DNA from: Rhodoferax sp.
Lineage (GTDB): Bacteria; Pseudomonadota; Gammaproteobacteria; Burkholderiales; Burkholderiaceae_C
Assembly (NCBI RefSeq): GCF_028715765.1
Contig: NZ_JAQURE010000001.1
Span: 62,001-126,000 of the forward strand
Length of the DNA stretch: 64,000 nt
Direction: 5' to 3'
Below are positions 1-64,000 of this stretch, in pieces. The notes below the pieces were generated by a model, which made no database searches, was not told the origin of the DNA, and saw nothing but the letters and a program-made list of their open reading frames with translations. The translations under genes and the position numbers were made by a program. How positions within the stretch are numbered: position 1 is the stretch's first letter; each line of letters begins with the position of its first letter.

Positions 1-1561
1 CAATGCCCATGATGTAGGCCAACTGCTTGGCCGCTTCGGTTTTACCCACACCCGTGGGGCCGCTGAACAGGAATGAGCCAATCGGTTTGTCACCTTTACC
101 CAAGCCAGAACGAGACATCTTGACCGCAGAGGCCAATTTATCCAAGGCCTGATCTTGTCCAAACACCACGTTGCGCAGGTCGCGCTCCAGACTTTTAAGT
201 TTGCCGCGGTCATCGTTTGACACATTGGCTGGTGGAATGCGAGCAATCTTGGCCACTATTTCCTCAACCTCGGCTTTGGAAATGATTTTCTTGCGCTTGC
301 TGGGCGCCAAGATGCGTTGTGCCGCACCGGCCTCGTCAATCACATCAATCGCCTTGTCAGGCAAATGCCGGTCATTGATGTATTTGGCGCTCAACTCAGC
401 GGCAGCTTGCAATGCAGCCACGGCGTACTTGACGTTGTGGTGCTCTTCAAAGCGCGACTTCAGCCCTTTGAGGATTTCTACCGTTTCTTCCACTGTGGGT
501 TCGACCACATCCACCTTTTGGAAACGACGGCTCAGTGCAGCATCTTTTTCAAAAATGCCACGGTATTCTGTGAATGTGGTGGCGCCAATGCACTTGAGGG
601 CACCAGAACTCAACGCCGGCTTGAGCAGATTTGAAGCGTCCAGCGTGCCACCCGACGCAGCGCCAGCACCAATCAAGGTGTGAATCTCGTCAATGAACAA
701 AATGGTATTGGGCTTGTCTTTCATGGACTTCAGCACACCTTTGAGGCGTTGCTCAAAGTCACCACGGTATTTGGTACCCGCCAGCAGTGCCCCCATGTCA
801 AGCGAATAAACAATCGACTCTGCCAAAATTTCAGGCACAGCCTTTTGGGTGATGCGCCACGCCAGCCCCTCCGCGATGGCGGTTTTACCCACACCCGCTT
901 CGCCCACCAAAAGTGGGTTGTTTTTACGGCGACGGCACAAAATTTGAATCACTCGCTCCACTTCGTACTCGCGTCCTATCAGCGGATCAATCTTGCCGTC
1001 TTTGGCGAGCTGATTCAGATTTTGCGTGTATTGCTCAAGGGGTGAAGCTTTTTCATTTTTTTCAGCTGCCGCTTCTTCGGCATCAGCTGGTGCCTCGCCT
1101 GATTTCACGGGCTCAGGTGGATCACTCTTTTTGATGCCATGGGCAATGAAATTCACCACATCCAGCCGGGTCACGCCTTGCTGATGCAGGTAATAAACCG
1201 CATGCGAATCTTTTTCGCCAAAAATGGCCACCAGCACGTTGGCACCAGTGACTTCTTTTTTGCCACTGCCGGTGGACTGCACATGCATGATGGCACGCTG
1301 AATCACGCGCTGAAAACCCAGCGTAGGCTGGGTGTCAACGTCATCACTGCCCGCCACTTGCGGGGTATTGTCTTTGATGAAAGTGAGCAATGATTTGCGC
1401 AAATCATCCATATTGGCTGAGCAAGCGCGCAGCACTTCGGCCGCACTGGGGTTGTCCAGCAAGGCTTGCAACAAATGCTCTACGGTGATGAATTCGTGGC
1501 GCTGTTGACGCGCCTCCACAAATGCCATGTGAAGGCTGACTTCCAGTTCTTGGGCAATCAT
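1..1561 (-). CDS. clpA: ATP-dependent Clp protease ATP-binding subunit ClpA (3' part outside window)
   Basis: AAA+ unfoldase that feeds substrates into ClpP; with ClpS it handles N-degron substrates in the cytoplasm. Reading the minus strand from the ATG at 1561 gives [14 protein letters not shown], the usual ClpA N-domain start, followed by the double Clp-N repeat (about residues 1-140). The first AAA module has Walker A GEAGVGKT near residue 219 and the Walker B/sensor stretch [14 protein letters not shown]. The second Walker A, GPTGVGKT, lies near residue 500, just before the window edge, so about 520 of an expected 750-odd residues are visible. The gene lies downstream of clpS in the same direction, the classical clpS-clpA order. 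Family assignment is secure; only the left end is missing. Confidence 0.96.
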
Positions 1562-1603
1562 GGTGTTCCTTTGGATAGCTTTGGGTTGGGAGTTGACTGT
1601 AAT

Positions 1604-1619
1604 CTGATTTAAAAATCAG
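1604..1619. repeat. Short perfect palindrome between clpS and clpA
   Basis: CTGATTT-AA-AAATCAG is a perfect inverted repeat with 7 bp arms in the gap between clpS and clpA. It could be an operator or a weak hairpin in a clpSA transcript. There is no T-tract on the minus strand strong enough to call it a terminator. Confidence 0.3.
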
Positions 1620-1645
1620 TTCAGCATGAATGGAATACAGGGGCT

Positions 1646-2008
1646 TCAGGTCGGCACCGGCTCACTCACGCACTGCAAAGGATGACCGGCTTTTTGTGCC
1701 GCATCCATGACTTGATCGACCTTGGTGGCCGCCACGTCACGCGAATACACGCCACACACACCTTTGCCGTCTATGTGAATTTGCAGCATGATTTGCGTGG
1801 CGGTTTCAAGGTCTTTGGAGAAAAATTCTTGAATGACCATCACCACAAATTCCATGGGGGTGTAGTCGTCGTTGAGCATGACCACTTGGTACATCGACGG
1901 GGGGCGGGTTTTTTGGGTGCGCCGTTCCAGCACTACCGTGCCGTCGCCATCATCCTCTTGCACACGGGGTGCAATAGGGGTGGATTTTTTTGGGGTTTTG
2001 GTTGCCAT
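1646..2008 (-). CDS. clpS: ATP-dependent Clp protease adaptor ClpS
   Basis: Adaptor that binds N-degron substrates and delivers them to ClpA. The 120 aa product has a disordered N-terminal tail (about 1-38, basic and Pro-rich) and the ClpS core starting at [17 protein letters not shown], the family signature containing the substrate-pocket Asn-Asp-Asp. The tail is a little longer than in E. coli ClpS (106 aa). It sits 84 bp upstream of clpA on the same strand, supporting co-function. The start at 2008 is the only sensible ATG before the core. Confidence 0.97.
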
Positions 2009-2089
2009 TAGGTCATTTTATCTGGCACGCATGGAGCAAGCGACATGCTTTCACAGTTGGTGCTGCCTGATCTAAATTCAAGTGAGTCT

Positions 2090-3061
2090 TCAACCATGTG
2101 CCTCAAGGGCCTTGTGCTGCGCTGCCAACCAAAGCGCCACATCATGCGGTTGGTGAAAGGTGCGCACCGCCATGAAAGCCGCTTGCGCCTGCGGGTCAAC
2201 ACGGCGCAGCAGATTCAACCACTGCTTGAGTCGGCCAGTTTGCTGCTCTTTGTCCAAATGCTGCACCACCAACTGCCAAAACTGATCAAGCAGTGCCAAC
2301 AACGCTGGCCAACTCAACGCCACCGGTGTGACATGACCCGCATCATGGGCCCGAATGGCCAACGCCAGCGCCGGGTTGGCCACCATGCCACGCCCCAACA
2401 TCAAGCGCTGACAGCCTGAAACCTCGCGGCAGCGCAGGGCATCGGCCACAGACCAGATTTCACCGTTGGCAATCAATGGTAATTGCACCACCGCGCCAAT
2501 GTCGGCAATGCGGTGCCAATATGCAGGCGGGCGGTAACCGTCTTGTTTGGTGCGGGCGTGCACCACGATCTCGCTGGCGCCCCCCGCCTCAATGGCCAAC
2601 GCACAAGCCTCGGCGCGGCGGTCGTCATGCAAGCCCAATCGCATCTTGGCCGACACCGGCACCTGCGCAGGCACCGCCTGGCGCACCGCCGACACAATGG
2701 CAAACAGCATCTCGGGCTCGTCCAGCAATGCAGAGCCCCCGCGGTGCCGGTTCACCACAGGCGACGGGCAGCCAAAATTCAAGTCAATTCCCTCAGCGCC
2801 AAGCCCAGCCAAACAAGCTGCGTTGTCAGCCAAACACTGTGGGTCTGAACCCAACAATTGCGGCCGCACCGCCACCCCTGAGGTTGTTTTGCTGCCCTGC
2901 AACAACTCAGGCACACAGCGCACAAACACACGCTCAGGCAGCAAGGTATCGTTGATGCGAATGAACTCAGACACGCACCTGTCCACGCCACCGACACGGG
3001 TCAAAATGTCTCTAAGTACAAAATCCAGCAGCCCTTCCATGGGCGCAAGCAGCAAAGTCAT
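2090..3061 (-). CDS. dusC: tRNA-dihydrouridine(16) synthase DusC
   Basis: FMN-dependent enzyme reducing uridine to dihydrouridine in the tRNA D-loop. The protein starts MTLLLAPMEGLLD, the normal Dus N-terminus. The catalytic cysteine in LNFGCPSP falls at residue 98, the position known for E. coli DusC. A later motif, VVHARTKQDGY, holds the FMN/tRNA-binding HAR. An in-frame extension to 3178 exists but is not Dus-like, so I chose the ATG at 3061 (323 aa, the family length). It is divergent from the SRPBCC gene. DusC rather than DusA/B is inferred from length and the HARTKQDGY/RTF style of motifs. Confidence 0.9.
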   Translation of the reverse strand: MTLLLAPMEGLLDFVLRDILTRVGGVDRCVSEFIRINDTLLPERVFVRCVPELLQGSKTTSGVAVRPQLLGSDPQCLADNAACLAGLGAEGIDLNFGCPSPVVNRHRGGSALLDEPEMLFAIVSAVRQAVPAQVPVSAKMRLGLHDDRRAEACALAIEAGGASEIVVHARTKQDGYRPPAYWHRIADIGAVVQLPLIANGEIWSVADALRCREVSGCQRLMLGRGMVANPALALAIRAHDAGHVTPVALSWPALLALLDQFWQLVVQHLDKEQQTGRLKQWLNLLRRVDPQAQAAFMAVRTFHQPHDVALWLAAQHKALEAHG

Positions 3062-3178
3062 GAGGGGTTTTATGATGAGGGTGAGCCGAGTAGTGTGACG
3101 CTTTTGCTTGGCTTGGGCAGCCCCACCGAAAGCGCGCTGTACCCGCTTGCCCGACAAACAACATTTGGAGACACACAC

Positions 3179-3649
3179 ATGGCCATCACCGTGAACATCG
3201 ATCTAGGTTATGAACTCAACGTCAAGGCAGATTTTGAGACTGTTTTTGCAGTACTCAGCAACGTGCCTCAATCAGCCAGTTTTTTCCCCAAAGTAGACCA
3301 GCTCACCGACCTCGGTGAGGGCGTCTACCGCTGGGAAATGGAAAAAATTGGGCTGGCACAGGTGAATTTGCAAACCGTTTACGCTTGCAAATACACCAGC
3401 GACAAAACCAAAGGCTCGGTCGTCTGGACGCCGGTCAAAGGTGAAGGAAATGCCTTGGTGTCGGGCAGCTGGAAAATCACCGACAAAAAGAAATCCACCC
3501 ACTTGGTCTTTAAATCCAAAGGTGAGCTCACCCTGCCCTTGCCTGGTTTGATGAAAATGGTGGTGGCTCCTGTGGTGGGATCAGAATTTGAAAAAATGGT
3601 CGAGCTCTATTTAGACAAGCTCACAGCACATTTTGGCGGCGAAGTCTAA
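3179..3649 (+). CDS. SRPBCC-family protein (polyketide cyclase/START-like)
   Basis: A 156 aa cytosolic protein with the helix-grip pattern of the SRPBCC superfamily: N-terminal strand MAITVNIDLGYELNV, then FETVFAVLSNVPQSASFFPKVDQL, alternating strands, and a long C-terminal helix (EFEKMVELYLDKLTAHF). Members bind hydrophobic ligands or take part in membrane-lipid or quinone-related steps. Nothing here fixes a substrate. The ATG at 3179 follows GGAGACACACAC with an SD at good spacing. A longer in-frame extension upstream overlaps the divergent dusC promoter region and is not used. Confidence 0.75.
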   Translation: MAITVNIDLGYELNVKADFETVFAVLSNVPQSASFFPKVDQLTDLGEGVYRWEMEKIGLAQVNLQTVYACKYTSDKTKGSVVWTPVKGEGNALVSGSWKITDKKKSTHLVFKSKGELTLPLPGLMKMVVAPVVGSEFEKMVELYLDKLTAHFGGEV

Positions 3650-3679
3650 AGCCTCGCAGCAGCATTTAATTTGCTTCAA

Positions 3680-3720
3680 ATATAATAGCTATTAGCGCTT
3701 ATATAACAAGCGCTAGAGCA
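3680..3720. repeat. Dispersed Comamonadaceae-type palindromic repeat
   Basis: Contains TAGCGCTT-ATATAAC-AAGCGCTA (3693-3714), a perfect 8 bp-arm hairpin, followed by GAGCA. It lies between two converging genes and may act as a bidirectional terminator. It belongs to the repeat family also seen near 5361, 9021, 27041, 40575 and 46517. Confidence 0.6.
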
Positions 3721-3729
3721 CTAAAAGGC

Positions 3730-4656
3730 TTACAAAAATTTGGCTTTCACGCGCTGTACCAAAGTCACCGTGGCCAAAGCCAAACCACCAGCTACCACGC
3801 CCACACCCGCGCTCAACCCCAGCGACACCACCGCGCCCAGCATGCCAGGCAGGGTTGCGCTGATGTGCTCAATGCCCTGCCCCAGCGTGTGCCAACCATG
3901 CGCCAAAATACCGCCACCCACCAAAAACATGGCAGCGGTGCCCACCACAGTCAGGGTTTTCATCAACACCGGGGCGGCACGCAGCAAACCGCGGCCAAGC
4001 GCTTGCTGAAAATTTGCCCCCACGCTGGACGACCGTTGGCTCAGGTAAAGCCCCAGGTCATCAATCTTGACAATGCCAGCCACCAGCCCGTACACGCCCA
4101 ACGTCATCAGTACCGCCACGCCACTGAGCACACTCAATTGCGTCAAAAACGAACTGGTAGCCACTGTGCCCAGCGTGATGACAATGATCTCGGTTGACAA
4201 AATAAAGTCGGTGCGAACCGCGCCTTTGATCTTGTCTTTTTCAAAAGCCACCAGGTCGGTGGCCTCATCACTCAGCGCTTTGACCAGCTCTGCATGCTCA
4301 TTGGCTTGCTCTTGGGTGCTGTGCAGCAGCTTGTGAGCGACTTTCTCAAACCCCTCAAAACACAAAAACAGCCCACCTGCCATCAGCAGCGGTGTGATTG
4401 ACCAAGGAGCCACGGCATTGAGCAGCAAGGCACCAGGCACCAAAATGGCCTTGTTGACCAAAGACCCCTTGCACACCGCCCACACCACAGGCAGCTCACG
4501 GTCGGCAGTCAGCCCGGTCACCTGCTGGGCATTCAGCGCCAAGTCGTCACCCAACACCCCTGCGGTCTTTTTAGCCGCCACCTTGGTCAGCAAAGCCACA
4601 TCGTCCAGCACCGTGGCGATGTCGTCCAACAGCAGCAACAAACTTCCAGCCATCAC
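3730..4656 (-). CDS. DUF808 family inner-membrane protein (YedI-like)
   Basis: A 308 aa polytopic membrane protein. The start MMAGSLLLLLDDIATVLDDV and the stretch KVAAKKTAGVLGDDLALNAQ are signatures of the DUF808/YedI family. Several hydrophobic segments follow (around residues 70-105, 155-200 and 230-300). The family's biochemical role is not established. It converges with the SRPBCC gene and lies 27 bp downstream of the acetyltransferase gene on the same strand, so they may be co-transcribed. Either of the two tandem ATGs could be used. Confidence 0.88.
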   Translation of the reverse strand: MMAGSLLLLLDDIATVLDDVALLTKVAAKKTAGVLGDDLALNAQQVTGLTADRELPVVWAVCKGSLVNKAILVPGALLLNAVAPWSITPLLMAGGLFLCFEGFEKVAHKLLHSTQEQANEHAELVKALSDEATDLVAFEKDKIKGAVRTDFILSTEIIVITLGTVATSSFLTQLSVLSGVAVLMTLGVYGLVAGIVKIDDLGLYLSQRSSSVGANFQQALGRGLLRAAPVLMKTLTVVGTAAMFLVGGGILAHGWHTLGQGIEHISATLPGMLGAVVSLGLSAGVGVVAGGLALATVTLVQRVKAKFL

Positions 4657-4683
4657 AGACCCCTTGAAAAAACCGGCGACATG

Positions 4684-5214
4684 TCAGCTCAAATCGCGCT
4701 TGAAGCGAATTTCTTCCAGCCGGGTCAGCCCCACCAGCACGGTTTTGATGCTGGTCATTTCGCGCTTGAAGCCAGCCATGTCAAAAAACCGCAAGGCACG
4801 CTCATAACCCAATGGCACCCAAGCGGTGACCTTGGTGCAGCCTTCATCTTGCAACCCTTCGCAAGCAGCGTCCCACAGCGCCAGCCCCACACCCTGCCCC
4901 CAGTGGCTGGGGTGCGCGTACAAAGACCAAATCTCACCCATGGTGGCCGGGGTTTTGGGGTCACGCGAGCGGTCAAACCCCACAAAACCCATCACCTCAG
5001 CGCCTTTCACGGCCACCACCACTTGGGGGTCGGCAAACTCAATGGCTTCGCGCCAATAGGCCTGGCTTTTTTTCAGGCTGTCAAACTCTGGCATGGCTTC
5101 GCCGGGAAACTGCGCCTTGAAGGCGGCCTGGCTGGCAGCGGCTTGAATTTGGGCAATGGCTTGGGCATCGCGCTCTTTGGCGGGCCGCACTTGAATGGTT
5201 GAAAATTCTGTCAT
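4684..5214 (-). CDS. GNAT family N-acetyltransferase
   Basis: A 176 aa protein of the GCN5-related acetyltransferase fold, which moves an acetyl group from acetyl-CoA to an amine. The core shows VGFVGFDRSRDP (beta4), YAHPSHWGQGVGLALWDAA (the acetyl-CoA pyrophosphate loop Q/R-x-x-G-x-G/A, here WGQGVG) and a C-terminal YERALRFFDMAGFKR, typical of the family. Start chosen at MTEFSTIQVRPAKERD; the in-frame extension to 5283 is not GNAT-like. The substrate is unknown. Confidence 0.87.
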   Translation of the reverse strand: MTEFSTIQVRPAKERDAQAIAQIQAAASQAAFKAQFPGEAMPEFDSLKKSQAYWREAIEFADPQVVVAVKGAEVMGFVGFDRSRDPKTPATMGEIWSLYAHPSHWGQGVGLALWDAACEGLQDEGCTKVTAWVPLGYERALRFFDMAGFKREMTSIKTVLVGLTRLEEIRFKRDLS

Positions 5215-5360
5215 AAAAAGTAGAAAGTACCGGTTGGCAGACGCTGCAGTCAGTGCTGGCTGGTGAAGCCACCAACCCGGCAAGTGTCAAAAAAGAGCTG
5301 CATTGTCGCAGCCAGCCTGGGCGCAAACTGCAACACCTGGTTGGCTGGAAAATTTAACAA

Positions 5361-5412
5361 TAAAATAGACCTCTAGCGCTTATGGATATTGCGTAAGTAG
5401 CTTCTATTTTAA
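5361..5412. repeat. Dispersed Comamonadaceae-type repeat, diverged copy
   Basis: CTCTAGCGCTTATGGATATTGC followed by GTAAGTAGCTTCTATTTTAATAGCT resembles the repeat at 3680-3720 in reverse orientation. It sits between the acetyltransferase gene and the 3' end of the dehydrogenase gene. Confidence 0.45.
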
Positions 5413-6257
5413 TAGCTGTAAACGCCCTGCCCGGTTTTGCGCCCCAGGTAGCCAGCAGCCACCATCTCTTTGAGCAACGGGCAAGCGCGGTATTTGCTGT
5501 CGCCAAATTCTTGCAAATACACGTCCATCACCGCCAGGCACACATCCAGCCCCACCATGTCGGCCAGCGCCAGCGGCCCAATGGGTTGGTTGCAACCCAG
5601 TTTCATGCCGTTATCAATGTCCTCAGGCGTGGCCAAACCTTCGGCCAGCACAAAAAAAGCCTCGTTGATCATGGGCACCAAAATCCGGTTCACCACAAAA
5701 CCCGGTGCATTTTTGACCGTGATGGGTGTCTTGCCCAGTTGGGTGGCCATGGCATGCACGGCGGCGTGGGTGGCGTCACTGGTTTGCAGGCCACGAATGA
5801 TCTCAACCAGCGCCATCATCGGTACCGGGTTGAAAAAATGCATGCCAATGAACCGGTCAGCCCGCCCGGTGACAGCGGCCAGCTTGGTGATGGAGATAGA
5901 CGACGTGTTGGTGGCCACAATGACCTCTGGCGCCAGCATGTCGTCAAGCTGTTTGACAATTTTGACCTTGAGGTCAAAGTTTTCGGTGGCGGCTTCAATC
6001 ACCAGTTGCGCGCCAGTCAGGTCACCATAGTGCGTGCAGCCTTTGATGCGCGCCAGGGCAGCAGCTTTGTCGGCAGCGGTGATTTTTTCTTTTTTCAGCA
6101 GCCGGTCCAAGCTGCCAGACACTGCCGCAATGCCTTTGTTCACCGCAGCCTCTGAAATATCGACCATCACCACATTCAGCCCGCTGACAGCGCAGGCCTG
6201 CGCAATGCCGTTGCCCATGGTGCCCGCACCCACAATACCCACTGTTGAAATCATCAT
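5409..6257 (-). CDS. hbd: 3-hydroxybutyryl-CoA dehydrogenase
   Basis: NAD(P)-dependent oxidation/reduction of 3-hydroxyacyl-CoA. The 282 aa protein has an N-terminal Rossmann motif GIVGAGTMGNGIAQ (residues 7-20), the catalytic-region motif NTSSISIT, and GMHFFNPVPMMALVEII bearing the catalytic His. The C-terminal helical domain has NRILVPMINEAF and a final GRKTGQGVYSY. Length and single-domain layout fit the short-chain 3-hydroxybutyryl-CoA dehydrogenases rather than the larger PaaH at 43.1 kb. It stands alone between rocF and the GNAT gene. It could act in PHB/butanoate metabolism or as a second paa dehydrogenase; the sequence alone cannot decide. Confidence 0.93.
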   Translation of the reverse strand: MMISTVGIVGAGTMGNGIAQACAVSGLNVVMVDISEAAVNKGIAAVSGSLDRLLKKEKITAADKAAALARIKGCTHYGDLTGAQLVIEAATENFDLKVKIVKQLDDMLAPEVIVATNTSSISITKLAAVTGRADRFIGMHFFNPVPMMALVEIIRGLQTSDATHAAVHAMATQLGKTPITVKNAPGFVVNRILVPMINEAFFVLAEGLATPEDIDNGMKLGCNQPIGPLALADMVGLDVCLAVMDVYLQEFGDSKYRACPLLKEMVAAGYLGRKTGQGVYSY

Positions 6258-6354
6258 TTGAGAAGCTCCTTGTGAAATAAGCGGGTGATGTTAGCGGCAC
6301 GGGCTGAGCCAAAGCTGTCACACACCAACGCACTTGCGCGAATCACTGAACGGG

Positions 6355-7326
6355 TTAGAGGCTATGGGGTTGCAAAGCCGTGCGCATCAAGGTACTTTTG
6401 CCAAACAGGCTCTCAATCAAGTCCACCGCCAGCTCGGCGGTCTGGTTGTGCACATCCAGCGCCGGATTGAGTTCTACCAGGTCCAGCGATGCAAGGCGAC
6501 CGGTGTCGGCAATCATCTCCATGCACAGCTGCGCCTCGCGGTAGGTCGGGCCGCCGCGGACGGTGGTGCCCACGCCAGGGGCAATCGCCGGGTCGAGAAA
6601 ATCAACATCCAAACTGACGTGCAAATGGGTGTTGGCATCCACCAGAGCCAACGCCAGTTCCATGGCGTGGCGCATGCCCATCTCGTCAATAAAACGCATG
6701 TCAAACACCTCAATGCCCATGTCATGCACCAGACGCTTTTCACCGGCATCCACACTGCGAATGCCAATCTGGCGAATCTGTTTGGGCAAGAGCGCCGGCA
6801 CATGGCCACCGATCTCAATCAACGCCTGCGGGCCATGGCCGCACAGGCAAGCCACCGGCATGCCATGGATGTTGCCGCTGGGCGTCAAGGTGGCGGTATT
6901 GAAATCGGCATGCGCATCAAACCACAAGACCCGCAGTTTCTTGCCTTGGCCGCGGCAGTGCCGTGCCACCGCGCTGATGGAGCCAATGGCCAGGCAATGG
7001 TCGCCACCGAGCATGATGGGCAACTGCCCGGCTTGCAGTTCAGCGTACATGGCGTCATGCAGCAACTGGTTCCACTGCACCACTTGGGGCAGATGGCGAA
7101 AGCCGTCAACCGCAGCTTGCCACGGGTTGGCCGGACCTTGCAGGTTGCCACAGTCTTTGACAGTCAAACCCAAGTGCGCCAGCGCCTGCGCCAGGCCGGC
7201 AACCCGCAGCGCCTCGGGTCCCATGCGGGCTCCCAGCGTACCGGCGCCAATGTCGGTGGGAACGCCAATCAGACTGACATTGGCCAGGGCGTGGCTGGCT
7301 TTGGGGATAAGTGGGCGGGTGTTCAT
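6355..7326 (-). CDS. rocF: Arginase (ureohydrolase family)
   Basis: Hydrolyses L-arginine to ornithine and urea in the cytoplasm. All binuclear Mn ligands are visible in the 323 aa product: H110 in MLGGDHCLAIG, D137/H139/D141 in WFDAHADFNT, and D240/D242 in SLDVDFLDP. Agmatinase is a less likely alternative; the adjoining ornithine cyclodeaminase argues for arginase. The gene starts inside the end of the cyclodeaminase gene (ATGA overlap 7323-7326), so the two are translationally coupled and define an arginine to ornithine to proline route. Confidence 0.93.
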   Translation of the reverse strand: MNTRPLIPKASHALANVSLIGVPTDIGAGTLGARMGPEALRVAGLAQALAHLGLTVKDCGNLQGPANPWQAAVDGFRHLPQVVQWNQLLHDAMYAELQAGQLPIMLGGDHCLAIGSISAVARHCRGQGKKLRVLWFDAHADFNTATLTPSGNIHGMPVACLCGHGPQALIEIGGHVPALLPKQIRQIGIRSVDAGEKRLVHDMGIEVFDMRFIDEMGMRHAMELALALVDANTHLHVSLDVDFLDPAIAPGVGTTVRGGPTYREAQLCMEMIADTGRLASLDLVELNPALDVHNQTAELAVDLIESLFGKSTLMRTALQPHSL

Positions 7327-8450
7327 GCGGCCAATGCTAGCGCGGCTTGAGCCAGATCATGGGTGCGAGGGTTTGACGGCTTCGCGGCGCTGGTCGAAGT
7401 GGCCGCCGGGCGAATCAGGCTAAACAGGTCTTTGGGGTCAGCCAGTTCGGGCAGCAGCGACAGCTTTTGCCCCAGACCTGCCTGCGCCGCCACATCGCGC
7501 AGGTAGCGCAGCACAGAATAGTCTTCCAGCGCAAAACCAACCGAGTCAAACAGCGTGATCTGAGCCTCTGACGTGCGCCCCGGCGCCTCGCCACGCAGCA
7601 CTTGCCAGAGCTCGGTCACGGCAAAGTCAGGCGGCAGCTGCTGCAAGTCGCCTTCAATGCGGGTTTGCGGCTCGTACTGAACAAACACACTGGCCGCGCG
7701 CAGCACATCGGGGTGCAGCTCGGTCTTGCCTGGGCAGTCGCCACCGACACCGTTGATGTGCATGCCAGGCTCGATCAGCTCGGGCGTCAAAATGGTGGCA
7801 TTGGTCTTGTCAGCCGTCACCGTGGTCACGATGTCCGCACCGCGCACAACCTGCGCAATGCTGTTGCAAACGATCAAACGCAACCCGGTGCCTTGCAGAT
7901 TGCGCATGAGTTTGGCCGTTGCCAAGGCGTCGGTGTCAAACAACCGAATTTCCTCAATACCCAGCAAATGCTGGAAGGCCAGTGCCTGAAATTCCGCCTG
8001 CGCACCGTTGCCAATCAGCGCCATGCTTTTGCTGTTGGGGCGCGCCAGCGCGCGGGCTGCGACGGCCGACATGGCCGCGGTGCGCAAGGCGGTGCTGAGC
8101 GTCAGCTCGCTGAGCAGCAGCGGAATGCCGGTGGCCACATCAGCCAGCACGCCAAAAGCCATCACGGTGGGCAGCCCCAGGCGCGTGTTCTTGGGGTGGC
8201 CGTTGACGTATTTGAAGGCATAGGTGGTGGCGTCTGAAATTGGCATCAGCTCGATCACGCCGTCCGTTGAATGACTGGCCACACGGGCGCATTTGTCAAA
8301 GTCTTGCCAGCGCCGGTAATCAATCGCAATGTAGTCCGCCAGGCGGCGCAAGGTGGTGGCCGTGCCAGCTTTGGCGACCAGCGTGGCAACGTCCTGGACG
8401 CTTAAAAATTGGGTTTGTGTGGGTGGTTGACTGAGGGCTGGGTTTTTCAT
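7323..8450 (-). CDS. ocd: Ornithine cyclodeaminase
   Basis: NAD-dependent conversion of ornithine to proline and ammonia (OCD/mu-crystallin family). The 375 aa protein shows a FKYVNGHPKNTRLGLPTVMA substrate-region motif, the Rossmann GNGAQAEFQALAF nucleotide-binding site and the NGVGGDCPGKTEL motif with the catalytic Asp. The ATG at 8450 is preceded by GGAG at about 8 nt, and is preferred to an upstream ATG at 8495 that lies in the operator region. It is the first gene of a two-gene operon with arginase, divergent from an AsnC-type regulator. Confidence 0.93.
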   Translation of the reverse strand: MKNPALSQPPTQTQFLSVQDVATLVAKAGTATTLRRLADYIAIDYRRWQDFDKCARVASHSTDGVIELMPISDATTYAFKYVNGHPKNTRLGLPTVMAFGVLADVATGIPLLLSELTLSTALRTAAMSAVAARALARPNSKSMALIGNGAQAEFQALAFQHLLGIEEIRLFDTDALATAKLMRNLQGTGLRLIVCNSIAQVVRGADIVTTVTADKTNATILTPELIEPGMHINGVGGDCPGKTELHPDVLRAASVFVQYEPQTRIEGDLQQLPPDFAVTELWQVLRGEAPGRTSEAQITLFDSVGFALEDYSVLRYLRDVAAQAGLGQKLSLLPELADPKDLFSLIRPAATSTSAAKPSNPRTHDLAQAALALAA

Positions 8451-8494
8451 GGTGTGTGTCTCCAATGCAGTAGCAGCAGTGTCTCCAATGGGCA

Positions 8495-8512
8495 TGCCAA
8501 TGTAAATTGGCA
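8495..8512. promoter_or_regulatory. Perfect palindrome, candidate Lrp/AsnC operator
   Basis: TGCCAAT-GTAA-ATTGGCA is an 18 bp inverted repeat with perfect 7 bp arms in the divergent ocd/AsnC intergenic region, 45 bp upstream of the ocd start. A shorter relative, TGCCA-AAA-TGGCA, lies at 8560-8572 just before the regulator's start codon. Related half-sites at both ends suggest that the regulator controls both the catabolic operon and itself. Confidence 0.55.
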
Positions 8513-8559
8513 GTTCTGTTGGCTTTATGGCAAAAAACTACCATTTAGTCATACCCAGG

Positions 8560-8572
8560 TGCCAAAATGGCA
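8560..8572. promoter_or_regulatory. Second TGCCA/TGGCA palindrome at the regulator start
   Basis: TGCCA-AAA-TGGCA ends 2 nt before the ATG at 8575 and shares its half-site with the palindrome at 8495-8512. Binding here would block initiation of the regulator gene, consistent with autoregulation. This is inferred from position and repeat sharing only. Confidence 0.4.
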
Positions 8573-8574
8573 AT

Positions 8575-9000
8575 ATGGATGCTACAGATCAACAACTGCT
8601 GTCACTTTTGCGCAAAGACGCCCGCACCAGTGTGGCCACCTTGGCCAGTAAATTGGGTGTGTCGCGGGGCACGGTCAGCAACCGCATCACCAAGCTTGAA
8701 GACGCGGGCATCATCGTCGGCTATACCGTGCGTTTGCGCCCGGAGGCAGAGCCCAACGAGATCAGCGCCTGGATGAGCGTGGCCGTGGCGGGCAACGAGA
8801 CCCGCGCCGTGATTGCCAGCCTGCTCGGCGAACCCGGTGTGGCCTGCCTGCACGACACCAATGGCCGCTGGGACTTGCTGGCCGAACTGCGCGCTGCCAA
8901 TTTGGCCGAGCTGTCCCATGTGCTGGAGCGCATCCGGCTCATTCGTGGCATCAGCAGCACCGAGACCAGCATCCATCTGGAAACCTATCGCCTGGCGTGA
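8575..9000 (+). CDS. Lrp/AsnC family transcriptional regulator
   Basis: A 141 aa DNA-binding regulator. The N-terminal winged HTH starts MDATDQQLLSLLRKDARTS and has recognition-helix region KLGVSRGTVSNRITKLE. The C-terminal RAM/AsnC effector domain follows from about residue 65 (SAWMSVAVAGNE, GRWDLLAELRAANLAEL). A 16-codon in-frame extension to 8527 is rejected because Lrp proteins begin at LDxxDxxLL. The gene is divergent from ocd-rocF, so it most probably regulates arginine/ornithine breakdown, with an amino acid as ligand. Confidence 0.9.
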   Translation: MDATDQQLLSLLRKDARTSVATLASKLGVSRGTVSNRITKLEDAGIIVGYTVRLRPEAEPNEISAWMSVAVAGNETRAVIASLLGEPGVACLHDTNGRWDLLAELRAANLAELSHVLERIRLIRGISSTETSIHLETYRLA

Positions 9001-9020
9001 CCGGCCTAGGTTAATTTTTT

Positions 9021-9078
9021 TCATAGCTGCCCACGCTTACACAGCAAGGGCTAGAGCCTGATTTCTTATAAATTTTTG
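9021..9078. repeat. Dispersed Comamonadaceae-type repeat
   Basis: TCATAGCTGCCCACGCTTAC followed by ACAGCAAGGGCTAGAGCCTGATTT is one of the clearest copies of the repeat. It lies between the converging AsnC regulator and the YidB-like gene. It is the best intergenic match to the intragenic copies in aceF and lpdA. Confidence 0.6.
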
Positions 9079-9158
9079 AATTTTTTGGTGCTGCGGCTGA
9101 AGGCTCAGCGCTCAAGTGGGTGCACAAGCGTGCAAAAACGCTTGTGCCCAATGGCAGT

Positions 9159-9572
9159 TCAGCGCTGTGGCAGCAGGGCGCCCAGCATGCCTAGCAAGTC
9201 ACCAGCGTTGCCCGCACCCGCTGCAGGCAAACTTCCTTGCGGGGTGAGTTGGTCAACCACACCGGGCAAGAATTGGGAAAGCTGGCTGGAGAGTTGTGCC
9301 GCATCCAGCCCCAGCTGGCCAGCGGCTTGGGTCAAAAAGTCGCTGCCGAGCACGCCAGAGAGTTGGTCGGCAGAAATGGCTTGGTTGGCACCGTGGCCAA
9401 TCCAAGAATTCACCACATCGCCCAAACCCGCTTGATTGAATTTCTCAACCAAGCCATTGAGGCCACCCAACTCGCCATTGTTGGCCAGCAAGCCGCTGAC
9501 CACTTGCGCCAAACCGCCCTGCTGTTCAATCTGCTGACTGACGGCGCTCACCACTGAATCAAACAAACCCAT
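9159..9572 (-). CDS. YidB-like DUF937 family protein
   Basis: A 137 aa protein beginning MGLFDSVVSAVSQQIEQQGG with the family-typical GLVEKFNQAGLGDVVNSWIG and ANQAISADQLSGVLGSDFL. This is the YidB/DUF937 signature, a Gln/Gly-rich repeat protein of unknown function found in many proteobacteria. No signal peptide or membrane segment is seen. The SD is AAAGGAAA ahead of the ATG. It stands alone between a repeat and the ABC permease gene. Confidence 0.82.
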   Translation of the reverse strand: MGLFDSVVSAVSQQIEQQGGLAQVVSGLLANNGELGGLNGLVEKFNQAGLGDVVNSWIGHGANQAISADQLSGVLGSDFLTQAAGQLGLDAAQLSSQLSQFLPGVVDQLTPQGSLPAAGAGNAGDLLGMLGALLPQR

Positions 9573-9620
9573 GAAAATTTCCTTTGGTTAAAAAGAGAAA
9601 AACAAATATAAAAAACAAGA

Positions 9621-10394
9621 TCAATGAGGCGTTGAGAGCTTGCGCTCCAATTTTCGCACCCCATAAGACACCAGCAAAATCAGCGCCAGGTACTCCACCA
9701 CCAGCAGGGTGTAAATCTCCAAGGGTCGGTATTCGCTGACATTGAGTTCATTGGCTTTGCGCGTTAACTCCGACAAACCAATGACTGAGATGAGCGAGGA
9801 CATTTTCAGAACATACACAAACTGGTTCCCCAACGCGGGCAAGATGACTTTGACCGCCTGCGGAATCACCACCAGCCGCATTTGCAGCGCCCATGGCAAG
9901 CCCAGCGCTTTGGCCGCCTCGATCTGGCCAGAGGGCACCGACTGAATGCCAGCGCGAAAGATTTCCGCCTCAAAAGCGCTGTCGCTCAAGGCCATGGCCA
10001 GCACACCGGTGGCAAACACGCCCAGTTGCAGACCAATGATCACCGGCAGGCCATAAAACACCCACAACAGCAACACCAGCAAAGGAATGGCACGAAACAC
10101 TTCCACGTAGACACGACTCATGTGCTTGAGCCCAGGCCGTTTTGACAACCCCGCCATGGCCACCAGCAAGCCCACACACACCGACAACGCAATCGCACAC
10201 ACGGACACCAACGCGGTGTCCACCAGGCCGCTGGCGAGAAAGCGCAGGTTAGAGGCGCCCTTGTCTTGCAGGGGGTTGAGAATGTGCCAGCCCCACGTGT
10301 AGTTGCTGGCCTCTGATGAGATGCTGCTGCACCCGCACAGCAAACTCAGGGCAAGCGCGATGCAAAAAAGAGCTATTTTTTGGCGGCAAGCCAT
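9621..10394 (-). CDS. Polar amino-acid ABC transporter permease (HisM/GltJ type)
   Basis: A 257 aa inner-membrane permease with multiple hydrophobic segments. The EAA loop, ESAFEAEIFRAGIQSV-like (here DSAFEAEIFRAGIQSVPSGQ) followed by EAAKALGLPW, docks the ATPase. The N-terminus reads ALSLLCGCSSIS, which resembles a lipoprotein signal (LCGC) and is unusual for a permease. It overlaps the upstream binding-protein gene by 22 bp. No ATP-binding subunit is adjacent, so the ATPase must be elsewhere or shared. Confidence 0.85.
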   Translation of the reverse strand: MACRQKIALFCIALALSLLCGCSSISSEASNYTWGWHILNPLQDKGASNLRFLASGLVDTALVSVCAIALSVCVGLLVAMAGLSKRPGLKHMSRVYVEVFRAIPLLVLLLWVFYGLPVIIGLQLGVFATGVLAMALSDSAFEAEIFRAGIQSVPSGQIEAAKALGLPWALQMRLVVIPQAVKVILPALGNQFVYVLKMSSLISVIGLSELTRKANELNVSEYRPLEIYTLLVVEYLALILLVSYGVRKLERKLSTPH

Positions 10395-11170
10395 TTGGTC
10401 TCAAGGGCATCAAAAAAACCTTCGGCTTGTTTCAAGGCGATCCAGTTATTGACAAAGGTCAACCACACATCGTCACCCTGTGGCATGGGGTAGGCAAAGG
10501 GTCGCTTGTTGCGCATCTCGGCACTGGTGCCAACCATCTGAAGGTCAGGGTAAGTCTTCATCAGGGTGGCGGCCTCGACATTGCTGGTCAGCGTAACTTG
10601 AGCGCGCCCGGCCAGCACCTCTTGGTAGCCGGTGGCTGGCTTTTCGACGGCACGAATCTTCGCCTTGGGAAAATGCGCGCGTGCCTGCTGCTCAAATGTG
10701 GTGCCCATCAAGACGGCCACCGTCACATTGGGTTGGTTGACGCTGTTCCAGGTGGGAAACTTGGCCGCTGACTTTTGACTCACCAGCGGCACAGCGCCCG
10801 CATACAAATAGGGGTCAGAAAACGCCACGGTCTTGGCTCGCGCCATGCTGATGGAAGCGCCCGAGAAGATGTCAAAGCGGTCGGCAACAAGGCCATTGAC
10901 CAATGTGGCCCATTCGGCAGGAACGAATTCAACCTTCACGCCCATGTCAGCGGCCAGTTGGTTCATGGCCTCAATGTCAAAACCGGTCAAAGAATTGGTG
11001 GCCGTGTCCTTGATGGACATGGGGTTGAAGTCGCCCGTGGTGCCGACACGCAAGGTGCCGCGCTCCAGAATCTGGGGCAGTTTTGACTTGGTCTGCGCCA
11101 CAGCGCCCGAGGTGATGGATGCCAGGGTCAAGACAATCGAAGTCAAAAATGCTGCGTGATGTTTCTTCAT
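10373..11170 (-). CDS. Periplasmic substrate-binding protein, PheC-like
   Basis: A 265 aa exported protein: signal peptide MKKHHAAFLTSIVLTLASI to about residue 26, cleaved after GAVAQ or nearby, then a type II periplasmic binding fold. Motifs GTLRVGTTGDFNPMS, LTGFDIEAMNQLAADMG and DRFDIFSGASISMARA closely recall cyclohexadienyl dehydratase PheC (GTTGDYKPFS) as well as amino-acid binding proteins. With a permease directly downstream the binding role is favoured. MKKHH is taken as start over an ATG three codons upstream. Confidence 0.82.
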   Translation of the reverse strand: MKKHHAAFLTSIVLTLASITSGAVAQTKSKLPQILERGTLRVGTTGDFNPMSIKDTATNSLTGFDIEAMNQLAADMGVKVEFVPAEWATLVNGLVADRFDIFSGASISMARAKTVAFSDPYLYAGAVPLVSQKSAAKFPTWNSVNQPNVTVAVLMGTTFEQQARAHFPKAKIRAVEKPATGYQEVLAGRAQVTLTSNVEAATLMKTYPDLQMVGTSAEMRNKRPFAYPMPQGDDVWLTFVNNWIALKQAEGFFDALETKWLAAKK

Positions 11171-11218
11171 AAGAGGCATGCGGTGGTGGGTTAGAGGTGC
11201 AATGAGTCAATAACTACT

Positions 11219-11275
11219 ATTTTCATGATAGCTGCACCGGCATACAGCGTGTGGGTCAGGGGTCTATTTCTAAAA
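11219..11275. repeat. Degenerate dispersed repeat
   Basis: TATTTTCATGATAGCTGCAC followed by CGGCATACAGCGTGTGGGTCAGGGGTCTATTT preserves only the flanks of the Comamonadaceae-type repeat. It lies between the binding-protein gene and the end of the DUF748 gene. Confidence 0.3.
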
Positions 11276-11301
11276 ACCACTGGGGTTGTAGCCTCAACAG
11301 C

Positions 11302-14300
11302 TCACTGCGCTGTCAAATTCAGCTCAGCGTGCGGCTGCCACTTGGCATCCGGCGCGACGGCTTTGGCAGCGCCCAAAAACAGGCGCTCCATGGGCAACTG
11401 CTGGCTCGCCAGATAGTCGCGCACGACCACGCCGCGTTGCAAAGCCAGTGCCTGCATGGCCGCTTCGGTGGCGTCCAAGTGGCTCTGCAGCAAAGCTTCC
11501 ATCTCGGGCACAGATAAGTCTTTGGCCATGCCGATCAGGTTGCGCGGCTTGGGAAAATCGGCTCGCTTGTACACCGCCTTGAGCAGTGCCGGATATTCTT
11601 GCGGCGTAACCTGTGGCTCAACGGGTTGCCCTGGCGCACCCTGCGCTGCAGCGGCACCCAGGCTGCGCCGCTTCTCGTTCAACACCAGCGTTTGCAACTG
11701 CGCACGCTTGTAGCCATCGCGCTCGGCCTGCAGGCTGGCCGTGCCCGTCACGGTCATTTTCAGCGCCGGGCGATCTTGTAGCGCCTTGACCACCTTGGCC
11801 AAGCTGGCTTTGGCCGCGTCGGTCAACCGGGCCGAACCTGCGTCAAACGCAACGCTGCTGAGGTCATCACCGCCGCCACCAAACGCGTTGGCCAGCAGGC
11901 TGAACGGCGCCGTGATGGCTTTGACGATCAGGTTGCCGATGACCTTGAACACCAGCGGCATCAAGCGAAACTGCGGGTCGTTGAGCGAGCCGCTGATCGG
12001 CAAGTCGATGTCGATCACCCCGTTGCGATCTGCCAGCAGCGCCACGGCCAGCTTGACCGGCAGTGTGTTGACCGCATTGGGAATGGCCTCGCCAAACTTG
12101 AGTTGGTTGAGCACCACCTTGTTGTTGGCACTGAGCTGGCCGTCGGGTTTTATCAAGTAGCTGACATCGACACTGAGCTTGCCGCGCTCGATGCCATAGC
12201 CCGCGTAACGCGCCGAGTAGGTGGACAACGGTGCCAGCTCCAGGTCGCGCACTTTGCCGCTGATGTCCAGCGCCACCGGTTGCACCAGCGGGTTGATCTT
12301 GCCCAGCACCTCCAAGCTGGCTGTGCCCTGTGCACGGCCACGCAGCTCCAGGTCGGCCAGCTCTGGCGCGCCGTTCACCGGTTGCGACGAAAACGCGCTG
12401 AGCTTGCCCACCAGCTCGGTCAAATCCGCCGAATAGTTGGGCTGGATAAAGCGGTCGGTAAAGTTGACGTTGCCGCCCACCAGACTGACCGGGCCAAAAT
12501 GAATCAGCGGCTTTGAAGAAGCACTGACCGAGTCCACTGTTGCGGTTGGCGTCGATGGGGTGGCCTGGGTTTGCACCGGCGCTGAAGCTGGCACTGGGGC
12601 AGCTGCACGATCAGCGGTGGCAGTTGCGCCATCTTTCTGTGTCGTCGGAGCAGTTGGTTTGACCATGTCTTGCAGGTTCAGTCGCCCGGTTGGGTCGATC
12701 ACCACCTTGGCGTAAAAATCGCTCAGCGCGGTGCCAGCCACATCCACCCGCGGCGCGTCGCCCGGTGCCAGCGCCACACGCAGGCCGGTCAAGCTCAGGC
12801 TTTTCCAATTAAGCAAGTCTTCAGCGGGTTTGAACGGCTCGGTCTGCGCCAGCGTCTGCACCTGCAGGTCATCCAGACGCGCGTTACCAAGCACATCCAC
12901 GGCCAAGGCATCTGCGCTTTGCGCCAACTGGAGCTTGCCGTCAAAACTGGTGTCGGCACGCAGCACTGATACGTTGAGCTTGTCATTCAGGTAGGGCGAC
13001 AGCGTGTGCAGTGGCAGCCGCACCGCTTTGAGGTCGCCCCGCGTGGCCAGTGGGCTCAAGCCAACGCTGCCGCGCCATGACAACGTGCCCGGTTCGGTTG
13101 CTGCGCTGCTCACCCGCGCCGACAACTCAGTGGCAAACAGCTTGGCACTCGTGCTCGAAAAATTCCTGACTTGCAAGGCCAGGCCCGAGACATCCAGCGC
13201 CACGGCGGGGTTGATCGACGCGTCACGAAAGGCCAGCGCACCGCCAATGACCCCCACCTCTTTCAGGGCAACCGACCACGGCCGCTGGGTGGGGGTTGCA
13301 GCCGCGCTGGCAGGATGGGGGGCGTTGGTCTGAGCCGATGACAGCCAATCTTCAACCTTCCAGCGGCCGTCTGACGAGCGGCTGAGCGTGGTGCGCGGCT
13401 GGCTCACCAGCACGCGCCCCAGCTGCACCGACTGCTGCAGCACATCTACCATCGCGTCTGTCACGGCCAGTCGCTCAACGCTGGCCAGCGGCGACTTGGA
13501 CGCATTGCGCAAAGCCAACTTATCCAACACCAGGCTGGCTACCTGCACCCGGGTCTGCGCCGACTGTTTGGCGGTGGCAGCGGCCCAATGCAGTGCCAGA
13601 TCGGTGGTCAACACGCCGTCCAAGCGGGGTTTGAGCACGCTGGCAAGGTACGGCGCTGCCATGCTCAAAGGCAACCCGGTCACTTGCACGCTGGCATCGG
13701 CCAAGGCGTCGGTGGCTTCGCCCTTGAAACGCAGGCTGGCCACAGCAAGCTCAGCAGTGCCGTCAAACGGCATCGGCTGCGTCACTGGCCAAGACAAAGC
13801 GTGCGCGTTCAGCGCCAGCGGCGTCACACGCAAACGCACCGGCTGGGCGGCTGAATCATCAACCCACACCACTTCAGCACCGGCCACAGACAGTTCGTCC
13901 ACCTTCACTTGCCAGCTGGAGGCGGGTGGGGTGACGTTTGAATTTTTTACATCATTTTTGGCTATAGCCCTTGTTATACCTGCGCTGACAGCTTCATTTT
14001 TGAGAGTATTTTTGGGTGGTGACCCCATACCAGCCAAGGCTTGCAGGTTCAAAGCACCTGATGGATTGCGGTGCAACAGCAGATGCGGCTGTAACAGTTC
14101 GACCTTTTGTAAGGCGATTTTTTGCGCCAGCGGCTGCACATCCGCCAGCACCACATTCAGGCGATCAAAGGCCAGCAGCTCATGCACAGTGCCTGAGGCG
14201 TGGCCTGCGGCCTGCACCACCTGCGCCAAACGCACGCCGCTGGCACCAACTTGCCCGCTGAGCAAGACCTGCGGGCGTTCCTGCTGCTTGAACGACAGGT

Positions 14301-15069
14301 TCAGGTTGGCATCGAGCACGGCCGTCTGCAAGCGTACGGGCAGATTGGCTGGCCAGTAAGGAAGGTACGGAGCCAGGTCCAATGCCTTGACGACCAGTTG
14401 CGCATCGGCCTGGCGTGTTTGTGCGAACGGTGTTGCGTTGGCGCTTGAGTCAAACTGGCTGCCATTGAGGTCAAAGGCCAGCCGCGGCTGCACCAAAACG
14501 TCACGTTTGGAGTCCAGATTACTGACAAAAGGCACACTCAGGTTGAGCCGGCTCAAGCGGTGCACGCTGTGGTGTGGTGTGTCTGTGAACAGTACCGCCG
14601 CATCGGACAGCACCAGGTTGTACAGAGCGAAATGCAGCGGGGAATCGGTCGGTTGGCTGGGTTGGGCAGCCAACCGCGCCAGCACGTCGTCCACGTCGTA
14701 GTGGCCACCGCCGGTATGCGTCAGGTTGAGTTGCAGGCCATTGAGCTCAAGCGCGTCAACCACAGGCGCCAAGCGCAAAAGGGACTGGAGTTCCATATTG
14801 ACATAGAGGCGCTGGAACGATGCCTGGGGCGAGGCATTGCTGGCGTGTGCCACAGCCACATCTTGCAAAGTGAGTTCGAGCGTCCAGGGTTTGAAGTCCA
14901 CCTGCCCCACCGTGACAGTGCGCCCCAATTGCTCGCCCAGGCGCGACTGCAACTGAGACTTCAGCAAGGGCGGTACCACCAGCCAACTCAGCAGCCACAG
15001 CACGGCCAAACTGCCCACCACCCAGCGCAGACGGCGCACCCAGGCATGCTTGATATCTATTGTTTTCAC
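11302..15069 (-). CDS. DUF748 / AsmA-like envelope protein (giant)
   Basis: About 1255 aa. It has one N-terminal membrane helix (RRLRWVVGSLAVLWLLSWLV), then SQLQSRLGEQLGRTVTVGQV, the AsmA/DUF748 beginning, and a long periplasmic beta-rich region with repeated AsmA-like units. The DUF748 core lies near GKINPLVQPVALDISGKV and YGIERGKLSVDVSYLI. An OmpA-like stretch follows (FDAGSARLTDAAKASL). AsmA-like proteins are thought to bridge membranes and move phospholipid. Start choice: GTG at 15069 has AAAAAGG 9 nt upstream; ATG 15144 or TTG 15162 would add a tail that is not membrane-like. A dispersed repeat is inserted in frame (13938-14012). Confidence 0.82.
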   Translation of the reverse strand: MKTIDIKHAWVRRLRWVVGSLAVLWLLSWLVVPPLLKSQLQSRLGEQLGRTVTVGQVDFKPWTLELTLQDVAVAHASNASPQASFQRLYVNMELQSLLRLAPVVDALELNGLQLNLTHTGGGHYDVDDVLARLAAQPSQPTDSPLHFALYNLVLSDAAVLFTDTPHHSVHRLSRLNLSVPFVSNLDSKRDVLVQPRLAFDLNGSQFDSSANATPFAQTRQADAQLVVKALDLAPYLPYWPANLPVRLQTAVLDANLNLSFKQQERPQVLLSGQVGASGVRLAQVVQAAGHASGTVHELLAFDRLNVVLADVQPLAQKIALQKVELLQPHLLLHRNPSGALNLQALAGMGSPPKNTLKNEAVSAGITRAIAKNDVKNSNVTPPASSWQVKVDELSVAGAEVVWVDDSAAQPVRLRVTPLALNAHALSWPVTQPMPFDGTAELAVASLRFKGEATDALADASVQVTGLPLSMAAPYLASVLKPRLDGVLTTDLALHWAAATAKQSAQTRVQVASLVLDKLALRNASKSPLASVERLAVTDAMVDVLQQSVQLGRVLVSQPRTTLSRSSDGRWKVEDWLSSAQTNAPHPASAAATPTQRPWSVALKEVGVIGGALAFRDASINPAVALDVSGLALQVRNFSSTSAKLFATELSARVSSAATEPGTLSWRGSVGLSPLATRGDLKAVRLPLHTLSPYLNDKLNVSVLRADTSFDGKLQLAQSADALAVDVLGNARLDDLQVQTLAQTEPFKPAEDLLNWKSLSLTGLRVALAPGDAPRVDVAGTALSDFYAKVVIDPTGRLNLQDMVKPTAPTTQKDGATATADRAAAPVPASAPVQTQATPSTPTATVDSVSASSKPLIHFGPVSLVGGNVNFTDRFIQPNYSADLTELVGKLSAFSSQPVNGAPELADLELRGRAQGTASLEVLGKINPLVQPVALDISGKVRDLELAPLSTYSARYAGYGIERGKLSVDVSYLIKPDGQLSANNKVVLNQLKFGEAIPNAVNTLPVKLAVALLADRNGVIDIDLPISGSLNDPQFRLMPLVFKVIGNLIVKAITAPFSLLANAFGGGGDDLSSVAFDAGSARLTDAAKASLAKVVKALQDRPALKMTVTGTASLQAERDGYKRAQLQTLVLNEKRRSLGAAAAQGAPGQPVEPQVTPQEYPALLKAVYKRADFPKPRNLIGMAKDLSVPEMEALLQSHLDATEAAMQALALQRGVVVRDYLASQQLPMERLFLGAAKAVAPDAKWQPHAELNLTAQ
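13938..14012. repeat. Intragenic in-frame copy of the dispersed repeat in the DUF748 gene
   Basis: GAATTTTTTACATCATTTTT then GGCTATAGCCCTTGTTATAC and CTGCGCTGACAGCTTCATTTTTGAG matches the intergenic repeats in order of blocks. It is AT-rich against GC-rich neighbours and is read through in frame, giving a Lys/Asn/Ala linker (NEAVSAGITRAIAKNDVKNS) between AsmA-like units. Confidence 0.55.
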
Positions 15070-15162
15070 AGAGGAGACCCTTTTTGTAGCCCGTGATTTT
15101 GCAGCGAAATGCCAGCCAAACCATGCTGGTTCAGGATGCCCCATAACGCCAAGCAATGCCAA

Positions 15163-15418
15163 AGTCTGAATCCGCCCCTGAAATCTACCGCGCTGGTCTC
15201 AACTTTGACGCATCTGGTGGGCGTCCAAAAATCCAAGCCTTACTGAAAAAAACCTGGGAGTTGTGCCCTTTTAATAAGAAAACCGCTGTTTAGAAAAGAA
15301 CAGGCAACTGCCGCTTCATGATTTTGAGCCATGGCAACCTGATGGGTACAGGCCACGTCATTCCCACCCACAAAGTCGTGCCGCTGAACCCCTTTGTATC
15401 GCTTGATTTATGTCGTAA
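15163..15418. other. Intergenic region upstream of hipB
   Basis: A stretch of about 250 bp between the divergent DUF748 gene and hipB. Apart from the hipB operator at its right edge, I see no gene, repeat or terminator in it. It must hold the promoters for both directions. Confidence 0.4.
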
Positions 15419-15468
15419 ATGTCCGTAATATCAATCCTTATCGACTTTAAGACTGACTTTACGGACAT
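15419..15468 (+). promoter_or_regulatory. Long inverted repeat over the hipB start, candidate HipB operator
   Basis: ATGTCCGTAA (15419-15428) and TTACGGACAT (15459-15468) are perfect 10 bp inverted arms with centres 40 bp apart, about four helical turns. A partial third half-site, ATGTCGTAA, lies just upstream. The right arm includes the A and T of the hipB start codon. Such spaced palindromes are the usual operators of HipB-type antitoxins. If transcribed from upstream, the same arms could pair in mRNA and hide the start codon. Confidence 0.6.
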
Positions 15469-15808
15469 GAAATACTGCGAATCCCCGCTGATTCCAGCCA
15501 GCCGCCTGACTGAAGCTGCCGACATGGGAGCCAAGCTCACGCGCCTACGTACAGCGCGCAAGCTGCGCCAGCTCGATGTCGCGGCGCGTGCCGGGTTGTC
15601 ACGTTCCACGGCCTCGCTGATTGAAAAAGGCGACCCTGGCCGCACTGTGGCCCAGATTCTTCGGTATCTGGAAGCCATTGCCCCTGGGCTCACCATGTTG
15701 GCATTGCTGCAGGAAAGTGACCCGTCATTGAAAGCGCTGGAACAGCTTGAAGTCACCCAGCGCGTGCGCCCCTTGTCCCCAACAGAACTGCAAAAACTGG
15801 ACTTCTGA
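15467..15808 (+). CDS. hipB: HipB-type XRE antitoxin/repressor
   Basis: A 113 aa helix-turn-helix protein: MGAKLTRLRTARKLRQLDVAARAGLSRSTASLIEKGDPG is a typical XRE HTH (quoted here as KLRQLDVAARAGLSRSTASL for the helices). In HipBA modules it binds HipA and represses the operon. An upstream ATG at 15419 in the same frame would place the operator inside the gene, so the ATG at 15467 is preferred. The stop TGA overlaps the hipA ATG by one base (TGATG), indicating coupling. Confidence 0.85.
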   Translation: MKYCESPLIPASRLTEAADMGAKLTRLRTARKLRQLDVAARAGLSRSTASLIEKGDPGRTVAQILRYLEAIAPGLTMLALLQESDPSLKALEQLEVTQRVRPLSPTELQKLDF

Positions 15809-17160
15809 TGGCAAAACGCGACGTCTATGTTTTCGCTCACCTGCCGCAAGCCTGGGTACCTGCAGGGCGCTTGTCCATCACCCAAGAACGCAATGTGTTG
15901 GCCTCGCGTTTTGCCTATGGCACCCGCTACATTGATCAGCCTGATGCCATTGAAATCGACCCGGTCAGCCTGAGCCTGACAGACAAGCCACGCGTGCGCG
16001 GTGCCGAGCTGTTCCCAGCCAACCAGCTCACCCAATTTGGCGGCATTCGCGATGCCACCCCTGATGCCTAGGGCCGCCGCGTCATTGAAGCGCAGCGTCA
16101 GGTTCCTGCCAACAGCCTGACTGAGGTCGACTACCTGCTCGGCGCGGGCAGCGACCGCGTGGGTGCGCTGGACGTGCGCGAATCTTTAAGCAGCCCGGTG
16201 CAAGCCGGTGCCACACCCATTCAGTCCCTGCCCTACATGCTTGATGCTACAGAGCGCATCGAGCAAGGGCTTCCGATCCCCACCACGTTGATCGATTTTT
16301 TTGGCTCAGCGCCCGGCGCAGGTGGTGCGCGACCCAAGGCTTCCGTGCGGGATGACACCGGCTTGCTCTGGCTGGCCAAGTTCCCTGCGGTTGGCGACAG
16401 CTTTGATGTGGCTTGGGCCGAGTGCTGCACTTTAAAACTGGCCCAGCGCTGCGGCTTGTGTGTGCCTCAGGTGAAAGTACAAGACATCGGTGGCAAATCG
16501 GTGCTGCTGATTCGCCGGTTCGACCGTTACTGGCATACACCCGGTACCCACATCAGTCCTGACACGCCACTGCATGACACACTGCCCGCAACTGGGCTGA
16601 CCGAGCAACGCCTGCCCTTTGTCAGCGGACTGACGCTGGTGGCCTGTGATGAGTTCGAATCGCGCCTCAAAAGCTACGCCGACCTGGCACTTGCCGTGCG
16701 TGAGCACGCTCACCCCGGCGTGATCCGCAGCAACACCGAAGAGCTGTTTGCCCGCATGGTGTTCAACATCTTCGTCAGCAATGACGACGACCACCTGCGC
16801 AACCACGGTTTTGTGCGCGACCCGTGCCTGCCCGGCTGGCGCCTGAGCCCGCTGTATGACGTGGTGCCGCGCCCCAGCGTCGCCTTTGAGCGCCAGCTTC
16901 ACCTGCAAGTGGGAAGCTTTGGCAAACTGGCCACGCTGGACAACGCCATGTCGGCCTACAGCGCTTTTACACCGCAGCGCACCACAGCCATCGCCATCAT
17001 TCACCGTATCTGGAGCGAGTTGCGCCAATGGCGCACCGCCTTTGAAGACATGGGGGCCAGCCCGCGCCTGATTGACCAACTGGGTTCCGCCATGCGCGAG
17101 CTGGCCGATATTGCCTCGCCCGCACTTCAAGCAGACATCCGAAAATCAACACCTGCTTGA
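15808..17160 (+). pseudogene. hipA: HipA-type serine/threonine kinase toxin, interrupted by an amber codon
   Basis: Reading 15808-17160 in one frame gives 449 sense codons of HipA-like protein, broken only by TAG at 16069-16071 (codon 88). The context GGIRDATPDA-stop-GRRVIE matches the family motif in which that position is Trp (DAWGRRVI), so a single TGG to TAG change explains it. Before the stop lies the HipA N-terminal subdomain. After it come the Gly-rich loop GGARPKAS (about 172), LIRRFDRYW, the catalytic-loop motif NIFVSNDDDHLRNHGF (about 320-335) and the DFG-like LSPLYDVVP. All kinase residues survive, so the lesion looks recent. Amber suppression or internal restart downstream is possible but unproven. 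Confidence 0.8.
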
Positions 17161-17208
17161 CACTGACACCAAACGCCGCATTGACGATAGCGATGAACCA
17201 GACAACAA

Positions 17209-17238
17209 AAAGCCCGAAGCGGTCAAGATTCGGGCTTT
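17209..17238. terminator. Bidirectional terminator between hipA and lpdA
   Basis: AAAGCCCGAA (17209-17218) and TTCGGGCTTT (17229-17238) form a perfect 10 bp stem with a 10 nt loop, with A- and T-runs on the respective outer sides. It separates two converging operons and can serve both. Confidence 0.75.
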
Positions 17239-17260
17239 GATTTGGATCTGTGGTCTAGCG

Positions 17261-19129
17261 TTACTTGCGCGCAGGTGGTAAATCCGTACAACTGCCATGC
17301 GCCACTTCCGCCGCCATGCCGATGCTCTCACCCAGCGTCGGGTGCGGGTGGATGGTTTTGCCGATGTCGATGGCGTCGGCACCCATCTCGATCGCCAGAG
17401 CCACTTCGCCAATCATGTCGCCCGCATGGGTGCCGACCATGCCACCGCCCAGAATCTTGCCGTGACCATGCGCTTCGGGGCTGTCGTCGAATAGCAGCTT
17501 GGTCACACCTTCGTCACGGCCATTGGCGATGGCGCGACCTGACGCGTTCCATGGGAACAGGCCTTTCTTAACCTTGATGCCTTGCGCCTTGGCCTGGTCT
17601 TCGGTCAGGCCCACCCAGGCCACTTCCGGGTCGGTGTAGGCCACGCTGGGGATGACGCGGGCGTTGAAAGCAGCGGCGGCCAGTTCCTTGTTGCCTTGCA
17701 GTTCACCGGCAATCACTTCGGCCGCCACATGCGCCTCGTGCACCGCCTTGTGCGCCAGCATCGGCTGGCCAACGATGTCGCCGATGGCAAAGATGTGCGG
17801 CACGTTGGTGCGCATTTGGATGTCGACGTTGATGAAGCCGCGGTCTGTCACGGCCACGCCCGCTTTGTCGGCGGCGATTTTCTTGCCGTTGGGCGTGCGG
17901 CCGACAGCTTGCAGCACCAGGTCATACACCTGCGGTTCGGGGCAAGTGCCGCCCTCCTCTGCTGGCGCAAAGGTGACCTTGATGCCCTCGGGTGTAGCCT
18001 CTGCCGCTACCGTTTTTGTTTTGAGCATGATGTTGTCAAAGCGTGGCGCGTTCATTTTTTGCCAGATTTTGACCAGATCACGATCCGCGCCTTGCATCAG
18101 GCCGTCGAGCATTTCCACCACGTCCAGCCGTGCGCCCAGGGTGCTGTAGACCGTGCCCATTTCCAGGCCGATGATGCCGCCGCCCAAAATCAACATGCGT
18201 TTGGGGACATGCTTGAGCGCCAGTGCGCCGGTGGAGTCCACCACGCGCGGGTCGTTGGGCATGAAGGGCAGGCGCACGGCTTGGCTGCCGGCGGCGATGA
18301 TGGCTTTTTTGAACGCCACCACTTTTTTGCCACCGGTTTTTTCTTGGGATGTGCCGCTGGTTTCTTCCACCTCGACGTGGTTGGCGCCGACGAACGCGCC
18401 GTAGCCGCGCACGATGGTGACTTTGCGCATCTTGGCCATGGCAGCCAGGCCGCCAGTCAATTTACCAATGACCTTTTCTTTGTGGCCGCGCAAGGTGTCC
18501 ACGTTGACCACGGGTTTGCCAAAGTCCACACCCAAAGCGGCCAGGTGGCTGACTTCGTCGATCACGCTGGCCACGTGCAACAGGGCTTTGGAGGGGATGC
18601 AGCCGACGTTCAGGCAGACACCGCCCAAGGTGGCGTAGCGTTCGACGATGACCACTTTAAGCCCTAAGTCGGCGGCGCGAAAAGCTGCCGAGTAGCCGCC
18701 GGGGCCGCCGCCCAGTACCAGCAGGTCGCAGTCCAGGTCGGCTGTGCCGCCAAAGCTGGCTGCATTGGGAGCCGGTGCAGCTGCTGAAGGCGCTACAGAT
18801 TGTGGAGCTGGTTGCGCTTGCTGTACCTGGGCTAGAGGCTGATTTGGCTTGGAATCTTGAGCCGGGGATGCGGCAGGTTGCGCAGCGTCACCTGCGGCTT
18901 CCAGCGTCAACAGCAACGAGCCTTCAGAAACTTTGTCGCCCAGCTTGATCTTGAGTTCTTTCACCACCCCTGCGTGGCTGCAAGGGATTTCCATCGAGGC
19001 TTTGTCGCTCTCAACGGTGATCAGGCTTTGGTCTGCTTTGACGCTGTCGCCGGGTTTGACCAGCAGTTCGATCACTGCCACGTCTTTGAAGTCGCCGATG
19101 TCGGGGACTTTGATGTCGATTTGTGCCAT
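17261..19129 (-). CDS. lpdA: Dihydrolipoyl dehydrogenase (E3) with N-terminal lipoyl domain
   Basis: Reoxidises dihydrolipoamide with NAD in the pyruvate dehydrogenase complex. Of 622 aa, residues 1-80 are a lipoyl domain (VESDKASMEIP, lipoyl Lys43), followed by an Ala/Pro/Gln linker (about 82-125). The FAD domain has VLGGGPGGYSAAFRAADLG. The redox disulfide is GGVCLNVGCIPSKALL. The NAD site has LILGGGIIGLEMG, and the C-terminal catalytic base is in HPHPTLGE. Lipoyl-bearing E3 proteins are known from Neisseria and Burkholderiales. It is the third gene of aceE-aceF-lpdA, 18 bp after aceF. Part of the linker is coded by a dispersed-repeat-like sequence (18804-18860). Confidence 0.97.
   Translation of the reverse strand: MAQIDIKVPDIGDFKDVAVIELLVKPGDSVKADQSLITVESDKASMEIPCSHAGVVKELKIKLGDKVSEGSLLLTLEAAGDAAQPAASPAQDSKPNQPLAQVQQAQPAPQSVAPSAAAPAPNAASFGGTADLDCDLLVLGGGPGGYSAAFRAADLGLKVVIVERYATLGGVCLNVGCIPSKALLHVASVIDEVSHLAALGVDFGKPVVNVDTLRGHKEKVIGKLTGGLAAMAKMRKVTIVRGYGAFVGANHVEVEETSGTSQEKTGGKKVVAFKKAIIAAGSQAVRLPFMPNDPRVVDSTGALALKHVPKRMLILGGGIIGLEMGTVYSTLGARLDVVEMLDGLMQGADRDLVKIWQKMNAPRFDNIMLKTKTVAAEATPEGIKVTFAPAEEGGTCPEPQVYDLVLQAVGRTPNGKKIAADKAGVAVTDRGFINVDIQMRTNVPHIFAIGDIVGQPMLAHKAVHEAHVAAEVIAGELQGNKELAAAAFNARVIPSVAYTDPEVAWVGLTEDQAKAQGIKVKKGLFPWNASGRAIANGRDEGVTKLLFDDSPEAHGHGKILGGGMVGTHAGDMIGEVALAIEMGADAIDIGKTIHPHPTLGESIGMAAEVAHGSCTDLPPARK
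18804..18860. repeat. Dispersed-repeat-like sequence encoding the lpdA linker
   Basis: On the plus strand it reads GAGCTGGTTGCGCTTGCTGT then ACCTGGGCTAGAGGCTGATTTGGC, matching the block order of the intergenic copy at 9021-9078 (TAGCTG..CGCTT..GGGCTAGAG-CCTGATTT). It codes residues about 90-108 of LpdA, the flexible linker after the lipoyl domain. Confidence 0.5.
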
Positions 19130-19147
19130 TTGTCTCTCTCTTTATTT

Positions 19148-20929
19148 TTAAAGCAGCACCCGACGGAAATCGCCGAGGATTTGACCGAGGTACACGTTAA
19201 ACCGTGCTGCAGCTGCGCCGTCAATCACGCGGTGGTCCCAGGTCAGGCTCAGGGGCAACATCAGGCGTGGCTGGAACGCTTTGCCGTCCCAAATCGGTTC
19301 AATCGTTGAGCGGCAGACACCGAGAATGGCGACCTCAGGCGCGTTGATGATGGGTGTGAAGTAACGCCCGCCAATGCCGCCCAGGCTGCTGATGGTGAAG
19401 CTGGCGCCGGTCATCTCGGCTGGGCCGAGTTTGCCGTCGCGGGCTTTTTTGGCCAGTTCGCCCATCTCGGTGCTGATCTGGAAGATGCCTTTTTTGTCAG
19501 CATCTTTGATCACCGGCACCATCAGGCCGTTGGGCGTGTCGGCGGCAAAACCGATGTGGTAATACTGCTTGTAGATCAGCGCGTCGCCGTCCAAACTGCT
19601 GTTGAACTCAGGGTATTTTTTGAGCGCAGCCACACAGGCTTTGATCAAGAAGGCAAGCATGGTGACCTTCACGCCACTCTTCTCATTTTCTTTGTTGGTG
19701 CTGACGCGGAAGGCTTCCAGGTCGGTGATGTCGCAGTCGTCATGGTTGGTGACGGCCGGAATCATGATGGCGTTGCGCAGCAGGTTAGCGCCGCTGATTT
19801 TCTTGATCCGGCTCAAGTCTTTGCGCTCAACCGGGCCGAATTTGGCAAAGTCCACCTTCGGCCAGGGGATCAAGCCCAAGCCTGCGCCGTCATTGGCGGC
19901 AGCGGCGGCCGGTTTGGCAGCTTGGCTGGCGGCAATGGCCAGGGTTTGGACTGCGCCGCTCATCACCGAGCGGGTGAACGCCTGCACATCATGGTCAGTG
20001 ATGCGGCCTTTCAAACCGCTGCCTTTGACTTCACTCAGCGGTACACCCAGTTCACGCGCAAATTTGCGCACTGAGGGGCTGGCATGGGGCAGACCCAGCA
20101 AGCTACCACCAGGTTGGTGGGCAGGGGTGGTTACCACTGTCTGACTCCCTCCCCCGCTGGGGGAGGGTTGGGGTGGGGGCGAGCCGGCTGAACTAGCTGC
20201 TTGCGCAGAAGCCCCCACCCTGCCCTCCCCCAGCGGGGGAGGATTAAAGGTTTCACCCCCCTGAGGGAGAGAGTTAGATGCCGGGCTGGCTTGCGGCGCA
20301 GACACAGCACCAGCGGCCGCGCCTTCCAAAATGGCCAGCAGGTCGCCCATGTTGACCTTGTCACCGAGTTTGACTTTGAGCTCTTTGATAACGCCAGCGG
20401 CGCTGGAGGGGATTTCCATCGAGGCTTTGTCAGACTCCACGGTGATCAGGCTTTGCTCGGCCTTGACCGTGTCGCCGACCTTGACCATGACCTCAATCAC
20501 GGCCACGTCTTTGAAGTCGCCAATGTCAGGCACGCGCAGCTCAACCGGGCCACTTGCTACGGTGTTAATAGCAGTTTGCGCAGCAGCCACGGGCGCTGCA
20601 GGCTGATTTGATACTGAAACTGGTGCCGCTTCAAAAGTTGTAGCTACTGGCGCAGTATCAACGGGGGCTGCAGCCTGATTTGATGCAGTGCCTTCCACTT
20701 CAAGCAGCAGCACCAAGCTGCCTTCGCTGACCTTGTCGCCCAACGCCACTTTGAGCTCTTTGACCACACCGCCATGGCTGGAGGGGATTTCCATCGACGC
20801 CTTGTCAGACTCAACCGTCAGCAGGCTTTGCTCGGCCTTGACCGTGTCACCGGGTTTGACCAGCAGCTCGATCACTGCCACGTCTGAAAAGTCGCCAATG
20901 TCAGGGACTTTGATTTCAATGATTGCCAT
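19148..20929 (-). CDS. aceF: Dihydrolipoyllysine-residue acetyltransferase (PDH E2), two lipoyl domains
   Basis: Core of the pyruvate dehydrogenase complex; transfers acetyl groups from lipoamide to CoA. 593 aa: lipoyl domain 1 (1-80, Lys43), linker, lipoyl domain 2 (128-203, Lys168), a long Ala/Pro/Gly linker, the E3/E1-binding domain (about 282-318, ASPSVRKFARELGVPL), then the catalytic domain with TWDHRVIDGAAAARF near the C-terminus (the His and Asp of HxxxD). Two lipoyl domains is the common number in this group. Both linkers contain repeat-derived sequence (see the repeat entries at 20565 and 20150). aceE lies 29 bp upstream. Confidence 0.97.
   Translation of the reverse strand: MAIIEIKVPDIGDFSDVAVIELLVKPGDTVKAEQSLLTVESDKASMEIPSSHGGVVKELKVALGDKVSEGSLVLLLEVEGTASNQAAAPVDTAPVATTFEAAPVSVSNQPAAPVAAAQTAINTVASGPVELRVPDIGDFKDVAVIEVMVKVGDTVKAEQSLITVESDKASMEIPSSAAGVIKELKVKLGDKVNMGDLLAILEGAAAGAVSAPQASPASNSLPQGGETFNPPPLGEGRVGASAQAASSAGSPPPQPSPSGGGSQTVVTTPAHQPGGSLLGLPHASPSVRKFARELGVPLSEVKGSGLKGRITDHDVQAFTRSVMSGAVQTLAIAASQAAKPAAAAANDGAGLGLIPWPKVDFAKFGPVERKDLSRIKKISGANLLRNAIMIPAVTNHDDCDITDLEAFRVSTNKENEKSGVKVTMLAFLIKACVAALKKYPEFNSSLDGDALIYKQYYHIGFAADTPNGLMVPVIKDADKKGIFQISTEMGELAKKARDGKLGPAEMTGASFTISSLGGIGGRYFTPIINAPEVAILGVCRSTIEPIWDGKAFQPRLMLPLSLTWDHRVIDGAAAARFNVYLGQILGDFRRVLL
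20150..20240. repeat. Large GC-rich inverted repeat inside aceF
   Basis: Arm 1 (20150-20180, beginning TCCCCCGCTGGGGGAGGG) and arm 2 (20211-20240, ending CCTCCCCCAGCGGGGGA) are near-perfect inverted copies of about 30 bp around a 30 bp spacer. Each arm contains its own CCCCCGCTGGGGG-type hairpin. It is translated in frame as about residues 230-260 of AceF (PPPLGEGRVGA to PPPQPSPSGGG), in the linker before the E3-binding domain. This matches a class of dispersed palindromic repeats whose translations contain PSPxGGG, recalled from other proteobacterial genomes. Confidence 0.7.
20565..20684. repeat. Two dispersed-repeat-like copies encoding the aceF inter-lipoyl linker
   Basis: Copy A (20565-20613) has GTTAATAGCAGTTTGCGCAG and GGGCGCTGCAGGCTGATTTG. 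Copy B (20632-20684) has GTTGTAGCTACTGGCGCAGT and GGGGGCTGCAGCCTGATTTG. Both follow the intergenic pattern TAGCTG-CGC-GGGCT-AGCCTGATTT. Together they code about residues 82-122 (Ala/Pro/Val/Thr linker between lipoyl domains 1 and 2). Confidence 0.55.
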
Positions 20930-20958
20930 GATGTCTCTTTCTAGTGAGTTGTTGTGAC

Positions 20959-23676
20959 TTACGCGTACAGCGGGTTGACCTTGTCGGTGTGGATGCCGTA
21001 TTTGGCAATGGCTTCACTGACTTTGCTCACTGGCACTTTGCCCTCTTCACTCAAGGCTTTCAACGCGGCAATCACGATGAAGTGGCGGTTGATTTCAAAG
21101 TGCTCACGCAATTTGGAGCGGAAGTCGCTGCGGCCAAAGCCGTCGGTGCCCAGCACCTTGTAGGTGCGGTCTTTCGGAATGAAGGCGCGAATTTGCTCGG
21201 CATACGACTTGATGTAGTCGGTCGAGGCCACCACCGGGCCTTCGTGTCCGGCCAACTGCTGCGCCACAAACGACACTTTGGCGGGTGCAGCGGGGTTGAG
21301 CAGGTTGTCGCGCTCGCAGGCTTGGCCGTCACGCGCCAACTCATTGAAGCTGGGGCAGCTCCACACGTCAGCGGTCACCCCCCAATCCACGGCCAGCAGT
21401 TTTTGCGCCACAAAGCTCTCGCGCAGAATGGTGCCGCTACCGAGCAACTGCACGCGCGGGCCAGCGGCACCTTCGGCACCGGGCTTGCATAAATACATGC
21501 CTTTGATGATCTGCTCTTCGGTGCCAGGGGTCAGGCCAGGCATGGCGTAGTTTTCGTTCAACAGCGTCAAGTAATAGAACACGTTGTCTTGTTTTTCGAC
21601 CATGCGTTTGAGGCCATGGTGCAAGATCACGCCCACCTCATGCGCAAAGGTGGGGTCGTAGCTGACACAGTTGGGAATGGTGCCCGCCAGGATGTGGCTG
21701 TGGCCGTCTTCGTGCTGCAAGCCTTCGCCGTTGAGCGTGGTGCGCCCGCTGGTGCCGCCCAGCAAGAAGCCGCGCGCCTGCATGTCGCCCGCAGCCCAGG
21801 CCAGGTCGCCAATGCGCTGAAAGCCGAACATCGAGTAGTACACGTAAAACGGCACCATGATGCGGTTGCTGGTTGAATAGCTGGTAGCTGCTGCAATCCA
21901 GCTGGCCATGCCACCGGCTTCGTTGATGCCTTCTTGCAGAATCTGGCCTTTTTTGTCTTCCTTGTAATACATCACCTGGTCTTTGTCGACCGGGGTGTAG
22001 TTTTGTCCGGCTGGGTTGTAGATGCCGATCTGGCGGAACAAGCCTTCCATGCCAAAAGTGCGAGCTTCGTCCACCAAAATCGGCACCACGCGCTGGCCCA
22101 GCGCCTGGTCACGCAACAGCTGGGTGATAAAGCGCACGTAGGCCTGTGTGGTGGAGATTTCGCGCCCCTCAGGCGTGGGCTCCATCACCGCCTTGAAGGT
22201 GTCGATGGATGGCACGGTGAAGTGCTCGTCAGCCTTGGTGCGGCGGTGCGGCAGGTAGCCGCCCAGCGCTTTGCGGCGCTCGTGCAGGTAACGCATTTCG
22301 GGTGTGTCGTCAGCCGGTTTGTAAAACGGGATGTCCTTGATCTGGCTGTCGGGAATTGGAATGTTGAAGCGGTCACGAAACGTCTTGATGTCGTCGTCAG
22401 TGAGCTTTTTGGTTTGGTGCACGTTGTTTTTGCCCTCACCGCTCTTGCCCATGCCAAAACCTTTGACGGTTTTGATCAGCAGCACCGTGGGCTGGCCTTT
22501 GTGGTTGACCGCAGCGTGGTAGGCGGCATACACCTTTTGTGGATCGTGACCACCACGGCGCAGGTTCCAGATGTCGTCGTCGCTCATCTTGGCCACCATC
22601 TCTGCAGTTTTGGGGTCGCGGCCAAAGAAGTTTTTGCGCACAAACGCGCCGTCATTGGCTTTGAAGGATTGGTAGTCTCCGTCGAGTGTGTCCATCATGA
22701 CCTTACGCAAGGCGCCGTCTTTGTCACGTGCCAGCAGTGGGTCCCAGTTGCTACCCCACAGCAGCTTGATCACATTCCAGCCGGCGCCACGGAACGTGCC
22801 TTCGAGCTCTTGCACAATTTTGCCGTTGCCGCGCACCGGGCCGTCCAGGCGTTGCAGGTTGCAGTTGATGACAAACACCAGGTTGTCCAGGTTTTCACGA
22901 GCGGCCAGGCCAATGGCGCCCAAAGATTCCACCTCGTCCATTTCGCCGTCGCCACAAAACACCCAAACCTTGCGGTTTTCGGTGTTGGCAATGCCACGGG
23001 CATGCAGGTATTTCAAAAAGCGGGCTTGGTAAATGGCCATCAGTGGGCCTAGACCCATTGACACCGTGGGAAATTGCCAGAACTCAGGCATCAATTTTGG
23101 GTGAGGGTAACTGCTCAAGCCCTTGCCGCCAGTTTCTTGACGGAAATGCAGCAACTGCTCTTCTGTCAAGCGGCCTTCTAAATAGGCACGGGCATACACA
23201 CCTGGCGCCACGTGGCCTTGGATGTAAAGGCAGTCGCCACCGTGGTTTTCGCTCTCTGCATGCCAAAAGTGGTTAAAGCCAGCGCCAAACATGTGTGCCA
23301 GCGAGGCGAATGAGCCGATGTGGCCGCCCAGGTCGCCACCGTCTTCAGGGTGATGGCGGTTGGCTTTGACCACCATGGCCATGGCGTTCCAACGCATGTA
23401 AGCGCGCAAGCGTTCTTCAATTTCGATGTTGCCGGGGCAACGTTCTTCTTGGTCGGGCTCGATGGTGTTGACGTAGCCGGTGTTGGCTGAAAAAGGCATG
23501 TCAATGCTGCTTTGGCGTGCGTGCTCAAGCAGCTGCTCCAGCAAGTAGTGTGCGCGCTCGGGGCCTTCTTGGCCAATGACGGCGCTTAAAGCGTCCATCC
23601 ATTCACGGGTTTCTTGGCTATCGAGGTCTTGGCTGGGCACAGGGGCGCCAGAAGGGCTTGTGGGGGTTGCTGACAT
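20959..23676 (-). CDS. aceE: Pyruvate dehydrogenase E1, homodimeric
   Basis: Thiamine diphosphate-dependent decarboxylation of pyruvate and acetylation of lipoamide. The 905 aa length fits the homodimeric alpha2-type E1. Seen: NTIEPDQEERCPGNIEIEE near the start, the TPP/Mg motif VFCGDGEMDEVESLG, LVFVINCNLQRLDGPVRGNG, and VPFYVYYSMFGFQRIGDL and GRTTLNGEGLQHEDGHSH (active-site His) in the second half. Start chosen at ATG 23676, with GGAG 6 nt upstream; the extension to 23760 runs into the promoter palindrome. It is the first gene of the aceE-aceF-lpdA operon, divergent from a two-component system. Confidence 0.97.
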   Translation of the reverse strand: MSATPTSPSGAPVPSQDLDSQETREWMDALSAVIGQEGPERAHYLLEQLLEHARQSSIDMPFSANTGYVNTIEPDQEERCPGNIEIEERLRAYMRWNAMAMVVKANRHHPEDGGDLGGHIGSFASLAHMFGAGFNHFWHAESENHGGDCLYIQGHVAPGVYARAYLEGRLTEEQLLHFRQETGGKGLSSYPHPKLMPEFWQFPTVSMGLGPLMAIYQARFLKYLHARGIANTENRKVWVFCGDGEMDEVESLGAIGLAARENLDNLVFVINCNLQRLDGPVRGNGKIVQELEGTFRGAGWNVIKLLWGSNWDPLLARDKDGALRKVMMDTLDGDYQSFKANDGAFVRKNFFGRDPKTAEMVAKMSDDDIWNLRRGGHDPQKVYAAYHAAVNHKGQPTVLLIKTVKGFGMGKSGEGKNNVHQTKKLTDDDIKTFRDRFNIPIPDSQIKDIPFYKPADDTPEMRYLHERRKALGGYLPHRRTKADEHFTVPSIDTFKAVMEPTPEGREISTTQAYVRFITQLLRDQALGQRVVPILVDEARTFGMEGLFRQIGIYNPAGQNYTPVDKDQVMYYKEDKKGQILQEGINEAGGMASWIAAATSYSTSNRIMVPFYVYYSMFGFQRIGDLAWAAGDMQARGFLLGGTSGRTTLNGEGLQHEDGHSHILAGTIPNCVSYDPTFAHEVGVILHHGLKRMVEKQDNVFYYLTLLNENYAMPGLTPGTEEQIIKGMYLCKPGAEGAAGPRVQLLGSGTILRESFVAQKLLAVDWGVTADVWSCPSFNELARDGQACERDNLLNPAAPAKVSFVAQQLAGHEGPVVASTDYIKSYAEQIRAFIPKDRTYKVLGTDGFGRSDFRSKLREHFEINRHFIVIAALKALSEEGKVPVSKVSEAIAKYGIHTDKVNPLYA

Positions 23677-23763
23677 GCTTGTCTCCGTTGTTGTTAAGCC
23701 ATTTGATCTTAGGGGAATTGACCATAGGAATGGTTGAAATAATTTTATAACCCTTTCCATAAT

Positions 23764-23800
23764 ATTTCAAATAGTGTTTTTAAAAACCACTATATGAAAT
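23764..23800. promoter_or_regulatory. Large imperfect palindrome in the aceE / histidine kinase intergenic region
   Basis: ATTTCAAATAGTG (23764-23776) and CACTATATGAAAT (23788-23800) are 13 bp arms with one mismatch, around a spacer that itself forms GTTTTTAAAAAC. It lies about 88 bp upstream of aceE and 62 bp upstream of the kinase gene, where a regulator of either could bind. AT-rich promoter-like DNA (TTATAAAAT on the minus strand) adjoins it. Confidence 0.5.
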
Positions 23801-23861
23801 ATAAGCACGCAACCCAAGACCATCAAACCCGCCCAAGAAACCATGCCTCTACACTTCAGAA

Positions 23862-26414
23862 ATGCCAACGCCATCCCTTCTCAGTCAACTTGAGCACTTT
23901 GCCCCACAACCTGCCGCACCGCTTCAGCGCTGGTGGGCTCGGCAGTCCCCCCACCGGCAAGACCGTTTTGCCGTGCTGGCACCGTTGGCTGCGGTGCTGC
24001 TTTTTTTGGTCGCCATCATGTCGGCTTTTGGCTATTTGCGGTTTGAAGAAAATGCCAGAGAGCGGGAAGCCATCAACCGGGATGTGGAATACACCCAACA
24101 ACGCCTGCGCCTGCGTCTGCTGGAGCAGCAAGAGCAGCTGATGCGCTTTGCCCGCGAGATTTCCAGCCGCGAAGTCAGTCACAACGACTTTGTCACCCGG
24201 GCTGAAGCCTTGGTTAACCTGTTTCCTGAATTGCGTGCGCTCAACTGGGTGGATGACAAGCTGAAAATTCGCGTCAATTACCGCAGTGGTAGCGGCACCA
24301 CCAAACGGCCTGCGGCCAGGAGTGAAACACTTGAAGACAGCGACACGCTGGTCAATTTCAGGCTGTCGCGAGATTTGTTGCTGCCCATTTACTCCACACC
24401 CAAAGCCCAAACAGACGAGGCAGCATTGCTACAACTGCACTTGCCGTTGATCGAAAAAGCCAAGTTCAAAGGCGTTTTGTGGGTGGAGTATTCCATTGAT
24501 GCCCTGTTTCGCTACGGTGTGCCGCAAGAGCTCACCTCCAAATACGCACTCTCATTTCATGATGGAGCAGGCAAATTGTTGGCTGGCACCACCGGCTCTG
24601 AAAGCCAACTCAAGCGCCACCTGCTGCCCTGGGCAAGCCCGGTGAACACCTACGAGATGCCGCTGACACCGGTGGGCAACGGCTTGACAGTGCGCGGCAT
24701 GGCCTACCGCACTTCGCTGGGGGTGATTGGCAGTGGGCTGTTTTGGCTGGTGATGGTGCTTGCAGGCATCACCGCTTGGTTATTGCTTGCCAACTGGGGG
24801 CACACCCGCAAGCGCATCAAGGCGCAAGATGCACTGGTGCAAGAAACCGCCTTTCGCCGTGCCATGGAAAACTCCATGTTGACGGGCATGCGGGCGCTTG
24901 ACTTGCAAGGACGCATCACTTACGTCAACAAAGCTTTTTGTCGCATGACCGGCTGGTCTGAGGCCGAATTGGTCGACAAAACCGCCCCTTTTCCTTACTG
25001 GCCAGAGGAAGACATAGAGCTTCTCAACACCCGCTTGAAAGACGAGCTGGAGGGCAAAATCCAAGCCGGAGGCATTCAGTTTCGGGTCAAACGCAGAGAT
25101 GGCTCACTGATGGATGCCCGCTTGTATGTGTCACCCCTGATCGATGCTTTTGGCCAGCAAACCGGCTGGATGACCTCCATGACCGACATCACCGAACCCA
25201 ATCGGGTGCGGGATCAGCTGGCGGCCTCACACGAGCGCTTCACCGCGGTGCTGGAAGCGCTTGACGCATCCATTTCTGTCGCACCTCTGGGCAGTGACGA
25301 GCTGTTGTTTGCCAACAAGTTGTACCGCTTGTGGTTTGGCACGCAAGCCGGGGGACATTTGCAACTGGTGGAAGAAGCTGGTGTGCCCAGCCCTGTGACC
25401 AGTGATGAAACGCAAGACACCGTGGATGCCTTTGCCGGCCTGCCCACCGACCAACTCTCCGACAAAGAAACCGAAAGCGCCGAAGTGTATTTGGGCAGTT
25501 TGGGGCGCTGGCTGGAAGTGCGCACACGCTATTTAAGCTGGGTCGATGGGCGACTGGCGCAAATGGTGATTGCCACCGACATCACCGCCCGGCGCGTGGC
25601 CGAAGAACAGTCTGAAATTCAAACCCAACGCGCCGAAGCCTCCAGCCGGTTGATCACCATGGGCGAAATGGCGTCGAGCGTGGCGCATGAGCTCAACCAG
25701 CCGTTGACGGCCATCAACAACTATTGCAACGGCATGGTCTCGCGCATCAAAGCCGACCAGATCAACAAAGACGAGTTGTTGGGGGCGTTGGAGAAAACCG
25801 CGCGGCAAGCCTCACGCGCCGGGCAAATCATCCAACGCATTCGCTCGTTTGTGAAACGCAGCGAACCCAACCGTAGCCTGGCCAGCGTGACCACCCTGGT
25901 GGCCGAGGCCGTGGAGTTGGCTGAAATTGAACTGCGACGGCGCAACGTCAAGCTCACCCAATATGTGGCACCACATTTGCCCAGCCTGCTGGTGGATCCC
26001 ATTTTGATCGAGCAAGTGCTGCTGAACTTGCTCAAAAATGCGGCGGAATCAGTCGACACCGCACAGCGCCCTACCGCCCAGCGGCTGGTAAAACTGCGGG
26101 TGGCGCAAGCCGTGATGAGCACCAAACCGGTGATTGAATTCATGGTGACCGACACCGGTGGCGGCATTGCGCCTGAAGTGATGACTCGGCTCTACGAGGC
26201 TTTTTACTCCACCAAAGCCGAGGGCATGGGCATTGGCTTGTCGCTGTGTCGCTCCATCGTCGAGTCGCATTTGGGCTGGATGAAAGCGGAGAACCTCTAC
26301 AATGGTTCAACCGTGACGGGTTGCTGTTTTACCTTCTGGTTACCCATTGCCAACCCGCCACCGGCCTCGCCCACCCAGCGAACTGATTCCCCCACACTGC
26401 AGGTTGCACCATGA
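23862..26414 (+). CDS. Membrane sensor histidine kinase with two PAS domains
   Basis: An 850 aa sensor. TM1 is about 37-58, then a periplasmic sensor region (about 60-285) and TM2 about 286-312 (GLFWLVMVLAGITAWLLLAN). Next come PAS domain 1 (about 323-445), a second PAS-like region (447-580), HisKA with phospho-acceptor SSVAHELNQPLTAINNY (about 602-618), and HATPase with NLLKNAAES, DTGGGIAP and GMGIGLSLC. This is the FixL/DctB-like subclass that pairs with FixJ-type regulators. The stop overlaps the regulator's ATG (ATGA). The signal is unknown; position opposite aceE suggests carbon or redox state. The SD is weak, so the exact start is uncertain. Confidence 0.88.
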   Translation: MPTPSLLSQLEHFAPQPAAPLQRWWARQSPHRQDRFAVLAPLAAVLLFLVAIMSAFGYLRFEENAREREAINRDVEYTQQRLRLRLLEQQEQLMRFAREISSREVSHNDFVTRAEALVNLFPELRALNWVDDKLKIRVNYRSGSGTTKRPAARSETLEDSDTLVNFRLSRDLLLPIYSTPKAQTDEAALLQLHLPLIEKAKFKGVLWVEYSIDALFRYGVPQELTSKYALSFHDGAGKLLAGTTGSESQLKRHLLPWASPVNTYEMPLTPVGNGLTVRGMAYRTSLGVIGSGLFWLVMVLAGITAWLLLANWGHTRKRIKAQDALVQETAFRRAMENSMLTGMRALDLQGRITYVNKAFCRMTGWSEAELVDKTAPFPYWPEEDIELLNTRLKDELEGKIQAGGIQFRVKRRDGSLMDARLYVSPLIDAFGQQTGWMTSMTDITEPNRVRDQLAASHERFTAVLEALDASISVAPLGSDELLFANKLYRLWFGTQAGGHLQLVEEAGVPSPVTSDETQDTVDAFAGLPTDQLSDKETESAEVYLGSLGRWLEVRTRYLSWVDGRLAQMVIATDITARRVAEEQSEIQTQRAEASSRLITMGEMASSVAHELNQPLTAINNYCNGMVSRIKADQINKDELLGALEKTARQASRAGQIIQRIRSFVKRSEPNRSLASVTTLVAEAVELAEIELRRRNVKLTQYVAPHLPSLLVDPILIEQVLLNLLKNAAESVDTAQRPTAQRLVKLRVAQAVMSTKPVIEFMVTDTGGGIAPEVMTRLYEAFYSTKAEGMGIGLSLCRSIVESHLGWMKAENLYNGSTVTGCCFTFWLPIANPPPASPTQRTDSPTLQVAP

Positions 26415-27037
26415 GTTTGATTCCCAAAAAAGGCACGGTTTACATTGTTGATGATGACGAGGCGGTACGCGACTCGCTGCAATGGATGCTTGAAGGCAAA
26501 GATTACCGGGTGCGCTGCTTTGACTCTGCCGAGTCTTTTTTAAGCCGGTTTGATGCGCGCGAAGTGGCCTGCCTGATTGTTGACATTCGCATGGATGGCA
26601 TGACCGGGCTTGAGCTGCAAAGCCGCCTGATCGAAAGCCACTCCCCCCTGCCCTTGGCTTTCATCACCGGTCATGGGGATGTGCCCATGGCCGTAGACAC
26701 CATGAAAAAAGGTGCCATGGATTTCATCCAAAAGCCATTCGATGAACAGCAGTTGCTGCCGTTGGTGGAACGCATGCTGGAGCAAGCCAAAGAGTCGTTT
26801 GCCGAATACCAAAATGCCCAAAACCGCGATGCCTTGATGGCTCGACTGACGCTGCGTGAGTCGCAAGTGCTTGAGCGCATTGTGGCGGGACGGCTGAACA
26901 AACAAATTGCCGACGACCTGGGCATCAGCATCAAAACCGTAGAAGCTCACCGCGCCAACATCATGGAAAAACTGGCCGCCAACACCGTGGCAGACTTGCT
27001 GAAAATTGCCTTAGGCCCAAATGCAGTCAAAGCCTAA
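26411..27037 (+). CDS. FixJ-family two-component response regulator
   Basis: A 208 aa regulator. The receiver domain (about 8-125) has acidic pocket VDDDEAVRDS and phospho-acceptor Asp in LIVDIRMDGMTG, plus the switch Thr (AFITGHGDVPMAV) and Lys (FIQKPFDEQQLL). A LuxR-type HTH follows (LTLRESQVLERIVAGRLNKQ, then ISIKTVEAHRANIMEKL). It is coupled to the kinase gene by a 4 bp overlap. Targets are unknown; the palindrome at 23764-23800 is one candidate. Confidence 0.92.
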   Translation: MSLIPKKGTVYIVDDDEAVRDSLQWMLEGKDYRVRCFDSAESFLSRFDAREVACLIVDIRMDGMTGLELQSRLIESHSPLPLAFITGHGDVPMAVDTMKKGAMDFIQKPFDEQQLLPLVERMLEQAKESFAEYQNAQNRDALMARLTLRESQVLERIVAGRLNKQIADDLGISIKTVEAHRANIMEKLAANTVADLLKIALGPNAVKA

Positions 27038-27040
27038 GTT

Positions 27041-27110
27041 ACTTCATTTAGCATAGCTGCTCACGCCCGCTCCACTTGGTCTAGCGGGATTTTTTATTCA
27101 TATATATTTT
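27041..27110. terminator. Dispersed repeat copy forming a terminator after the response regulator
   Basis: CCCGCT (27066-27071) pairs with AGCGGG (27083-27088), followed by ATTTTTTATTC: a stem with T-tract downstream of the regulator stop. The surrounding GCATAGCTGCTCACGCCCGC and CTAGCGGGATTTTTT resemble the dispersed repeat, so this copy doubles as a terminator before folD. Confidence 0.55.
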
Positions 27111-27120
27111 TGTCATCATC

Positions 27121-27993
27121 ATGACCCACACGCCTCATCAGTCTGCCCACATCATCGACGGCGTCGCGCTGTCACACCAACTGCGCCAAGACGTTACACA
27201 ACGTGTTCAAGCCCTCAAAGCCAAAGGCGTGACCCCTGGCTTGGCGGTGATTTTGGTGGGAGAAAACCCCGCCTCGCAGGTTTATGTGCGCAACAAGGTC
27301 AAGGGGTGCGTGGACTGCGGCTTTCACTCGGTGCTTGAAAAATACGACGCTGACATGTCAGAGGCTGACTTGCTCGCGCGCATCGAAGCGCTTAACCACG
27401 ACCCGGCCATTCACGGCATTTTGGTGCAGTTGCCGGTGCCCAAGCACATTGATGCCAATAAGGTCATTGAAGCCATTTCACCGTTGAAAGACGTAGACGG
27501 GTTCCACATTGCCAGCGCGGGTGCCCTGATGACCGGCATGCCAGGCTTTTGGCCCTGCACACCCTACGGTTGCATGAAGATGCTGGAGTCAATTGGGTTT
27601 GACTTGCGCGGCAAGCACGCGGTGGTGATTGGGCGCTCCAACATTGTGGGCAAGCCCATGGCGCTGATGTTGCTGCAAAAAAATGCCACTGTGACCATTT
27701 GTCACAGTGCCACACCAGACCTCAAAGCCATGACACTGCAGGCCGATGTGATTGTGGCGGCCGTGGGCAAGCGCAACGTGTTGACCGCAGACATGGTCAA
27801 ACCCGGTGCCGTGGTACTGGATGTAGGCATGAACCGCGACGACGCCGGCAAGCTGTGTGGCGATGTCGACTTTGCCGGCGTCAGCCAAGTGGCGAGCTAC
27901 ATCACCCCGGTACCCGGTGGGGTTGGCCCGATGACCATTACCATGTTGCTGGTGAACACCCTTGAAGCTGCCGAACGCACCCTCGCATCATGA
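27121..27993 (+). CDS. folD: Methylenetetrahydrofolate dehydrogenase / cyclohydrolase FolD
   Basis: Bifunctional cytosolic enzyme interconverting 5,10-methylene-, methenyl- and 10-formyl-tetrahydrofolate. The 290 aa protein carries [20 protein letters not shown] (catalytic Tyr/Lys region), [21 protein letters not shown], and the NADP-binding [18 protein letters not shown]. The C-terminal signature is [15 protein letters not shown]. Its end overlaps the downstream peptidase gene by 4 bp (ATGA). Confidence 0.97.
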
Positions 27994-30044
27994 CTAACCC
28001 TTTGCTTTCTTTTGACGACCTGCCGCTGTTTGACCAAATCCGTGCCGAGCATGTGGCGCCTGCCATGGCGCAGCTGCTCGCTCAGGCCAACACCGCCCTG
28101 GAAACCGTGACTGCGCCCGAGTTTGAAGCCCGCTGGAATGCAGTGGCCACCGTGTTGGATGTAGCGGTAGAGCGTTTGTCCCGCGCCTGGGGCACGGTGA
28201 GCCACCTCAACAGCGTGCTTGATACGCCTGAACTGCGCGCCGCCTTCAATGCAGCCCTGCCTATGGTCACCGAGTTTTACACCCGACTCGGCGCAGACGA
28301 GCGCCTGTATGCCAAATACCGCACCATTGACCCCGCCAGTTTGAACGCCGAGCAGCAACAAGCCCTAAAAAACGCGTTGCGTAACTTTGTCTTAGGCGGC
28401 GCTGACCTGAAAGGCGCTGACCGAGACCGCTTTGCCGCCATTGCCGAGCGCCAAGCGGCGTTAAGCCAAAAATTCAGTGAAAACGCCTTGGATGCCACCG
28501 ATGCCTTTGCCTACACGGCATCGCTTGAAGAGCTTGATGGCTTACCTGACGACGTGATACAAGCCGCCCGCAGTGCGGCCCAAGCCGATGGGCTAGAGGG
28601 CTACAAACTCACCTTGAAAATGCCTTGCTACCTGCCGGTGATGCAATTCGCCCGCAGCAGCGCCTTGCGCCAAAAGCTCTACACCGCCTACGTCACCCGT
28701 GCCTCAGACCAAGCCCAGGGAGCGGGTGCTGCGTTTGACAACAGCGCCATCATCCACGAGCTGCTGGCGTTGCGCCAAGAAGAAGCCAAGCTACTGGGGT
28801 TTGCACATTTTGGTGCCCTTTCGGTAGCGCCCAAAATGGCTGAATCAGCCCAACAAGTGCTCGATTTTTTGCGCGACCTGGCCCAGCGTGCGCGCCCATT
28901 TGCCGAAAAAGACCTGGCCGACCTGCGCACTTTTGCGGCCGAACATTTAGCCCTGACTGACCCCCAAGCCTGGGACTGGCCTTACATCAGCGAAAAGCTC
29001 AAAGAAACGCGTTACGCCTTCAACGAGCAAGAAGTCAAACCCTACTTTCCCTTGCCCAAGGTGTTGGCCGGGTTGTTCAAAATTGTTGAAACCTTGTTTG
29101 AGGTGCGCATCCGTGAAGACCATGCCCCGGTGTGGCACGAGTCGGTGCGGTTTTTCCGCATTGAACGTGCCAACGCGACGGGTGCGCTTGAACTGCTGGG
29201 TCAGTTTTACCTTGACCCGCAAGCCCGCAGCGGCAAGCGCGGTGGTGCCTGGATGGACGATGTGCGCAGCCGCTGGCTCCGCCCAGACACCCAGCAACTG
29301 CAAACACCAGTGGCACATTTGGTTTGCAACTTTGCCAGCGGTGTCGATGGCAAACCGGCGTTGCTGACCCATGACGACGTCACCACCCTGTTTCACGAAT
29401 TTGGCCATGGCCTGCAACACATGCTGACGCAAGTCAACGAAAGAGATGTCTCAGGCATCAGTGGCATTGAGTGGGATGCAGTCGAGTTGCCCAGCCAGTT
29501 CATGGAAAATTTCTGCTGGGAATGGAGTGTGCTCAGTCACATGACCGCCCATGTCGACACCGGCCTGCCGCTGCCCCGCGCCTTGTTTGACAAAATGCTG
29601 GCTGCCAAAAACTTCCAAAGCGGCATGCAGACCCTGCGACAAATTGAGTTTTCGCTGTTTGACATGCTGCTGCACACCGCACATGACCCAGATCAGGACA
29701 TCATGCCTTTACTGACCCAGGTGCGCGCTGAAGTGGCGGTGTTGCAACCGCCTGCCTGGTCGCGCACGGCGCACACCTTCAGCCATATTTTTGCCGGTGG
29801 CTACGCGGCGGGCTACTACAGCTACAAATGGGCAGAAGTGCTCAGCAGCGATGCCTACGCTGCATTTGAAGAAACAGTGGGTGCAGATGGCACACCCAAT
29901 GTGCACACTGGCCAACAATTTCGCCAAGCCATTTTGGAGTCGGGTGGCAGCCGCCCTGCTATGGCATCGTTCAAAGCATTTCGGGGGCGCGAGCCAGCCC
30001 TTGACGCACTGTTGCGGCATCAGGGCATGGCTGAAAGCGTGTAG
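27990..30044 (+). CDS. prlC: Oligopeptidase A (M3 metallopeptidase)
   Basis: Cytosolic zinc peptidase degrading short peptides, including cleaved signal peptides. 684 aa, the normal OpdA length. It has the M3 zinc motif [14 protein letters not shown] (HExxH around residue 469) and the downstream Glu ligand in [18 protein letters not shown]. The C-terminal [20 protein letters not shown] is diagnostic of the family. Coupled to folD by overlap. Confidence 0.96.
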
Positions 30045-30056
30045 CGGAGCAAGCTC

Positions 30057-30755
30057 ATGGCAGACCAGTCTTTCATGACGCCTCTTGCATGTTTTAAACC
30101 CACGTCATCACTTGCCAGATGGCGTTGGGGTGCTTGCGTGGCACTGTTTGTGGTCAGTGCCGTGGTTCAGGCACAGACGGTCTACCGCATCACAGGGCCA
30201 GACGGCCGCGTCACGTTTTCAGACAAACCGGCCTTGTCTGGCGCAGCTAAAGTTGCACCGCTGGCAGGTGTTGCCAACACACCAACGGATCCCGCCGTGC
30301 CTTTGCCGTTTGAATTGCGCCAAGTGGTCAGCAAGTTTCCAGTCACGCTTTACACCAGCAGCAATTGCGCCCCGTGCGACAGTGGCCGCAGCCTGTTGCA
30401 AATGCGCGGTGTGCCGTTCAATGAAAAAACAGTCACCACTGCCCAAGATGCTGATGCTCTGAAAAATTTGAGTGGCGCCACCTCCCTGCCCTTTTTAACG
30501 CTTGGCACGCAGCATGTGGCGGGGTTTTCCAGCAGCGAATGGACCACCTACCTCAACGCAGCAGGCTACCCCGCGCAAAACAAACTACCAGCCAGTTACC
30601 GAGCGCCTGCGGCTAGCCCGCTGGTTGCTTTGCCCAAACCAGCGCCACGCGAAGAGCCAGCAGCCACCCCGAACGCAGTTGCTCAGCCAAAACCAGCCAA
30701 GTCCGCACCGGTATCCTCCCATAACCCCAACAACCCGGCTGGCATTCAGTTCTAA
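30057..30755 (+). CDS. Exported glutaredoxin-like protein with N-terminal DUF4124
   Basis: 232 aa. Signal peptide or anchor ARWRWGACVALFVVSAVVQA, then a DUF4124-type segment (TVYRITGPDGRVTFSDKP, a domain common in exported Comamonadaceae proteins). A glutaredoxin fold follows with CAPC in LYTSSNCAPCDSGRSLL and the cis-Pro region TSLPFLTLG. The tail is Pro/Ala-rich (about 180-232). It probably works as a periplasmic thiol oxidoreductase. An internal ATG at 30075 is an alternative start. Spacing of 12 bp from prlC suggests the same operon. Confidence 0.8.
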   Translation: MADQSFMTPLACFKPTSSLARWRWGACVALFVVSAVVQAQTVYRITGPDGRVTFSDKPALSGAAKVAPLAGVANTPTDPAVPLPFELRQVVSKFPVTLYTSSNCAPCDSGRSLLQMRGVPFNEKTVTTAQDADALKNLSGATSLPFLTLGTQHVAGFSSSEWTTYLNAAGYPAQNKLPASYRAPAASPLVALPKPAPREEPAATPNAVAQPKPAKSAPVSSHNPNNPAGIQF

Positions 30756-30763
30756 ATCGCATC

Positions 30764-31600
30764 ATGCCGCTGCAAAACGCCACAACCAGTGCCCGCGATG
30801 CCGAAGGCAAAAACGGCGTTCAATCGTTAGAGATTGGCATGACCATCTTGCGCGCCATCAGCACCGGACACCGTGCCATGATGCTCAAAGACATTGCCGC
30901 CGCCGCTGACATGCCAGCCTCTAAAGTGCACCGCTACATTGTCAGCTTGGTGCGCTCAGGTCTGGTTGAACAAGACCCCATGACTTCACGCTATGACCTG
31001 GGGCCCTTTGCCTTGAGTTTGGGGCTGGTGGCGGTAGACCGGCTAGACCGCGTGCAGTTGGGCTTGCTGGCCATTGCGGATTTGCGTGACGACATCAACC
31101 AAACCACTGCGCTAGCGGTTTGGAGTGACAACGGGCCCGTCATCATTCGATCACTGCGGCCGTATCGCCCCATCACCGTGAATGTGGTCACAGGCACAGC
31201 CTTACAGTTGCTCACCTCAGCGAGTGGTCGGGTGTTTGCCGCAGGTTTGCCAAGCAACATCACCGATGCCTTGATCGGGCGCGAACGCGCCACTCTTTCA
31301 CTTTCGCAAGAGTTGCAAACCCAATCTGGCATAGATGCCATGCTTGATCAGGTGCGTCGTGACGGCGTTTCAATCGTGAGCGATTACCACCTGGTGCCAG
31401 GGGTTGCCGCTGCAGCTGCACCAGTGTTCAACTTCAAGCATGAACTCACACTTTCTGTGTTGGCCATTGGGGTCAAAGGCATGATTGATCTTGCCCCTGA
31501 AGGCAAGGTTATCACAGCCTTGAAACGCTGCGCTGCAGGCTTGTCAGAGCGTTTGGGGCACGTCAGTGGCGGTTCTTTCAAAGCCCATTCCCAGCCCTAA
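30764..31600 (+). CDS. IclR family transcriptional regulator
   Basis: 278 aa. The N-terminal winged HTH covers about residues 22-85 (SLEIGMTILRAISTGHRAMM, DIAAAADMPASKVHRYIVSL). The C-terminal GAF-like IclR effector domain covers about 95-265. IclR proteins often control aromatic-acid catabolism with the pathway substrate as ligand. It is the last gene before the liv/FAD/paa block, reads the same way and ends at a terminator, so it is the best local candidate for that block's regulator. Confidence 0.9.
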   Translation: MPLQNATTSARDAEGKNGVQSLEIGMTILRAISTGHRAMMLKDIAAAADMPASKVHRYIVSLVRSGLVEQDPMTSRYDLGPFALSLGLVAVDRLDRVQLGLLAIADLRDDINQTTALAVWSDNGPVIIRSLRPYRPITVNVVTGTALQLLTSASGRVFAAGLPSNITDALIGRERATLSLSQELQTQSGIDAMLDQVRRDGVSIVSDYHLVPGVAAAAAPVFNFKHELTLSVLAIGVKGMIDLAPEGKVITALKRCAAGLSERLGHVSGGSFKAHSQP

Positions 31601-31711
31601 CTCACTCCTGGCCTAGCAGCCTGGTTCACCCAATGGGTGGCCGCTGATGCTGCTGCTTGTCTTGGCATCGTGATGCATTCACTGATGCGCACCATCTTTT
31701 AGCAATCGCAT

Positions 31712-31737
31712 GAATGCCGCTTGGCATTCTTTTTCTT
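31712..31737 (+). terminator. Rho-independent terminator after the IclR gene
   Basis: GAATGCC-GCTT-GGCATTC is a perfect 7 bp stem with a tetraloop, followed directly by TTTTTCTTT. It ends the IclR transcript and insulates the liv operon, which must have its own promoter between here and 31833. Confidence 0.8.
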
Positions 31738-31745
31738 TATAAAAT

Positions 31746-31773
31746 TTTCAGAATCAATTCCATATTTCAGAAT
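31746..31773. promoter_or_regulatory. Direct repeat TTTCAGAAT upstream of the liv operon
   Basis: TTTCAGAAT occurs at 31746-31754 and 31765-31773, start to start 19 bp, in the AT-rich promoter region of the liv block. The repeat could be an activator or repressor site, with the neighbouring IclR protein as the obvious candidate. No clear sigma70 promoter with normal spacing is visible; the region is the only space available for one. Confidence 0.35.
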
Positions 31774-31832
31774 TTGACACAAAATCAGGACTATACTTTC
31801 TACACAAACCACCTCACAACAGGAGACAAGCC

Positions 31833-31889
31833 ATGTTGATGTGTCAAAAATTAGGTCTGAGTTTGCAAATGAATAGCGGGAGCCTCTGA
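31833..31889 (+). CDS. Possible 18-residue leader peptide upstream of livH
   Basis: An ATG preceded by AGGAGACAAGCC (a better Shine-Dalgarno than livH itself has) opens an 18-codon frame, MLMCQKLGLSLQMNSGSL, whose TGA overlaps the livH ATG (TGATG at 31887-31891). This arrangement would couple livH translation to that of the leader. It could instead be the remnant of a lost upstream gene. No regulatory codon run is seen in it. Confidence 0.4.
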   Translation: MLMCQKLGLSLQMNSGSL

Positions 31890-32764
31890 TGCTGGCCGAA
31901 TTTCTGCAGTTTTTGTTTTCCGGCATCACCGTGGGTGCCACTTACGCGCTGGCCGCTTTGGGTTTCACGCTGATCTACAACGCCAGCAACGTCATCAACT
32001 TTGCCCAGGGTGAGTTCATCATGCTCGGTGGCATGCTGGCGGTGTATTTTTCGCAAGCCGGTCTGCCCTTGCCTGTAGCCCTGGTGCTGGCGATTTTGGT
32101 GCCAGCCATCGTGGGTGTGGTGCTTGAGAAGCTGGCGATTGAACCGGTCAAAGGGGCCGAGCCGGTCACGCTGATCATCATCACCATCGGTGCGTCGCTG
32201 GTGATTCGCGGCCTGATTCAGGTCTGGCTGGGCAAAAACACCTTCAGCCTGCCGGCGTTCTCGGGCGATGTGCCGCTGCACATTCTGGGTGCCACGCTGA
32301 TGCCGCAAAGCCTGTGGGTGCTGGGTGTGACCGCCATCGTGGTGGTGGCGTTGTGGTACTTTTTTAACCGCACGCTGCACGGCAAGGCGATGCTGGCCAC
32401 CTCATTCAACCGGGTGGCGGCCGAGCTGGTGGGCATCAACACCAACTGGGTGCTGTTTTTGAGCTTTGCCCTGTCGGCGGCGCTGGGCGCGCTGGGCGGC
32501 ATTCTGGTGACGCCGCTCACGCTGACGTCTTATGACGTGGGCATCATGCTCGGGCTCAAAGGTTTTGTGGCCGCCGTGGTGGGTGGTTTGGGCAACGGGC
32601 TGGGTGCCGTGCTGGGCGGCTTGCTGGTGGGCATTCTGGAAGCCATGGGCGCGGGCTACATCTCTTCTGCCTACAAGGATGCCATGCCGTTTGTGCTGAT
32701 CCTGTTGATTCTGTTCTTCATGCCGCGCGGCCTGTTTGGCGGCACATCCACCGAGCGGGTCTGA
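31889..32764 (+). CDS. livH: Branched-chain/aromatic-acid-type ABC permease LivH
   Basis: 291 aa inner-membrane permease of the HAAT (LIV) family. It starts FLQFLFSGITVGATYALAAL and has FTLIYNASNVINFAQGEFIM, the LivH signature, and ends FFMPRGLFG. In Burkholderiales such systems import amino acids or aromatic acids. It is the first gene of livH-livM-livG-livF with 2-3 bp gaps. The downstream catabolic genes suggest an aromatic acid substrate; this is inference from context. Confidence 0.93.
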   Translation: MLAEFLQFLFSGITVGATYALAALGFTLIYNASNVINFAQGEFIMLGGMLAVYFSQAGLPLPVALVLAILVPAIVGVVLEKLAIEPVKGAEPVTLIIITIGASLVIRGLIQVWLGKNTFSLPAFSGDVPLHILGATLMPQSLWVLGVTAIVVVALWYFFNRTLHGKAMLATSFNRVAAELVGINTNWVLFLSFALSAALGALGGILVTPLTLTSYDVGIMLGLKGFVAAVVGGLGNGLGAVLGGLLVGILEAMGAGYISSAYKDAMPFVLILLILFFMPRGLFGGTSTERV

Positions 32765-32766
32765 GC

Positions 32767-33699
32767 ATGTCAAAGCATCCTTATCTGGGCCTGTACCTCA
32801 TCATGGCGGTGCTGCTGGTGCTGCCCTTTGTGTTGCCCAACAGCTTTTATGTCGACCTGGCGATTCGCATGGCGATCAACGCCGTGATTGTGCTGGGCCT
32901 GAACTTGCTGATTGGTTTTGCCGGTCAGATCAGCCTGGGGCATGCGGGTTTTCTGGGCATTGGCGCCTATGCCAGCGCCGCGTTGCCGACCCATTTTGGC
33001 TGGCACCCGCTGCTGGCCCTGGTGGCCGGGGCAGCAGCGGCCGGGCTGTTGGCGGCCATGGTGGCGCGGCCCATTTTCAAGCTCAAAGGGCATTACCTGG
33101 CCATGGCCACGCTCGGCCTGGGCATCATCATCAACATTGTGCTGCGCACCGAGGCGCAGTGGACCGGCGGGCCCGACGGCATGCCGGTGCCCGCCATGAG
33201 CCTGGCCGGGTTCGAGATGTCGGGTGACACACACTGGTACTGGATGGTGGCCTTGCTGCTGTCGGTGAGCGTCTGGGCCTCGCTGAACCTGATCAATTCG
33301 CCGTTTGGCCGGGCCTTGCGCGCCTTGCATGGCAGTGAGGTGGCCTCCAGGGTGGTGGGTGTGGATGTGGTGCGCTACAAGGTGGCCATTTTTGTGCTCT
33401 CAGCCGTGTTTGCCAGCATCATGGGCAGCGTCACGGCGCACTACGTGGGTTTTGTCACGCCAAATCTGGCCGACTTCTTTCACTCCATTGAGCTGGTCAC
33501 CATGGTGGTGATTGGCGGCATGGCCTCGGTCTATGGCTCGGTGCTGGGTGCCGTGTTACTGACCGCGTTGCCACAAGCCCTGACCTCGTTCGAAGGCTGG
33601 GAAACCGTGGCTTTTGGCGGCATTTTGATGCTCAGCATGATCTTCATGCCCAAGGGCCTGGTGCCCACCCTTGCCGCCAAATTTGGACGGGGAGACTGA
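32767..33699 (+). CDS. livM: ABC permease LivM
   Basis: 310 aa second permease of the HAAT transporter. The motif LNLLIGFAGQISLGHAGFLG is the LivM signature, and the C-terminal FMPKGLVP is typical. About eight to ten hydrophobic segments are visible. It follows livH by 2 bp and precedes livG by 2 bp. Confidence 0.93.
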   Translation: MSKHPYLGLYLIMAVLLVLPFVLPNSFYVDLAIRMAINAVIVLGLNLLIGFAGQISLGHAGFLGIGAYASAALPTHFGWHPLLALVAGAAAAGLLAAMVARPIFKLKGHYLAMATLGLGIIINIVLRTEAQWTGGPDGMPVPAMSLAGFEMSGDTHWYWMVALLLSVSVWASLNLINSPFGRALRALHGSEVASRVVGVDVVRYKVAIFVLSAVFASIMGSVTAHYVGFVTPNLADFFHSIELVTMVVIGGMASVYGSVLGAVLLTALPQALTSFEGWETVAFGGILMLSMIFMPKGLVPTLAAKFGRGD

Positions 33700-33701
33700 G
33701 C

Positions 33702-34463
33702 ATGGCCCTGCTTGAAGTCAAAGACCTCTCCATCCATTTCGGGGGTGTCAAGGCGGTGCAAAACGTTTCGTTCAGCATTGATGCCGGCATGGTGTACGCC
33801 GTGATTGGCCCCAACGGCGCGGGCAAGACCACGCTGTTCAACCTGATCACCGGCATTTACACCCCGACCACCGGAACCATCACGCTCGACGGCGAAGCCA
33901 TCGGCGGCAAGTCGCCCGACGAGCTGGCCCGCCGTGGGGTAGCGCGCACCTTTCAAAACCTGCAGATATGCATGAACATGAGCGCCATTGAGAACGTCAT
34001 GGTGGGTGCCCACCTGCGGCTCGACCGCAACCTGTTCAAGGCCGCGCTGCGCTGGCCCTCGATCAAACAGCGCGACCGCGAGTTGCACACCGAAGCCGCC
34101 GAGCTGATGTCTTTTGTCGGGCTGGAAAGCTACGTCAACGCACGCGCCGACTGCATGCCCTATGGCGCATTGAAGCGGCTGGAGATTGCCCGCGCCCTGG
34201 CCATGAAGCCGCGCCTGATTTTTCTGGACGAACCCGCCGCCGGGTTGAACCCCAAGGAAACCATTGAAGTGGACCAACTGGTGCGCAAGGTGGCCGACTC
34301 GGGTGTGACGGTGGTGCTGGTGGAACACGACATGAAGATGGTGATGAACCTCTCCGAGCGCATCCTGGTGCTGGACTACGGCAAAAAATTGACCGAAGGC
34401 AGCGCCATGGACGTGCGCAACAACCCTGATGTGATCGCCGCCTACCTGGGCGCTCACGCCTGA
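33702..34463 (+). CDS. livG: ABC ATP-binding protein LivG
   Basis: 253 aa ATPase: Walker A GPNGAGKTTLFN, Q-loop RTFQNLQICMNMSAIENV, Walker B LIFLDEPAAGLNPKE, H-loop VEHDMKMVM. The signature motif is unusual: it reads YGALKRLEIARAL where LivG proteins commonly have YGxQRRLEIARAL, still within family range. It pairs with the fused LivF encoded 22 bp downstream. Confidence 0.93.
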   Translation: MALLEVKDLSIHFGGVKAVQNVSFSIDAGMVYAVIGPNGAGKTTLFNLITGIYTPTTGTITLDGEAIGGKSPDELARRGVARTFQNLQICMNMSAIENVMVGAHLRLDRNLFKAALRWPSIKQRDRELHTEAAELMSFVGLESYVNARADCMPYGALKRLEIARALAMKPRLIFLDEPAAGLNPKETIEVDQLVRKVADSGVTVVLVEHDMKMVMNLSERILVLDYGKKLTEGSAMDVRNNPDVIAAYLGAHA

Positions 34464-34485
34464 GCCGCGACTGAAAGACCCACCC

Positions 34486-35799
34486 ATGGACGCACTGCGC
34501 ATCATCAGCGAAGACCACAACAACCTGTGGCGTCTGGCCACGGCGGTTGACCAGCTGGCCACTGACATGGAAGGCGGCGCCCCCTTGGCGCACGACTTTT
34601 TCGAGTCGGTGTTCAACTACATCGACCAGTTTGTCGAGCGCTCACACCACCCCAAGGAAGACGACTATTTGTTTCGCCTGCTGCGCCAGCGCAGCCCCGA
34701 GTCTGTCGCCACGCTGGATGCGCTGCAGTTGCAACATGCCGAAGGCCCGGCGCGCCTGAGCGCCCTGCGCATTCAACTGGCCAGCGCACATGTCGGTCAA
34801 TTGCCACTGAGCGAGCTGGCCAGCGCCTTGCGCAGCTACACCGCCGGGCTCAAAGCCCACATCCTGATGGAAGAAAAGCAGGTGCTGCCGGTGGCGCGCA
34901 AAGTCTTGCTCAAAGAAGACTGGGCAAGCATCAACCAGGCTTTTCTGGACAACAAAGACCCGCTGTTTGGCGAGGTTGCACAAGCCGAGTTTCGCGACCT
35001 GTACCACCGCATCGTCAGCACGGCGCCCGAATCCATCGGTTTGGGTGGCCAAAGCGCCGGTCATTTGCCGACCCGCACTGTGGCGGCTTCAGAGGTGCTG
35101 CTGCGCGTGCAAGGCATGGAAAGCTGTTATGGCCGCATCAAGGCGCTCAAGGGCATCAGCCTGGAAGTGCGTCGGGGCGAAACCGTGGCGCTGGTAGGGG
35201 CCAACGGCGCGGGCAAAACCACCTTTTTGCGCACACTCTCAGGTGTGCAGCCCATGAGCGCGGGCCGCATTCATTTTGATGGCGACGACATCAGCGGCTT
35301 GCGCTCTGACAAACGCATGCGCCGTGGCATTTGCCAAAGCCCGGAAGGCCGCCAGGTGTTTGGCCCGCTGTCGATTGAAGACAACCTGGCGCTGGGGGCT
35401 TACACCCAGCCCAGGCACCAGGTGGCTGGCGATATGGAAAAGATTTTTGCCATGTTCCCGATCCTGAAAGAAAAACGCGCCCTGCCCGCCGGCACGCTCT
35501 CCGGCGGTCAGCAGCAAATGCTGGCGATTGGTCGGGCGCTGATGGGGCGACCGCGCCTGCTGCTGCTCGACGAGCCCAGCATGGGGCTGGCACCACTGCT
35601 GGTGCAAGAGGTGTTTGGGGTCATCAAAACCCTCAAAGCCCAAGGCATGACGATTTTGCTGGTGGAGCAAAACGCGCTGGCTGCGCTGGACATTGCCGAC
35701 CGGGGTTATGTGCTGGAAACCGGCAGCGTTACCTTGACGGGCACCGGCCAGGAACTCATCAACAACGAACAGGTGCGCGCCGCGTACCTGGGAATGTAA
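34486..35799 (+). CDS. livF: Hemerythrin domain fused to ABC ATPase LivF
   Basis: 437 aa, about 200 longer than a normal LivF. Residues 1-180 are a hemerythrin/HHE four-helix bundle with a plausible di-iron ligand set: H11 (SEDHNNLW), H54/E58 (SHHPKEDDYLF), H84 (LQLQHAEG), H125/E129 (AHILMEEKQVLP). Residues 205-437 are a complete LivF: Walker A GANGAGKTT (238-246), signature LSGGQQQ (337-343), Walker B LLLLDEP (357-363), H-loop VEQNALAAL. There is no stop or internal SD between the parts, and the linker is about 185-203. The fusion suggests that oxygen, NO or iron could gate the transporter's ATPase; this is speculation. Confidence 0.9.
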   Translation: MDALRIISEDHNNLWRLATAVDQLATDMEGGAPLAHDFFESVFNYIDQFVERSHHPKEDDYLFRLLRQRSPESVATLDALQLQHAEGPARLSALRIQLASAHVGQLPLSELASALRSYTAGLKAHILMEEKQVLPVARKVLLKEDWASINQAFLDNKDPLFGEVAQAEFRDLYHRIVSTAPESIGLGGQSAGHLPTRTVAASEVLLRVQGMESCYGRIKALKGISLEVRRGETVALVGANGAGKTTFLRTLSGVQPMSAGRIHFDGDDISGLRSDKRMRRGICQSPEGRQVFGPLSIEDNLALGAYTQPRHQVAGDMEKIFAMFPILKEKRALPAGTLSGGQQQMLAIGRALMGRPRLLLLDEPSMGLAPLLVQEVFGVIKTLKAQGMTILLVEQNALAALDIADRGYVLETGSVTLTGTGQELINNEQVRAAYLGM

Positions 35800-35821
35800 A
35801 AAATTAACCTAAGGACAAGAC

Positions 35822-36787
35822 ATGACCAAAAAATTTGCCTCGCAAGCCGACCTCGAAGTCAAGAAGACCACCTTTGCCCGACTCTCCGAGCACTGCTGGG
35901 CCTACACCGCCGAGGGCGACCCCAACACCGGTGTCATCATCACAGACGATGCGGTGCTGATTTGTGACGCGCTGGCCACGCCGGTGATGGCGCAAAACCT
36001 GGTGGCCGAGATTCGCAAGATCACCAACAAGCCGATCAAATACGTGGTGCTGTCGCACTACCACGCGGTGCGGGTGCTGGGGGCTTCGGGCTACAAGGCA
36101 CACGGCATGCAGGAAATCATTGCCAGCCAGGGTACTTTGGACCTCATCAAAGAGCGTGGCGCACAAGACATGCAGTCTGAGTACGAACGCTTTCCGCGCC
36201 TGTTTGATGCCTTTGACTCGATCCCCGGCCTGACCTGGCCAACGCTCGTTTTTCAGGAGCAGCTCACGCTTTATCTAAGCGGGCTAGAGGTCAAAATCAT
36301 GCATATCGGCCCGGGCCACACCAAGGGCGACACGATTGTCTGGGTGCCCAGCGAAAAGGTGCTGTTCTCGGGTGACCTGCTGGAAGCCGATGCCGCCTGC
36401 TACACCGGCGACGCGCAGCTGGAAGAATGGCCCGCCACGCTGGATGCGCTGGCCGCACTCAAGCCAGAAAAAATCGTGCCCGGCCGTGGCCCGGCACTCG
36501 ACACCCCAGAGCGTGTGGCCGCCGGCCTGGCTTACACGCGGGACTTTGTCAGCACCTTGCTGGGTTCCGCCAAAGAAGCCGTGGCCCAGGGCATGAACCT
36601 GAAGCAAGCCATGGCGCATTGCCGCCAAGCCATGGACCCCAAGTTTGGCCAGGTCTTCATTTATGAACACTGCCTGCCGTTTGACGTGACCCGCGCCGTG
36701 GACGAGGCCAGCGGCATCAAACACCCGCGCATCTGGACGGCCGAGCGCGACAAGGAAATGTGGCACGGCCTGCAAGCCGCAGAGTAA
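35822..36787 (+). CDS. MBL-fold protein with degenerate metal motif
   Basis: 321 aa metallo-beta-lactamase superfamily protein. The usual HxHxDH is replaced by H79-Y-H81-A-V83-R84 (LSHYHAVRVLG), so the Asp and third His are missing. The later ligands remain: H166 (GPGHTKGD) and D185 (LFSGDLLEAD). It may bind one metal, or act non-hydrolytically. The C-terminal extension (about 250-321) is helical. It lies between the liv operon and the flavin monooxygenase gene (45 bp gap), so it probably belongs to the same catabolic unit. Exact function unknown. Confidence 0.82.
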   Translation: MTKKFASQADLEVKKTTFARLSEHCWAYTAEGDPNTGVIITDDAVLICDALATPVMAQNLVAEIRKITNKPIKYVVLSHYHAVRVLGASGYKAHGMQEIIASQGTLDLIKERGAQDMQSEYERFPRLFDAFDSIPGLTWPTLVFQEQLTLYLSGLEVKIMHIGPGHTKGDTIVWVPSEKVLFSGDLLEADAACYTGDAQLEEWPATLDALAALKPEKIVPGRGPALDTPERVAAGLAYTRDFVSTLLGSAKEAVAQGMNLKQAMAHCRQAMDPKFGQVFIYEHCLPFDVTRAVDEASGIKHPRIWTAERDKEMWHGLQAAE

Positions 36788-36832
36788 GTCACACCTACAT
36801 CGGCACAAAAAAATTAACACCAGAGACCAGCC

Positions 36833-38554
36833 ATGTTGAGCACTTACCAGTATCCAAAATTTGACTACGTTCGCCCGCCCGAGCAAAGCGGGGAAAAGAA
36901 GAAGCGTTACCCGGTGGTGGTGGTGGGTGCCGGCCCGGTGGGTCTGGCGGCGGCTATCGAGCTGGCGCAGTCCGGCGTGCCGGTGGTGTTGCTCGACGAC
37001 GACGACACCGTGTCGGTGGGTTCGCGTGGTGTCTGTTACGCCAAGCGCACGCTTGAAGTGCTGGACCGCCTGGAGCTGGGCGAGCCGTGTATGGACAAGG
37101 GGGTGAGCTGGAACGTGGGGCGCACGTTTTTCCGCGAGCAAGAGGTGTACAACTTCAACCTGCTGCCGCAGCCCGACCACAAACGCCCCGGCATGATCAA
37201 CCTGCAGCAGTATTACCTGGAAGCGTTTGAGGTGAAACGCGCCCAGGAGCTGCCCAATCTGGAATTGCGCTTTAAAAACAAGGTGCTGTCGGTGGCACCG
37301 CAGGGCGACGGTGCGATGCTGCAAGTGGAAACGCCAGACGGTATTTATTCGCTGGAGACCGAATGGCTGGTGGTGGCCGATGGGGCGCGTTCCAACATCC
37401 GCCGCATGATGGCGCTGGACATTGAAGGCAAGATTTTCAAGGACCGCTTTTTGATTGCCGACGTGGTCATGAAGGCCGATTTTCCACATGAGCGCTGGTT
37501 CTGGTTTGACCCGCCGTTTCACCCTGGGCAGTCGGTGCTGCTGCACCGCCAGGCTGACAACGTGTACCGCATCGACTTTCAACTCGGTTGGGATGCCGAC
37601 CCGGAAGAAGAGAAGAAGCCTGAAAAAGTCATCCCCCGCATCAAGGCCATGCTCGGTGATGAGCGTGAGTTTGAGCTGGAATGGGTCAGCGTCTACACCT
37701 TTCAGTGCCGCCGCATGAACGCCTTCACGCACGGCCATGTGTTGTTTGTGGGCGATGCGGCGCACCAGGTGTCGCCGTTTGGCGCGCGCGGTGCCAACTC
37801 CGGCATTCAGGACACCGACAACCTGTGCTGGAAGCTTAAATTGGTGGTTGAAGGCAAAGCACCGCCCGATCTGCTGGCCACCTATTCGGAAGAACGGGTG
37901 TTTGCCGCGGAAGAAAACCTGCTCAACTCGACCCGCTCTACCGACTTCATCACACCCAAGAGCAAAACCTCGCTGATGTTTCGCAACGCGGTGCTGAGCC
38001 TGGCGCGCGACCATGCGTTTGCCCGTGCACTGGTTAATTCAGGGCGTTTGTCGGTGCCGAGTTACCTGACCGAATCACGCCTGAACACGCCCGATGACGA
38101 CCCTTTTGCCGGCGACATGGTGCCCGGTGCGCCGATGGACGATGCGCCCATGCGCGTGGCTGGACAGGATGTCTGGCTGCTGGACCAAGTGGGGCAGCGC
38201 TTTTGCCTGCTGGTGTATGTGAACGATCCGGCCAGCCTGAGCGTGGACTCCCTGGCGCAACTCAAAGGCTTGGCCAGTGCAGCGGTGGGGTCTGGCTCAG
38301 ATGGCGGTTCGCGTTCTGGCACGGGCGCTGCCCTTGCAGTTGACGTGGTACTGGTGTCGCCAGCCAAGGCGGCAACAGCCACCGGTTTGACGCTGTTGCA
38401 AGACCACACCGACCGTTTTGCCGAGCGCTTTGATGCGCAAGACGGCACCACTTACCTGATTCGCCCCGATCAGCATGTGGCCGCGCGCTGGCGTGTGTTT
38501 GATGCGGCTCAGGTCCAAGCCGCGCTGGCCCGTGCCACCTGCAACCAACACTGA
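36833..38554 (+). CDS. Class A FAD-dependent aromatic hydroxylase (MhpA/PheA-like)
   Basis: 573 aa flavoprotein monooxygenase. The dinucleotide fold is VVVGAGPVGLAAAIELAQSG (GAGPVG at 32-37), the DG motif is VVADGARSNIRR, and the GD motif is HVLFVGDAAHQVSPFGARGA. A C-terminal thioredoxin-like region follows, of the type found in phenol and 3-(3-hydroxyphenyl)propionate hydroxylases. It is expected to hydroxylate a phenolic acid with NAD(P)H and O2. With the adjacent VOC, FAH and distant GST genes, a route ending in fumarylpyruvate/fumarylacetoacetate-type cleavage is plausible. The substrate cannot be read from sequence. Confidence 0.88.
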   Translation: MLSTYQYPKFDYVRPPEQSGEKKKRYPVVVVGAGPVGLAAAIELAQSGVPVVLLDDDDTVSVGSRGVCYAKRTLEVLDRLELGEPCMDKGVSWNVGRTFFREQEVYNFNLLPQPDHKRPGMINLQQYYLEAFEVKRAQELPNLELRFKNKVLSVAPQGDGAMLQVETPDGIYSLETEWLVVADGARSNIRRMMALDIEGKIFKDRFLIADVVMKADFPHERWFWFDPPFHPGQSVLLHRQADNVYRIDFQLGWDADPEEEKKPEKVIPRIKAMLGDEREFELEWVSVYTFQCRRMNAFTHGHVLFVGDAAHQVSPFGARGANSGIQDTDNLCWKLKLVVEGKAPPDLLATYSEERVFAAEENLLNSTRSTDFITPKSKTSLMFRNAVLSLARDHAFARALVNSGRLSVPSYLTESRLNTPDDDPFAGDMVPGAPMDDAPMRVAGQDVWLLDQVGQRFCLLVYVNDPASLSVDSLAQLKGLASAAVGSGSDGGSRSGTGAALAVDVVLVSPAKAATATGLTLLQDHTDRFAERFDAQDGTTYLIRPDQHVAARWRVFDAAQVQAALARATCNQH

Positions 38555-38564
38555 GGAACCCGCC

Positions 38565-38789
38565 ATGTCCCTGAACCTGCAAGCCCATTTTTTTGAGCCC
38601 GGCAAACGCTACTTTCGCGCCTTCACCCCCGGCGATGATTTTTACGAAGCACTGATTGACACCCACCGCGATTTAAGCGACGAACAAAGCGCCATGGTCA
38701 ACGCCAAGCTGGTGCTGCTGCTGGCCAACCACGTGGGCGACATCAGTGTGCTGCGCGAAGCCATGCAAATCGCCCGAAACGACTCTTAA
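38565..38789 (+). CDS. DUF2783 small protein
   Basis: 74 aa: MSLNLQAHFFEPGKRYFRAF continuing with GDDFYEALIDTHRDLSDEQS and a C-terminal helix. It matches DUF2783, a small family I recall mainly next to FAD monooxygenases of this type. It may be an accessory subunit. It begins 10 bp after the monooxygenase gene, with GAGGAA as SD, and is clearly co-transcribed. Confidence 0.75.
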   Translation: MSLNLQAHFFEPGKRYFRAFTPGDDFYEALIDTHRDLSDEQSAMVNAKLVLLLANHVGDISVLREAMQIARNDS

Positions 38790-38807
38790 TCAGTTGAGGA
38801 CAGAGCT

Positions 38808-38836
38808 GGCTCGCCAAGCGTAGCTGCGGTCTGTCC
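38808..38836. repeat. Inverted repeat between the DUF2783 and VOC genes
   Basis: GGACAGA (38808-38814) and TCTGTCC (38830-38836) frame a 15 bp loop containing GCTGGCTCGCCAAGC. It is a possible mRNA processing or stability hairpin between two co-directional genes. There is no T-run, so it is not a standard terminator. Confidence 0.35.
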
Positions 38837-38858
38837 CACAAATAAAAAGGTTTCCCCC

Positions 38859-39398
38859 ATGCACATCCAGAAAATTCACCATGTGGCCTACCGCTGCAAA
38901 GATGCCAAACAAACCGTGGAGTGGTACGGCAAGTACCTCAACATGGCTTTCATCCTGGCGATTGCCGAGAACGAAGTGCCGTCCACCCACGAGCCCGACC
39001 CCTACATGCACGTCTTTCTGGATGCGGGCGGCGGCAATGTGCTGGCGTTTTTTGAGCTGCCTACCAAACCTGAGATGAGCCGCGACCTCAACACCCCAAC
39101 CTGGACGCAGCACCTGGCGATGCAAGTGGCCACGGTCGACGAGTTGCTGGAAACCAAGGCCAAGCTGGAGGCCGATGGCATTGCAGTGGTGGGCCCAACC
39201 GACCACACCATCTTCAAATCGATCTACTTTTTTGACCCGAGTGGCCACCGGCTGGAACTCGCCGCCAACACCGGCACACCCAAGATGGCCAAGCTGCTTG
39301 ACGAGGCCAAATGGGACATGCTCAACGAATGGGCCATCACCAAAAAAGCGCCGCAGCACGCCCGCTGGATGCACGACGGCTCTTATGCCGGGGAGTAA
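38859..39398 (+). CDS. VOC-family protein, possible one-domain extradiol dioxygenase
   Basis: 179 aa vicinal-oxygen-chelate fold. The likely metal triad is H8 (KIHHVAYRC), H85 (WTQHLAMQV) and E133 (GHRLELAAN), the H-H-E set of type I extradiol dioxygenases and glyoxalases. Placed between a flavin hydroxylase and an FAH-family hydrolase, ring cleavage is the natural role, but a glyoxalase-like or isomerase role cannot be excluded. The C-terminal 40 residues are outside the common fold. Confidence 0.78.
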   Translation: MHIQKIHHVAYRCKDAKQTVEWYGKYLNMAFILAIAENEVPSTHEPDPYMHVFLDAGGGNVLAFFELPTKPEMSRDLNTPTWTQHLAMQVATVDELLETKAKLEADGIAVVGPTDHTIFKSIYFFDPSGHRLELAANTGTPKMAKLLDEAKWDMLNEWAITKKAPQHARWMHDGSYAGE

Positions 39399-39404
39399 GC
39401 ACAC

Positions 39405-40430
39405 ATGAAACTTGCCACCCTGAAACAAGGCGGACGCGACGGCACCTTGGTGGTCGTCAACCGCGCTTTGACCCACTGCCGCGCCGTGCCCGCCATTGCC
39501 CGCACCTTGCAAGCGGCGCTGGACGACTGGGAGGCTTGCGAGCCGCAGTTGCGCCAGGTGTATGAGGCCTTGAACAGCGGTGCCTTCAGCAACCCCGATG
39601 TGTTTGACCAGGCCACCTGCCACTCTCCCCTGCCACGCGCCTACCAATGGGCCGATGGCTCGGCCTATGTCAACCATGTGGAGCTGGTGCGCCGCGCCCG
39701 TGGGGCCGAATTGCCGCCCTCGTTCTGGACCGACCCGTTGATGTACCAGGGTGGCTCGGACTCGTTTGTCGGCCCGCGCGACCCGGTGCGTGCCTTGTCC
39801 GAAGACTGGGGCATTGACATGGAAGCTGAAGTGGCGGTGGTCACCGGCGACGTGGCCATGGGCCTTGATGTCGAACAGGCGGCCAAATCGGTGCGCTTGC
39901 TGATGCTGGTCAACGACGTGTCACTGCGCAACCTGATCCCCGGCGAACTTGCCAAGGGCTTTGGCTTCTTCCAGTCCAAACCCGCATCGGCCTTCAGCCC
40001 GGTGGCGGTCACGCCTGACGAACTGGGTGCCATTTGGGCGGACAGCCGGGTGCATCGCCCCTTGACCGTTCACCTGAACGGTGCGCTGTTTGGCCAGCCC
40101 GATGCAGGCACCGACATGGTGTTCAACTTTGCACAACTCATCAGCCACGCCGCCAAAACGCGTGAACTGTGTGCGGGTTCCATCATTGGCTCCGGCACGG
40201 TGTCGAACAAGCAAGGTGGGCTGCAGGGCTCGTCGATTGCCAACGGCGGGGTCGGTTATGGCTGCATTGCCGAGGTGCGGATGTACGAAACCATTGAGAC
40301 CGGCAAGCCGCAAACGCCCTATATGCAGTTTGGGGACAAGGTGCGCATTGAGATGCTGGATGCGCAAGGGGGGTCGATTTTTGGGGCGATTGACCAAATG
40401 GTTGAGCGGTATGGCTCGGTGGGCGCTTGA
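39405..40430 (+). CDS. Fumarylacetoacetate hydrolase family protein
   Basis: 341 aa with an N-terminal FAH_N-like region (to about 75) and a C-terminal catalytic FAH domain. Motifs seen: EDWGIDMEAEVAVVTGDV (acidic metal ligands), LLMLVNDVSLRNLIPGEL, GFGFFQSKPASAFSPVAV and GSIIGSGTVSNK. It hydrolyses C-C bonds in acylpyruvate-type products. It closes the hydroxylase-dioxygenase-hydrolase set, 6 bp after the VOC gene. The maleylacetoacetate-isomerase-like gene at 53.8 kb could supply its substrate. Confidence 0.88.
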   Translation: MKLATLKQGGRDGTLVVVNRALTHCRAVPAIARTLQAALDDWEACEPQLRQVYEALNSGAFSNPDVFDQATCHSPLPRAYQWADGSAYVNHVELVRRARGAELPPSFWTDPLMYQGGSDSFVGPRDPVRALSEDWGIDMEAEVAVVTGDVAMGLDVEQAAKSVRLLMLVNDVSLRNLIPGELAKGFGFFQSKPASAFSPVAVTPDELGAIWADSRVHRPLTVHLNGALFGQPDAGTDMVFNFAQLISHAAKTRELCAGSIIGSGTVSNKQGGLQGSSIANGGVGYGCIAEVRMYETIETGKPQTPYMQFGDKVRIEMLDAQGGSIFGAIDQMVERYGSVGA

Positions 40431-40542
40431 GTTCCCGTTGACTCAGTTGCTTCCTCTCAATCCCTATCTTGTGAGCGCCAGCCATGGTTAATTTTTTAGC
40501 TTTTGTAACCCACCATTGCCAAGCCAAACCTCAACCAAATCC

Positions 40543-40573
40543 AAATTAATTGGAATCTGACCCCCATTAATTT
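40543..40573. repeat. AAATTAAT..ATTAATTT inverted repeat with TCTGACCCC core
   Basis: AAATTAAT-TGGAATCTGACCCCC-ATTAATTT has perfect 8 bp arms. The reverse complement contains GGGGTCAGATTCCAATTAAT, a motif I recall as widely dispersed in betaproteobacteria, often beside REP-associated tyrosine transposases. No transposase gene is attached here. Confidence 0.5.
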
Positions 40574-40574
40574 A

Positions 40575-40633
40575 TAACATTTGAGCCTCTAGCCCTTATA
40601 CAACAAGCTCAAGCAGCTATCTTTTTTACTAAT
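40575..40633. repeat. Dispersed Comamonadaceae-type repeat upstream of paaN
   Basis: GAGCCTCTAGCCCTTATACA followed by ACAAGCTCAAGCAGCTATCTTTTTT is the repeat in reverse orientation, ending about 25 bp before the paaN start. It occupies the space where the paaN promoter would be expected. Confidence 0.55.
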
Positions 40634-40657
40634 TTGATCAAGACACAAAGGCCCCCC

Positions 40658-42325
40658 ATGACCCACCCACTTTTCGAAAAACACCGCGCCAAACTCGAAT
40701 CAGCGTTAGATGCCATCCACACCCGTGGCTACTGGGCCGCCTACAACGAGATGCCCAGCCCCAAGACCTATGGCGAAACCGCTGCGGACGACGGCAAAAA
40801 AGCCTTTGAAGCGCACCTCGGCCAGCAGTTTGACCTGCAGCAGCCCGGCAGCACCGGCTGGCAAGGCGGTGAAAACTCGCCCTATGGCGTGGAGTTGAAC
40901 GTGCAGTACCCGGTGTGCGACATCGAGGCGCTGATTGCGGCGGGCCAGGCCGCCATGACCGGCTGGCAAGCCGCCGGAGTAGAGGGCCGCACGGGGCTGT
41001 GCATCGAGATGCTGGACCGCCTGAACGCACAAAGCTTCGAGATCGGCCACGCGGTGATGATGACCACCGGCCAGGGCTGGATGATGGCGTTTCAGGCCGG
41101 CAGCCCGCACGCGCAAGACCGTGGCCTGGAAACCGTGACCTACGCCTACCGCGAGCAAAGTTTTGTACCGGCTGAGGCCACCTGGGAAAAGCCGCAGGGC
41201 AAAAACCCGCCGCTGGTGATGAAGAAACATTTTCAGATCGTCGGCCGCGGTGTGGCCGTGGTGGTGGGGTGTGGCACTTTCCCCACCTGGAACACTTACC
41301 CGGGAATGTTTGCCGCGCTGGCCACTGGCAACGCGGTGATTGTCAAACCGCACCCCAATGCGATTCTGCCCGCAGCCATCACCGTGCGCACCCTTCGTGC
41401 GGTATTGGCCGAGCACGGCATCGACCCCAACCTGGTCACCTTGTGCGTGCCGAACCAGCCCGAAACCACGCAAGCACTGGTGACCCACCCGGCGGTCAAG
41501 TCGGTGGACTTCACCGGGGGCAATGTGTTTGGCCAGTGGCTCATTGACCACTGCCGCCAGGCGCAGGTGTATGCCGAACTGGCTGGCATCAACAACGTGG
41601 TGATCGACTCCACCGACGCGTACAAACCCATGCTGCGCAACCTGGCGTTCACCCTGTCGCTGTATTCCGGCCAGATGTGCACCACCTCGCAGGCGCTGTT
41701 GGTACCTGCGGGCGGCATTGACACCGAAGACGGCCACAAGAGTTATGACGAGGTGTGTGCGGACTTGGCGCGTGCCATTGAAGGCTTTCTGGCCAAGCCC
41801 GAAGTGGCTTGTGCCGTGCTGGGCGCGGTGCAGTCGGCCGACACGCTGGCGCGTATTGCGCTGGCAGAGGGTGGCTCCTTGGGCCGCGTGCTGCTGGCTT
41901 CCAAAAAGCTCGACAACCCCGATTTCCCCAAGGCACAAGTGCGCACGCCGGTGCTGCTGGCCTGCGATGCAGCAGACGAATCTGCTTACCTGGAAGAGCG
42001 TTTTGGCCCAATCACCTTTGTCGTGAAAGTAGCCGACACCGCCGCTGCCATTGCTTTGTCGGAGCGCGTCATTGCCACCCACGGCGCACTCACCGCCGGT
42101 ATTTACTCCACCCGCCCGGAAGTCATTGAAGCCATGACGGCGGCCACCTGGCGCGCCAAAGTGGCGCTGTCCATCAATCTGACCGGTGCGGTGTTTGTCA
42201 ACCAGTCGGCCGCGTTCTCGGATTACCACGGCACTGGCGGCAACCCGGCGGCCAACGCCTCGTATTCGGACTCGGCTTTTGTGGCCAACCGTTTCCGCGT
42301 GGTGCAGCGCCGTTATCACGTCTAA
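40658..42325 (+). CDS. paaN: Phenylacetic acid degradation protein PaaN (aldehyde dehydrogenase type)
   Basis: 555 aa aldehyde-dehydrogenase-superfamily protein of the PaaN type found in Burkholderiales paa clusters. It acts in the ring-opening stage, where the semialdehyde of oxepin-CoA hydrolysis is oxidised. Seen: TTGQGWMMAFQAG, GCGTFPTWNTYPGMFAALAT, and the active-site Cys region LYSGQMCTTSQALLVP. Unlike E. coli PaaZ (about 680 aa) it has no C-terminal MaoC-like hydratase, so oxepin-CoA hydrolysis must come from another protein. The ATG at 40658 is preferred to one 8 codons upstream. Confidence 0.9.
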   Translation: MTHPLFEKHRAKLESALDAIHTRGYWAAYNEMPSPKTYGETAADDGKKAFEAHLGQQFDLQQPGSTGWQGGENSPYGVELNVQYPVCDIEALIAAGQAAMTGWQAAGVEGRTGLCIEMLDRLNAQSFEIGHAVMMTTGQGWMMAFQAGSPHAQDRGLETVTYAYREQSFVPAEATWEKPQGKNPPLVMKKHFQIVGRGVAVVVGCGTFPTWNTYPGMFAALATGNAVIVKPHPNAILPAAITVRTLRAVLAEHGIDPNLVTLCVPNQPETTQALVTHPAVKSVDFTGGNVFGQWLIDHCRQAQVYAELAGINNVVIDSTDAYKPMLRNLAFTLSLYSGQMCTTSQALLVPAGGIDTEDGHKSYDEVCADLARAIEGFLAKPEVACAVLGAVQSADTLARIALAEGGSLGRVLLASKKLDNPDFPKAQVRTPVLLACDAADESAYLEERFGPITFVVKVADTAAAIALSERVIATHGALTAGIYSTRPEVIEAMTAATWRAKVALSINLTGAVFVNQSAAFSDYHGTGGNPAANASYSDSAFVANRFRVVQRRYHV

Positions 42326-42334
42326 GGCCGCACC

Positions 42335-43126
42335 ATGACCTACCAGAACATTCGTTTTGAAGCCCAAGACGGCATCGCCCGCCTGACGCTGAATCGCCCC
42401 GACAAACTCAACAGTTTTACCGGCGCCATGCACGCTGAATTGCGCAGCGCGCTTGATGTGGTGCAAACCGACAAAAGCATCCGTGTGCTGGTCATCACCG
42501 GTGCGGGCCGCGGCTTTTGCGCCGGGCAAGACCTGGCCGACCCCGACATGACGGTGGGCCATTTGCAGCCCGATATTGGTGCCGTGGTGGAGCAACATTA
42601 CAAGCCATTGATTCTGGCACTGCAAAACCTGCGGGTGCCCACGGTAGCAGCGGTCAATGGCGTCGCTGCTGGTGCAGGTTGCAGCCTGGCGCTGGCCTGT
42701 GACCTGGTGATTGCTGCCAAATCGGCCTCGTTTTTGCAGGCCTTCAGCAAAATCGGCCTGATTCCCGACACCGGTGGCACCTGGTTTTTGCCACAGCGCG
42801 TGGGCATGGCCCGCGCTCTTGGGTTGGCGATGCTGGCCGACAAATTGCCTGCCGAAAAAGCCGAAGCATGGGGCCTGATCTGGCAGGCCGTGGACGACGC
42901 CGAGCTCACCTCCACCGTGAACCAGCTGGCCGCGCAGTTGGCGCAGATGCCGACCCGCGCGCTGGTCGCCACCCGGCTGGCCATGCACGCGGCACCCAAC
43001 CACACGCTGGAACAACAACTCGGTTTTGAAGCCGGTTTCATGCGCGAGCTGGGCTGGCGCGACGACTTCAAGGAAGGCGTGGCCGCTTTCCAGCAAAAGC
43101 GCGCGCCCAAATTCACCGGTAACTGA
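42335..43126 (+). CDS. paaG: 2-(1,2-epoxy-1,2-dihydrophenyl)acetyl-CoA isomerase PaaG
   Basis: 263 aa crotonase-fold enzyme: oxyanion-hole segments AGRGFCAGQDLADPDM and NGVAAGAGCSLALACDLV, catalytic-region FSKIGLIPDTGGTWFLP. The CAGQDLAD motif with Asp is typical of PaaG, which converts ring-1,2-epoxide to oxepin-CoA. It lies 9 bp after paaN and 6 bp before paaH. Confidence 0.93.
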   Translation: MTYQNIRFEAQDGIARLTLNRPDKLNSFTGAMHAELRSALDVVQTDKSIRVLVITGAGRGFCAGQDLADPDMTVGHLQPDIGAVVEQHYKPLILALQNLRVPTVAAVNGVAAGAGCSLALACDLVIAAKSASFLQAFSKIGLIPDTGGTWFLPQRVGMARALGLAMLADKLPAEKAEAWGLIWQAVDDAELTSTVNQLAAQLAQMPTRALVATRLAMHAAPNHTLEQQLGFEAGFMRELGWRDDFKEGVAAFQQKRAPKFTGN

Positions 43127-43132
43127 ACCGCC

Positions 43133-44656
43133 ATGACACAAGCGCTTTCAACCCAAGCCGTGGTCGCTGTCATTGGCGCGGGCGCCATGGGGGCCGGTAT
43201 TGCCCAGGTGGCGGCCACCGCCGGGCACACCGTCAAGCTGCTCGACAACCGCCCTGGCGCTGCGGTTCAAGCGATTGACGGCATTTGCGCCCAGTTTGAA
43301 AAATTGGCGGCCAAAGGCAAGCTCACATTGGAGGCGGCTCAGGCGGCAGGCGCGCGCCTGCAGGCGGCCGAACAAGTGGCTGACCTGGCTGATGCGGCCC
43401 TGGTGGTGGAAGCCATTGTGGAAAATTTGCAGGTCAAGCAAACGCTGTTCAAAGAGCTGGAAGCCGTGGTGTCTGAGGCCTGCATTCTGGCCAGCAACAC
43501 CTCGTCGATTTCCATCACCGCCATTGGCGCGGCGCTGAAACACCCACAACGCCTGGCAGGGCTGCACTTTTTCAACCCAGCCCCGCTGATGGCGCTGGTC
43601 GAGGTGGTGTCCGGCCTGGCGACCGAGCGGGACGTGGCCAACACCTTGTTTGCCACGGCTGCCGCCTGGGGCAAAACCCCGGTGCACGCCAAGTCCACGC
43701 CCGGTTTCATCGTCAACCGTGTCGCGCGCCCGTATTACGCCGAAGCCTTGCGCGTGTTGACCGAGGGCGGGGCCGATTGCGCCACGCTCGATGCGTGTTG
43801 CCGCGAGGCCGGTGGCTTTCGCATGGGGCCGTTTGAGCTGATGGACATGATTGGCCATGACGTCAATTTTGCCGTGACCAACTCGGTCTGGCGCGCGTTT
43901 TTCAATGACCCACGCTTTTTGCCCTCATTGGTGCAACAAGAGATGGTCGATGCCGGTTTTCTGGGCAAAAAATCGGGCCGGGGTTTTTACAACTACCAGG
44001 ACGGCGCCAGCAAACCGCTGCCCGACAGCGTGCCAGCGCAAGACCTGCCCCATGACATCGTGGTGTATGGGCCATCTGCCGCGGCCCGTGCGCTGGCAAC
44101 GCGCTTGCAAACCCACAACGTCAGCTTCACCCAAGCGCAGGCGATGGGCGACGCGCTGGCCACTGCGGGCGGCGCCACCCTGCGCGTGACCGATGGCCGC
44201 AGCGCCACCCGCTGCGCCTTTGACACCCACACGCCCAACACCGTGCTGATCGATTTGGCGCTGGACTATGCCAAAGCCACCCGGCTGGCCGTGAGTGTGG
44301 CCGCCCAATGCGACAGCGCGGCCGCCCACAGCGCCATGGGTCTGCTGCAAGCAGCAGGGTTTGCCGTGTCGCAGCTGCAAGACATCCCCGGCCTGATCGT
44401 CATGCGCACGGTGGCCATGCTGGCCAATGAGGCAGCGGATGCCGTCAACCAGGGCGTGTGTGACGCAGCCGCGGTGGACACCGCCATGCGCCTGGGTGTC
44501 AATTACCCGTGTGGCCCGCTGGCCTGGGCCAACGCCATGGGTTTGCCACAAGTCAGCACCGTGCTGGCTCATCTGGCGCAAACCTATGGCGAAGACCGCT
44601 ACCGCACCTCGCCCCTGATTCAACAGCAACTTTATGCCGCAAAGGTGTTTTCATGA
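43133..44656 (+). CDS. paaH: 3-hydroxyadipyl-CoA dehydrogenase PaaH
   Basis: 507 aa NAD-dependent 3-hydroxyacyl-CoA dehydrogenase with the duplicated C-terminal domain of the PaaH type. It has the Rossmann motif VIGAGAMGAGIAQVAATAG, SSISITAIG, LHFFNPAPLMALVEVV with the catalytic His, and two helical domains (NRVARPYYAEALRVL and MRTVAMLANEAADAVN). It oxidises 3-hydroxyadipyl-CoA. Overlaps paaI by 4 bp. Confidence 0.94.
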   Translation: MTQALSTQAVVAVIGAGAMGAGIAQVAATAGHTVKLLDNRPGAAVQAIDGICAQFEKLAAKGKLTLEAAQAAGARLQAAEQVADLADAALVVEAIVENLQVKQTLFKELEAVVSEACILASNTSSISITAIGAALKHPQRLAGLHFFNPAPLMALVEVVSGLATERDVANTLFATAAAWGKTPVHAKSTPGFIVNRVARPYYAEALRVLTEGGADCATLDACCREAGGFRMGPFELMDMIGHDVNFAVTNSVWRAFFNDPRFLPSLVQQEMVDAGFLGKKSGRGFYNYQDGASKPLPDSVPAQDLPHDIVVYGPSAAARALATRLQTHNVSFTQAQAMGDALATAGGATLRVTDGRSATRCAFDTHTPNTVLIDLALDYAKATRLAVSVAAQCDSAAAHSAMGLLQAAGFAVSQLQDIPGLIVMRTVAMLANEAADAVNQGVCDAAAVDTAMRLGVNYPCGPLAWANAMGLPQVSTVLAHLAQTYGEDRYRTSPLIQQQLYAAKVFS

Positions 44657-45117
44657 CCGATTCATACGCCAACCCGCAAGCACTGGCTGATGCCGTGACC
44701 CAGGCCATGTGGTCGCGCGACCATGCTGCCCAAGGCCTGGCCCTGCAAATGCTCAGCGTCAAACCGGGCTACGCTCTGTTGGCCATGTCAGTGCGTGGCG
44801 ACATGGTCAACGGGCACGGCATTTGTCACGGCGGTTTCATGTTCGCCCTGGCCGACACAGCCTTTGCCTACGCCTGCAACAGCTACAACCAGAACACCGT
44901 GGCCTCAAGTTGCAACATCGACTTTCTGGCACCCGCACGCGAAGGCGATGTGCTGGAAGCCGAAGCGGTGGAGCGCTCGCTGTCGGGCCGCACCGGTGTC
45001 TATGACATCACGGTGCGCACCCGCAGCGGCAAAACCATTGCCTTGTTTCGCGGGAAAAGCTACCGTATCAAAGGCGAGGTGATTGCCGGCTTTGAACAAG
45101 CCGATGCCAGCGCCTGA
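44653..45117 (+). CDS. paaI: Hydroxyphenylacetyl-CoA thioesterase PaaI
   Basis: 154 aa hotdog-fold thioesterase. It carries the PaaI signature VNGHGICHGGFMFALADTAF with the catalytic Asp/Gly region, then CNIDFLAPAREGDVL. It frees CoA from dead-end or inhibitory acyl-CoAs in the pathway. The ATG at 44653 overlaps the paaH stop (ATGA). A long in-frame extension upstream overlaps paaH and is rejected. Confidence 0.94.
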   Translation: MTDSYANPQALADAVTQAMWSRDHAAQGLALQMLSVKPGYALLAMSVRGDMVNGHGICHGGFMFALADTAFAYACNSYNQNTVASSCNIDFLAPAREGDVLEAEAVERSLSGRTGVYDITVRTRSGKTIALFRGKSYRIKGEVIAGFEQADASA

Positions 45118-45176
45118 GCTGCCGCCACGCGGCACCCGATTCACATCACAACACATCCAAACCCGAGGAGACTGAC

Positions 45177-46502
45177 ATGACCGCCAAACACCCCCAGCCC
45201 GGTGAACTCGACCCCATTGAAACCGCCAGCCGCGACGAAATCAGCGCCTTGCAACTGCAGCGCCTGAAGTGGTCACTGCAACACGCCTACGACAACGTGC
45301 CGTTTCACAAGGCCGCTTTTGATGCCAAGGGGGTGCACCCGAGCGACCTGAAAACCCTGGCCGACCTGGCCCGGTTTCCGTTCATGACCAAAACCGCCCT
45401 GCGCGACCACTACCCGTTTGGCCTGTTTGCCGTGCCGCAAAACAAGGTGGCGCGGCTGCATGCCTCCAGCGGCACCACCGGCAAATCCATTGTGGTCGGC
45501 TACACGCTCAAAGACATTGACAACTGGGCCAACCTGGTGGCGCGCTCGATTCGCGCCGCCGGTGGCCGCGCCGGCGACATGTTGCACAACGCCTACGGCT
45601 ACGGCATGTTCACCGGCGGCCTGGGCGCGCACTACGGCGCCGAGCGGCTGGGTTGCACGGTGGTGCCGATGTCGGGTGGCCAGACTGAAAAGCAGGTTCA
45701 GCAGATCATTGACTTCCAGCCGCAAATCATCATGGTCACACCCAGTTATTCGCTGGTGATTGCCGAAGAGTTTGAGCGCCAAGGCATCACGCCGGAGCAG
45801 ATTTCACTGAAGATCGGCATCTTCGGCGCGGAGCCCTGGGGCGAGGGCATGCGCGCTGAAATCGAACGCAAACTGGGGCTGGATGCCATCGACATCTACG
45901 GCTTGACCGAGGTCATGGGCCCAGGCGTGGCGTGTGAGTGTATCGAGTCCAAAGACGGCCCGGTGATCTGGGAAGACCATTTCTACCCCGAAGTCATCAA
46001 CCCGGAAACCGGCGAAGTGGTGGCCGATGGCGAAGACGGCGAACTGGTGTTCACGTCCCTCACCAAAGAGGCTTTCCCGGTGATTCGTTACCGCACCCGC
46101 GACCTGACGCGCCTGCTGCCGCCCACCTCACGGGCGTTCCGGCGCATGGGCAAGATCACCGGGCGCAGTGACGACATGCTGATCGTGCGTGGTGTGAATG
46201 TGTTTCCGACGCAAATCGAAGAACAAATATTGCGCGACAAGCGGCTCTCAGGCAATTACCAGATTCAGCTCAGCCGCGACGGCCACCTGGACAACGTGGA
46301 AGTGCGTTGTGAGCTGCAACGCGAAGCGGCGGCACAGCTGTCCCCGGCGGATGTGGCGCTGGTTGCCAGAGAGCTGCAACACCACATCAAAACCATCATC
46401 GGCATCACCACCAAGGTCAGCGTGCTACCCCCTGAGGCGATACCGCGCACGCTGGTAGGCAAAGCGCGCCGGGTGATTGACGAGCGGCCCAAACAGCTGT
46501 GA
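45177..46502 (+). CDS. paaK: Phenylacetate-CoA ligase PaaK
   Basis: 441 aa AMP-forming ligase that activates phenylacetate to phenylacetyl-CoA. The P-loop is HASSGTTGKSIVVGYT, the family motif is DIYGLTEVMGPGVA, and the C-terminal hinge motif is GRSDDMLIVRGVNVFPTQ. First step of the pathway. SD GAGGAG precedes the ATG. The gap to paaI is about 60 bp. Confidence 0.96.
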   Translation: MTAKHPQPGELDPIETASRDEISALQLQRLKWSLQHAYDNVPFHKAAFDAKGVHPSDLKTLADLARFPFMTKTALRDHYPFGLFAVPQNKVARLHASSGTTGKSIVVGYTLKDIDNWANLVARSIRAAGGRAGDMLHNAYGYGMFTGGLGAHYGAERLGCTVVPMSGGQTEKQVQQIIDFQPQIIMVTPSYSLVIAEEFERQGITPEQISLKIGIFGAEPWGEGMRAEIERKLGLDAIDIYGLTEVMGPGVACECIESKDGPVIWEDHFYPEVINPETGEVVADGEDGELVFTSLTKEAFPVIRYRTRDLTRLLPPTSRAFRRMGKITGRSDDMLIVRGVNVFPTQIEEQILRDKRLSGNYQIQLSRDGHLDNVEVRCELQREAAAQLSPADVALVARELQHHIKTIIGITTKVSVLPPEAIPRTLVGKARRVIDERPKQL

Positions 46503-46516
46503 GCCTCCTTACCACA

Positions 46517-46580
46517 GTTTTATAAGCCTTTTAGTGCTCTAGCCCTTATGAAATAAGCGTGAGTAGCTATTATTTTTGAT
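46517..46580. repeat. Dispersed Comamonadaceae-type repeat between paaK and paaJ
   Basis: TAGTGCTCTAGCCCTTATGA followed by AATAAGCGTGAGTAGCTATTATTTTT is a clear copy of the repeat, within a 106 bp gap between two same-strand paa genes. Confidence 0.6.
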
Positions 46581-46608
46581 TAACAGGACGTGACTTGTCA
46601 CGCAACGT

Positions 46609-47814
46609 ATGACCGAAGCCTTTATTTGCGATGCCATTCGCACCCCGATTGGCCGCTACGGCGGTGCGCTGGCCAGTGTGCGCGCCGACGACCTGGCCGC
46701 CATCCCGCTCAAAGCCCTGATGGCGCGCAACCCCCAGGTCAACTGGGCCAGCGTGGACGACATCATCTATGGCTGTGCCAACCAGGCCGGTGAAGACAAC
46801 CGCAACGTGGCGCGCATGGCGGGCTTGTTGGCGGGCCTGCCGGTAGAAGTGCCGGGCACCACCGTGAACCGGCTCTGTGGCTCATCGATGGATGCCGTGG
46901 GCATGGCGGCACGCGCCATCAAGTCGGGTGAGACCGATTTGATGATTGTCGGTGGTGTGGAAAGCATGTCGCGTGCGCCCTTTGTCATGGCCAAGGCCGA
47001 GTCGGCCTGGTCGCGCAGTGCCGCCATGTTTGACACCACCATTGGCTGGCGCTTTCCCAACCCGCTGATGAAGCAGCTGTACGACACGCACTCCATGCCG
47101 CAAACAGCCGACAACGTGGCCGCCGACTTTCACATCTCGCGCGCCGACCAGGATGCCTTTGCGCTGCGCTCGCAGCAGCGCTGGGCGGCTGCCCACGCGG
47201 CCGGGCGCTTTGCTGATGAGCTGGTGCCGGTGCACATCGCGCGCAAAAAAGCTGACCCGCTGGTGGTGGACACCGACGAACACCCCCGCCCCGAAACCAC
47301 GCTGGCCATGCTGGCCAAGCTCAAGGGGGTCAACGGCCCCGAGCTAAGCGTGACGGCCGGCAACTCCTCCGGCGTGAACGATGGTGCCTGCGCGCTGTTG
47401 CTGGCCAACGAAGCCACTGCCCGCGCCAACGGATTGACCCCGCGCGCCCGCATTGTGGCCATGGCAGCCGCTGGCGTGGCCCCGCGCATCATGGGGTTTG
47501 GCCCGGCCCCGGCCGTGCGCAAGGTGCTGGCCAAAGCAGGTTTGACGCTGGCGCAGATGGACGTGATTGAACTCAATGAAGCCTTTGCCGCGCAAAGTTT
47601 GGCGGTCTTGCGTGACCTCGGTTTGCGGGACGACGAGGAAAAAGTCAACCCCAATGGCGGCGCCATTGCCATGGGTCATCCTTTGGGCATGAGCGGTGGC
47701 CGTTTGGTGACCACCGCCATGGTTGAACTGGCACGGCGTGGCGGGCGTTATGCGCTTTGCACGATGTGTATTGGTGTGGGGCAAGGCATTGCCCTGGTGA
47801 TAGAGCGCGTGTGA
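46609..47814 (+). CDS. paaJ: 3-oxoadipyl-CoA / 3-oxo-5,6-dehydrosuberyl-CoA thiolase PaaJ
   Basis: 401 aa thiolase. The nucleophilic Cys is in TVNRLCGSSMDAVGMAARAI, the His motif is NPNGGAIAMGHPLGMSGGR, and the C-terminal Cys is in ALCTMCIGVGQGIALV. Start MTEAFICDAIRTPIGRYGG is diagnostic of the PaaJ/PcaF group. Releases acetyl-CoA and succinyl-CoA at the end of the pathway. Confidence 0.95.
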   Translation: MTEAFICDAIRTPIGRYGGALASVRADDLAAIPLKALMARNPQVNWASVDDIIYGCANQAGEDNRNVARMAGLLAGLPVEVPGTTVNRLCGSSMDAVGMAARAIKSGETDLMIVGGVESMSRAPFVMAKAESAWSRSAAMFDTTIGWRFPNPLMKQLYDTHSMPQTADNVAADFHISRADQDAFALRSQQRWAAAHAAGRFADELVPVHIARKKADPLVVDTDEHPRPETTLAMLAKLKGVNGPELSVTAGNSSGVNDGACALLLANEATARANGLTPRARIVAMAAAGVAPRIMGFGPAPAVRKVLAKAGLTLAQMDVIELNEAFAAQSLAVLRDLGLRDDEEKVNPNGGAIAMGHPLGMSGGRLVTTAMVELARRGGRYALCTMCIGVGQGIALVIERV

Positions 47815-47860
47815 TCCGGCAACGGAATGAAAATTTTTTAACCCTGTAGGAGACAAAACC

Positions 47861-49006
47861 ATGAAATTCAAACTGAAACAACTCGCTGTGGGTGCCGCTT
47901 TGGCGGTGGGCACATTGGCCGCCATGGCCGCTGACACGATCAAAATCGGCTCGGTGCTGTCGGTCACCGGCCCGGCGGCATTTTTGGGTGACCCAGAGCT
48001 GAAAACCCTGCAGATGTACGTGGAAGACATCAACAAAAAAGGCGGCGTGATTGGCCGTCAGCTGGAACTGGTGCATTACGACGACGGCAGTGACGCCAGC
48101 AAAGCCAACGGTTTTGGCAAACGCCTGATTGACGACGACAAGGTCGACATCATCGTCGGCGGCACCACCACCGGCGCCACCATGTCGATGGCGCCGCTGG
48201 TTGAAAAAGCCGGTGTGCCCTTTATCTCGCTGGCCGGTGCCGTGGTGATTGTGGAGCCGGTGAAAAAATGGATTTTCAAAACCCCCCACACCGACCGCAT
48301 GGCGGCTGAAAAAGTGTTTGAAGACATGAAAAAACATGGCATCACCAAAGTGGCGCTGTTTTCCGAGACCAGTGGTTTTGGCCAGTCCGGCAAAAAGGAA
48401 ACCATGGGTGTGGCTTCCAAGTACGGCATTGACCTGGTAGCCAACGAAACCTATGGCCCCAAGGACACCGACATGAGCCCGCAACTGACCAAAATCCGCA
48501 ACACCGCTGGCGTGCAAGCCGTGTTCATTTTTGGCCTGGGCCAGGGCCCGGCGATTGCCACCAAAGGCTACAAACAATTGGGCATGACATTGCCGCTGTA
48601 CCACGCCCACGGTGTCGCCTCTGAAGAGTTCATCAAGCTGTCTGGCCCAGCAGCCGAGGGGGTGCGCCTGCCCGCTGCGGCGTTGCTGGTGGCTGACAAA
48701 CTGGCCGCCAACGACCCGCAAAAGCCCGTGGCCCAAGGCTACGCCAATGCCTTCAAAGCAAAGTGGAAAACCGATGTCTCCACTTTTGGTGGCCATGCCT
48801 ATGACGGCCTGATGCTGGCCGTGGATGCCATCAAACGCGCCGGCAGCACCGACAAGGCCAAGGTGCGCGATGCGATTGAAGCCACCAAGGGTTTTGTCGG
48901 CACTGGCGGCTTGGTCAACATGTCGGCCACCGACCACATGGGTCTGGATTTGTCGGCCTTCAAGATGCTGGAAATCAAGGGCGGCGACTGGACGCTGGCC
49001 AAGTAA
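47861..49006 (+). CDS. livK: Periplasmic binding protein of the Liv/HAAT transporter
   Basis: 381 aa. Signal peptide MKFKLKQLAVGAALAVGTLA cleaved near AMAAD, then type I periplasmic binding fold: IKIGSVLSVTGPAAFLGDPE, GGVIGRQLELVHYDDGSDAS, DIIVGGTTTGATMSMAPLVE. It is likely the partner of the LivHMGF proteins encoded at 31.9-35.8 kb, placed inside the paa genes. Context suggests it binds phenylacetate or a related aromatic acid. Confidence 0.9.
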   Translation: MKFKLKQLAVGAALAVGTLAAMAADTIKIGSVLSVTGPAAFLGDPELKTLQMYVEDINKKGGVIGRQLELVHYDDGSDASKANGFGKRLIDDDKVDIIVGGTTTGATMSMAPLVEKAGVPFISLAGAVVIVEPVKKWIFKTPHTDRMAAEKVFEDMKKHGITKVALFSETSGFGQSGKKETMGVASKYGIDLVANETYGPKDTDMSPQLTKIRNTAGVQAVFIFGLGQGPAIATKGYKQLGMTLPLYHAHGVASEEFIKLSGPAAEGVRLPAAALLVADKLAANDPQKPVAQGYANAFKAKWKTDVSTFGGHAYDGLMLAVDAIKRAGSTDKAKVRDAIEATKGFVGTGGLVNMSATDHMGLDLSAFKMLEIKGGDWTLAK

Positions 49007-49090
49007 GGGCGACAGGTACAAGCCAACGCCCCATGCGTTGGCTTGCCGTTGCCACCCCGGTCGCCAGCCATCACACTCCTGAAAAAAATC

Positions 49091-49876
49091 ATGTTTGACA
49101 CCCTTGCCATTGAACGACACCACAAGGTCGCCACGATCTGGATGAACCGCCCGGAAGTGCTCAACGCCTTCAACGAGCAGCTCATTGACGACCTGCAACA
49201 AGCCTGCCTGCAGCTCGACGCTGACACCCGCGTGCGCGTGGTGGTGCTGGCTGGACGCGGCAAACATTTTTCAGCCGGGGCCGACCTGAACTGGATGCGT
49301 CGCGCGGCTCAGGGCAGTGAGGCTGACAACCTGGCCGACGCGCGTCGCTTTGCCAGGATGCTGCGCACGCTCTCAGGCATGCGCAAACCGACCATTGCCC
49401 GCATTCAAGGCGCGGCCTTGGGTGGCGGCACCGGGCTGGCCGCCGCCTGCGACATGGCAGTGGCAAGCGTTGATGCGGTGTTTTCCACCTCAGAGGTCAA
49501 GTTCGGCATCATTCCGGCGGTGATCAGCCCCTATGTGCTGCGCGCCATCGGGCCACGTCACGCGTTGCGCTACTTTCAGAGTGCCGAGCGCATCTCGGCA
49601 GAGCGCGCGCTGGCCATTGGCCTGATCAACGAGGTGGCGCCGCAGGAGGGGCTCGATGCCGTGTTGGCCAGCTTGATTGAGCCGCTGCTGGCCGGTGCGC
49701 CGTCTGCGCAAACGGCAGCCAAGGAACTGATTGCCGCCGTGCAAGGTCAGCCCATTGACGATGTCATCACCGAGGCCACCGCCCAGCGCATTGCGGCGCA
49801 GCGCGCCACCGCTGAAGGGCGCGACGGCGTGGCCGCGTTTCTGGACAAGCGCCCACCAGCGTGGCTGGCCAATTAG
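49091..49876 (+). CDS. Enoyl-CoA hydratase (LiuC/PaaF-like)
   Basis: 261 aa crotonase. Motifs RGKHFSAGADLNWMRRAA and IQGAALGGGTGLAAACDMAV form the oxyanion hole, and FSTSEVKFGIIPAVISPYV holds the catalytic region. The SAGADLNWM motif is more typical of methylglutaconyl-CoA hydratases (LiuC). The cluster otherwise lacks PaaF, so this protein probably hydrates 2,3-dehydroadipyl-CoA. The ATG at 49091 starts MFDTLAIERHH; an upstream in-frame extension is not family-like. Confidence 0.83.
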   Translation: MFDTLAIERHHKVATIWMNRPEVLNAFNEQLIDDLQQACLQLDADTRVRVVVLAGRGKHFSAGADLNWMRRAAQGSEADNLADARRFARMLRTLSGMRKPTIARIQGAALGGGTGLAAACDMAVASVDAVFSTSEVKFGIIPAVISPYVLRAIGPRHALRYFQSAERISAERALAIGLINEVAPQEGLDAVLASLIEPLLAGAPSAQTAAKELIAAVQGQPIDDVITEATAQRIAAQRATAEGRDGVAAFLDKRPPAWLAN

Positions 49877-49903
49877 TTATGTTTAACCCAAGGAGTCACA
49901 CTT

Positions 49904-50920
49904 ATGTACACGCAATCGTTCAACGTGCAGGAGACCCCCGGCCAGAAAAAAGCGGCCAAACCGGCGGCCCTGGAAAACCCCGAGTTTCAGGCGCGTTTTG
50001 ATGCCAAGGTGTCTGCCGACGGCAAAATTGAGCCGCAAGACTGGATGCCCGAGGCCTACCGCAAAACCCTGCTGCGCCAGATCAGCCAGCACGCCCACAG
50101 CGAAATTGTCGGCATGCTGCCCGAGGGCAACTGGATCAGCCGCGCCCCCAGCCTCAAGCGCAAGGCGATCCTGATTGCCAAGGTGCAAGACGAAGGCGGT
50201 CACGGCCTGTACCTGTACAGCGCCGCCGAAACCCTGGGCCAGGGGCGCGACCAGATGCTGGCCGACCTGCACAGCGGCAAAGCCAAATACAGCTCCATCT
50301 TCAACTACCCCACGCTCAACTGGGCTGACGTGGGTGTGGTGGGCTGGCTGGTGGATGGCGCGGCCATCATGAACCAGATTCCGCTGTGCCGCTGCAGCTT
50401 TGGTCCCTACGCCCGCGCCATGATCCGGGTCTGCAAAGAAGAGTCTTTTCATCAGCGCCAGGGCTATGAGGCGCTGCTGGTGATGATGCAAGGCACGGCC
50501 GCGCAAAAAGCCATGGTGCAAGATGCCGTGAACCGCTTCTGGTGGAAGTGCCTGGCCATGTTTGGCCCACCCGATGCCGACAGCCCGCACAGCGCCCAGG
50601 CCATGCACTGGGGCATCAAACGCATCAGCAACGACGACCTGCGGCAGAAGTTCATCGACGCCACCGTGCCACAAGCCCAAGTGCTGGGTGTGACCCTGCC
50701 CGACCCTGATTTGAAATGGAACGAAGCGCGCCAGCACTTTGACTACGGCCAGATTGACTGGGACGAGTTTTGGAGCACCGTCAACGGCAACGGCCCGTGC
50801 AACCGCGAGCGCCTGGCGACCCGCGTCAAAGCCCACAACGATGGCCAATGGGTGCGCGATGCCGCCCTGGCGCACGCCCGCAAACACCAACCCACCCCCC
50901 AACACAAGGAAGCAGCATGA
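49904..50920 (+). CDS. paaA: Phenylacetyl-CoA epoxidase subunit PaaA
   Basis: 338 aa catalytic di-iron subunit of the multicomponent 1,2-epoxidase. Ligand helices show [20 protein letters not shown] (E and ExxH) and [19 protein letters not shown] (second E/ExxH). First gene of paaABCDE; overlaps paaB by 4 bp. Confidence 0.96.
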
Positions 50921-51243
50921 GCACCCCAACCCCTCAAACCAAAGAAGTCGGCGCACCGGCGCTCAAAGACTGGCCGCTCTGGGAAGTTTTTGTGCGCAGC
51001 AAACAAGGTCTGGAGCACAAACACTGCGGCAGCCTGCACGCCAGCGACGCACAACACGCCCTGCAAATGGCACGCGATGTCTACACCCGCCGCCAGGAAG
51101 GCGTGAGCATCTGGGTGGTGCCGAGCAAAAACATCACGGCAAGTGCACCCGAAGACAAAGATTCGATGTTTGAGCCAGCCGCCGACAAGATCTACCGCCA
51201 CCCCACTTTTTATGACATTCCTGACGAAGTGGGGCACATGTGA
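50917..51243 (+). CDS. paaB: Phenylacetyl-CoA epoxidase subunit PaaB
   Basis: 108 aa. [20 protein letters not shown] and [20 protein letters not shown] are the PaaB signature. It is a small bridging subunit of the epoxidase. The ATG at 50917 is chosen by the paaA overlap; a longer frame opening at 50770 lies inside paaA. The stop TGA shares one base with the paaC ATG. Confidence 0.95.
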
Positions 51244-52031
51244 TGGCCGCCTATTTTCAAGACTACCTGCTGCACCTGGCCGACAACGCGCTCATTCTGG
51301 GCCAGCGCAACGCCCAATGGTGCGGCCACGGCCCGGTGCTGGAAGAAGACCTGGCGCTGGCCAACAACAGTCTGGATCTGATCGGCCAGGCCCGCCTGCT
51401 GTACCAGCATGTGGCCACCGTGCGCAAAGACGGCAAGACCAGCGAAGACCTGCTGGCCTATTTCCGCGATGTGCCGGATTTCAAAAACTACACCCTGCTG
51501 GAGCTGCCGCACAGCACCGCGCTGGCTCCCACGGCCAGTGGCGAGCGTGATTACGCGGTGACGATTGGGCGCAACTTTTTGTATAGCGCGCTGATGGTGC
51601 TGGTGTGGGACGGCTTGAGGGCCTCCAGCGACGCACAGCTGGCCGCGATTGCATCCAAGTCGCTCAAGGAAGCCCAATACCACCTGCGCCACGCCCACGA
51701 CTGGCTGCTGCGCCTGGGCGACGGCACCGACACGTCACACGCCAAAATGCAGGCCGCCATTGACCACTTGATGCCCTACACGCAGGAGTTCTGGACACCC
51801 AGCGCCATGGAATCTGCGGTGGCGAAAAGTGGCCAAGGGGTTGATGTGCAGCCACTTCAAGACCCATGGAACGCGCTGGTAGACGACGCGCTGGCAGTGG
51901 CCACGCTCAAGCGCCCGGCGGCCGGGGGCTTTGTCTCCACCGGCAAGAGCGGCGTGCACTCCGAGCACCTGGGTTTTGTGCTGGCCGAGATGCAAAGCCT
52001 GGCCCGGGCGCACCCGGAAGCGGTCTGGTAG
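51243..52031 (+). CDS. paaC: Phenylacetyl-CoA epoxidase subunit PaaC
   Basis: 262 aa structural partner of PaaA with a ferritin-like fold: LHLADNALILGQRNAQWCGH and EEDLALANNSLDLIGQARLL. The later helix SLKEAQYHLRHAHDWLLRLG is diagnostic. ATG 51243 overlaps the paaB stop; the preceding GTG at 51240 is not needed. Confidence 0.95.
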   Translation: MAAYFQDYLLHLADNALILGQRNAQWCGHGPVLEEDLALANNSLDLIGQARLLYQHVATVRKDGKTSEDLLAYFRDVPDFKNYTLLELPHSTALAPTASGERDYAVTIGRNFLYSALMVLVWDGLRASSDAQLAAIASKSLKEAQYHLRHAHDWLLRLGDGTDTSHAKMQAAIDHLMPYTQEFWTPSAMESAVAKSGQGVDVQPLQDPWNALVDDALAVATLKRPAAGGFVSTGKSGVHSEHLGFVLAEMQSLARAHPEAVW

Positions 52032-52061
52032 GCCGTCTGAAAAAGACTTCTGGAAAGTGCC

Positions 52062-52655
52062 ATGTCAACCCCTACCACCCCGAACCAGCTGGCGGCTTTG
52101 AACGTCTTGCCGGATGGCCCAATCGCCCAAAAACAGCCATCAGAACCGTTTTACGCCGTCTGGCAGCTGCTGGAGTCGGTCACCGACCCCGAGATTCCGG
52201 TCGTCAACCTGCGCGAGATGGGCATCTTGCGCGCCGTGCGCCAGACCGCCAGCGGGCTTGAAGTGGTGATCACCCCCACCTACAGCGGCTGCCCGGCCAT
52301 GAGCCAGATGCACGACGATGTGGTGAATGCCCTGGCCAAAGCCGGCATGGCGGCACGGGTGCTGACACAGATTGCGCCCGCTTGGTCCACCGACTGGATG
52401 ACAGCGCAGGGGCGCGAGAAGTTGCGCAGCTACGGCATTGCCCCGCCACATGCCAGCCGCTGCGGCGAGTCGAATGCCAACGTCATCCAGTTTGCTTCCA
52501 AAAACAGAGCTTCCAGCGCACATTTGGCGGTGCTTTGCCCGCAATGCGGCTCACAAAATACAACCGAGACCTCGCACTTTGGTTCGACCGCCTGCAAAGC
52601 GTTGTACCGCTGCCTGGACTGCCTGGAACCCTTTGATTACTTCAAACCATATTGA
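52062..52655 (+). CDS. paaD: Phenylacetate degradation protein PaaD
   Basis: 197 aa. N-terminal MIP18/DUF59 domain (VTDPEIPVVNLREMGILRAV; PTYSGCPAMSQMHDDV) and C-terminal zinc-ribbon-like region CPQCGSQNTTETSHFGSTAC then YRCLDCLEPFDYF. It helps mature the Fe-S or di-iron centres of the epoxidase system. Lies 30 bp after paaC and 6 bp before paaE. Confidence 0.95.
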   Translation: MSTPTTPNQLAALNVLPDGPIAQKQPSEPFYAVWQLLESVTDPEIPVVNLREMGILRAVRQTASGLEVVITPTYSGCPAMSQMHDDVVNALAKAGMAARVLTQIAPAWSTDWMTAQGREKLRSYGIAPPHASRCGESNANVIQFASKNRASSAHLAVLCPQCGSQNTTETSHFGSTACKALYRCLDCLEPFDYFKPY

Positions 52656-52661
52656 GCCATC

Positions 52662-53768
52662 ATGTCCAAATCTCCCCGTTTTCACGACCTGCGCGTGTCA
52701 CGCGTCAGCCCCGAGGCCGCTGGCTCGGTGGCCATTGCCCTGAGCGTGCCCGATGACCTGTTGGGTAGCTATGACTTCCAGCCCGGTCAATACCTGACGT
52801 TGCGCAGCAAGATTGACGGCGCCGACGTGCGCCGCAGTTATTCCATCTGCTGCACGCACAGCCATCTCAAGCAACAGCATGAGCTGGTGGTGGGCATCCG
52901 CCCGATGGAAGGTGGCGTGTTCTCCAACTGGGCGGCCACACAACTCAAAGCCGGTGACACGCTGGCAGTGATGCCGCCCGATGGCCGCTTTGTGTCAAAA
53001 CGTCCACGCGCCTTGCACCGCGTGGGGTTTGCCGCGGGTTCGGGCATCACGCCCATTTTGTCGATCATGGCCAGCACACTGGAAGACCAGCCAGAGGCCA
53101 AATTCACCCTGGTCTACGGCAACCGCAGCATGGCCAGCGTGATGTTCAATGAGGCGCTGCAAGACCTGAAAGACCGCTTTGCCGACCGCCTGACCCTGAT
53201 TCACATCCTGTCGCGCCAGGCGCAAGAGGTGGACCTGTTGCAAGGCCGCATTGACGCCGACAAGGTACGCGCCCTCATCGCCACCCTGCTGCCCGTGGCC
53301 AGCATGGACGAGGTGTTCATTTGCGGCCCGGAGGCGATGATTGAGGTCACTGAAAAGGCGTTGCTGGAGGCCGGTGTGCCCGCCAAACAGGTGCACACCG
53401 AGCGCTTCACCTCGCCGGTGCTCGAAACCCTGACCCCCGAAGCCCGTCAGGCGGCGCTGGCCAGCCACATGAAGCTGCCCGCTGGTGGCCAGGTGGCGCT
53501 CACGGTGGTGCTGGACGGCAAGGCACACGCGCTCAAAATGAACCCCGATGAACATGTGCTGGACGCAGCCATGGCTGCCGGGCTTGACCTGCCTTTTTCA
53601 TGCAAGGGAGGGGTCTGCGCCACCTGCCGCTGCAAGGTCATGGACGGCAGCGTGAGCATGGACAAAAACTACGGTCTGGAGCCCTGGGAAACTGAAAAAG
53701 GCTTTGTGCTGAGCTGCCAGTCGCGCCCGACCAGCGAAAGCGTCACCGTGAGTTTTGACGAGCGGTGA
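52662..53768 (+). CDS. paaE: Phenylacetyl-CoA epoxidase reductase PaaE
   Basis: 368 aa iron-sulfur flavoprotein: FAD domain (YDFQPGQYLTLRSKIDG, RRSYSICC), NAD(P) domain (AAGSGITPILSIMASTLE, FICGPEAMIE), and C-terminal 2Fe-2S ferredoxin with CKGGVCATCRCKVMDG and the distal Cys in LSCQSRP. Passes electrons to PaaA. Its TGA overlaps the GTG of the next gene (GTGA at 53765). Confidence 0.96.
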   Translation: MSKSPRFHDLRVSRVSPEAAGSVAIALSVPDDLLGSYDFQPGQYLTLRSKIDGADVRRSYSICCTHSHLKQQHELVVGIRPMEGGVFSNWAATQLKAGDTLAVMPPDGRFVSKRPRALHRVGFAAGSGITPILSIMASTLEDQPEAKFTLVYGNRSMASVMFNEALQDLKDRFADRLTLIHILSRQAQEVDLLQGRIDADKVRALIATLLPVASMDEVFICGPEAMIEVTEKALLEAGVPAKQVHTERFTSPVLETLTPEARQAALASHMKLPAGGQVALTVVLDGKAHALKMNPDEHVLDAAMAAGLDLPFSCKGGVCATCRCKVMDGSVSMDKNYGLEPWETEKGFVLSCQSRPTSESVTVSFDER

Positions 53769-54403
53769 AGGTTTACAACTACTTTCGCAGCGGTACCTCG
53801 CACCGCCTGCGCATCGTGCTTAACCTCAAGGGCCTGGATTGGGACTATGTGGCGGTTGATTTGCGCGCTGAAGCCCACTTTGACCCGGCCTTCAAAGCAC
53901 TGAACCCGCAAGGTTTTGTCCCCACGTTGATCGAGGGTGACCTGGTGCTGACGCAGTCGCCGGCCATCATCGAGTGGCTGGAGGAACGCTACCCGACACC
54001 ACCGCTGCTGCCTGTGGATGCGAATGACCGCGCCCGTGTGCGCGCCCTGGCCGCCGTGGTGGGCTGTGACATCCACCCGCTGAACAACCGCCGCGTGCTG
54101 GAATACCTTCGCCACCAGCTCCATGGCGACGAGGCGGCGGTGCTGGCTTGGTGCGGCTGCTGGATCAACGCTGGTTTTGAAGCACTGGAACAGCTGCTGG
54201 CGGCAGACCCGAAGCGCGGCAGCTTCTGCTTTGGTGGCCAGCCTGGCCTGGCCGATGCCTACCTAGTGGCCCAGGTGGAAAGCGCCCGGCGCTTCCAGGT
54301 CGACCTGGCGCCTTACCCTTTCATTTGTGCAGTCGACCAGACCTGCGCCAATCTGCAAGCTTTTGTCCAAGCGGCACCAAAAAACCAGCCCGATGCCCTC
54401 TGA
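53765..54403 (+). CDS. maiA: Maleylacetoacetate isomerase / zeta-class glutathione S-transferase
   Basis: 212 aa. N-terminal thioredoxin-like GST domain with catalytic motif NYFRSGTSHRLRIVL (the Ser/Ser/Cys type position) and GLDWDYVAVDL. ALNPQGFVPTLIEGDLVLTQ and the C-terminal all-helical domain with CDIHPLNNRRVLEYLR are the zeta-class signature. It isomerises maleylacetoacetate- or maleylpyruvate-type products using glutathione. The GTG start overlaps the paaE stop. It has no role in the paa pathway itself, so it more likely serves the hydroxylase/FAH module at 36.8-40.4 kb. Confidence 0.9.
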   Translation: MKVYNYFRSGTSHRLRIVLNLKGLDWDYVAVDLRAEAHFDPAFKALNPQGFVPTLIEGDLVLTQSPAIIEWLEERYPTPPLLPVDANDRARVRALAAVVGCDIHPLNNRRVLEYLRHQLHGDEAAVLAWCGCWINAGFEALEQLLAADPKRGSFCFGGQPGLADAYLVAQVESARRFQVDLAPYPFICAVDQTCANLQAFVQAAPKNQPDAL

Positions 54404-54474
54404 CTTGTACCTATTGCGTCAGCATTGGCAATTTAAAATTTCTCTTTCAACCAAGTTTGTTGAACAGGAAACCT

Positions 54475-56127
54475 ATGTCTGAACTGATTTTGCTGGGCGA
54501 TGAAGCGGTGGCTCGTGGTGCCATAGATGCGGGTTTGAGCGCTGCCTTTGCCTACCCTGGCACGCCATCCACCGAGATTTACCAAGCCATTGAGGACTAT
54601 GCCAAAAAGCACGGACATCATGTGCGCGGTATGTGGTCTACAAATGAGAAAGTTGCGCTGGAAGAAGGTGTTGGGGTCTCATATGCCGGACGCCGCGCCA
54701 TGGTTTCCATGAAACACGTGGGGCTGAATGTGGCGGCAGACCCGTTCATGAACGTTGCAGTGTCCGGTGCACACGGTGGTTTGGTGGTGGTGGTGGCAGA
54801 TGACCCTGGCATGCACAGCTCACAGAACGAACAGGATTCGCGTTTTTTTGCCGACTTCGCCATGGTGCCCTGCTTTGAACCAGCCGACCAACAGCAATGC
54901 TATGACATGACACGAGAGGCTTTTGAGGTGTCTGAAACCCACCAGGTGCCAGTCTTGCTGCGCTTGGTCACCAGGCTGGCACACAGCCGCTCGCGGGTCA
55001 AACTGGCGGCACAGCGGGCTCAAAATGTGGCGCATTTTGTCGATGATCCACGCCGCTTTATCCTGCTGCCTGGCAACGCGCGCAAGGCTTATGCCAGCTT
55101 GATTGACAAGCAAACCGCCTTGCAGGCCTATGGTGAATCCTCTGCCATCAACCCGCTGACTTTGCGGGGTGACAAGTGCCCTGGTATCTTGGTCAGCGGT
55201 TTGGCCTGGAACTACCTGCAAGAGGCACTGGGCACAGGGCTTGAGCAGTACAACCTGTTGCGCATAGGTTTTTACCCGCTGCCTATCAAAAAAATCCGTC
55301 AATTGCTTGATGCCTCCAGCGAAATCTTTGTGGTGGAAGAGGGTTACCCCTTTATTGAGCGTTATGTCAGCGCGCTGGGACTGATGACCGATCGCCCTAT
55401 TCGTGGCAAGCTGACCGGCCACTTGCCGCGCATGGGTGAACTGTCTCAAGATGACATCAAACGTTGCTTTGGATTGCCCATCAACCCTTCGCTCAAAATT
55501 GCAGGTCTCGAAGACGTGCTGGTAGGACGGCCACCGAGTCTGTGCGACAAATGCCCGCACACCGACTCTTACTTGGCCATCAATGAAGTGATTGCCGAGT
55601 TCAATCCAGATGCCCGGGTAATGGGCGACATTGGCTGCTACACCTTGGGCGCCATGGGGCCGTTGCAGGGCATTCATTCCTGCCTGTGCATGGGCGCCTC
55701 CATCGGCATGGCCATTGGTGTGGTGCACGCCGGCATCAGCCCGGCACTGTGTGTGATTGGCGATGGCACATTCACCCATTCGGGCATGACGGCGCTACTC
55801 GATGCAGCGCGTGACAACACCAATATCAAGGTGTTCATTCTGGACAACAGCATCATTGCCATGACCGGCGGCCAACCTACTGCCGCCACCGATGAGGAAG
55901 TGGTTGACCTGGTGGCCGGGCTGGGCGTGCCACGTGCGCACATTCGCATTGTGGTGCCGTCACCGCACAAAAAACAACACACCACCGAGACCATCCGCCA
56001 AGAGCTGGCCTACGTCGGCCTGTCGGTGATCGTTGCGCGGCGTGCCTGCGTGACATATGCCAAAGAAGTCAAGCTGCAGAAGGAAAACCGAGCGAACAAA
56101 CACACCATTGAGGTGGTCAGCGTATGA
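54475..56127 (+). CDS. iorA: Indolepyruvate oxidoreductase alpha subunit, without ferredoxin domain
   Basis: 550 aa TPP-dependent 2-oxoacid oxidoreductase subunit: AAFAYPGTPSTEIYQAIEDY, ALEEGVGVSYAGRRAM, PPSLCDKCPHTDSYLAI, CVIGDGTFTHSGMTALLDAA (TPP/Mg site). IorA proteins usually end with two 4Fe-4S cluster motifs; here the protein stops after VIVARRACVTYAKEVKLQ with a short basic tail and no CxxCxxC motifs. It converts arylpyruvates to arylacetyl-CoA with IorB. The ATG at 54475 has AGGAAACCT upstream; a longer frame from 54325 overlaps maiA. Confidence 0.9.
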   Translation: MSELILLGDEAVARGAIDAGLSAAFAYPGTPSTEIYQAIEDYAKKHGHHVRGMWSTNEKVALEEGVGVSYAGRRAMVSMKHVGLNVAADPFMNVAVSGAHGGLVVVVADDPGMHSSQNEQDSRFFADFAMVPCFEPADQQQCYDMTREAFEVSETHQVPVLLRLVTRLAHSRSRVKLAAQRAQNVAHFVDDPRRFILLPGNARKAYASLIDKQTALQAYGESSAINPLTLRGDKCPGILVSGLAWNYLQEALGTGLEQYNLLRIGFYPLPIKKIRQLLDASSEIFVVEEGYPFIERYVSALGLMTDRPIRGKLTGHLPRMGELSQDDIKRCFGLPINPSLKIAGLEDVLVGRPPSLCDKCPHTDSYLAINEVIAEFNPDARVMGDIGCYTLGAMGPLQGIHSCLCMGASIGMAIGVVHAGISPALCVIGDGTFTHSGMTALLDAARDNTNIKVFILDNSIIAMTGGQPTAATDEEVVDLVAGLGVPRAHIRIVVPSPHKKQHTTETIRQELAYVGLSVIVARRACVTYAKEVKLQKENRANKHTIEVVSV

Positions 56128-56903
56128 ACTTCGATCTGGTGGTCTGTGGTGTGGGCGGGCAAGGTGTTTTGACCATGGCTGGCGTGATCGACCACGCCGT
56201 GCATGAAGCAGGCTTGCAACTCAAACAGTCTGAAGTGCATGGCATGGCGCAGCGCGGAGGCGCTGTGTCAGCCTTTGTACGACTCTCAGATCACGCTGTA
56301 GCCAGTGACCTGATCGCTCAAGGTTGCGCGCAAATGATTTTGTCAGTGGAGCCCATGGAAGCCTTGCGCTACACGCCTTTGCTGAGGCCAGACGGCTGGA
56401 TCGTGACCGACATCACCCCCATGCTCAATGTAGACAACTACCCGTCATTGCCAGATTTGTACAAAGTGCTGTTTTCTGCGCCACGCCTGGTGGCACTGGA
56501 TGCGGCGCGCTTGGCACACAAAGCCGGCAGCATCAAGGTGCAAAACACCGTCATGCTGGGCGCTGCTGCCATGCACCTGCCGCTGCCTGGTGAGTTCTTT
56601 GAAAACCAGTTGCGCCATTTGTTTGGACGCAAAGGTGATCGCATCGTCACAGCCAACCTGAACGCGTTTCGCATGGGCGATGCCGCCAGTCGGTTTGCGG
56701 CTGCGCTGCTGCAAGCGGGGGTCGCCTCAGAAGTCGTGTCGCGTGCGGTCGCTCGGCTGGCGTTTGAGCCCAAACCTGTTGCCACCGAGCTCGTGGCGCG
56801 ATGGCATCAGCGCCTCATGCAGCCTGATGCTGCGGCCATAGCAGCCAAAATTTTTGCAGCAGAAGAAGCCTACACGCCCGATGCCGTGACCCAAGGCTTG
56901 TAA
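56124..56903 (+). CDS. iorB: Indolepyruvate oxidoreductase beta subunit
   Basis: 259 aa gamma/beta-type subunit of pyruvate-ferredoxin oxidoreductase family. VVCGVGGQGVLTMAGVIDHA and QSEVHGMAQRGGAVSAFVRL are the signature. The partner IorA is encoded immediately upstream with an ATGA overlap. A C-terminal stretch (about 195-259) extends the fold. An insertion sequence begins 27 bp after its stop. Confidence 0.9.
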   Translation: MNFDLVVCGVGGQGVLTMAGVIDHAVHEAGLQLKQSEVHGMAQRGGAVSAFVRLSDHAVASDLIAQGCAQMILSVEPMEALRYTPLLRPDGWIVTDITPMLNVDNYPSLPDLYKVLFSAPRLVALDAARLAHKAGSIKVQNTVMLGAAAMHLPLPGEFFENQLRHLFGRKGDRIVTANLNAFRMGDAASRFAAALLQAGVASEVVSRAVARLAFEPKPVATELVARWHQRLMQPDAAAIAAKIFAAEEAYTPDAVTQGL

Positions 56904-56995
56904 GCGCACAGCGGCAGCACGCTGCACAAGGCGGGTGTGATTCAAACTGATGTGGAGTTATTCTCGCCCCATCCATGCAGCAAAGGAGCCCAGAC

Positions 56996-57397
56996 ATGAC
57001 TGAACCATTGATGAGTGATGCGGAATTGGTAAGAAGACTGGGCGCCCATCCTGATTTGCGAAGTCGAATGGAATCCTTGCTGCTGGCGGTCGAAGACGAG
57101 ACAGGAGAACTCCAGACGGCCGATGCAGCGGAAATGCGAGTCATTGAGGTCATACGACGCACTGGGCACGATGCACTGCAAGCTTGGGCCAAACACCAAG
57201 TAGAAAAGACTTCCCAAAAGTCCAAACAAACCGCTGGCGTATGGCGCGAGGGTAAAAAAAACTCTGCTGGCACACCACCTTTGGCGACATCAGCGTTGAC
57301 GAACCCCAATACCGTGACGGCACCAAAAGAATCCGTCCGTTTGCGCAAAGCGCCCAAGTCAGCAACCGCGGCTGCTCACGCCCGCTACAGCGCGTAG
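56996..57397 (+). CDS. Transposase, upstream frame (N-terminal part)
   Basis: 133 aa if read straight. Start at ATG 56996 with AAAGGAG 7 nt upstream. MTEPLMSDAELVRRLGAHPD and a coiled N-terminal region resemble ISKra4-type N-termini. After codon 89 (AAC of the slippery site) the zero frame turns into an unconserved Pro/Thr/Ala-rich tail to a TAG at 57395. The true continuation lies in the -1 frame. Confidence 0.75.
   Translation: MTEPLMSDAELVRRLGAHPDLRSRMESLLLAVEDETGELQTADAAEMRVIEVIRRTGHDALQAWAKHQVEKTSQKSKQTAGVWREGKKNSAGTPPLATSALTNPNTVTAPKESVRLRKAPKSATAAAHARYSA
57256..57262 (+). other. Programmed -1 frameshift site A-AAA-AAC in the transposase
   Basis: The run of eight A (57254-57261) plus C gives the heptamer A AAA AAC in register with the upstream frame. 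Slipping one base back enters the frame 57256-58344, which has conserved transposase sequence from the slip point on (WHTTFGDISVDEPQYRD). The -1 frame is closed just upstream by TAA at 57253, as expected for a designed switch point. Confidence 0.7.
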
Positions 57398-58344
57398 TGA
57401 CAGACTTTGGTGCTGACCAACCCTTTGCCCAAGCGATGGACAAAATCGTCGAACACTACGGCATTGTGGTCAGTGAAAGCACCATCGCCCGCATCACCGA
57501 GGGCCATGCCAAGGCGATCTTTGAGAGCGCCCCACCAGCGCAGGGCTGGCCAACGAGGGCGGGCACCAGCAGCCCCATCATTGTCGAAACTGACGCTGGC
57601 ATGGTGCCCATCATGGAACCCAACGCCAACAGTGCAGACAAACGCAAAGGCAAAAATCTGCACTGGGAAGAGGCAAAAATATGTCTTGCACACCCACAGG
57701 GCAGCAAGACGCTGGCATTTGGCGGCACGCTCCAGGGTGATGTTGACAGAGCTGGACAATGCCTTTTCGATTGTGCAGTGCAAGCCGGATTTGGCCTAGG
57801 TACGCCCATTCATGGGGTGGGTGATGGCGCACCCTGGATAGCCGATCAGGTGGAGAAAAAATTTGGTGCGCAAGGCAGTTACCTGGTCGATTTCTTCCAT
57901 GCGTGCGACTACCTCAGTGCCGCTTGTAAAGGCATCCATAAGGCAGAGCTGGAACAGCAAATCTGGATGAACGACCAAACAGCCCTACTTAAAACGAATC
58001 AGGCAGGCAAAGTATTGCAAGAGCTGCAATCGCATCTTGAATCACCACAGCTCAACGACAGCGAAGCCCCGGTAAGACAGTGCCACCGCTATCTCAACAA
58101 CAGACTCGAGCAACTCAATTACAGGGATGCCATCAAGCGCGAATTACCAATTGGTTCAGGAGAAATTGAGAGCGCCCACCGCTATATTGTTCAGCAACGC
58201 ATGAAACGCCCAGGCGCTTGGTGGCGAGTGCACAACGCCGAACATATGCTGGCCTTGCGGCTCAATCGGGCAAACCATCAGTGGCACAGCTATTGGCAAA
58301 AAATTTCAAGCAGCGTAGATGATCAAATCACTACATCAGTTTGA
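57256..58344 (+). CDS. Transposase, downstream frame (catalytic part, ISKra4-like)
   Basis: About 360 aa read only after a -1 frameshift from the upstream frame; the fused product would be about 449 aa. Catalytic acidic positions are plausible at SPIIVETDAGMVP, HGVGDGAPWIADQV and LPIGSGEIESAHRY (D-D-E). Other features are YLVDFFHACDYLSAAC and a C-terminal KRPGAWWRVHNAEHML. A GTG at 57397 could also start a shorter product. No internal stop codons are present, so the element may still be active. Confidence 0.75.
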   Translation, partial: KKLCWHTTFGDISVDEPQYRDGTKRIRPFAQSAQVSNRGCSRPLQRVVTDFGADQPFAQAMDKIVEHYGIVVSESTIARITEGHAKAIFESAPPAQGWPTRAGTSSPIIVETDAGMVPIMEPNANSADKRKGKNLHWEEAKICLAHPQGSKTLAFGGTLQGDVDRAGQCLFDCAVQAGFGLGTPIHGVGDGAPWIADQVEKKFGAQGSYLVDFFHACDYLSAACKGIHKAELEQQIWMNDQTALLKTNQAGKVLQELQSHLESPQLNDSEAPVRQCHRYLNNRLEQLNYRDAIKRELPIGSGEIESAHRYIVQQRMKRPGAWWRVHNAEHMLALRLNRANHQWHSYWQKISSSVDDQITTSV

Positions 58345-58368
58345 ATCGCACCCGCACAAGGATGTGTA

Positions 58369-58398
58369 TTGCCAGTTTTTATAGACAAAAGGTATAAT
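58369..58398 (+). promoter_or_regulatory. Sigma70 promoter upstream of rpoD
   Basis: TTGCCA (58369-58374), 18 bp spacer, TATAAT (58393-58398). It lies 14 bp outside the right end of the insertion sequence and about 280 bp before the rpoD start. Perfect -10 and good -35; likely drives rpoD. Confidence 0.6.
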
Positions 58399-58680
58399 CC
58401 GCGTTTTTCGTCTCAGACAAGAGCGACAGCAGCACCTCCGGGCTCGTGCCAACCGATGACCACTCCACATCTGGCCAACCTACCGCAAGGACTGCACTCC
58501 AAATGTTCGCCCATCCATCTTGTCAGACAAGGTATCCCCAAGTTTTCTCTTGGCCCCCGCCCAACACTGATTTAATTTGATTGACAACGCTGAAGGTTTT
58601 TGCGTTGCTTCAAAAAATTGAGCGTTTGACGGTGTCTGAGTGTGCGTTTGATTGTTGTTTCCCTGTTTGAAGGTATCACC
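58399..58680 (+). other. Untranslated leader upstream of rpoD
   Basis: No gene is supported here. It contains a small perfect palindrome CTTGTC-A-GACAAG at 58519-58531 and GAAGG as SD 8 nt before the rpoD ATG. A primase gene (dnaG), commonly upstream of rpoD, is absent. Confidence 0.4.
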
Positions 58681-60996
58681 ATGGCCACCACCCAGCCCAA
58701 AAAACCAGCCACACCCAAAGCACCATCCGGCGCCACCAAAAAGACGATCAGTATCGCCATTGAACCGAAAGCCGCACCTGTGACCACTGCCAAAACCAAA
58801 ACCAAAGTCAAACCCGTTCCCGAAGAAATCAAAGTTGACGCAGAACTTGCTGCGCCAGTTGAAAAGAAAAAACCTGCCAAAGCAAAAGCCGCAGCCAAAC
58901 CGGCAGCTGGTGCCAAACGTGGCCCCAAAGCCAAGGCCAAAAAGGAAGACGCTGACGACTTGGACATGTCTGACATTGAAGACGATTTAGTCGGCGAGCC
59001 AGAGCCAGAAGCGGCTGCCGCCACCGAAGTCACGGCTGAAAAGGTCAAACCTTTGCGCATGAAAATCAGCAAGGCCAAAGAACGCGCCTTGATGAAAGAG
59101 TTTGGTCTGGACGAGACAATCTTGTCTGAAGAAGACTTGAACAAACGCCGCTTGAGCCTGAAGGCGCTGATCAAGCTGGGTAAAACCCGCGGCTACTTGA
59201 CCCACGGTGAGATTTCCGATCACCTGCCCGACAAGCTGGTCGATGCTGAAACCATGGAAGTGGTGGTGTCAATGCTCAACGACATGGGTGTGGCCGTTTA
59301 CGAGCACACCCCCGATGCCGAAACCCTGTTGCTCAACCAAAATGGCCCCACCGCAGCCACTGAGGAAGAGGCTGAAGAAGAAGCTGAAGCTGCGCTGTCC
59401 ACCGTTGACAGCGAATTTGGCCGCACCACCGACCCCGTGCGCATGTACATGCGTGAAATGGGTACCGTGGAGTTGCTGACCCGCGAAGGCGAAATTGAGA
59501 TCGCCAAGCGCATTGAAGGTGGCCTGATGGCCATGATGGAAGCCATTTCAGCCTCTCCCGCCACCATTGCCGAAGTGCTGCAACTGGGTGAAGACATTCG
59601 CAGTGACAAAGTAGTCATCACCACCATTGTGGACGGCTTTACCAACCCCAATGAAGCCGATGACTACGTGGCTGAAGAAGACTTTGACGAATTCGATGCC
59701 GACGACGATGATGATGGCAATGGCGGCTCCAAAGCGCTGACCAAAAAACTCGAAGAGCTGAAAAAAGAGGCCATGAACCGCTTTGACCGCTTGCGCGAAT
59801 ACTTCGAGAAAATCCACAAAATTCATGAAAAAGAAGGTTATGGCACACCAGCCTATGTCAAAACCCAGCGTGCTTTGTCTGATGAGTTGATATCGATCCG
59901 CTTCACGGCCAAAACCATTGAAAAGCTGTGCGACATGGTGCGCCACCAAGTCGATGATGTGCGTAAAAAAGAACGTGAACTGCGCCGCATCATTGTGGAC
60001 AAATGCGGTTACCCGCAGGCGCAGTTCATTGCAGAATTCAGTGGCCGTGACAAGCACCACAACAAAGTTCCAAGCCATTTGATTGACCTGCACTGGATTG
60101 AAAAGCAAGCGGCCGCGGGCAAAACCTGGAGTGCAGCCATGGGGCGGCACATTCCCCCGGTACAAGAGTTGCAACAGCGCTTGCTTGAATTGCAAACCAA
60201 AGTGGTGGTGCCGCTTGATCACCTCAAAGACATCAATAAACGCATGAACGAAGGCGAATACGCTTCACGCTCTGCCAAGAAAGAGATGATCGAGGCCAAC
60301 TTGCGCTTGGTGATCTCGATTGCCAAAAAATACACCAACCGTGGTTTGCAGTTCCTTGACTTGATTCAGGAAGGCAACATTGGTTTGATGAAAGCGGTGG
60401 ACAAATTTGAATACCGTCGCGGCTACAAATTCAGTACCTACGCCACGTGGTGGATTCGCCAGGCCATTACCCGCAGCATTGCTGACCAGGCGCGCACCAT
60501 CCGCATCCCGGTGCACATGATTGAGACCATCAACAAGATGAACCGCATCAGCCGTCAGCACTTGCAAGAATTTGGCTACGAGCCAGATGCCTCCGTGCTG
60601 GCTGAGCGCATGGAAATTGCTGAAGACAAAATCCGCAAGATCATGAAAATTGCCAAGGAACCCATTTCGATGGAAACCCCGATTGGTGACGACGACGACA
60701 GCCACCTGGGCGACTTCATTGAAGACGGACACAACACCGCCCCCATGGAAGCTGCCATGCAAGCCGGTCTGCGTGATGTGGTGAAAGACATCCTTGACAG
60801 CCTGACCCCGCGCGAGGCCAAGGTGCTGCGCATGCGCTTTGGCATTGAGATGACCAACGACCACACGCTTGAAGAAGTGGGCAAACAGTTTGACGTGACC
60901 CGTGAACGCATCCGCCAAATCGAGGCCAAGGCGCTGCGCAAACTCAAACACCCCAGCCGCTCGGACAAACTGCGCAGCTTTACAGACAATTTGTAA
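58681..60996 (+). CDS. rpoD: RNA polymerase primary sigma factor RpoD
   Basis: 771 aa housekeeping sigma factor. Residues 1-110 are a Lys/Ala/Pro-rich and acidic extension typical of Burkholderiales RpoD. Region 1.1 follows, then 1.2 ([19 protein letters not shown]), a long acidic non-conserved region ([18 protein letters not shown]), region 2 ([40 protein letters not shown]), region 3, and region 4.2 ([20 protein letters not shown]). The ATG at 58681 with GAAGG is preferred to the GTG at 58642. Confidence 0.97.
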
Positions 60997-61018
60997 GCAA
61001 CTCAAGCTTGATACAAAA

Positions 61019-61063
61019 AGCGCCTTGAGCCCTTGTCAATAGGGCGCAAGGCGCTATTTTTTT
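61019..61063 (+). terminator. Terminator after rpoD
   Basis: AGCGCCTTG (61019-61027) pairs with CAAGGCGCT (61047-61055), with an inner AGCCCT/AGGGCG stem, followed by ATTTTTTT. Strong rho-independent terminator 22 bp after the rpoD stop. Confidence 0.8.
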
Positions 61064-61109
61064 GCGCTTGAACGGGTTCTTATTTTGAAAATCCAAGACA
61101 CTCTCACAA

Positions 61110-61156
61110 ACACTACATTTAGTTACGCTTGACAAATTATTGACTACCTATAGTGT
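61110..61156. promoter_or_regulatory. Two NrdR-box-like sites and promoter of nrdJ
   Basis: Box 1 ACACTACATTTAGTTA (61110-61125) and box 2 TGACTACCTATAGTGT (61141-61156) each resemble the NrdR consensus ACACTATATATAGTGT at about 12 of 16 positions. Their centres are 31 bp apart, the known tandem spacing. TTGACA (61129-61134) lies between them and TAGTGT (16 bp on) could be the -10, so bound NrdR would occlude the promoter. Confidence 0.6.
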
Positions 61157-61253
61157 TTTTTCTAAAAAAATATTCATTTATTTGCGTTGAATCAACCCCA
61201 ATTCTGCAAGCGCAGGGCTACCATTGCGGCTGTTTTTTCATCAGAAAGATGCC

Positions 61254-64000
61254 ATGTCTCACACCAGCTCCGCAGCCACTTCCGCTACCTTGCTCCCCCA
61301 ACCCATCAGCGAAGAAGTGCTGATTGAAAAATACAGCAAAGGCGCTGAAAAAACCGTCTCAGACGTGAACCAACGGGTCGCGCGTGCCTTGGCCAAGGTG
61401 GAAGCACCTGAGCAACAAGCCCAGTGGGAAGCCAAATTTTTAACCGCTCTGGAAGCTGGTTTTTTACCAGCGGGTCGCATCCAGTCGGCCGCCGGCACTG
61501 ACCTGGCCGCCACCCTGATCAACTGTTTTGTACAACCCGTAGGCGACTCCATTGCCCATGTGGAAGATGGCCACCCTGGCATTTACACCGCCTTGACCGA
61601 AGCCGCTGAAACCATGCGCCGTGGCGGTGGTGTGGGTTACGACTTCTCGCGCATTCGCCCGCGCGGCGCCTGGGTAGGCAGCACCCAAAGCAGTGCCTCT
61701 GGCCCGGTCAGTTACATGCGCGTGTTTGACCGCAGTTGCGAAACGGTTGAGTCCGCTGGTGCCCGCCGCGGCGCCCAAATGGGTGTGCTGCGCTGCGATC
61801 ACCCCGACATTGAAGAATTCATTCACGCCAAAGACAAGGGCGACCTGAAAAACTTCAACATCTCGGTGGGTGTATCCGACGAATTCATGACCGCCGTGCT
61901 GGCCGATGCCGACTTTTGCCTGGTGCACAAAGCCGAGCCCGGCGAAGCGCAAAAAGCAGCGGGGGCCTACCTCGACCCCGACAAAGGCTTGTGGATTTAC
62001 CGCAAGCTCAAAGCCCAAGCACTGTGGGATCAAATCATGCGCAGCACCTACGACCATGCCGAGCCCGGCGTGTTGTTTCTTGACCAGATGAACCGCGACA
62101 ACAACCTGGCCTACTGCGAAACCATTGCCAGCACCAACCCTTGTGTCACCGCAGACACCTGGGTGACCACCACCCAAGGTGCACGACAAGTACAAGAACT
62201 CATTGGCCAACGCTTTACCGCAGTGGTTGACGGCCAAGCCTACCCCACCGTGTCTGAAGGTTTTTTTGCGACTGGCCGCAAACGCGTGTTGCAACTCAAT
62301 ACCCAGCAAGGCCACACACTCAAGCTGACTGCCAACCACCTGGTGCGCAAAGTCTGCAAAAAAACCCGCTACGTGACCGAATCCGAATGGGTGGAAGCTG
62401 GCCTGCTGCAACCAGGCGACGAACTGGTGCTGCACAACCATGTGCCATTGCAAGGGTGGGAGGGCAACTGCACCCAAGACGAAGGCTATTTGATGGGTTT
62501 ACTCATTGGCGACGGCACCCTGAAAGAAGACAAAGCAGTGCTCTCGGTCTGGGCACCAGAACTCAAAATGGTGGCTGGCGGCGCACCATTGGCCAATGGC
62601 ACCCACAGCGCTCAAGGCATCATGGATGCCGCTGAAGCGGCCATTCGCACCCTGCCCCATCGTGCAGATTTTTGCGGCTGGCAGCGCCCCATCGCTGCGC
62701 GTGGCGAGGTTCGCATGGCTTCAGGTGCGCTCAAACACCTGGCCCACCGCTTGGGCATGACGCCACAGCGCAAGACCATCACCGCAGAGATGGAACGGGC
62801 ATCGTCAGATTTTTATCTGGGCCTGCTGCGCGGTTTGTTTGACGCCGACGGCTCGGTGCAGGGCCAGCAAGACAAAGGGGTGAGCGTGCGGCTGACCCAA
62901 TCCGATGTATCACTGCTTGGCACCGTGCAAAGAATGCTGCTCAGATTGGGCGTGGCATCCAGCATTTACCAAAATCGCCACCCGGCTGGCCCGAGAAATC
63001 TGCCGGACGGCAAGGGCAACAGCGCCAGCTACGCGTGCCAAGCCACACACGAGCTGGTCATCAGCGGCGACAACCTGTGCCGTTTTGCAGACACCATTGG
63101 CTTCAACGACACCGCAAAAGCAGTGAGGCTAGACACACTGCTACAAAGCTACCGCCGCGAACTCAACCGCGAGCGCTTCACCGCCACCGTCGCAACCCTC
63201 ACCGACATCGGCGAAGAAGAGGTGTATGACGTGACGGTACAAGACGTTCACGCCTTCGATGCCAATGGCCTGTATGTACACAACTGTGCGGAGCAGCCGC
63301 TGCCCCCCTACGGCTGCTGCTGCCTGGGCTCGATTGACCTGACGCGCTTCATCACAGCTCCTTTTTCAGAGTCTGCTGCATTTGACGGCGAAGCCTTTGC
63401 CAAAGTGGCGCGCACAGCGGTGCGCATGCTCGACAACGTGCTCGATGCCAGCGTTTGGCCGCTGCCGCAGCAACAAGCCGAAGCCGCCTCAAAGCGCCGC
63501 GTGGGCTTGGGTTTTACCGGCTTGGGCGATGCCCTGGTGATGCTGGGTCTGCGCTACGACACCCAGGCCGCGCGCGACCAAGCGCGCCAGATTTCAGAGT
63601 TGATGCGCGACACCGCCTACGCCGCCTCTTGCGACCTGGCCAAAGAGCGCGGCGCATTTCCACTGTTCAATGCCGACCTGTTTTTCAGCGGGCAAAACTT
63701 TGCCTCACGCTTGCCTAACAAACTGCGCACCCACATTCGCCAGCATGGCCTGCGTAACTCGCACCTGCTCTCAATTGCCCCCACCGGCACCATCAGCCTG
63801 GCCTTTGCCGATAACGCCAGCAACGGCATCGAGCCTGCATTCAGCTGGACTTACAACCGCAAAAAGCGCATGGCAGACGGCAGTTTCAAAGAATATGCGG
63901 TTGAAGACCACGCCTGGCGCTTGTACCGGCACCTCAAAGGTGCCGACGCGCCGTTGACCGACGCCTTTGTCTCAGCCCTTGAAATGAGCGCCCAGGCGCA
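61254..64000 (+). CDS. nrdJ: Adenosylcobalamin-dependent ribonucleotide reductase (3' end outside window), with intein
   Basis: Reduces ribonucleotides to deoxyribonucleotides using vitamin B12 coenzyme. N-extein 296 residues: [14 protein letters not shown] (redox Cys), [40 protein letters not shown]. After the intein the C-extein resumes [19 protein letters not shown] with the catalytic thiyl Cys, then [16 protein letters not shown]. The frame is open to the window end, 915 codons in all with 381 belonging to the intein. It has no N-terminal ATP-cone motif that I can recognise. ATG 61254 starts [17 protein letters not shown]. Confidence 0.95.
62142..63284 (+). mobile_element. LAGLIDADG intein within nrdJ
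   Basis: 381 residues in frame. It begins with Cys1 ([14 protein letters not shown], block A), has block [16 protein letters not shown], and two LAGLIDADG helices ([12 protein letters not shown] and [15 protein letters not shown]), so an intact homing endonuclease core. Block F is [17 protein letters not shown] and block G is LYVHN, followed by Cys+1. The flanks [12 protein letters not shown] rejoin to the conserved [12 protein letters not shown] reductase motif, which fixes the boundaries. Confidence 0.93.

Follow-up and report, generated by a model that had tools for sequence, protein, structure and literature searches.

The 64-kb window (the whole stretch of Rhodoferax sp. DNA analysed here, 64,000 nucleotides) contains an insertion sequence (IS) of the ISKra4 family whose transposase is divided between two reading frames, ORF1 and ORF2, and we consider it likely that a -1 ribosomal frameshift at the heptamer A_AAA_AAC yields the joined ORF1-ORF2 transposase. 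Judged from comparison of sequences, the frame break in the window is probably a programmed -1 frameshift, ribosomal and IS1-like. Since nearly every relative free of other damage retains this split, it probably represents a working control switch rather than decay, and a transposase annotated in two pieces in this manner should not be labelled a pseudogene.

Anatomy of the Element

The element is a complete IS of 1,421 bp (56933..58353, plus strand), delimited by its inverted repeats and target duplication and identified by a match to the NCBIfam ISKra4 transposase model NF033572. The terminal inverted repeats are 21 bp each, the left one reading GGGTGTGATTCAAACTGATGT (56933..56953, plus strand) and the right one (58333..58353) reading GGGTGCGATTCAAACTGATGT on the minus strand. 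They are flanked by a target-site duplication, the left copy of which, GCACAAGGC (56924..56932), is identical to the right copy, GCACAAGGA (58354..58362), at 8 of 9 positions; in the relatives L006, L008, L009, L018 and L033 the 9-bp duplication is perfect (9/9). ORF2 alone matches NF033572 with an E-value of 1.7e-61 and 208.6 bits, above the cut-off of 205, and this score, together with the inverted repeats and a target duplication of 8-9 bp, identifies an intact-looking ISKra4-family (p-MULT 4, Mutator-like DDE) insertion sequence.

ORF1, the N-terminal part of the transposase (133 aa, 56996..57397, plus strand), starts at the ATG at 56996, just before which lies AAAGGAG (the mechanically delimited open frame starts at 56975), and runs to a stop codon at 57395-57397, contributing about 89 residues before the shift point. 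ORF2, the catalytic part, occupies the -1 frame for 360 codons (57262..58344, plus strand). The match of ORF2 to the model begins at residue 2, which aligns to profile position 74 of 422, so that another source, ORF1, must supply the N-terminal part; moreover, the homology of ORF1 in relatives extends to the same point, where the frame changes. Three acidic residues of ORF2, D111 (TDAGMVP), D188 (GDGAPW) and E301 (SGE), are invariant in 8/8 aligned copies and, to judge from these motifs, likely constitute the DDE triad. The predicted structure of ORF1 is helical with a long C-terminal helix, at moderate confidence (AlphaFold 70.8), and the model of ORF2 is poor (mean pLDDT 51). The published domain order and this low-confidence model would place the repeat-binding helices in ORF2, not in ORF1.

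The Slip Site and Its Conservation

The slip site, AAAAAAAAC, is an A8C run at 57254..57262 on the plus strand. The bases 57250-57262 read GGGTAAAAAAAAC and the frame of ORF1 is GGT AAA AAA AAC, so that the heptamer A_AAA_AAC at 57256-57262 is in register with the frame-0 codons AAA AAA AAC. This is the sole A8 run on both strands of the window, where about 4 are expected from dinucleotide shuffles. Directly 5' of the site, the -1 frame is shut by a TAA at 57253..57255 (plus strand), in a position common to 8 of the 10 tabulated copies, and it is open thereafter. The original prediction, made from the letters and their open reading frames, thus holds in its anatomical part: the conserved transposase sequence moves out of frame 0 into frame -1 at an in-register heptamer within an A8 run, the -1 frame is closed just upstream, and both frames are otherwise open, ORF1 to its stop codon and ORF2 to 58344, between intact ends. 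In 8 of the 10 tabulated copies a frame-0 stop follows 9-11 codons past the site; in the window copy and L005 this early stop has been lost and ORF1 continues for 44 codons (57263-57397).

Relatives were collected on the resemblance of their proteins to ORF2, whether or not an A-run was present. Eleven distinct copies (the window copy and ten relatives) require the same -1 shift and carry AAA AAA AAC or AAA AAA AAG in the same phase, which supports the earlier proposal that the break is programmed and not decayed. These copies range from 98% DNA identity to about 41% protein identity and come from Pseudomonadota and one Verrucomicrobiota plasmid. An in-phase A8C is present in the window copy, its 98% DNA-identical sister L005 (which contains N's, is cut by a contig end and is not claimed as a proven intact copy), L006 (with L033 showing the same site sequence), L007, L008, L009, L018, L020 (and L028) and L055. 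The most divergent copy, L057, on an Opitutaceae plasmid (about 41% identity), has A8G, i.e., A_AAA_AAG. Wherever the target duplication of an IS copy could be recognised (L001, L006/L033, L008, L009 and L018), the site is an in-phase A8C.

Copies with a run of A7 or A9 and one uninterrupted frame would have contradicted the original prediction, and the relatives were checked for them. The A9 copy, L034, reads GGA AAA AAA AAC; it keeps the phase because GGA absorbs the extra A, and it is not fused (it has one TGA in the matched stretch of the search table and is likewise not claimed as a proven intact copy). The frame is not continuous in any of the three A7 copies, L010, L017 and L019, and each of these shows other damage: a nonsense codon within ORF1 in L010 and L017, an ORF1 frameshift in L019, together with an ORF2 stop in its genome search row, and absence of the target duplication from L017 and L019. 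The sole continuous copy, L054, has A6 and a fused open frame of 451 codons, which counts against a programmed frameshift; its left inverted repeat was sought and not found. Much of the comparison set is metagenome-assembled, so that some of its run lengths could be wrong.

Every tabulated frameshift copy uses AAA for both lysine codons of the site, for which the codon usage of the elements themselves gives P of about 7e-6 when the copies are treated as independent and shared ancestry is ignored. Lys-Lys is missing at this position from the aligned single-ORF homologues, which suggests that the fold of the protein does not require the pair. In the tree of the catalytic part, the frameshift elements and L054 form one branch with support 100/99, and hence one origin is enough.

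Mechanism of the Frameshift

Under the ribosomal reading, most ribosomes would translate ORF1 alone, giving a short, largely helical N-terminal protein that might itself regulate transposition, and a minority would move back by one base at A_AAA_AAC (57256-57262) and read on into ORF2. We infer that the resulting fusion, of roughly 450 residues, would be the active transposase and that infrequent slipping would restrain transposition in the manner of IS1, which illustrates low-efficiency frameshift control (PMC4066793). A_AAA_AAC has been proven to act as a frameshift motif in IS elements, and no stimulator is established for it; in E. coli it is weak, and this counts against the ribosomal reading (PMC4066793).

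Programmed -1 ribosomal frameshifting is commonly, although not obligatorily, assisted by a downstream structure or an upstream Shine-Dalgarno (SD)-like stimulator, and both had been suggested for this site. Of the two hallmarks, the conserved in-frame heptamer is present, and no stimulator was found. The suggested pseudoknot did not materialize: no stimulatory RNA structure was found downstream of or around the slip site (fold z-scores -0.6 to 1.3), no conserved downstream structure emerged (consensus energy -1.7 kcal/mol), and an Rfam search at the site gave no match. This, too, we count against the ribosomal reading. Nor was a conserved, well-spaced SD found: a GAGGG no more than 3 nt away from the run was rejected as a candidate, since L008, L009, L020 and L034 lack it and its spacing is tighter than that of known -1 stimulators.

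A different machine could produce the same outcome. RNA polymerase, by adding one A or dropping two on the A8 run, could generate mRNAs in which ORF1 and ORF2 are continuous, so that no ribosomal slip would be needed; we hold such programmed transcriptional slippage to be unlikely as the explanation, while regarding it as a tentative alternative worth weighing. All in-phase copies have A8 or A9, although the heptamer needs only A6, and the protein sequence does not explain the extra A's, given the single-ORF homologues that lack Lys-Lys. Furthermore, the base 3' of the run varies (G in L057), and the failure to find a ribosomal stimulator points the same way. Slippage on eight A's has been inferred by Baranov et al. 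for some IS elements, but the usual threshold is nine (PMC1088944). The phase of the ribosomal heptamer is exact even at A9 in L034, which speaks against slippage, although a tendency to preserve the frame would be expected of any site that needs this net shift. The IS elements of Deinococcus and Nostoc with A8/A9 slippage share with the present ones a conserved A-run at the ORF junction; slippage was inferred there, whereas here it is a candidate (PMC1088944). The relatives provide about a dozen diverged natural slip sites, along with damaged A7 and A6 variants, on which the question of ribosome versus RNA polymerase can be addressed.

That the frame break is instead a homopolymer indel or an assembly error in a dead copy appears very improbable. 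The window copy has one mismatch in its target duplication, its frame-0 tail of 44 codons is longer than in most relatives and it is the single full copy in its genome, all of which would suit decay; the comparative evidence contradicts it, as the same break in the same phase recurs in eleven distinct copies, the 98% identical L005 shares the A8 run, and ORF2 is free of stops, with its conserved acidic residues and both ends of the element intact. Independent translation of ORF2 from the GTG at 57397 or a similar start, with no need for a fusion, can be practically dismissed: although an Opitutaceae relative is annotated as two separate ORFs, strong protein conservation begins at the slip point, well upstream of that GTG, the more distant homologues are single proteins, and the conserved A-run and its phase would be left unexplained.

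Known Systems and Promoter-Proximal Insertion

The IS1 frameshift heptamer is A_AAA_AAC. The present site resembles that of IS1 (InsA-InsB') in this low-efficiency -1 motif; the IS1 transposase, in contrast, is unrelated to that of the ISKra4 family, and the apparent placement of the probable repeat-binding helices in ORF2 of the window element is a further difference. Closer at hand, Guerillot et al. (2014) described ISMich2-group transposases encoded in two ORFs, with a -1 frameshift restoring the full-length protein, and took its conservation as a likely sign of programmed frameshifting (PMC3942029); the frameshift in the window is therefore already known in kind. The window element shares with this group a two-ORF ISKra4-family transposase, a conserved -1 shift and the organisation of a simple IS, and its 9-bp target duplication falls within the reported 8 or 9 (PMC3942029).

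The less expected result, a by-product of the analysis, concerns the sites of insertion. Immediately outside the right end of the IS and upstream of rpoD lies a host sigma-70-like promoter, TTGCCA-18-TATAAT (58369..58398, plus strand), in which the -35 begins 15 nt outside the right end and the -10 begins at outward base 40. Conservation of TATAATCC in further species of the genus makes it probable that this is a genuine promoter element of the host. Of 66 junctions at the ends of IS copies and short elements, 13 carry the motif TANNNT at outward base 40, against a background elsewhere of 0.74% (the binomial P is about 3e-15, the position having been picked after looking and some of the junctions not being independent). 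Each of the five IS insertions flanked by a duplication has a -10-like TANNNT at base 40 on one side. The fixed-distance -10 box was seen at 58354-58398 and at junctions of L003, L004, L006, L008, L009, L012, L013 and L018; it occurs on either side of the element.

According to the 2014 survey, promoter targeting on both sides, together with near-perfect repeats, is found within the family only in the ISKra4 group (PMC3942029). The present elements share with that group near-perfect inverted repeats and, on one side or the other, a sigma-70 promoter downstream of the insertion point; the -35 is about 15 bp from the end in the window copy, and about 15-17 bp is the distance given for the ISKra4 group. 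They differ in having two ORFs in place of the single-ORF transposase of the ISKra4 group, the -1 frameshift being described for the ISMich2 group and not for the ISKra4 group (PMC3942029). Conversely, the survey reports no promoter-directed insertion for the ISMich2 group, whereas the present elements show both traits, a comparison made by description only. The named plasmid relatives examined were single-ORF or decayed-looking, with a subgroup named for none. Whether one ISKra4-family lineage combines a programmed -1 frameshift with fixed-distance insertion upstream of sigma-70 promoters, traits that the 2014 survey splits between subgroups, is in our estimate evenly balanced. If it does, the reach of promoter targeting, or of frameshifting, would extend beyond what the published grouping suggests. 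The promoter-proximal insertions also link a DDE transposase to transcription-initiation sites in elements where this was unexpected.

Downstream of the element, about 147 nt at 58387-58533, from just before TATAAT and upstream of rpoD, are about 75-91% conserved across the genus. This stretch is not obviously coding and matched no Rfam family; it could be an rpoD leader or a small RNA.

Distribution and Short Elements

Besides its one full copy, the Rhodoferax genome contains inverted-repeat fragments and short elements only, and a search of viral contigs and phages gave no match to the element. Three short elements of this genome, L002, L003 and L004 (contigs C21, C24 and C31), carry the same inverted repeats as the IS and are probably MITEs mobilised by the same IS family. 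L003 and L004 are 87 bp each, and L002 has one recognised end only; the two copies of the target duplication of L003 match at 8 of 9 positions, and in all three elements one side shows TANNNT at outward base 40. The Comamonadaceae MAG PCUV01 (L005, L011-L015) has multiple copies of a nearly identical IS: several of its contigs terminate within the IS, which suggests recent transposition of the element.
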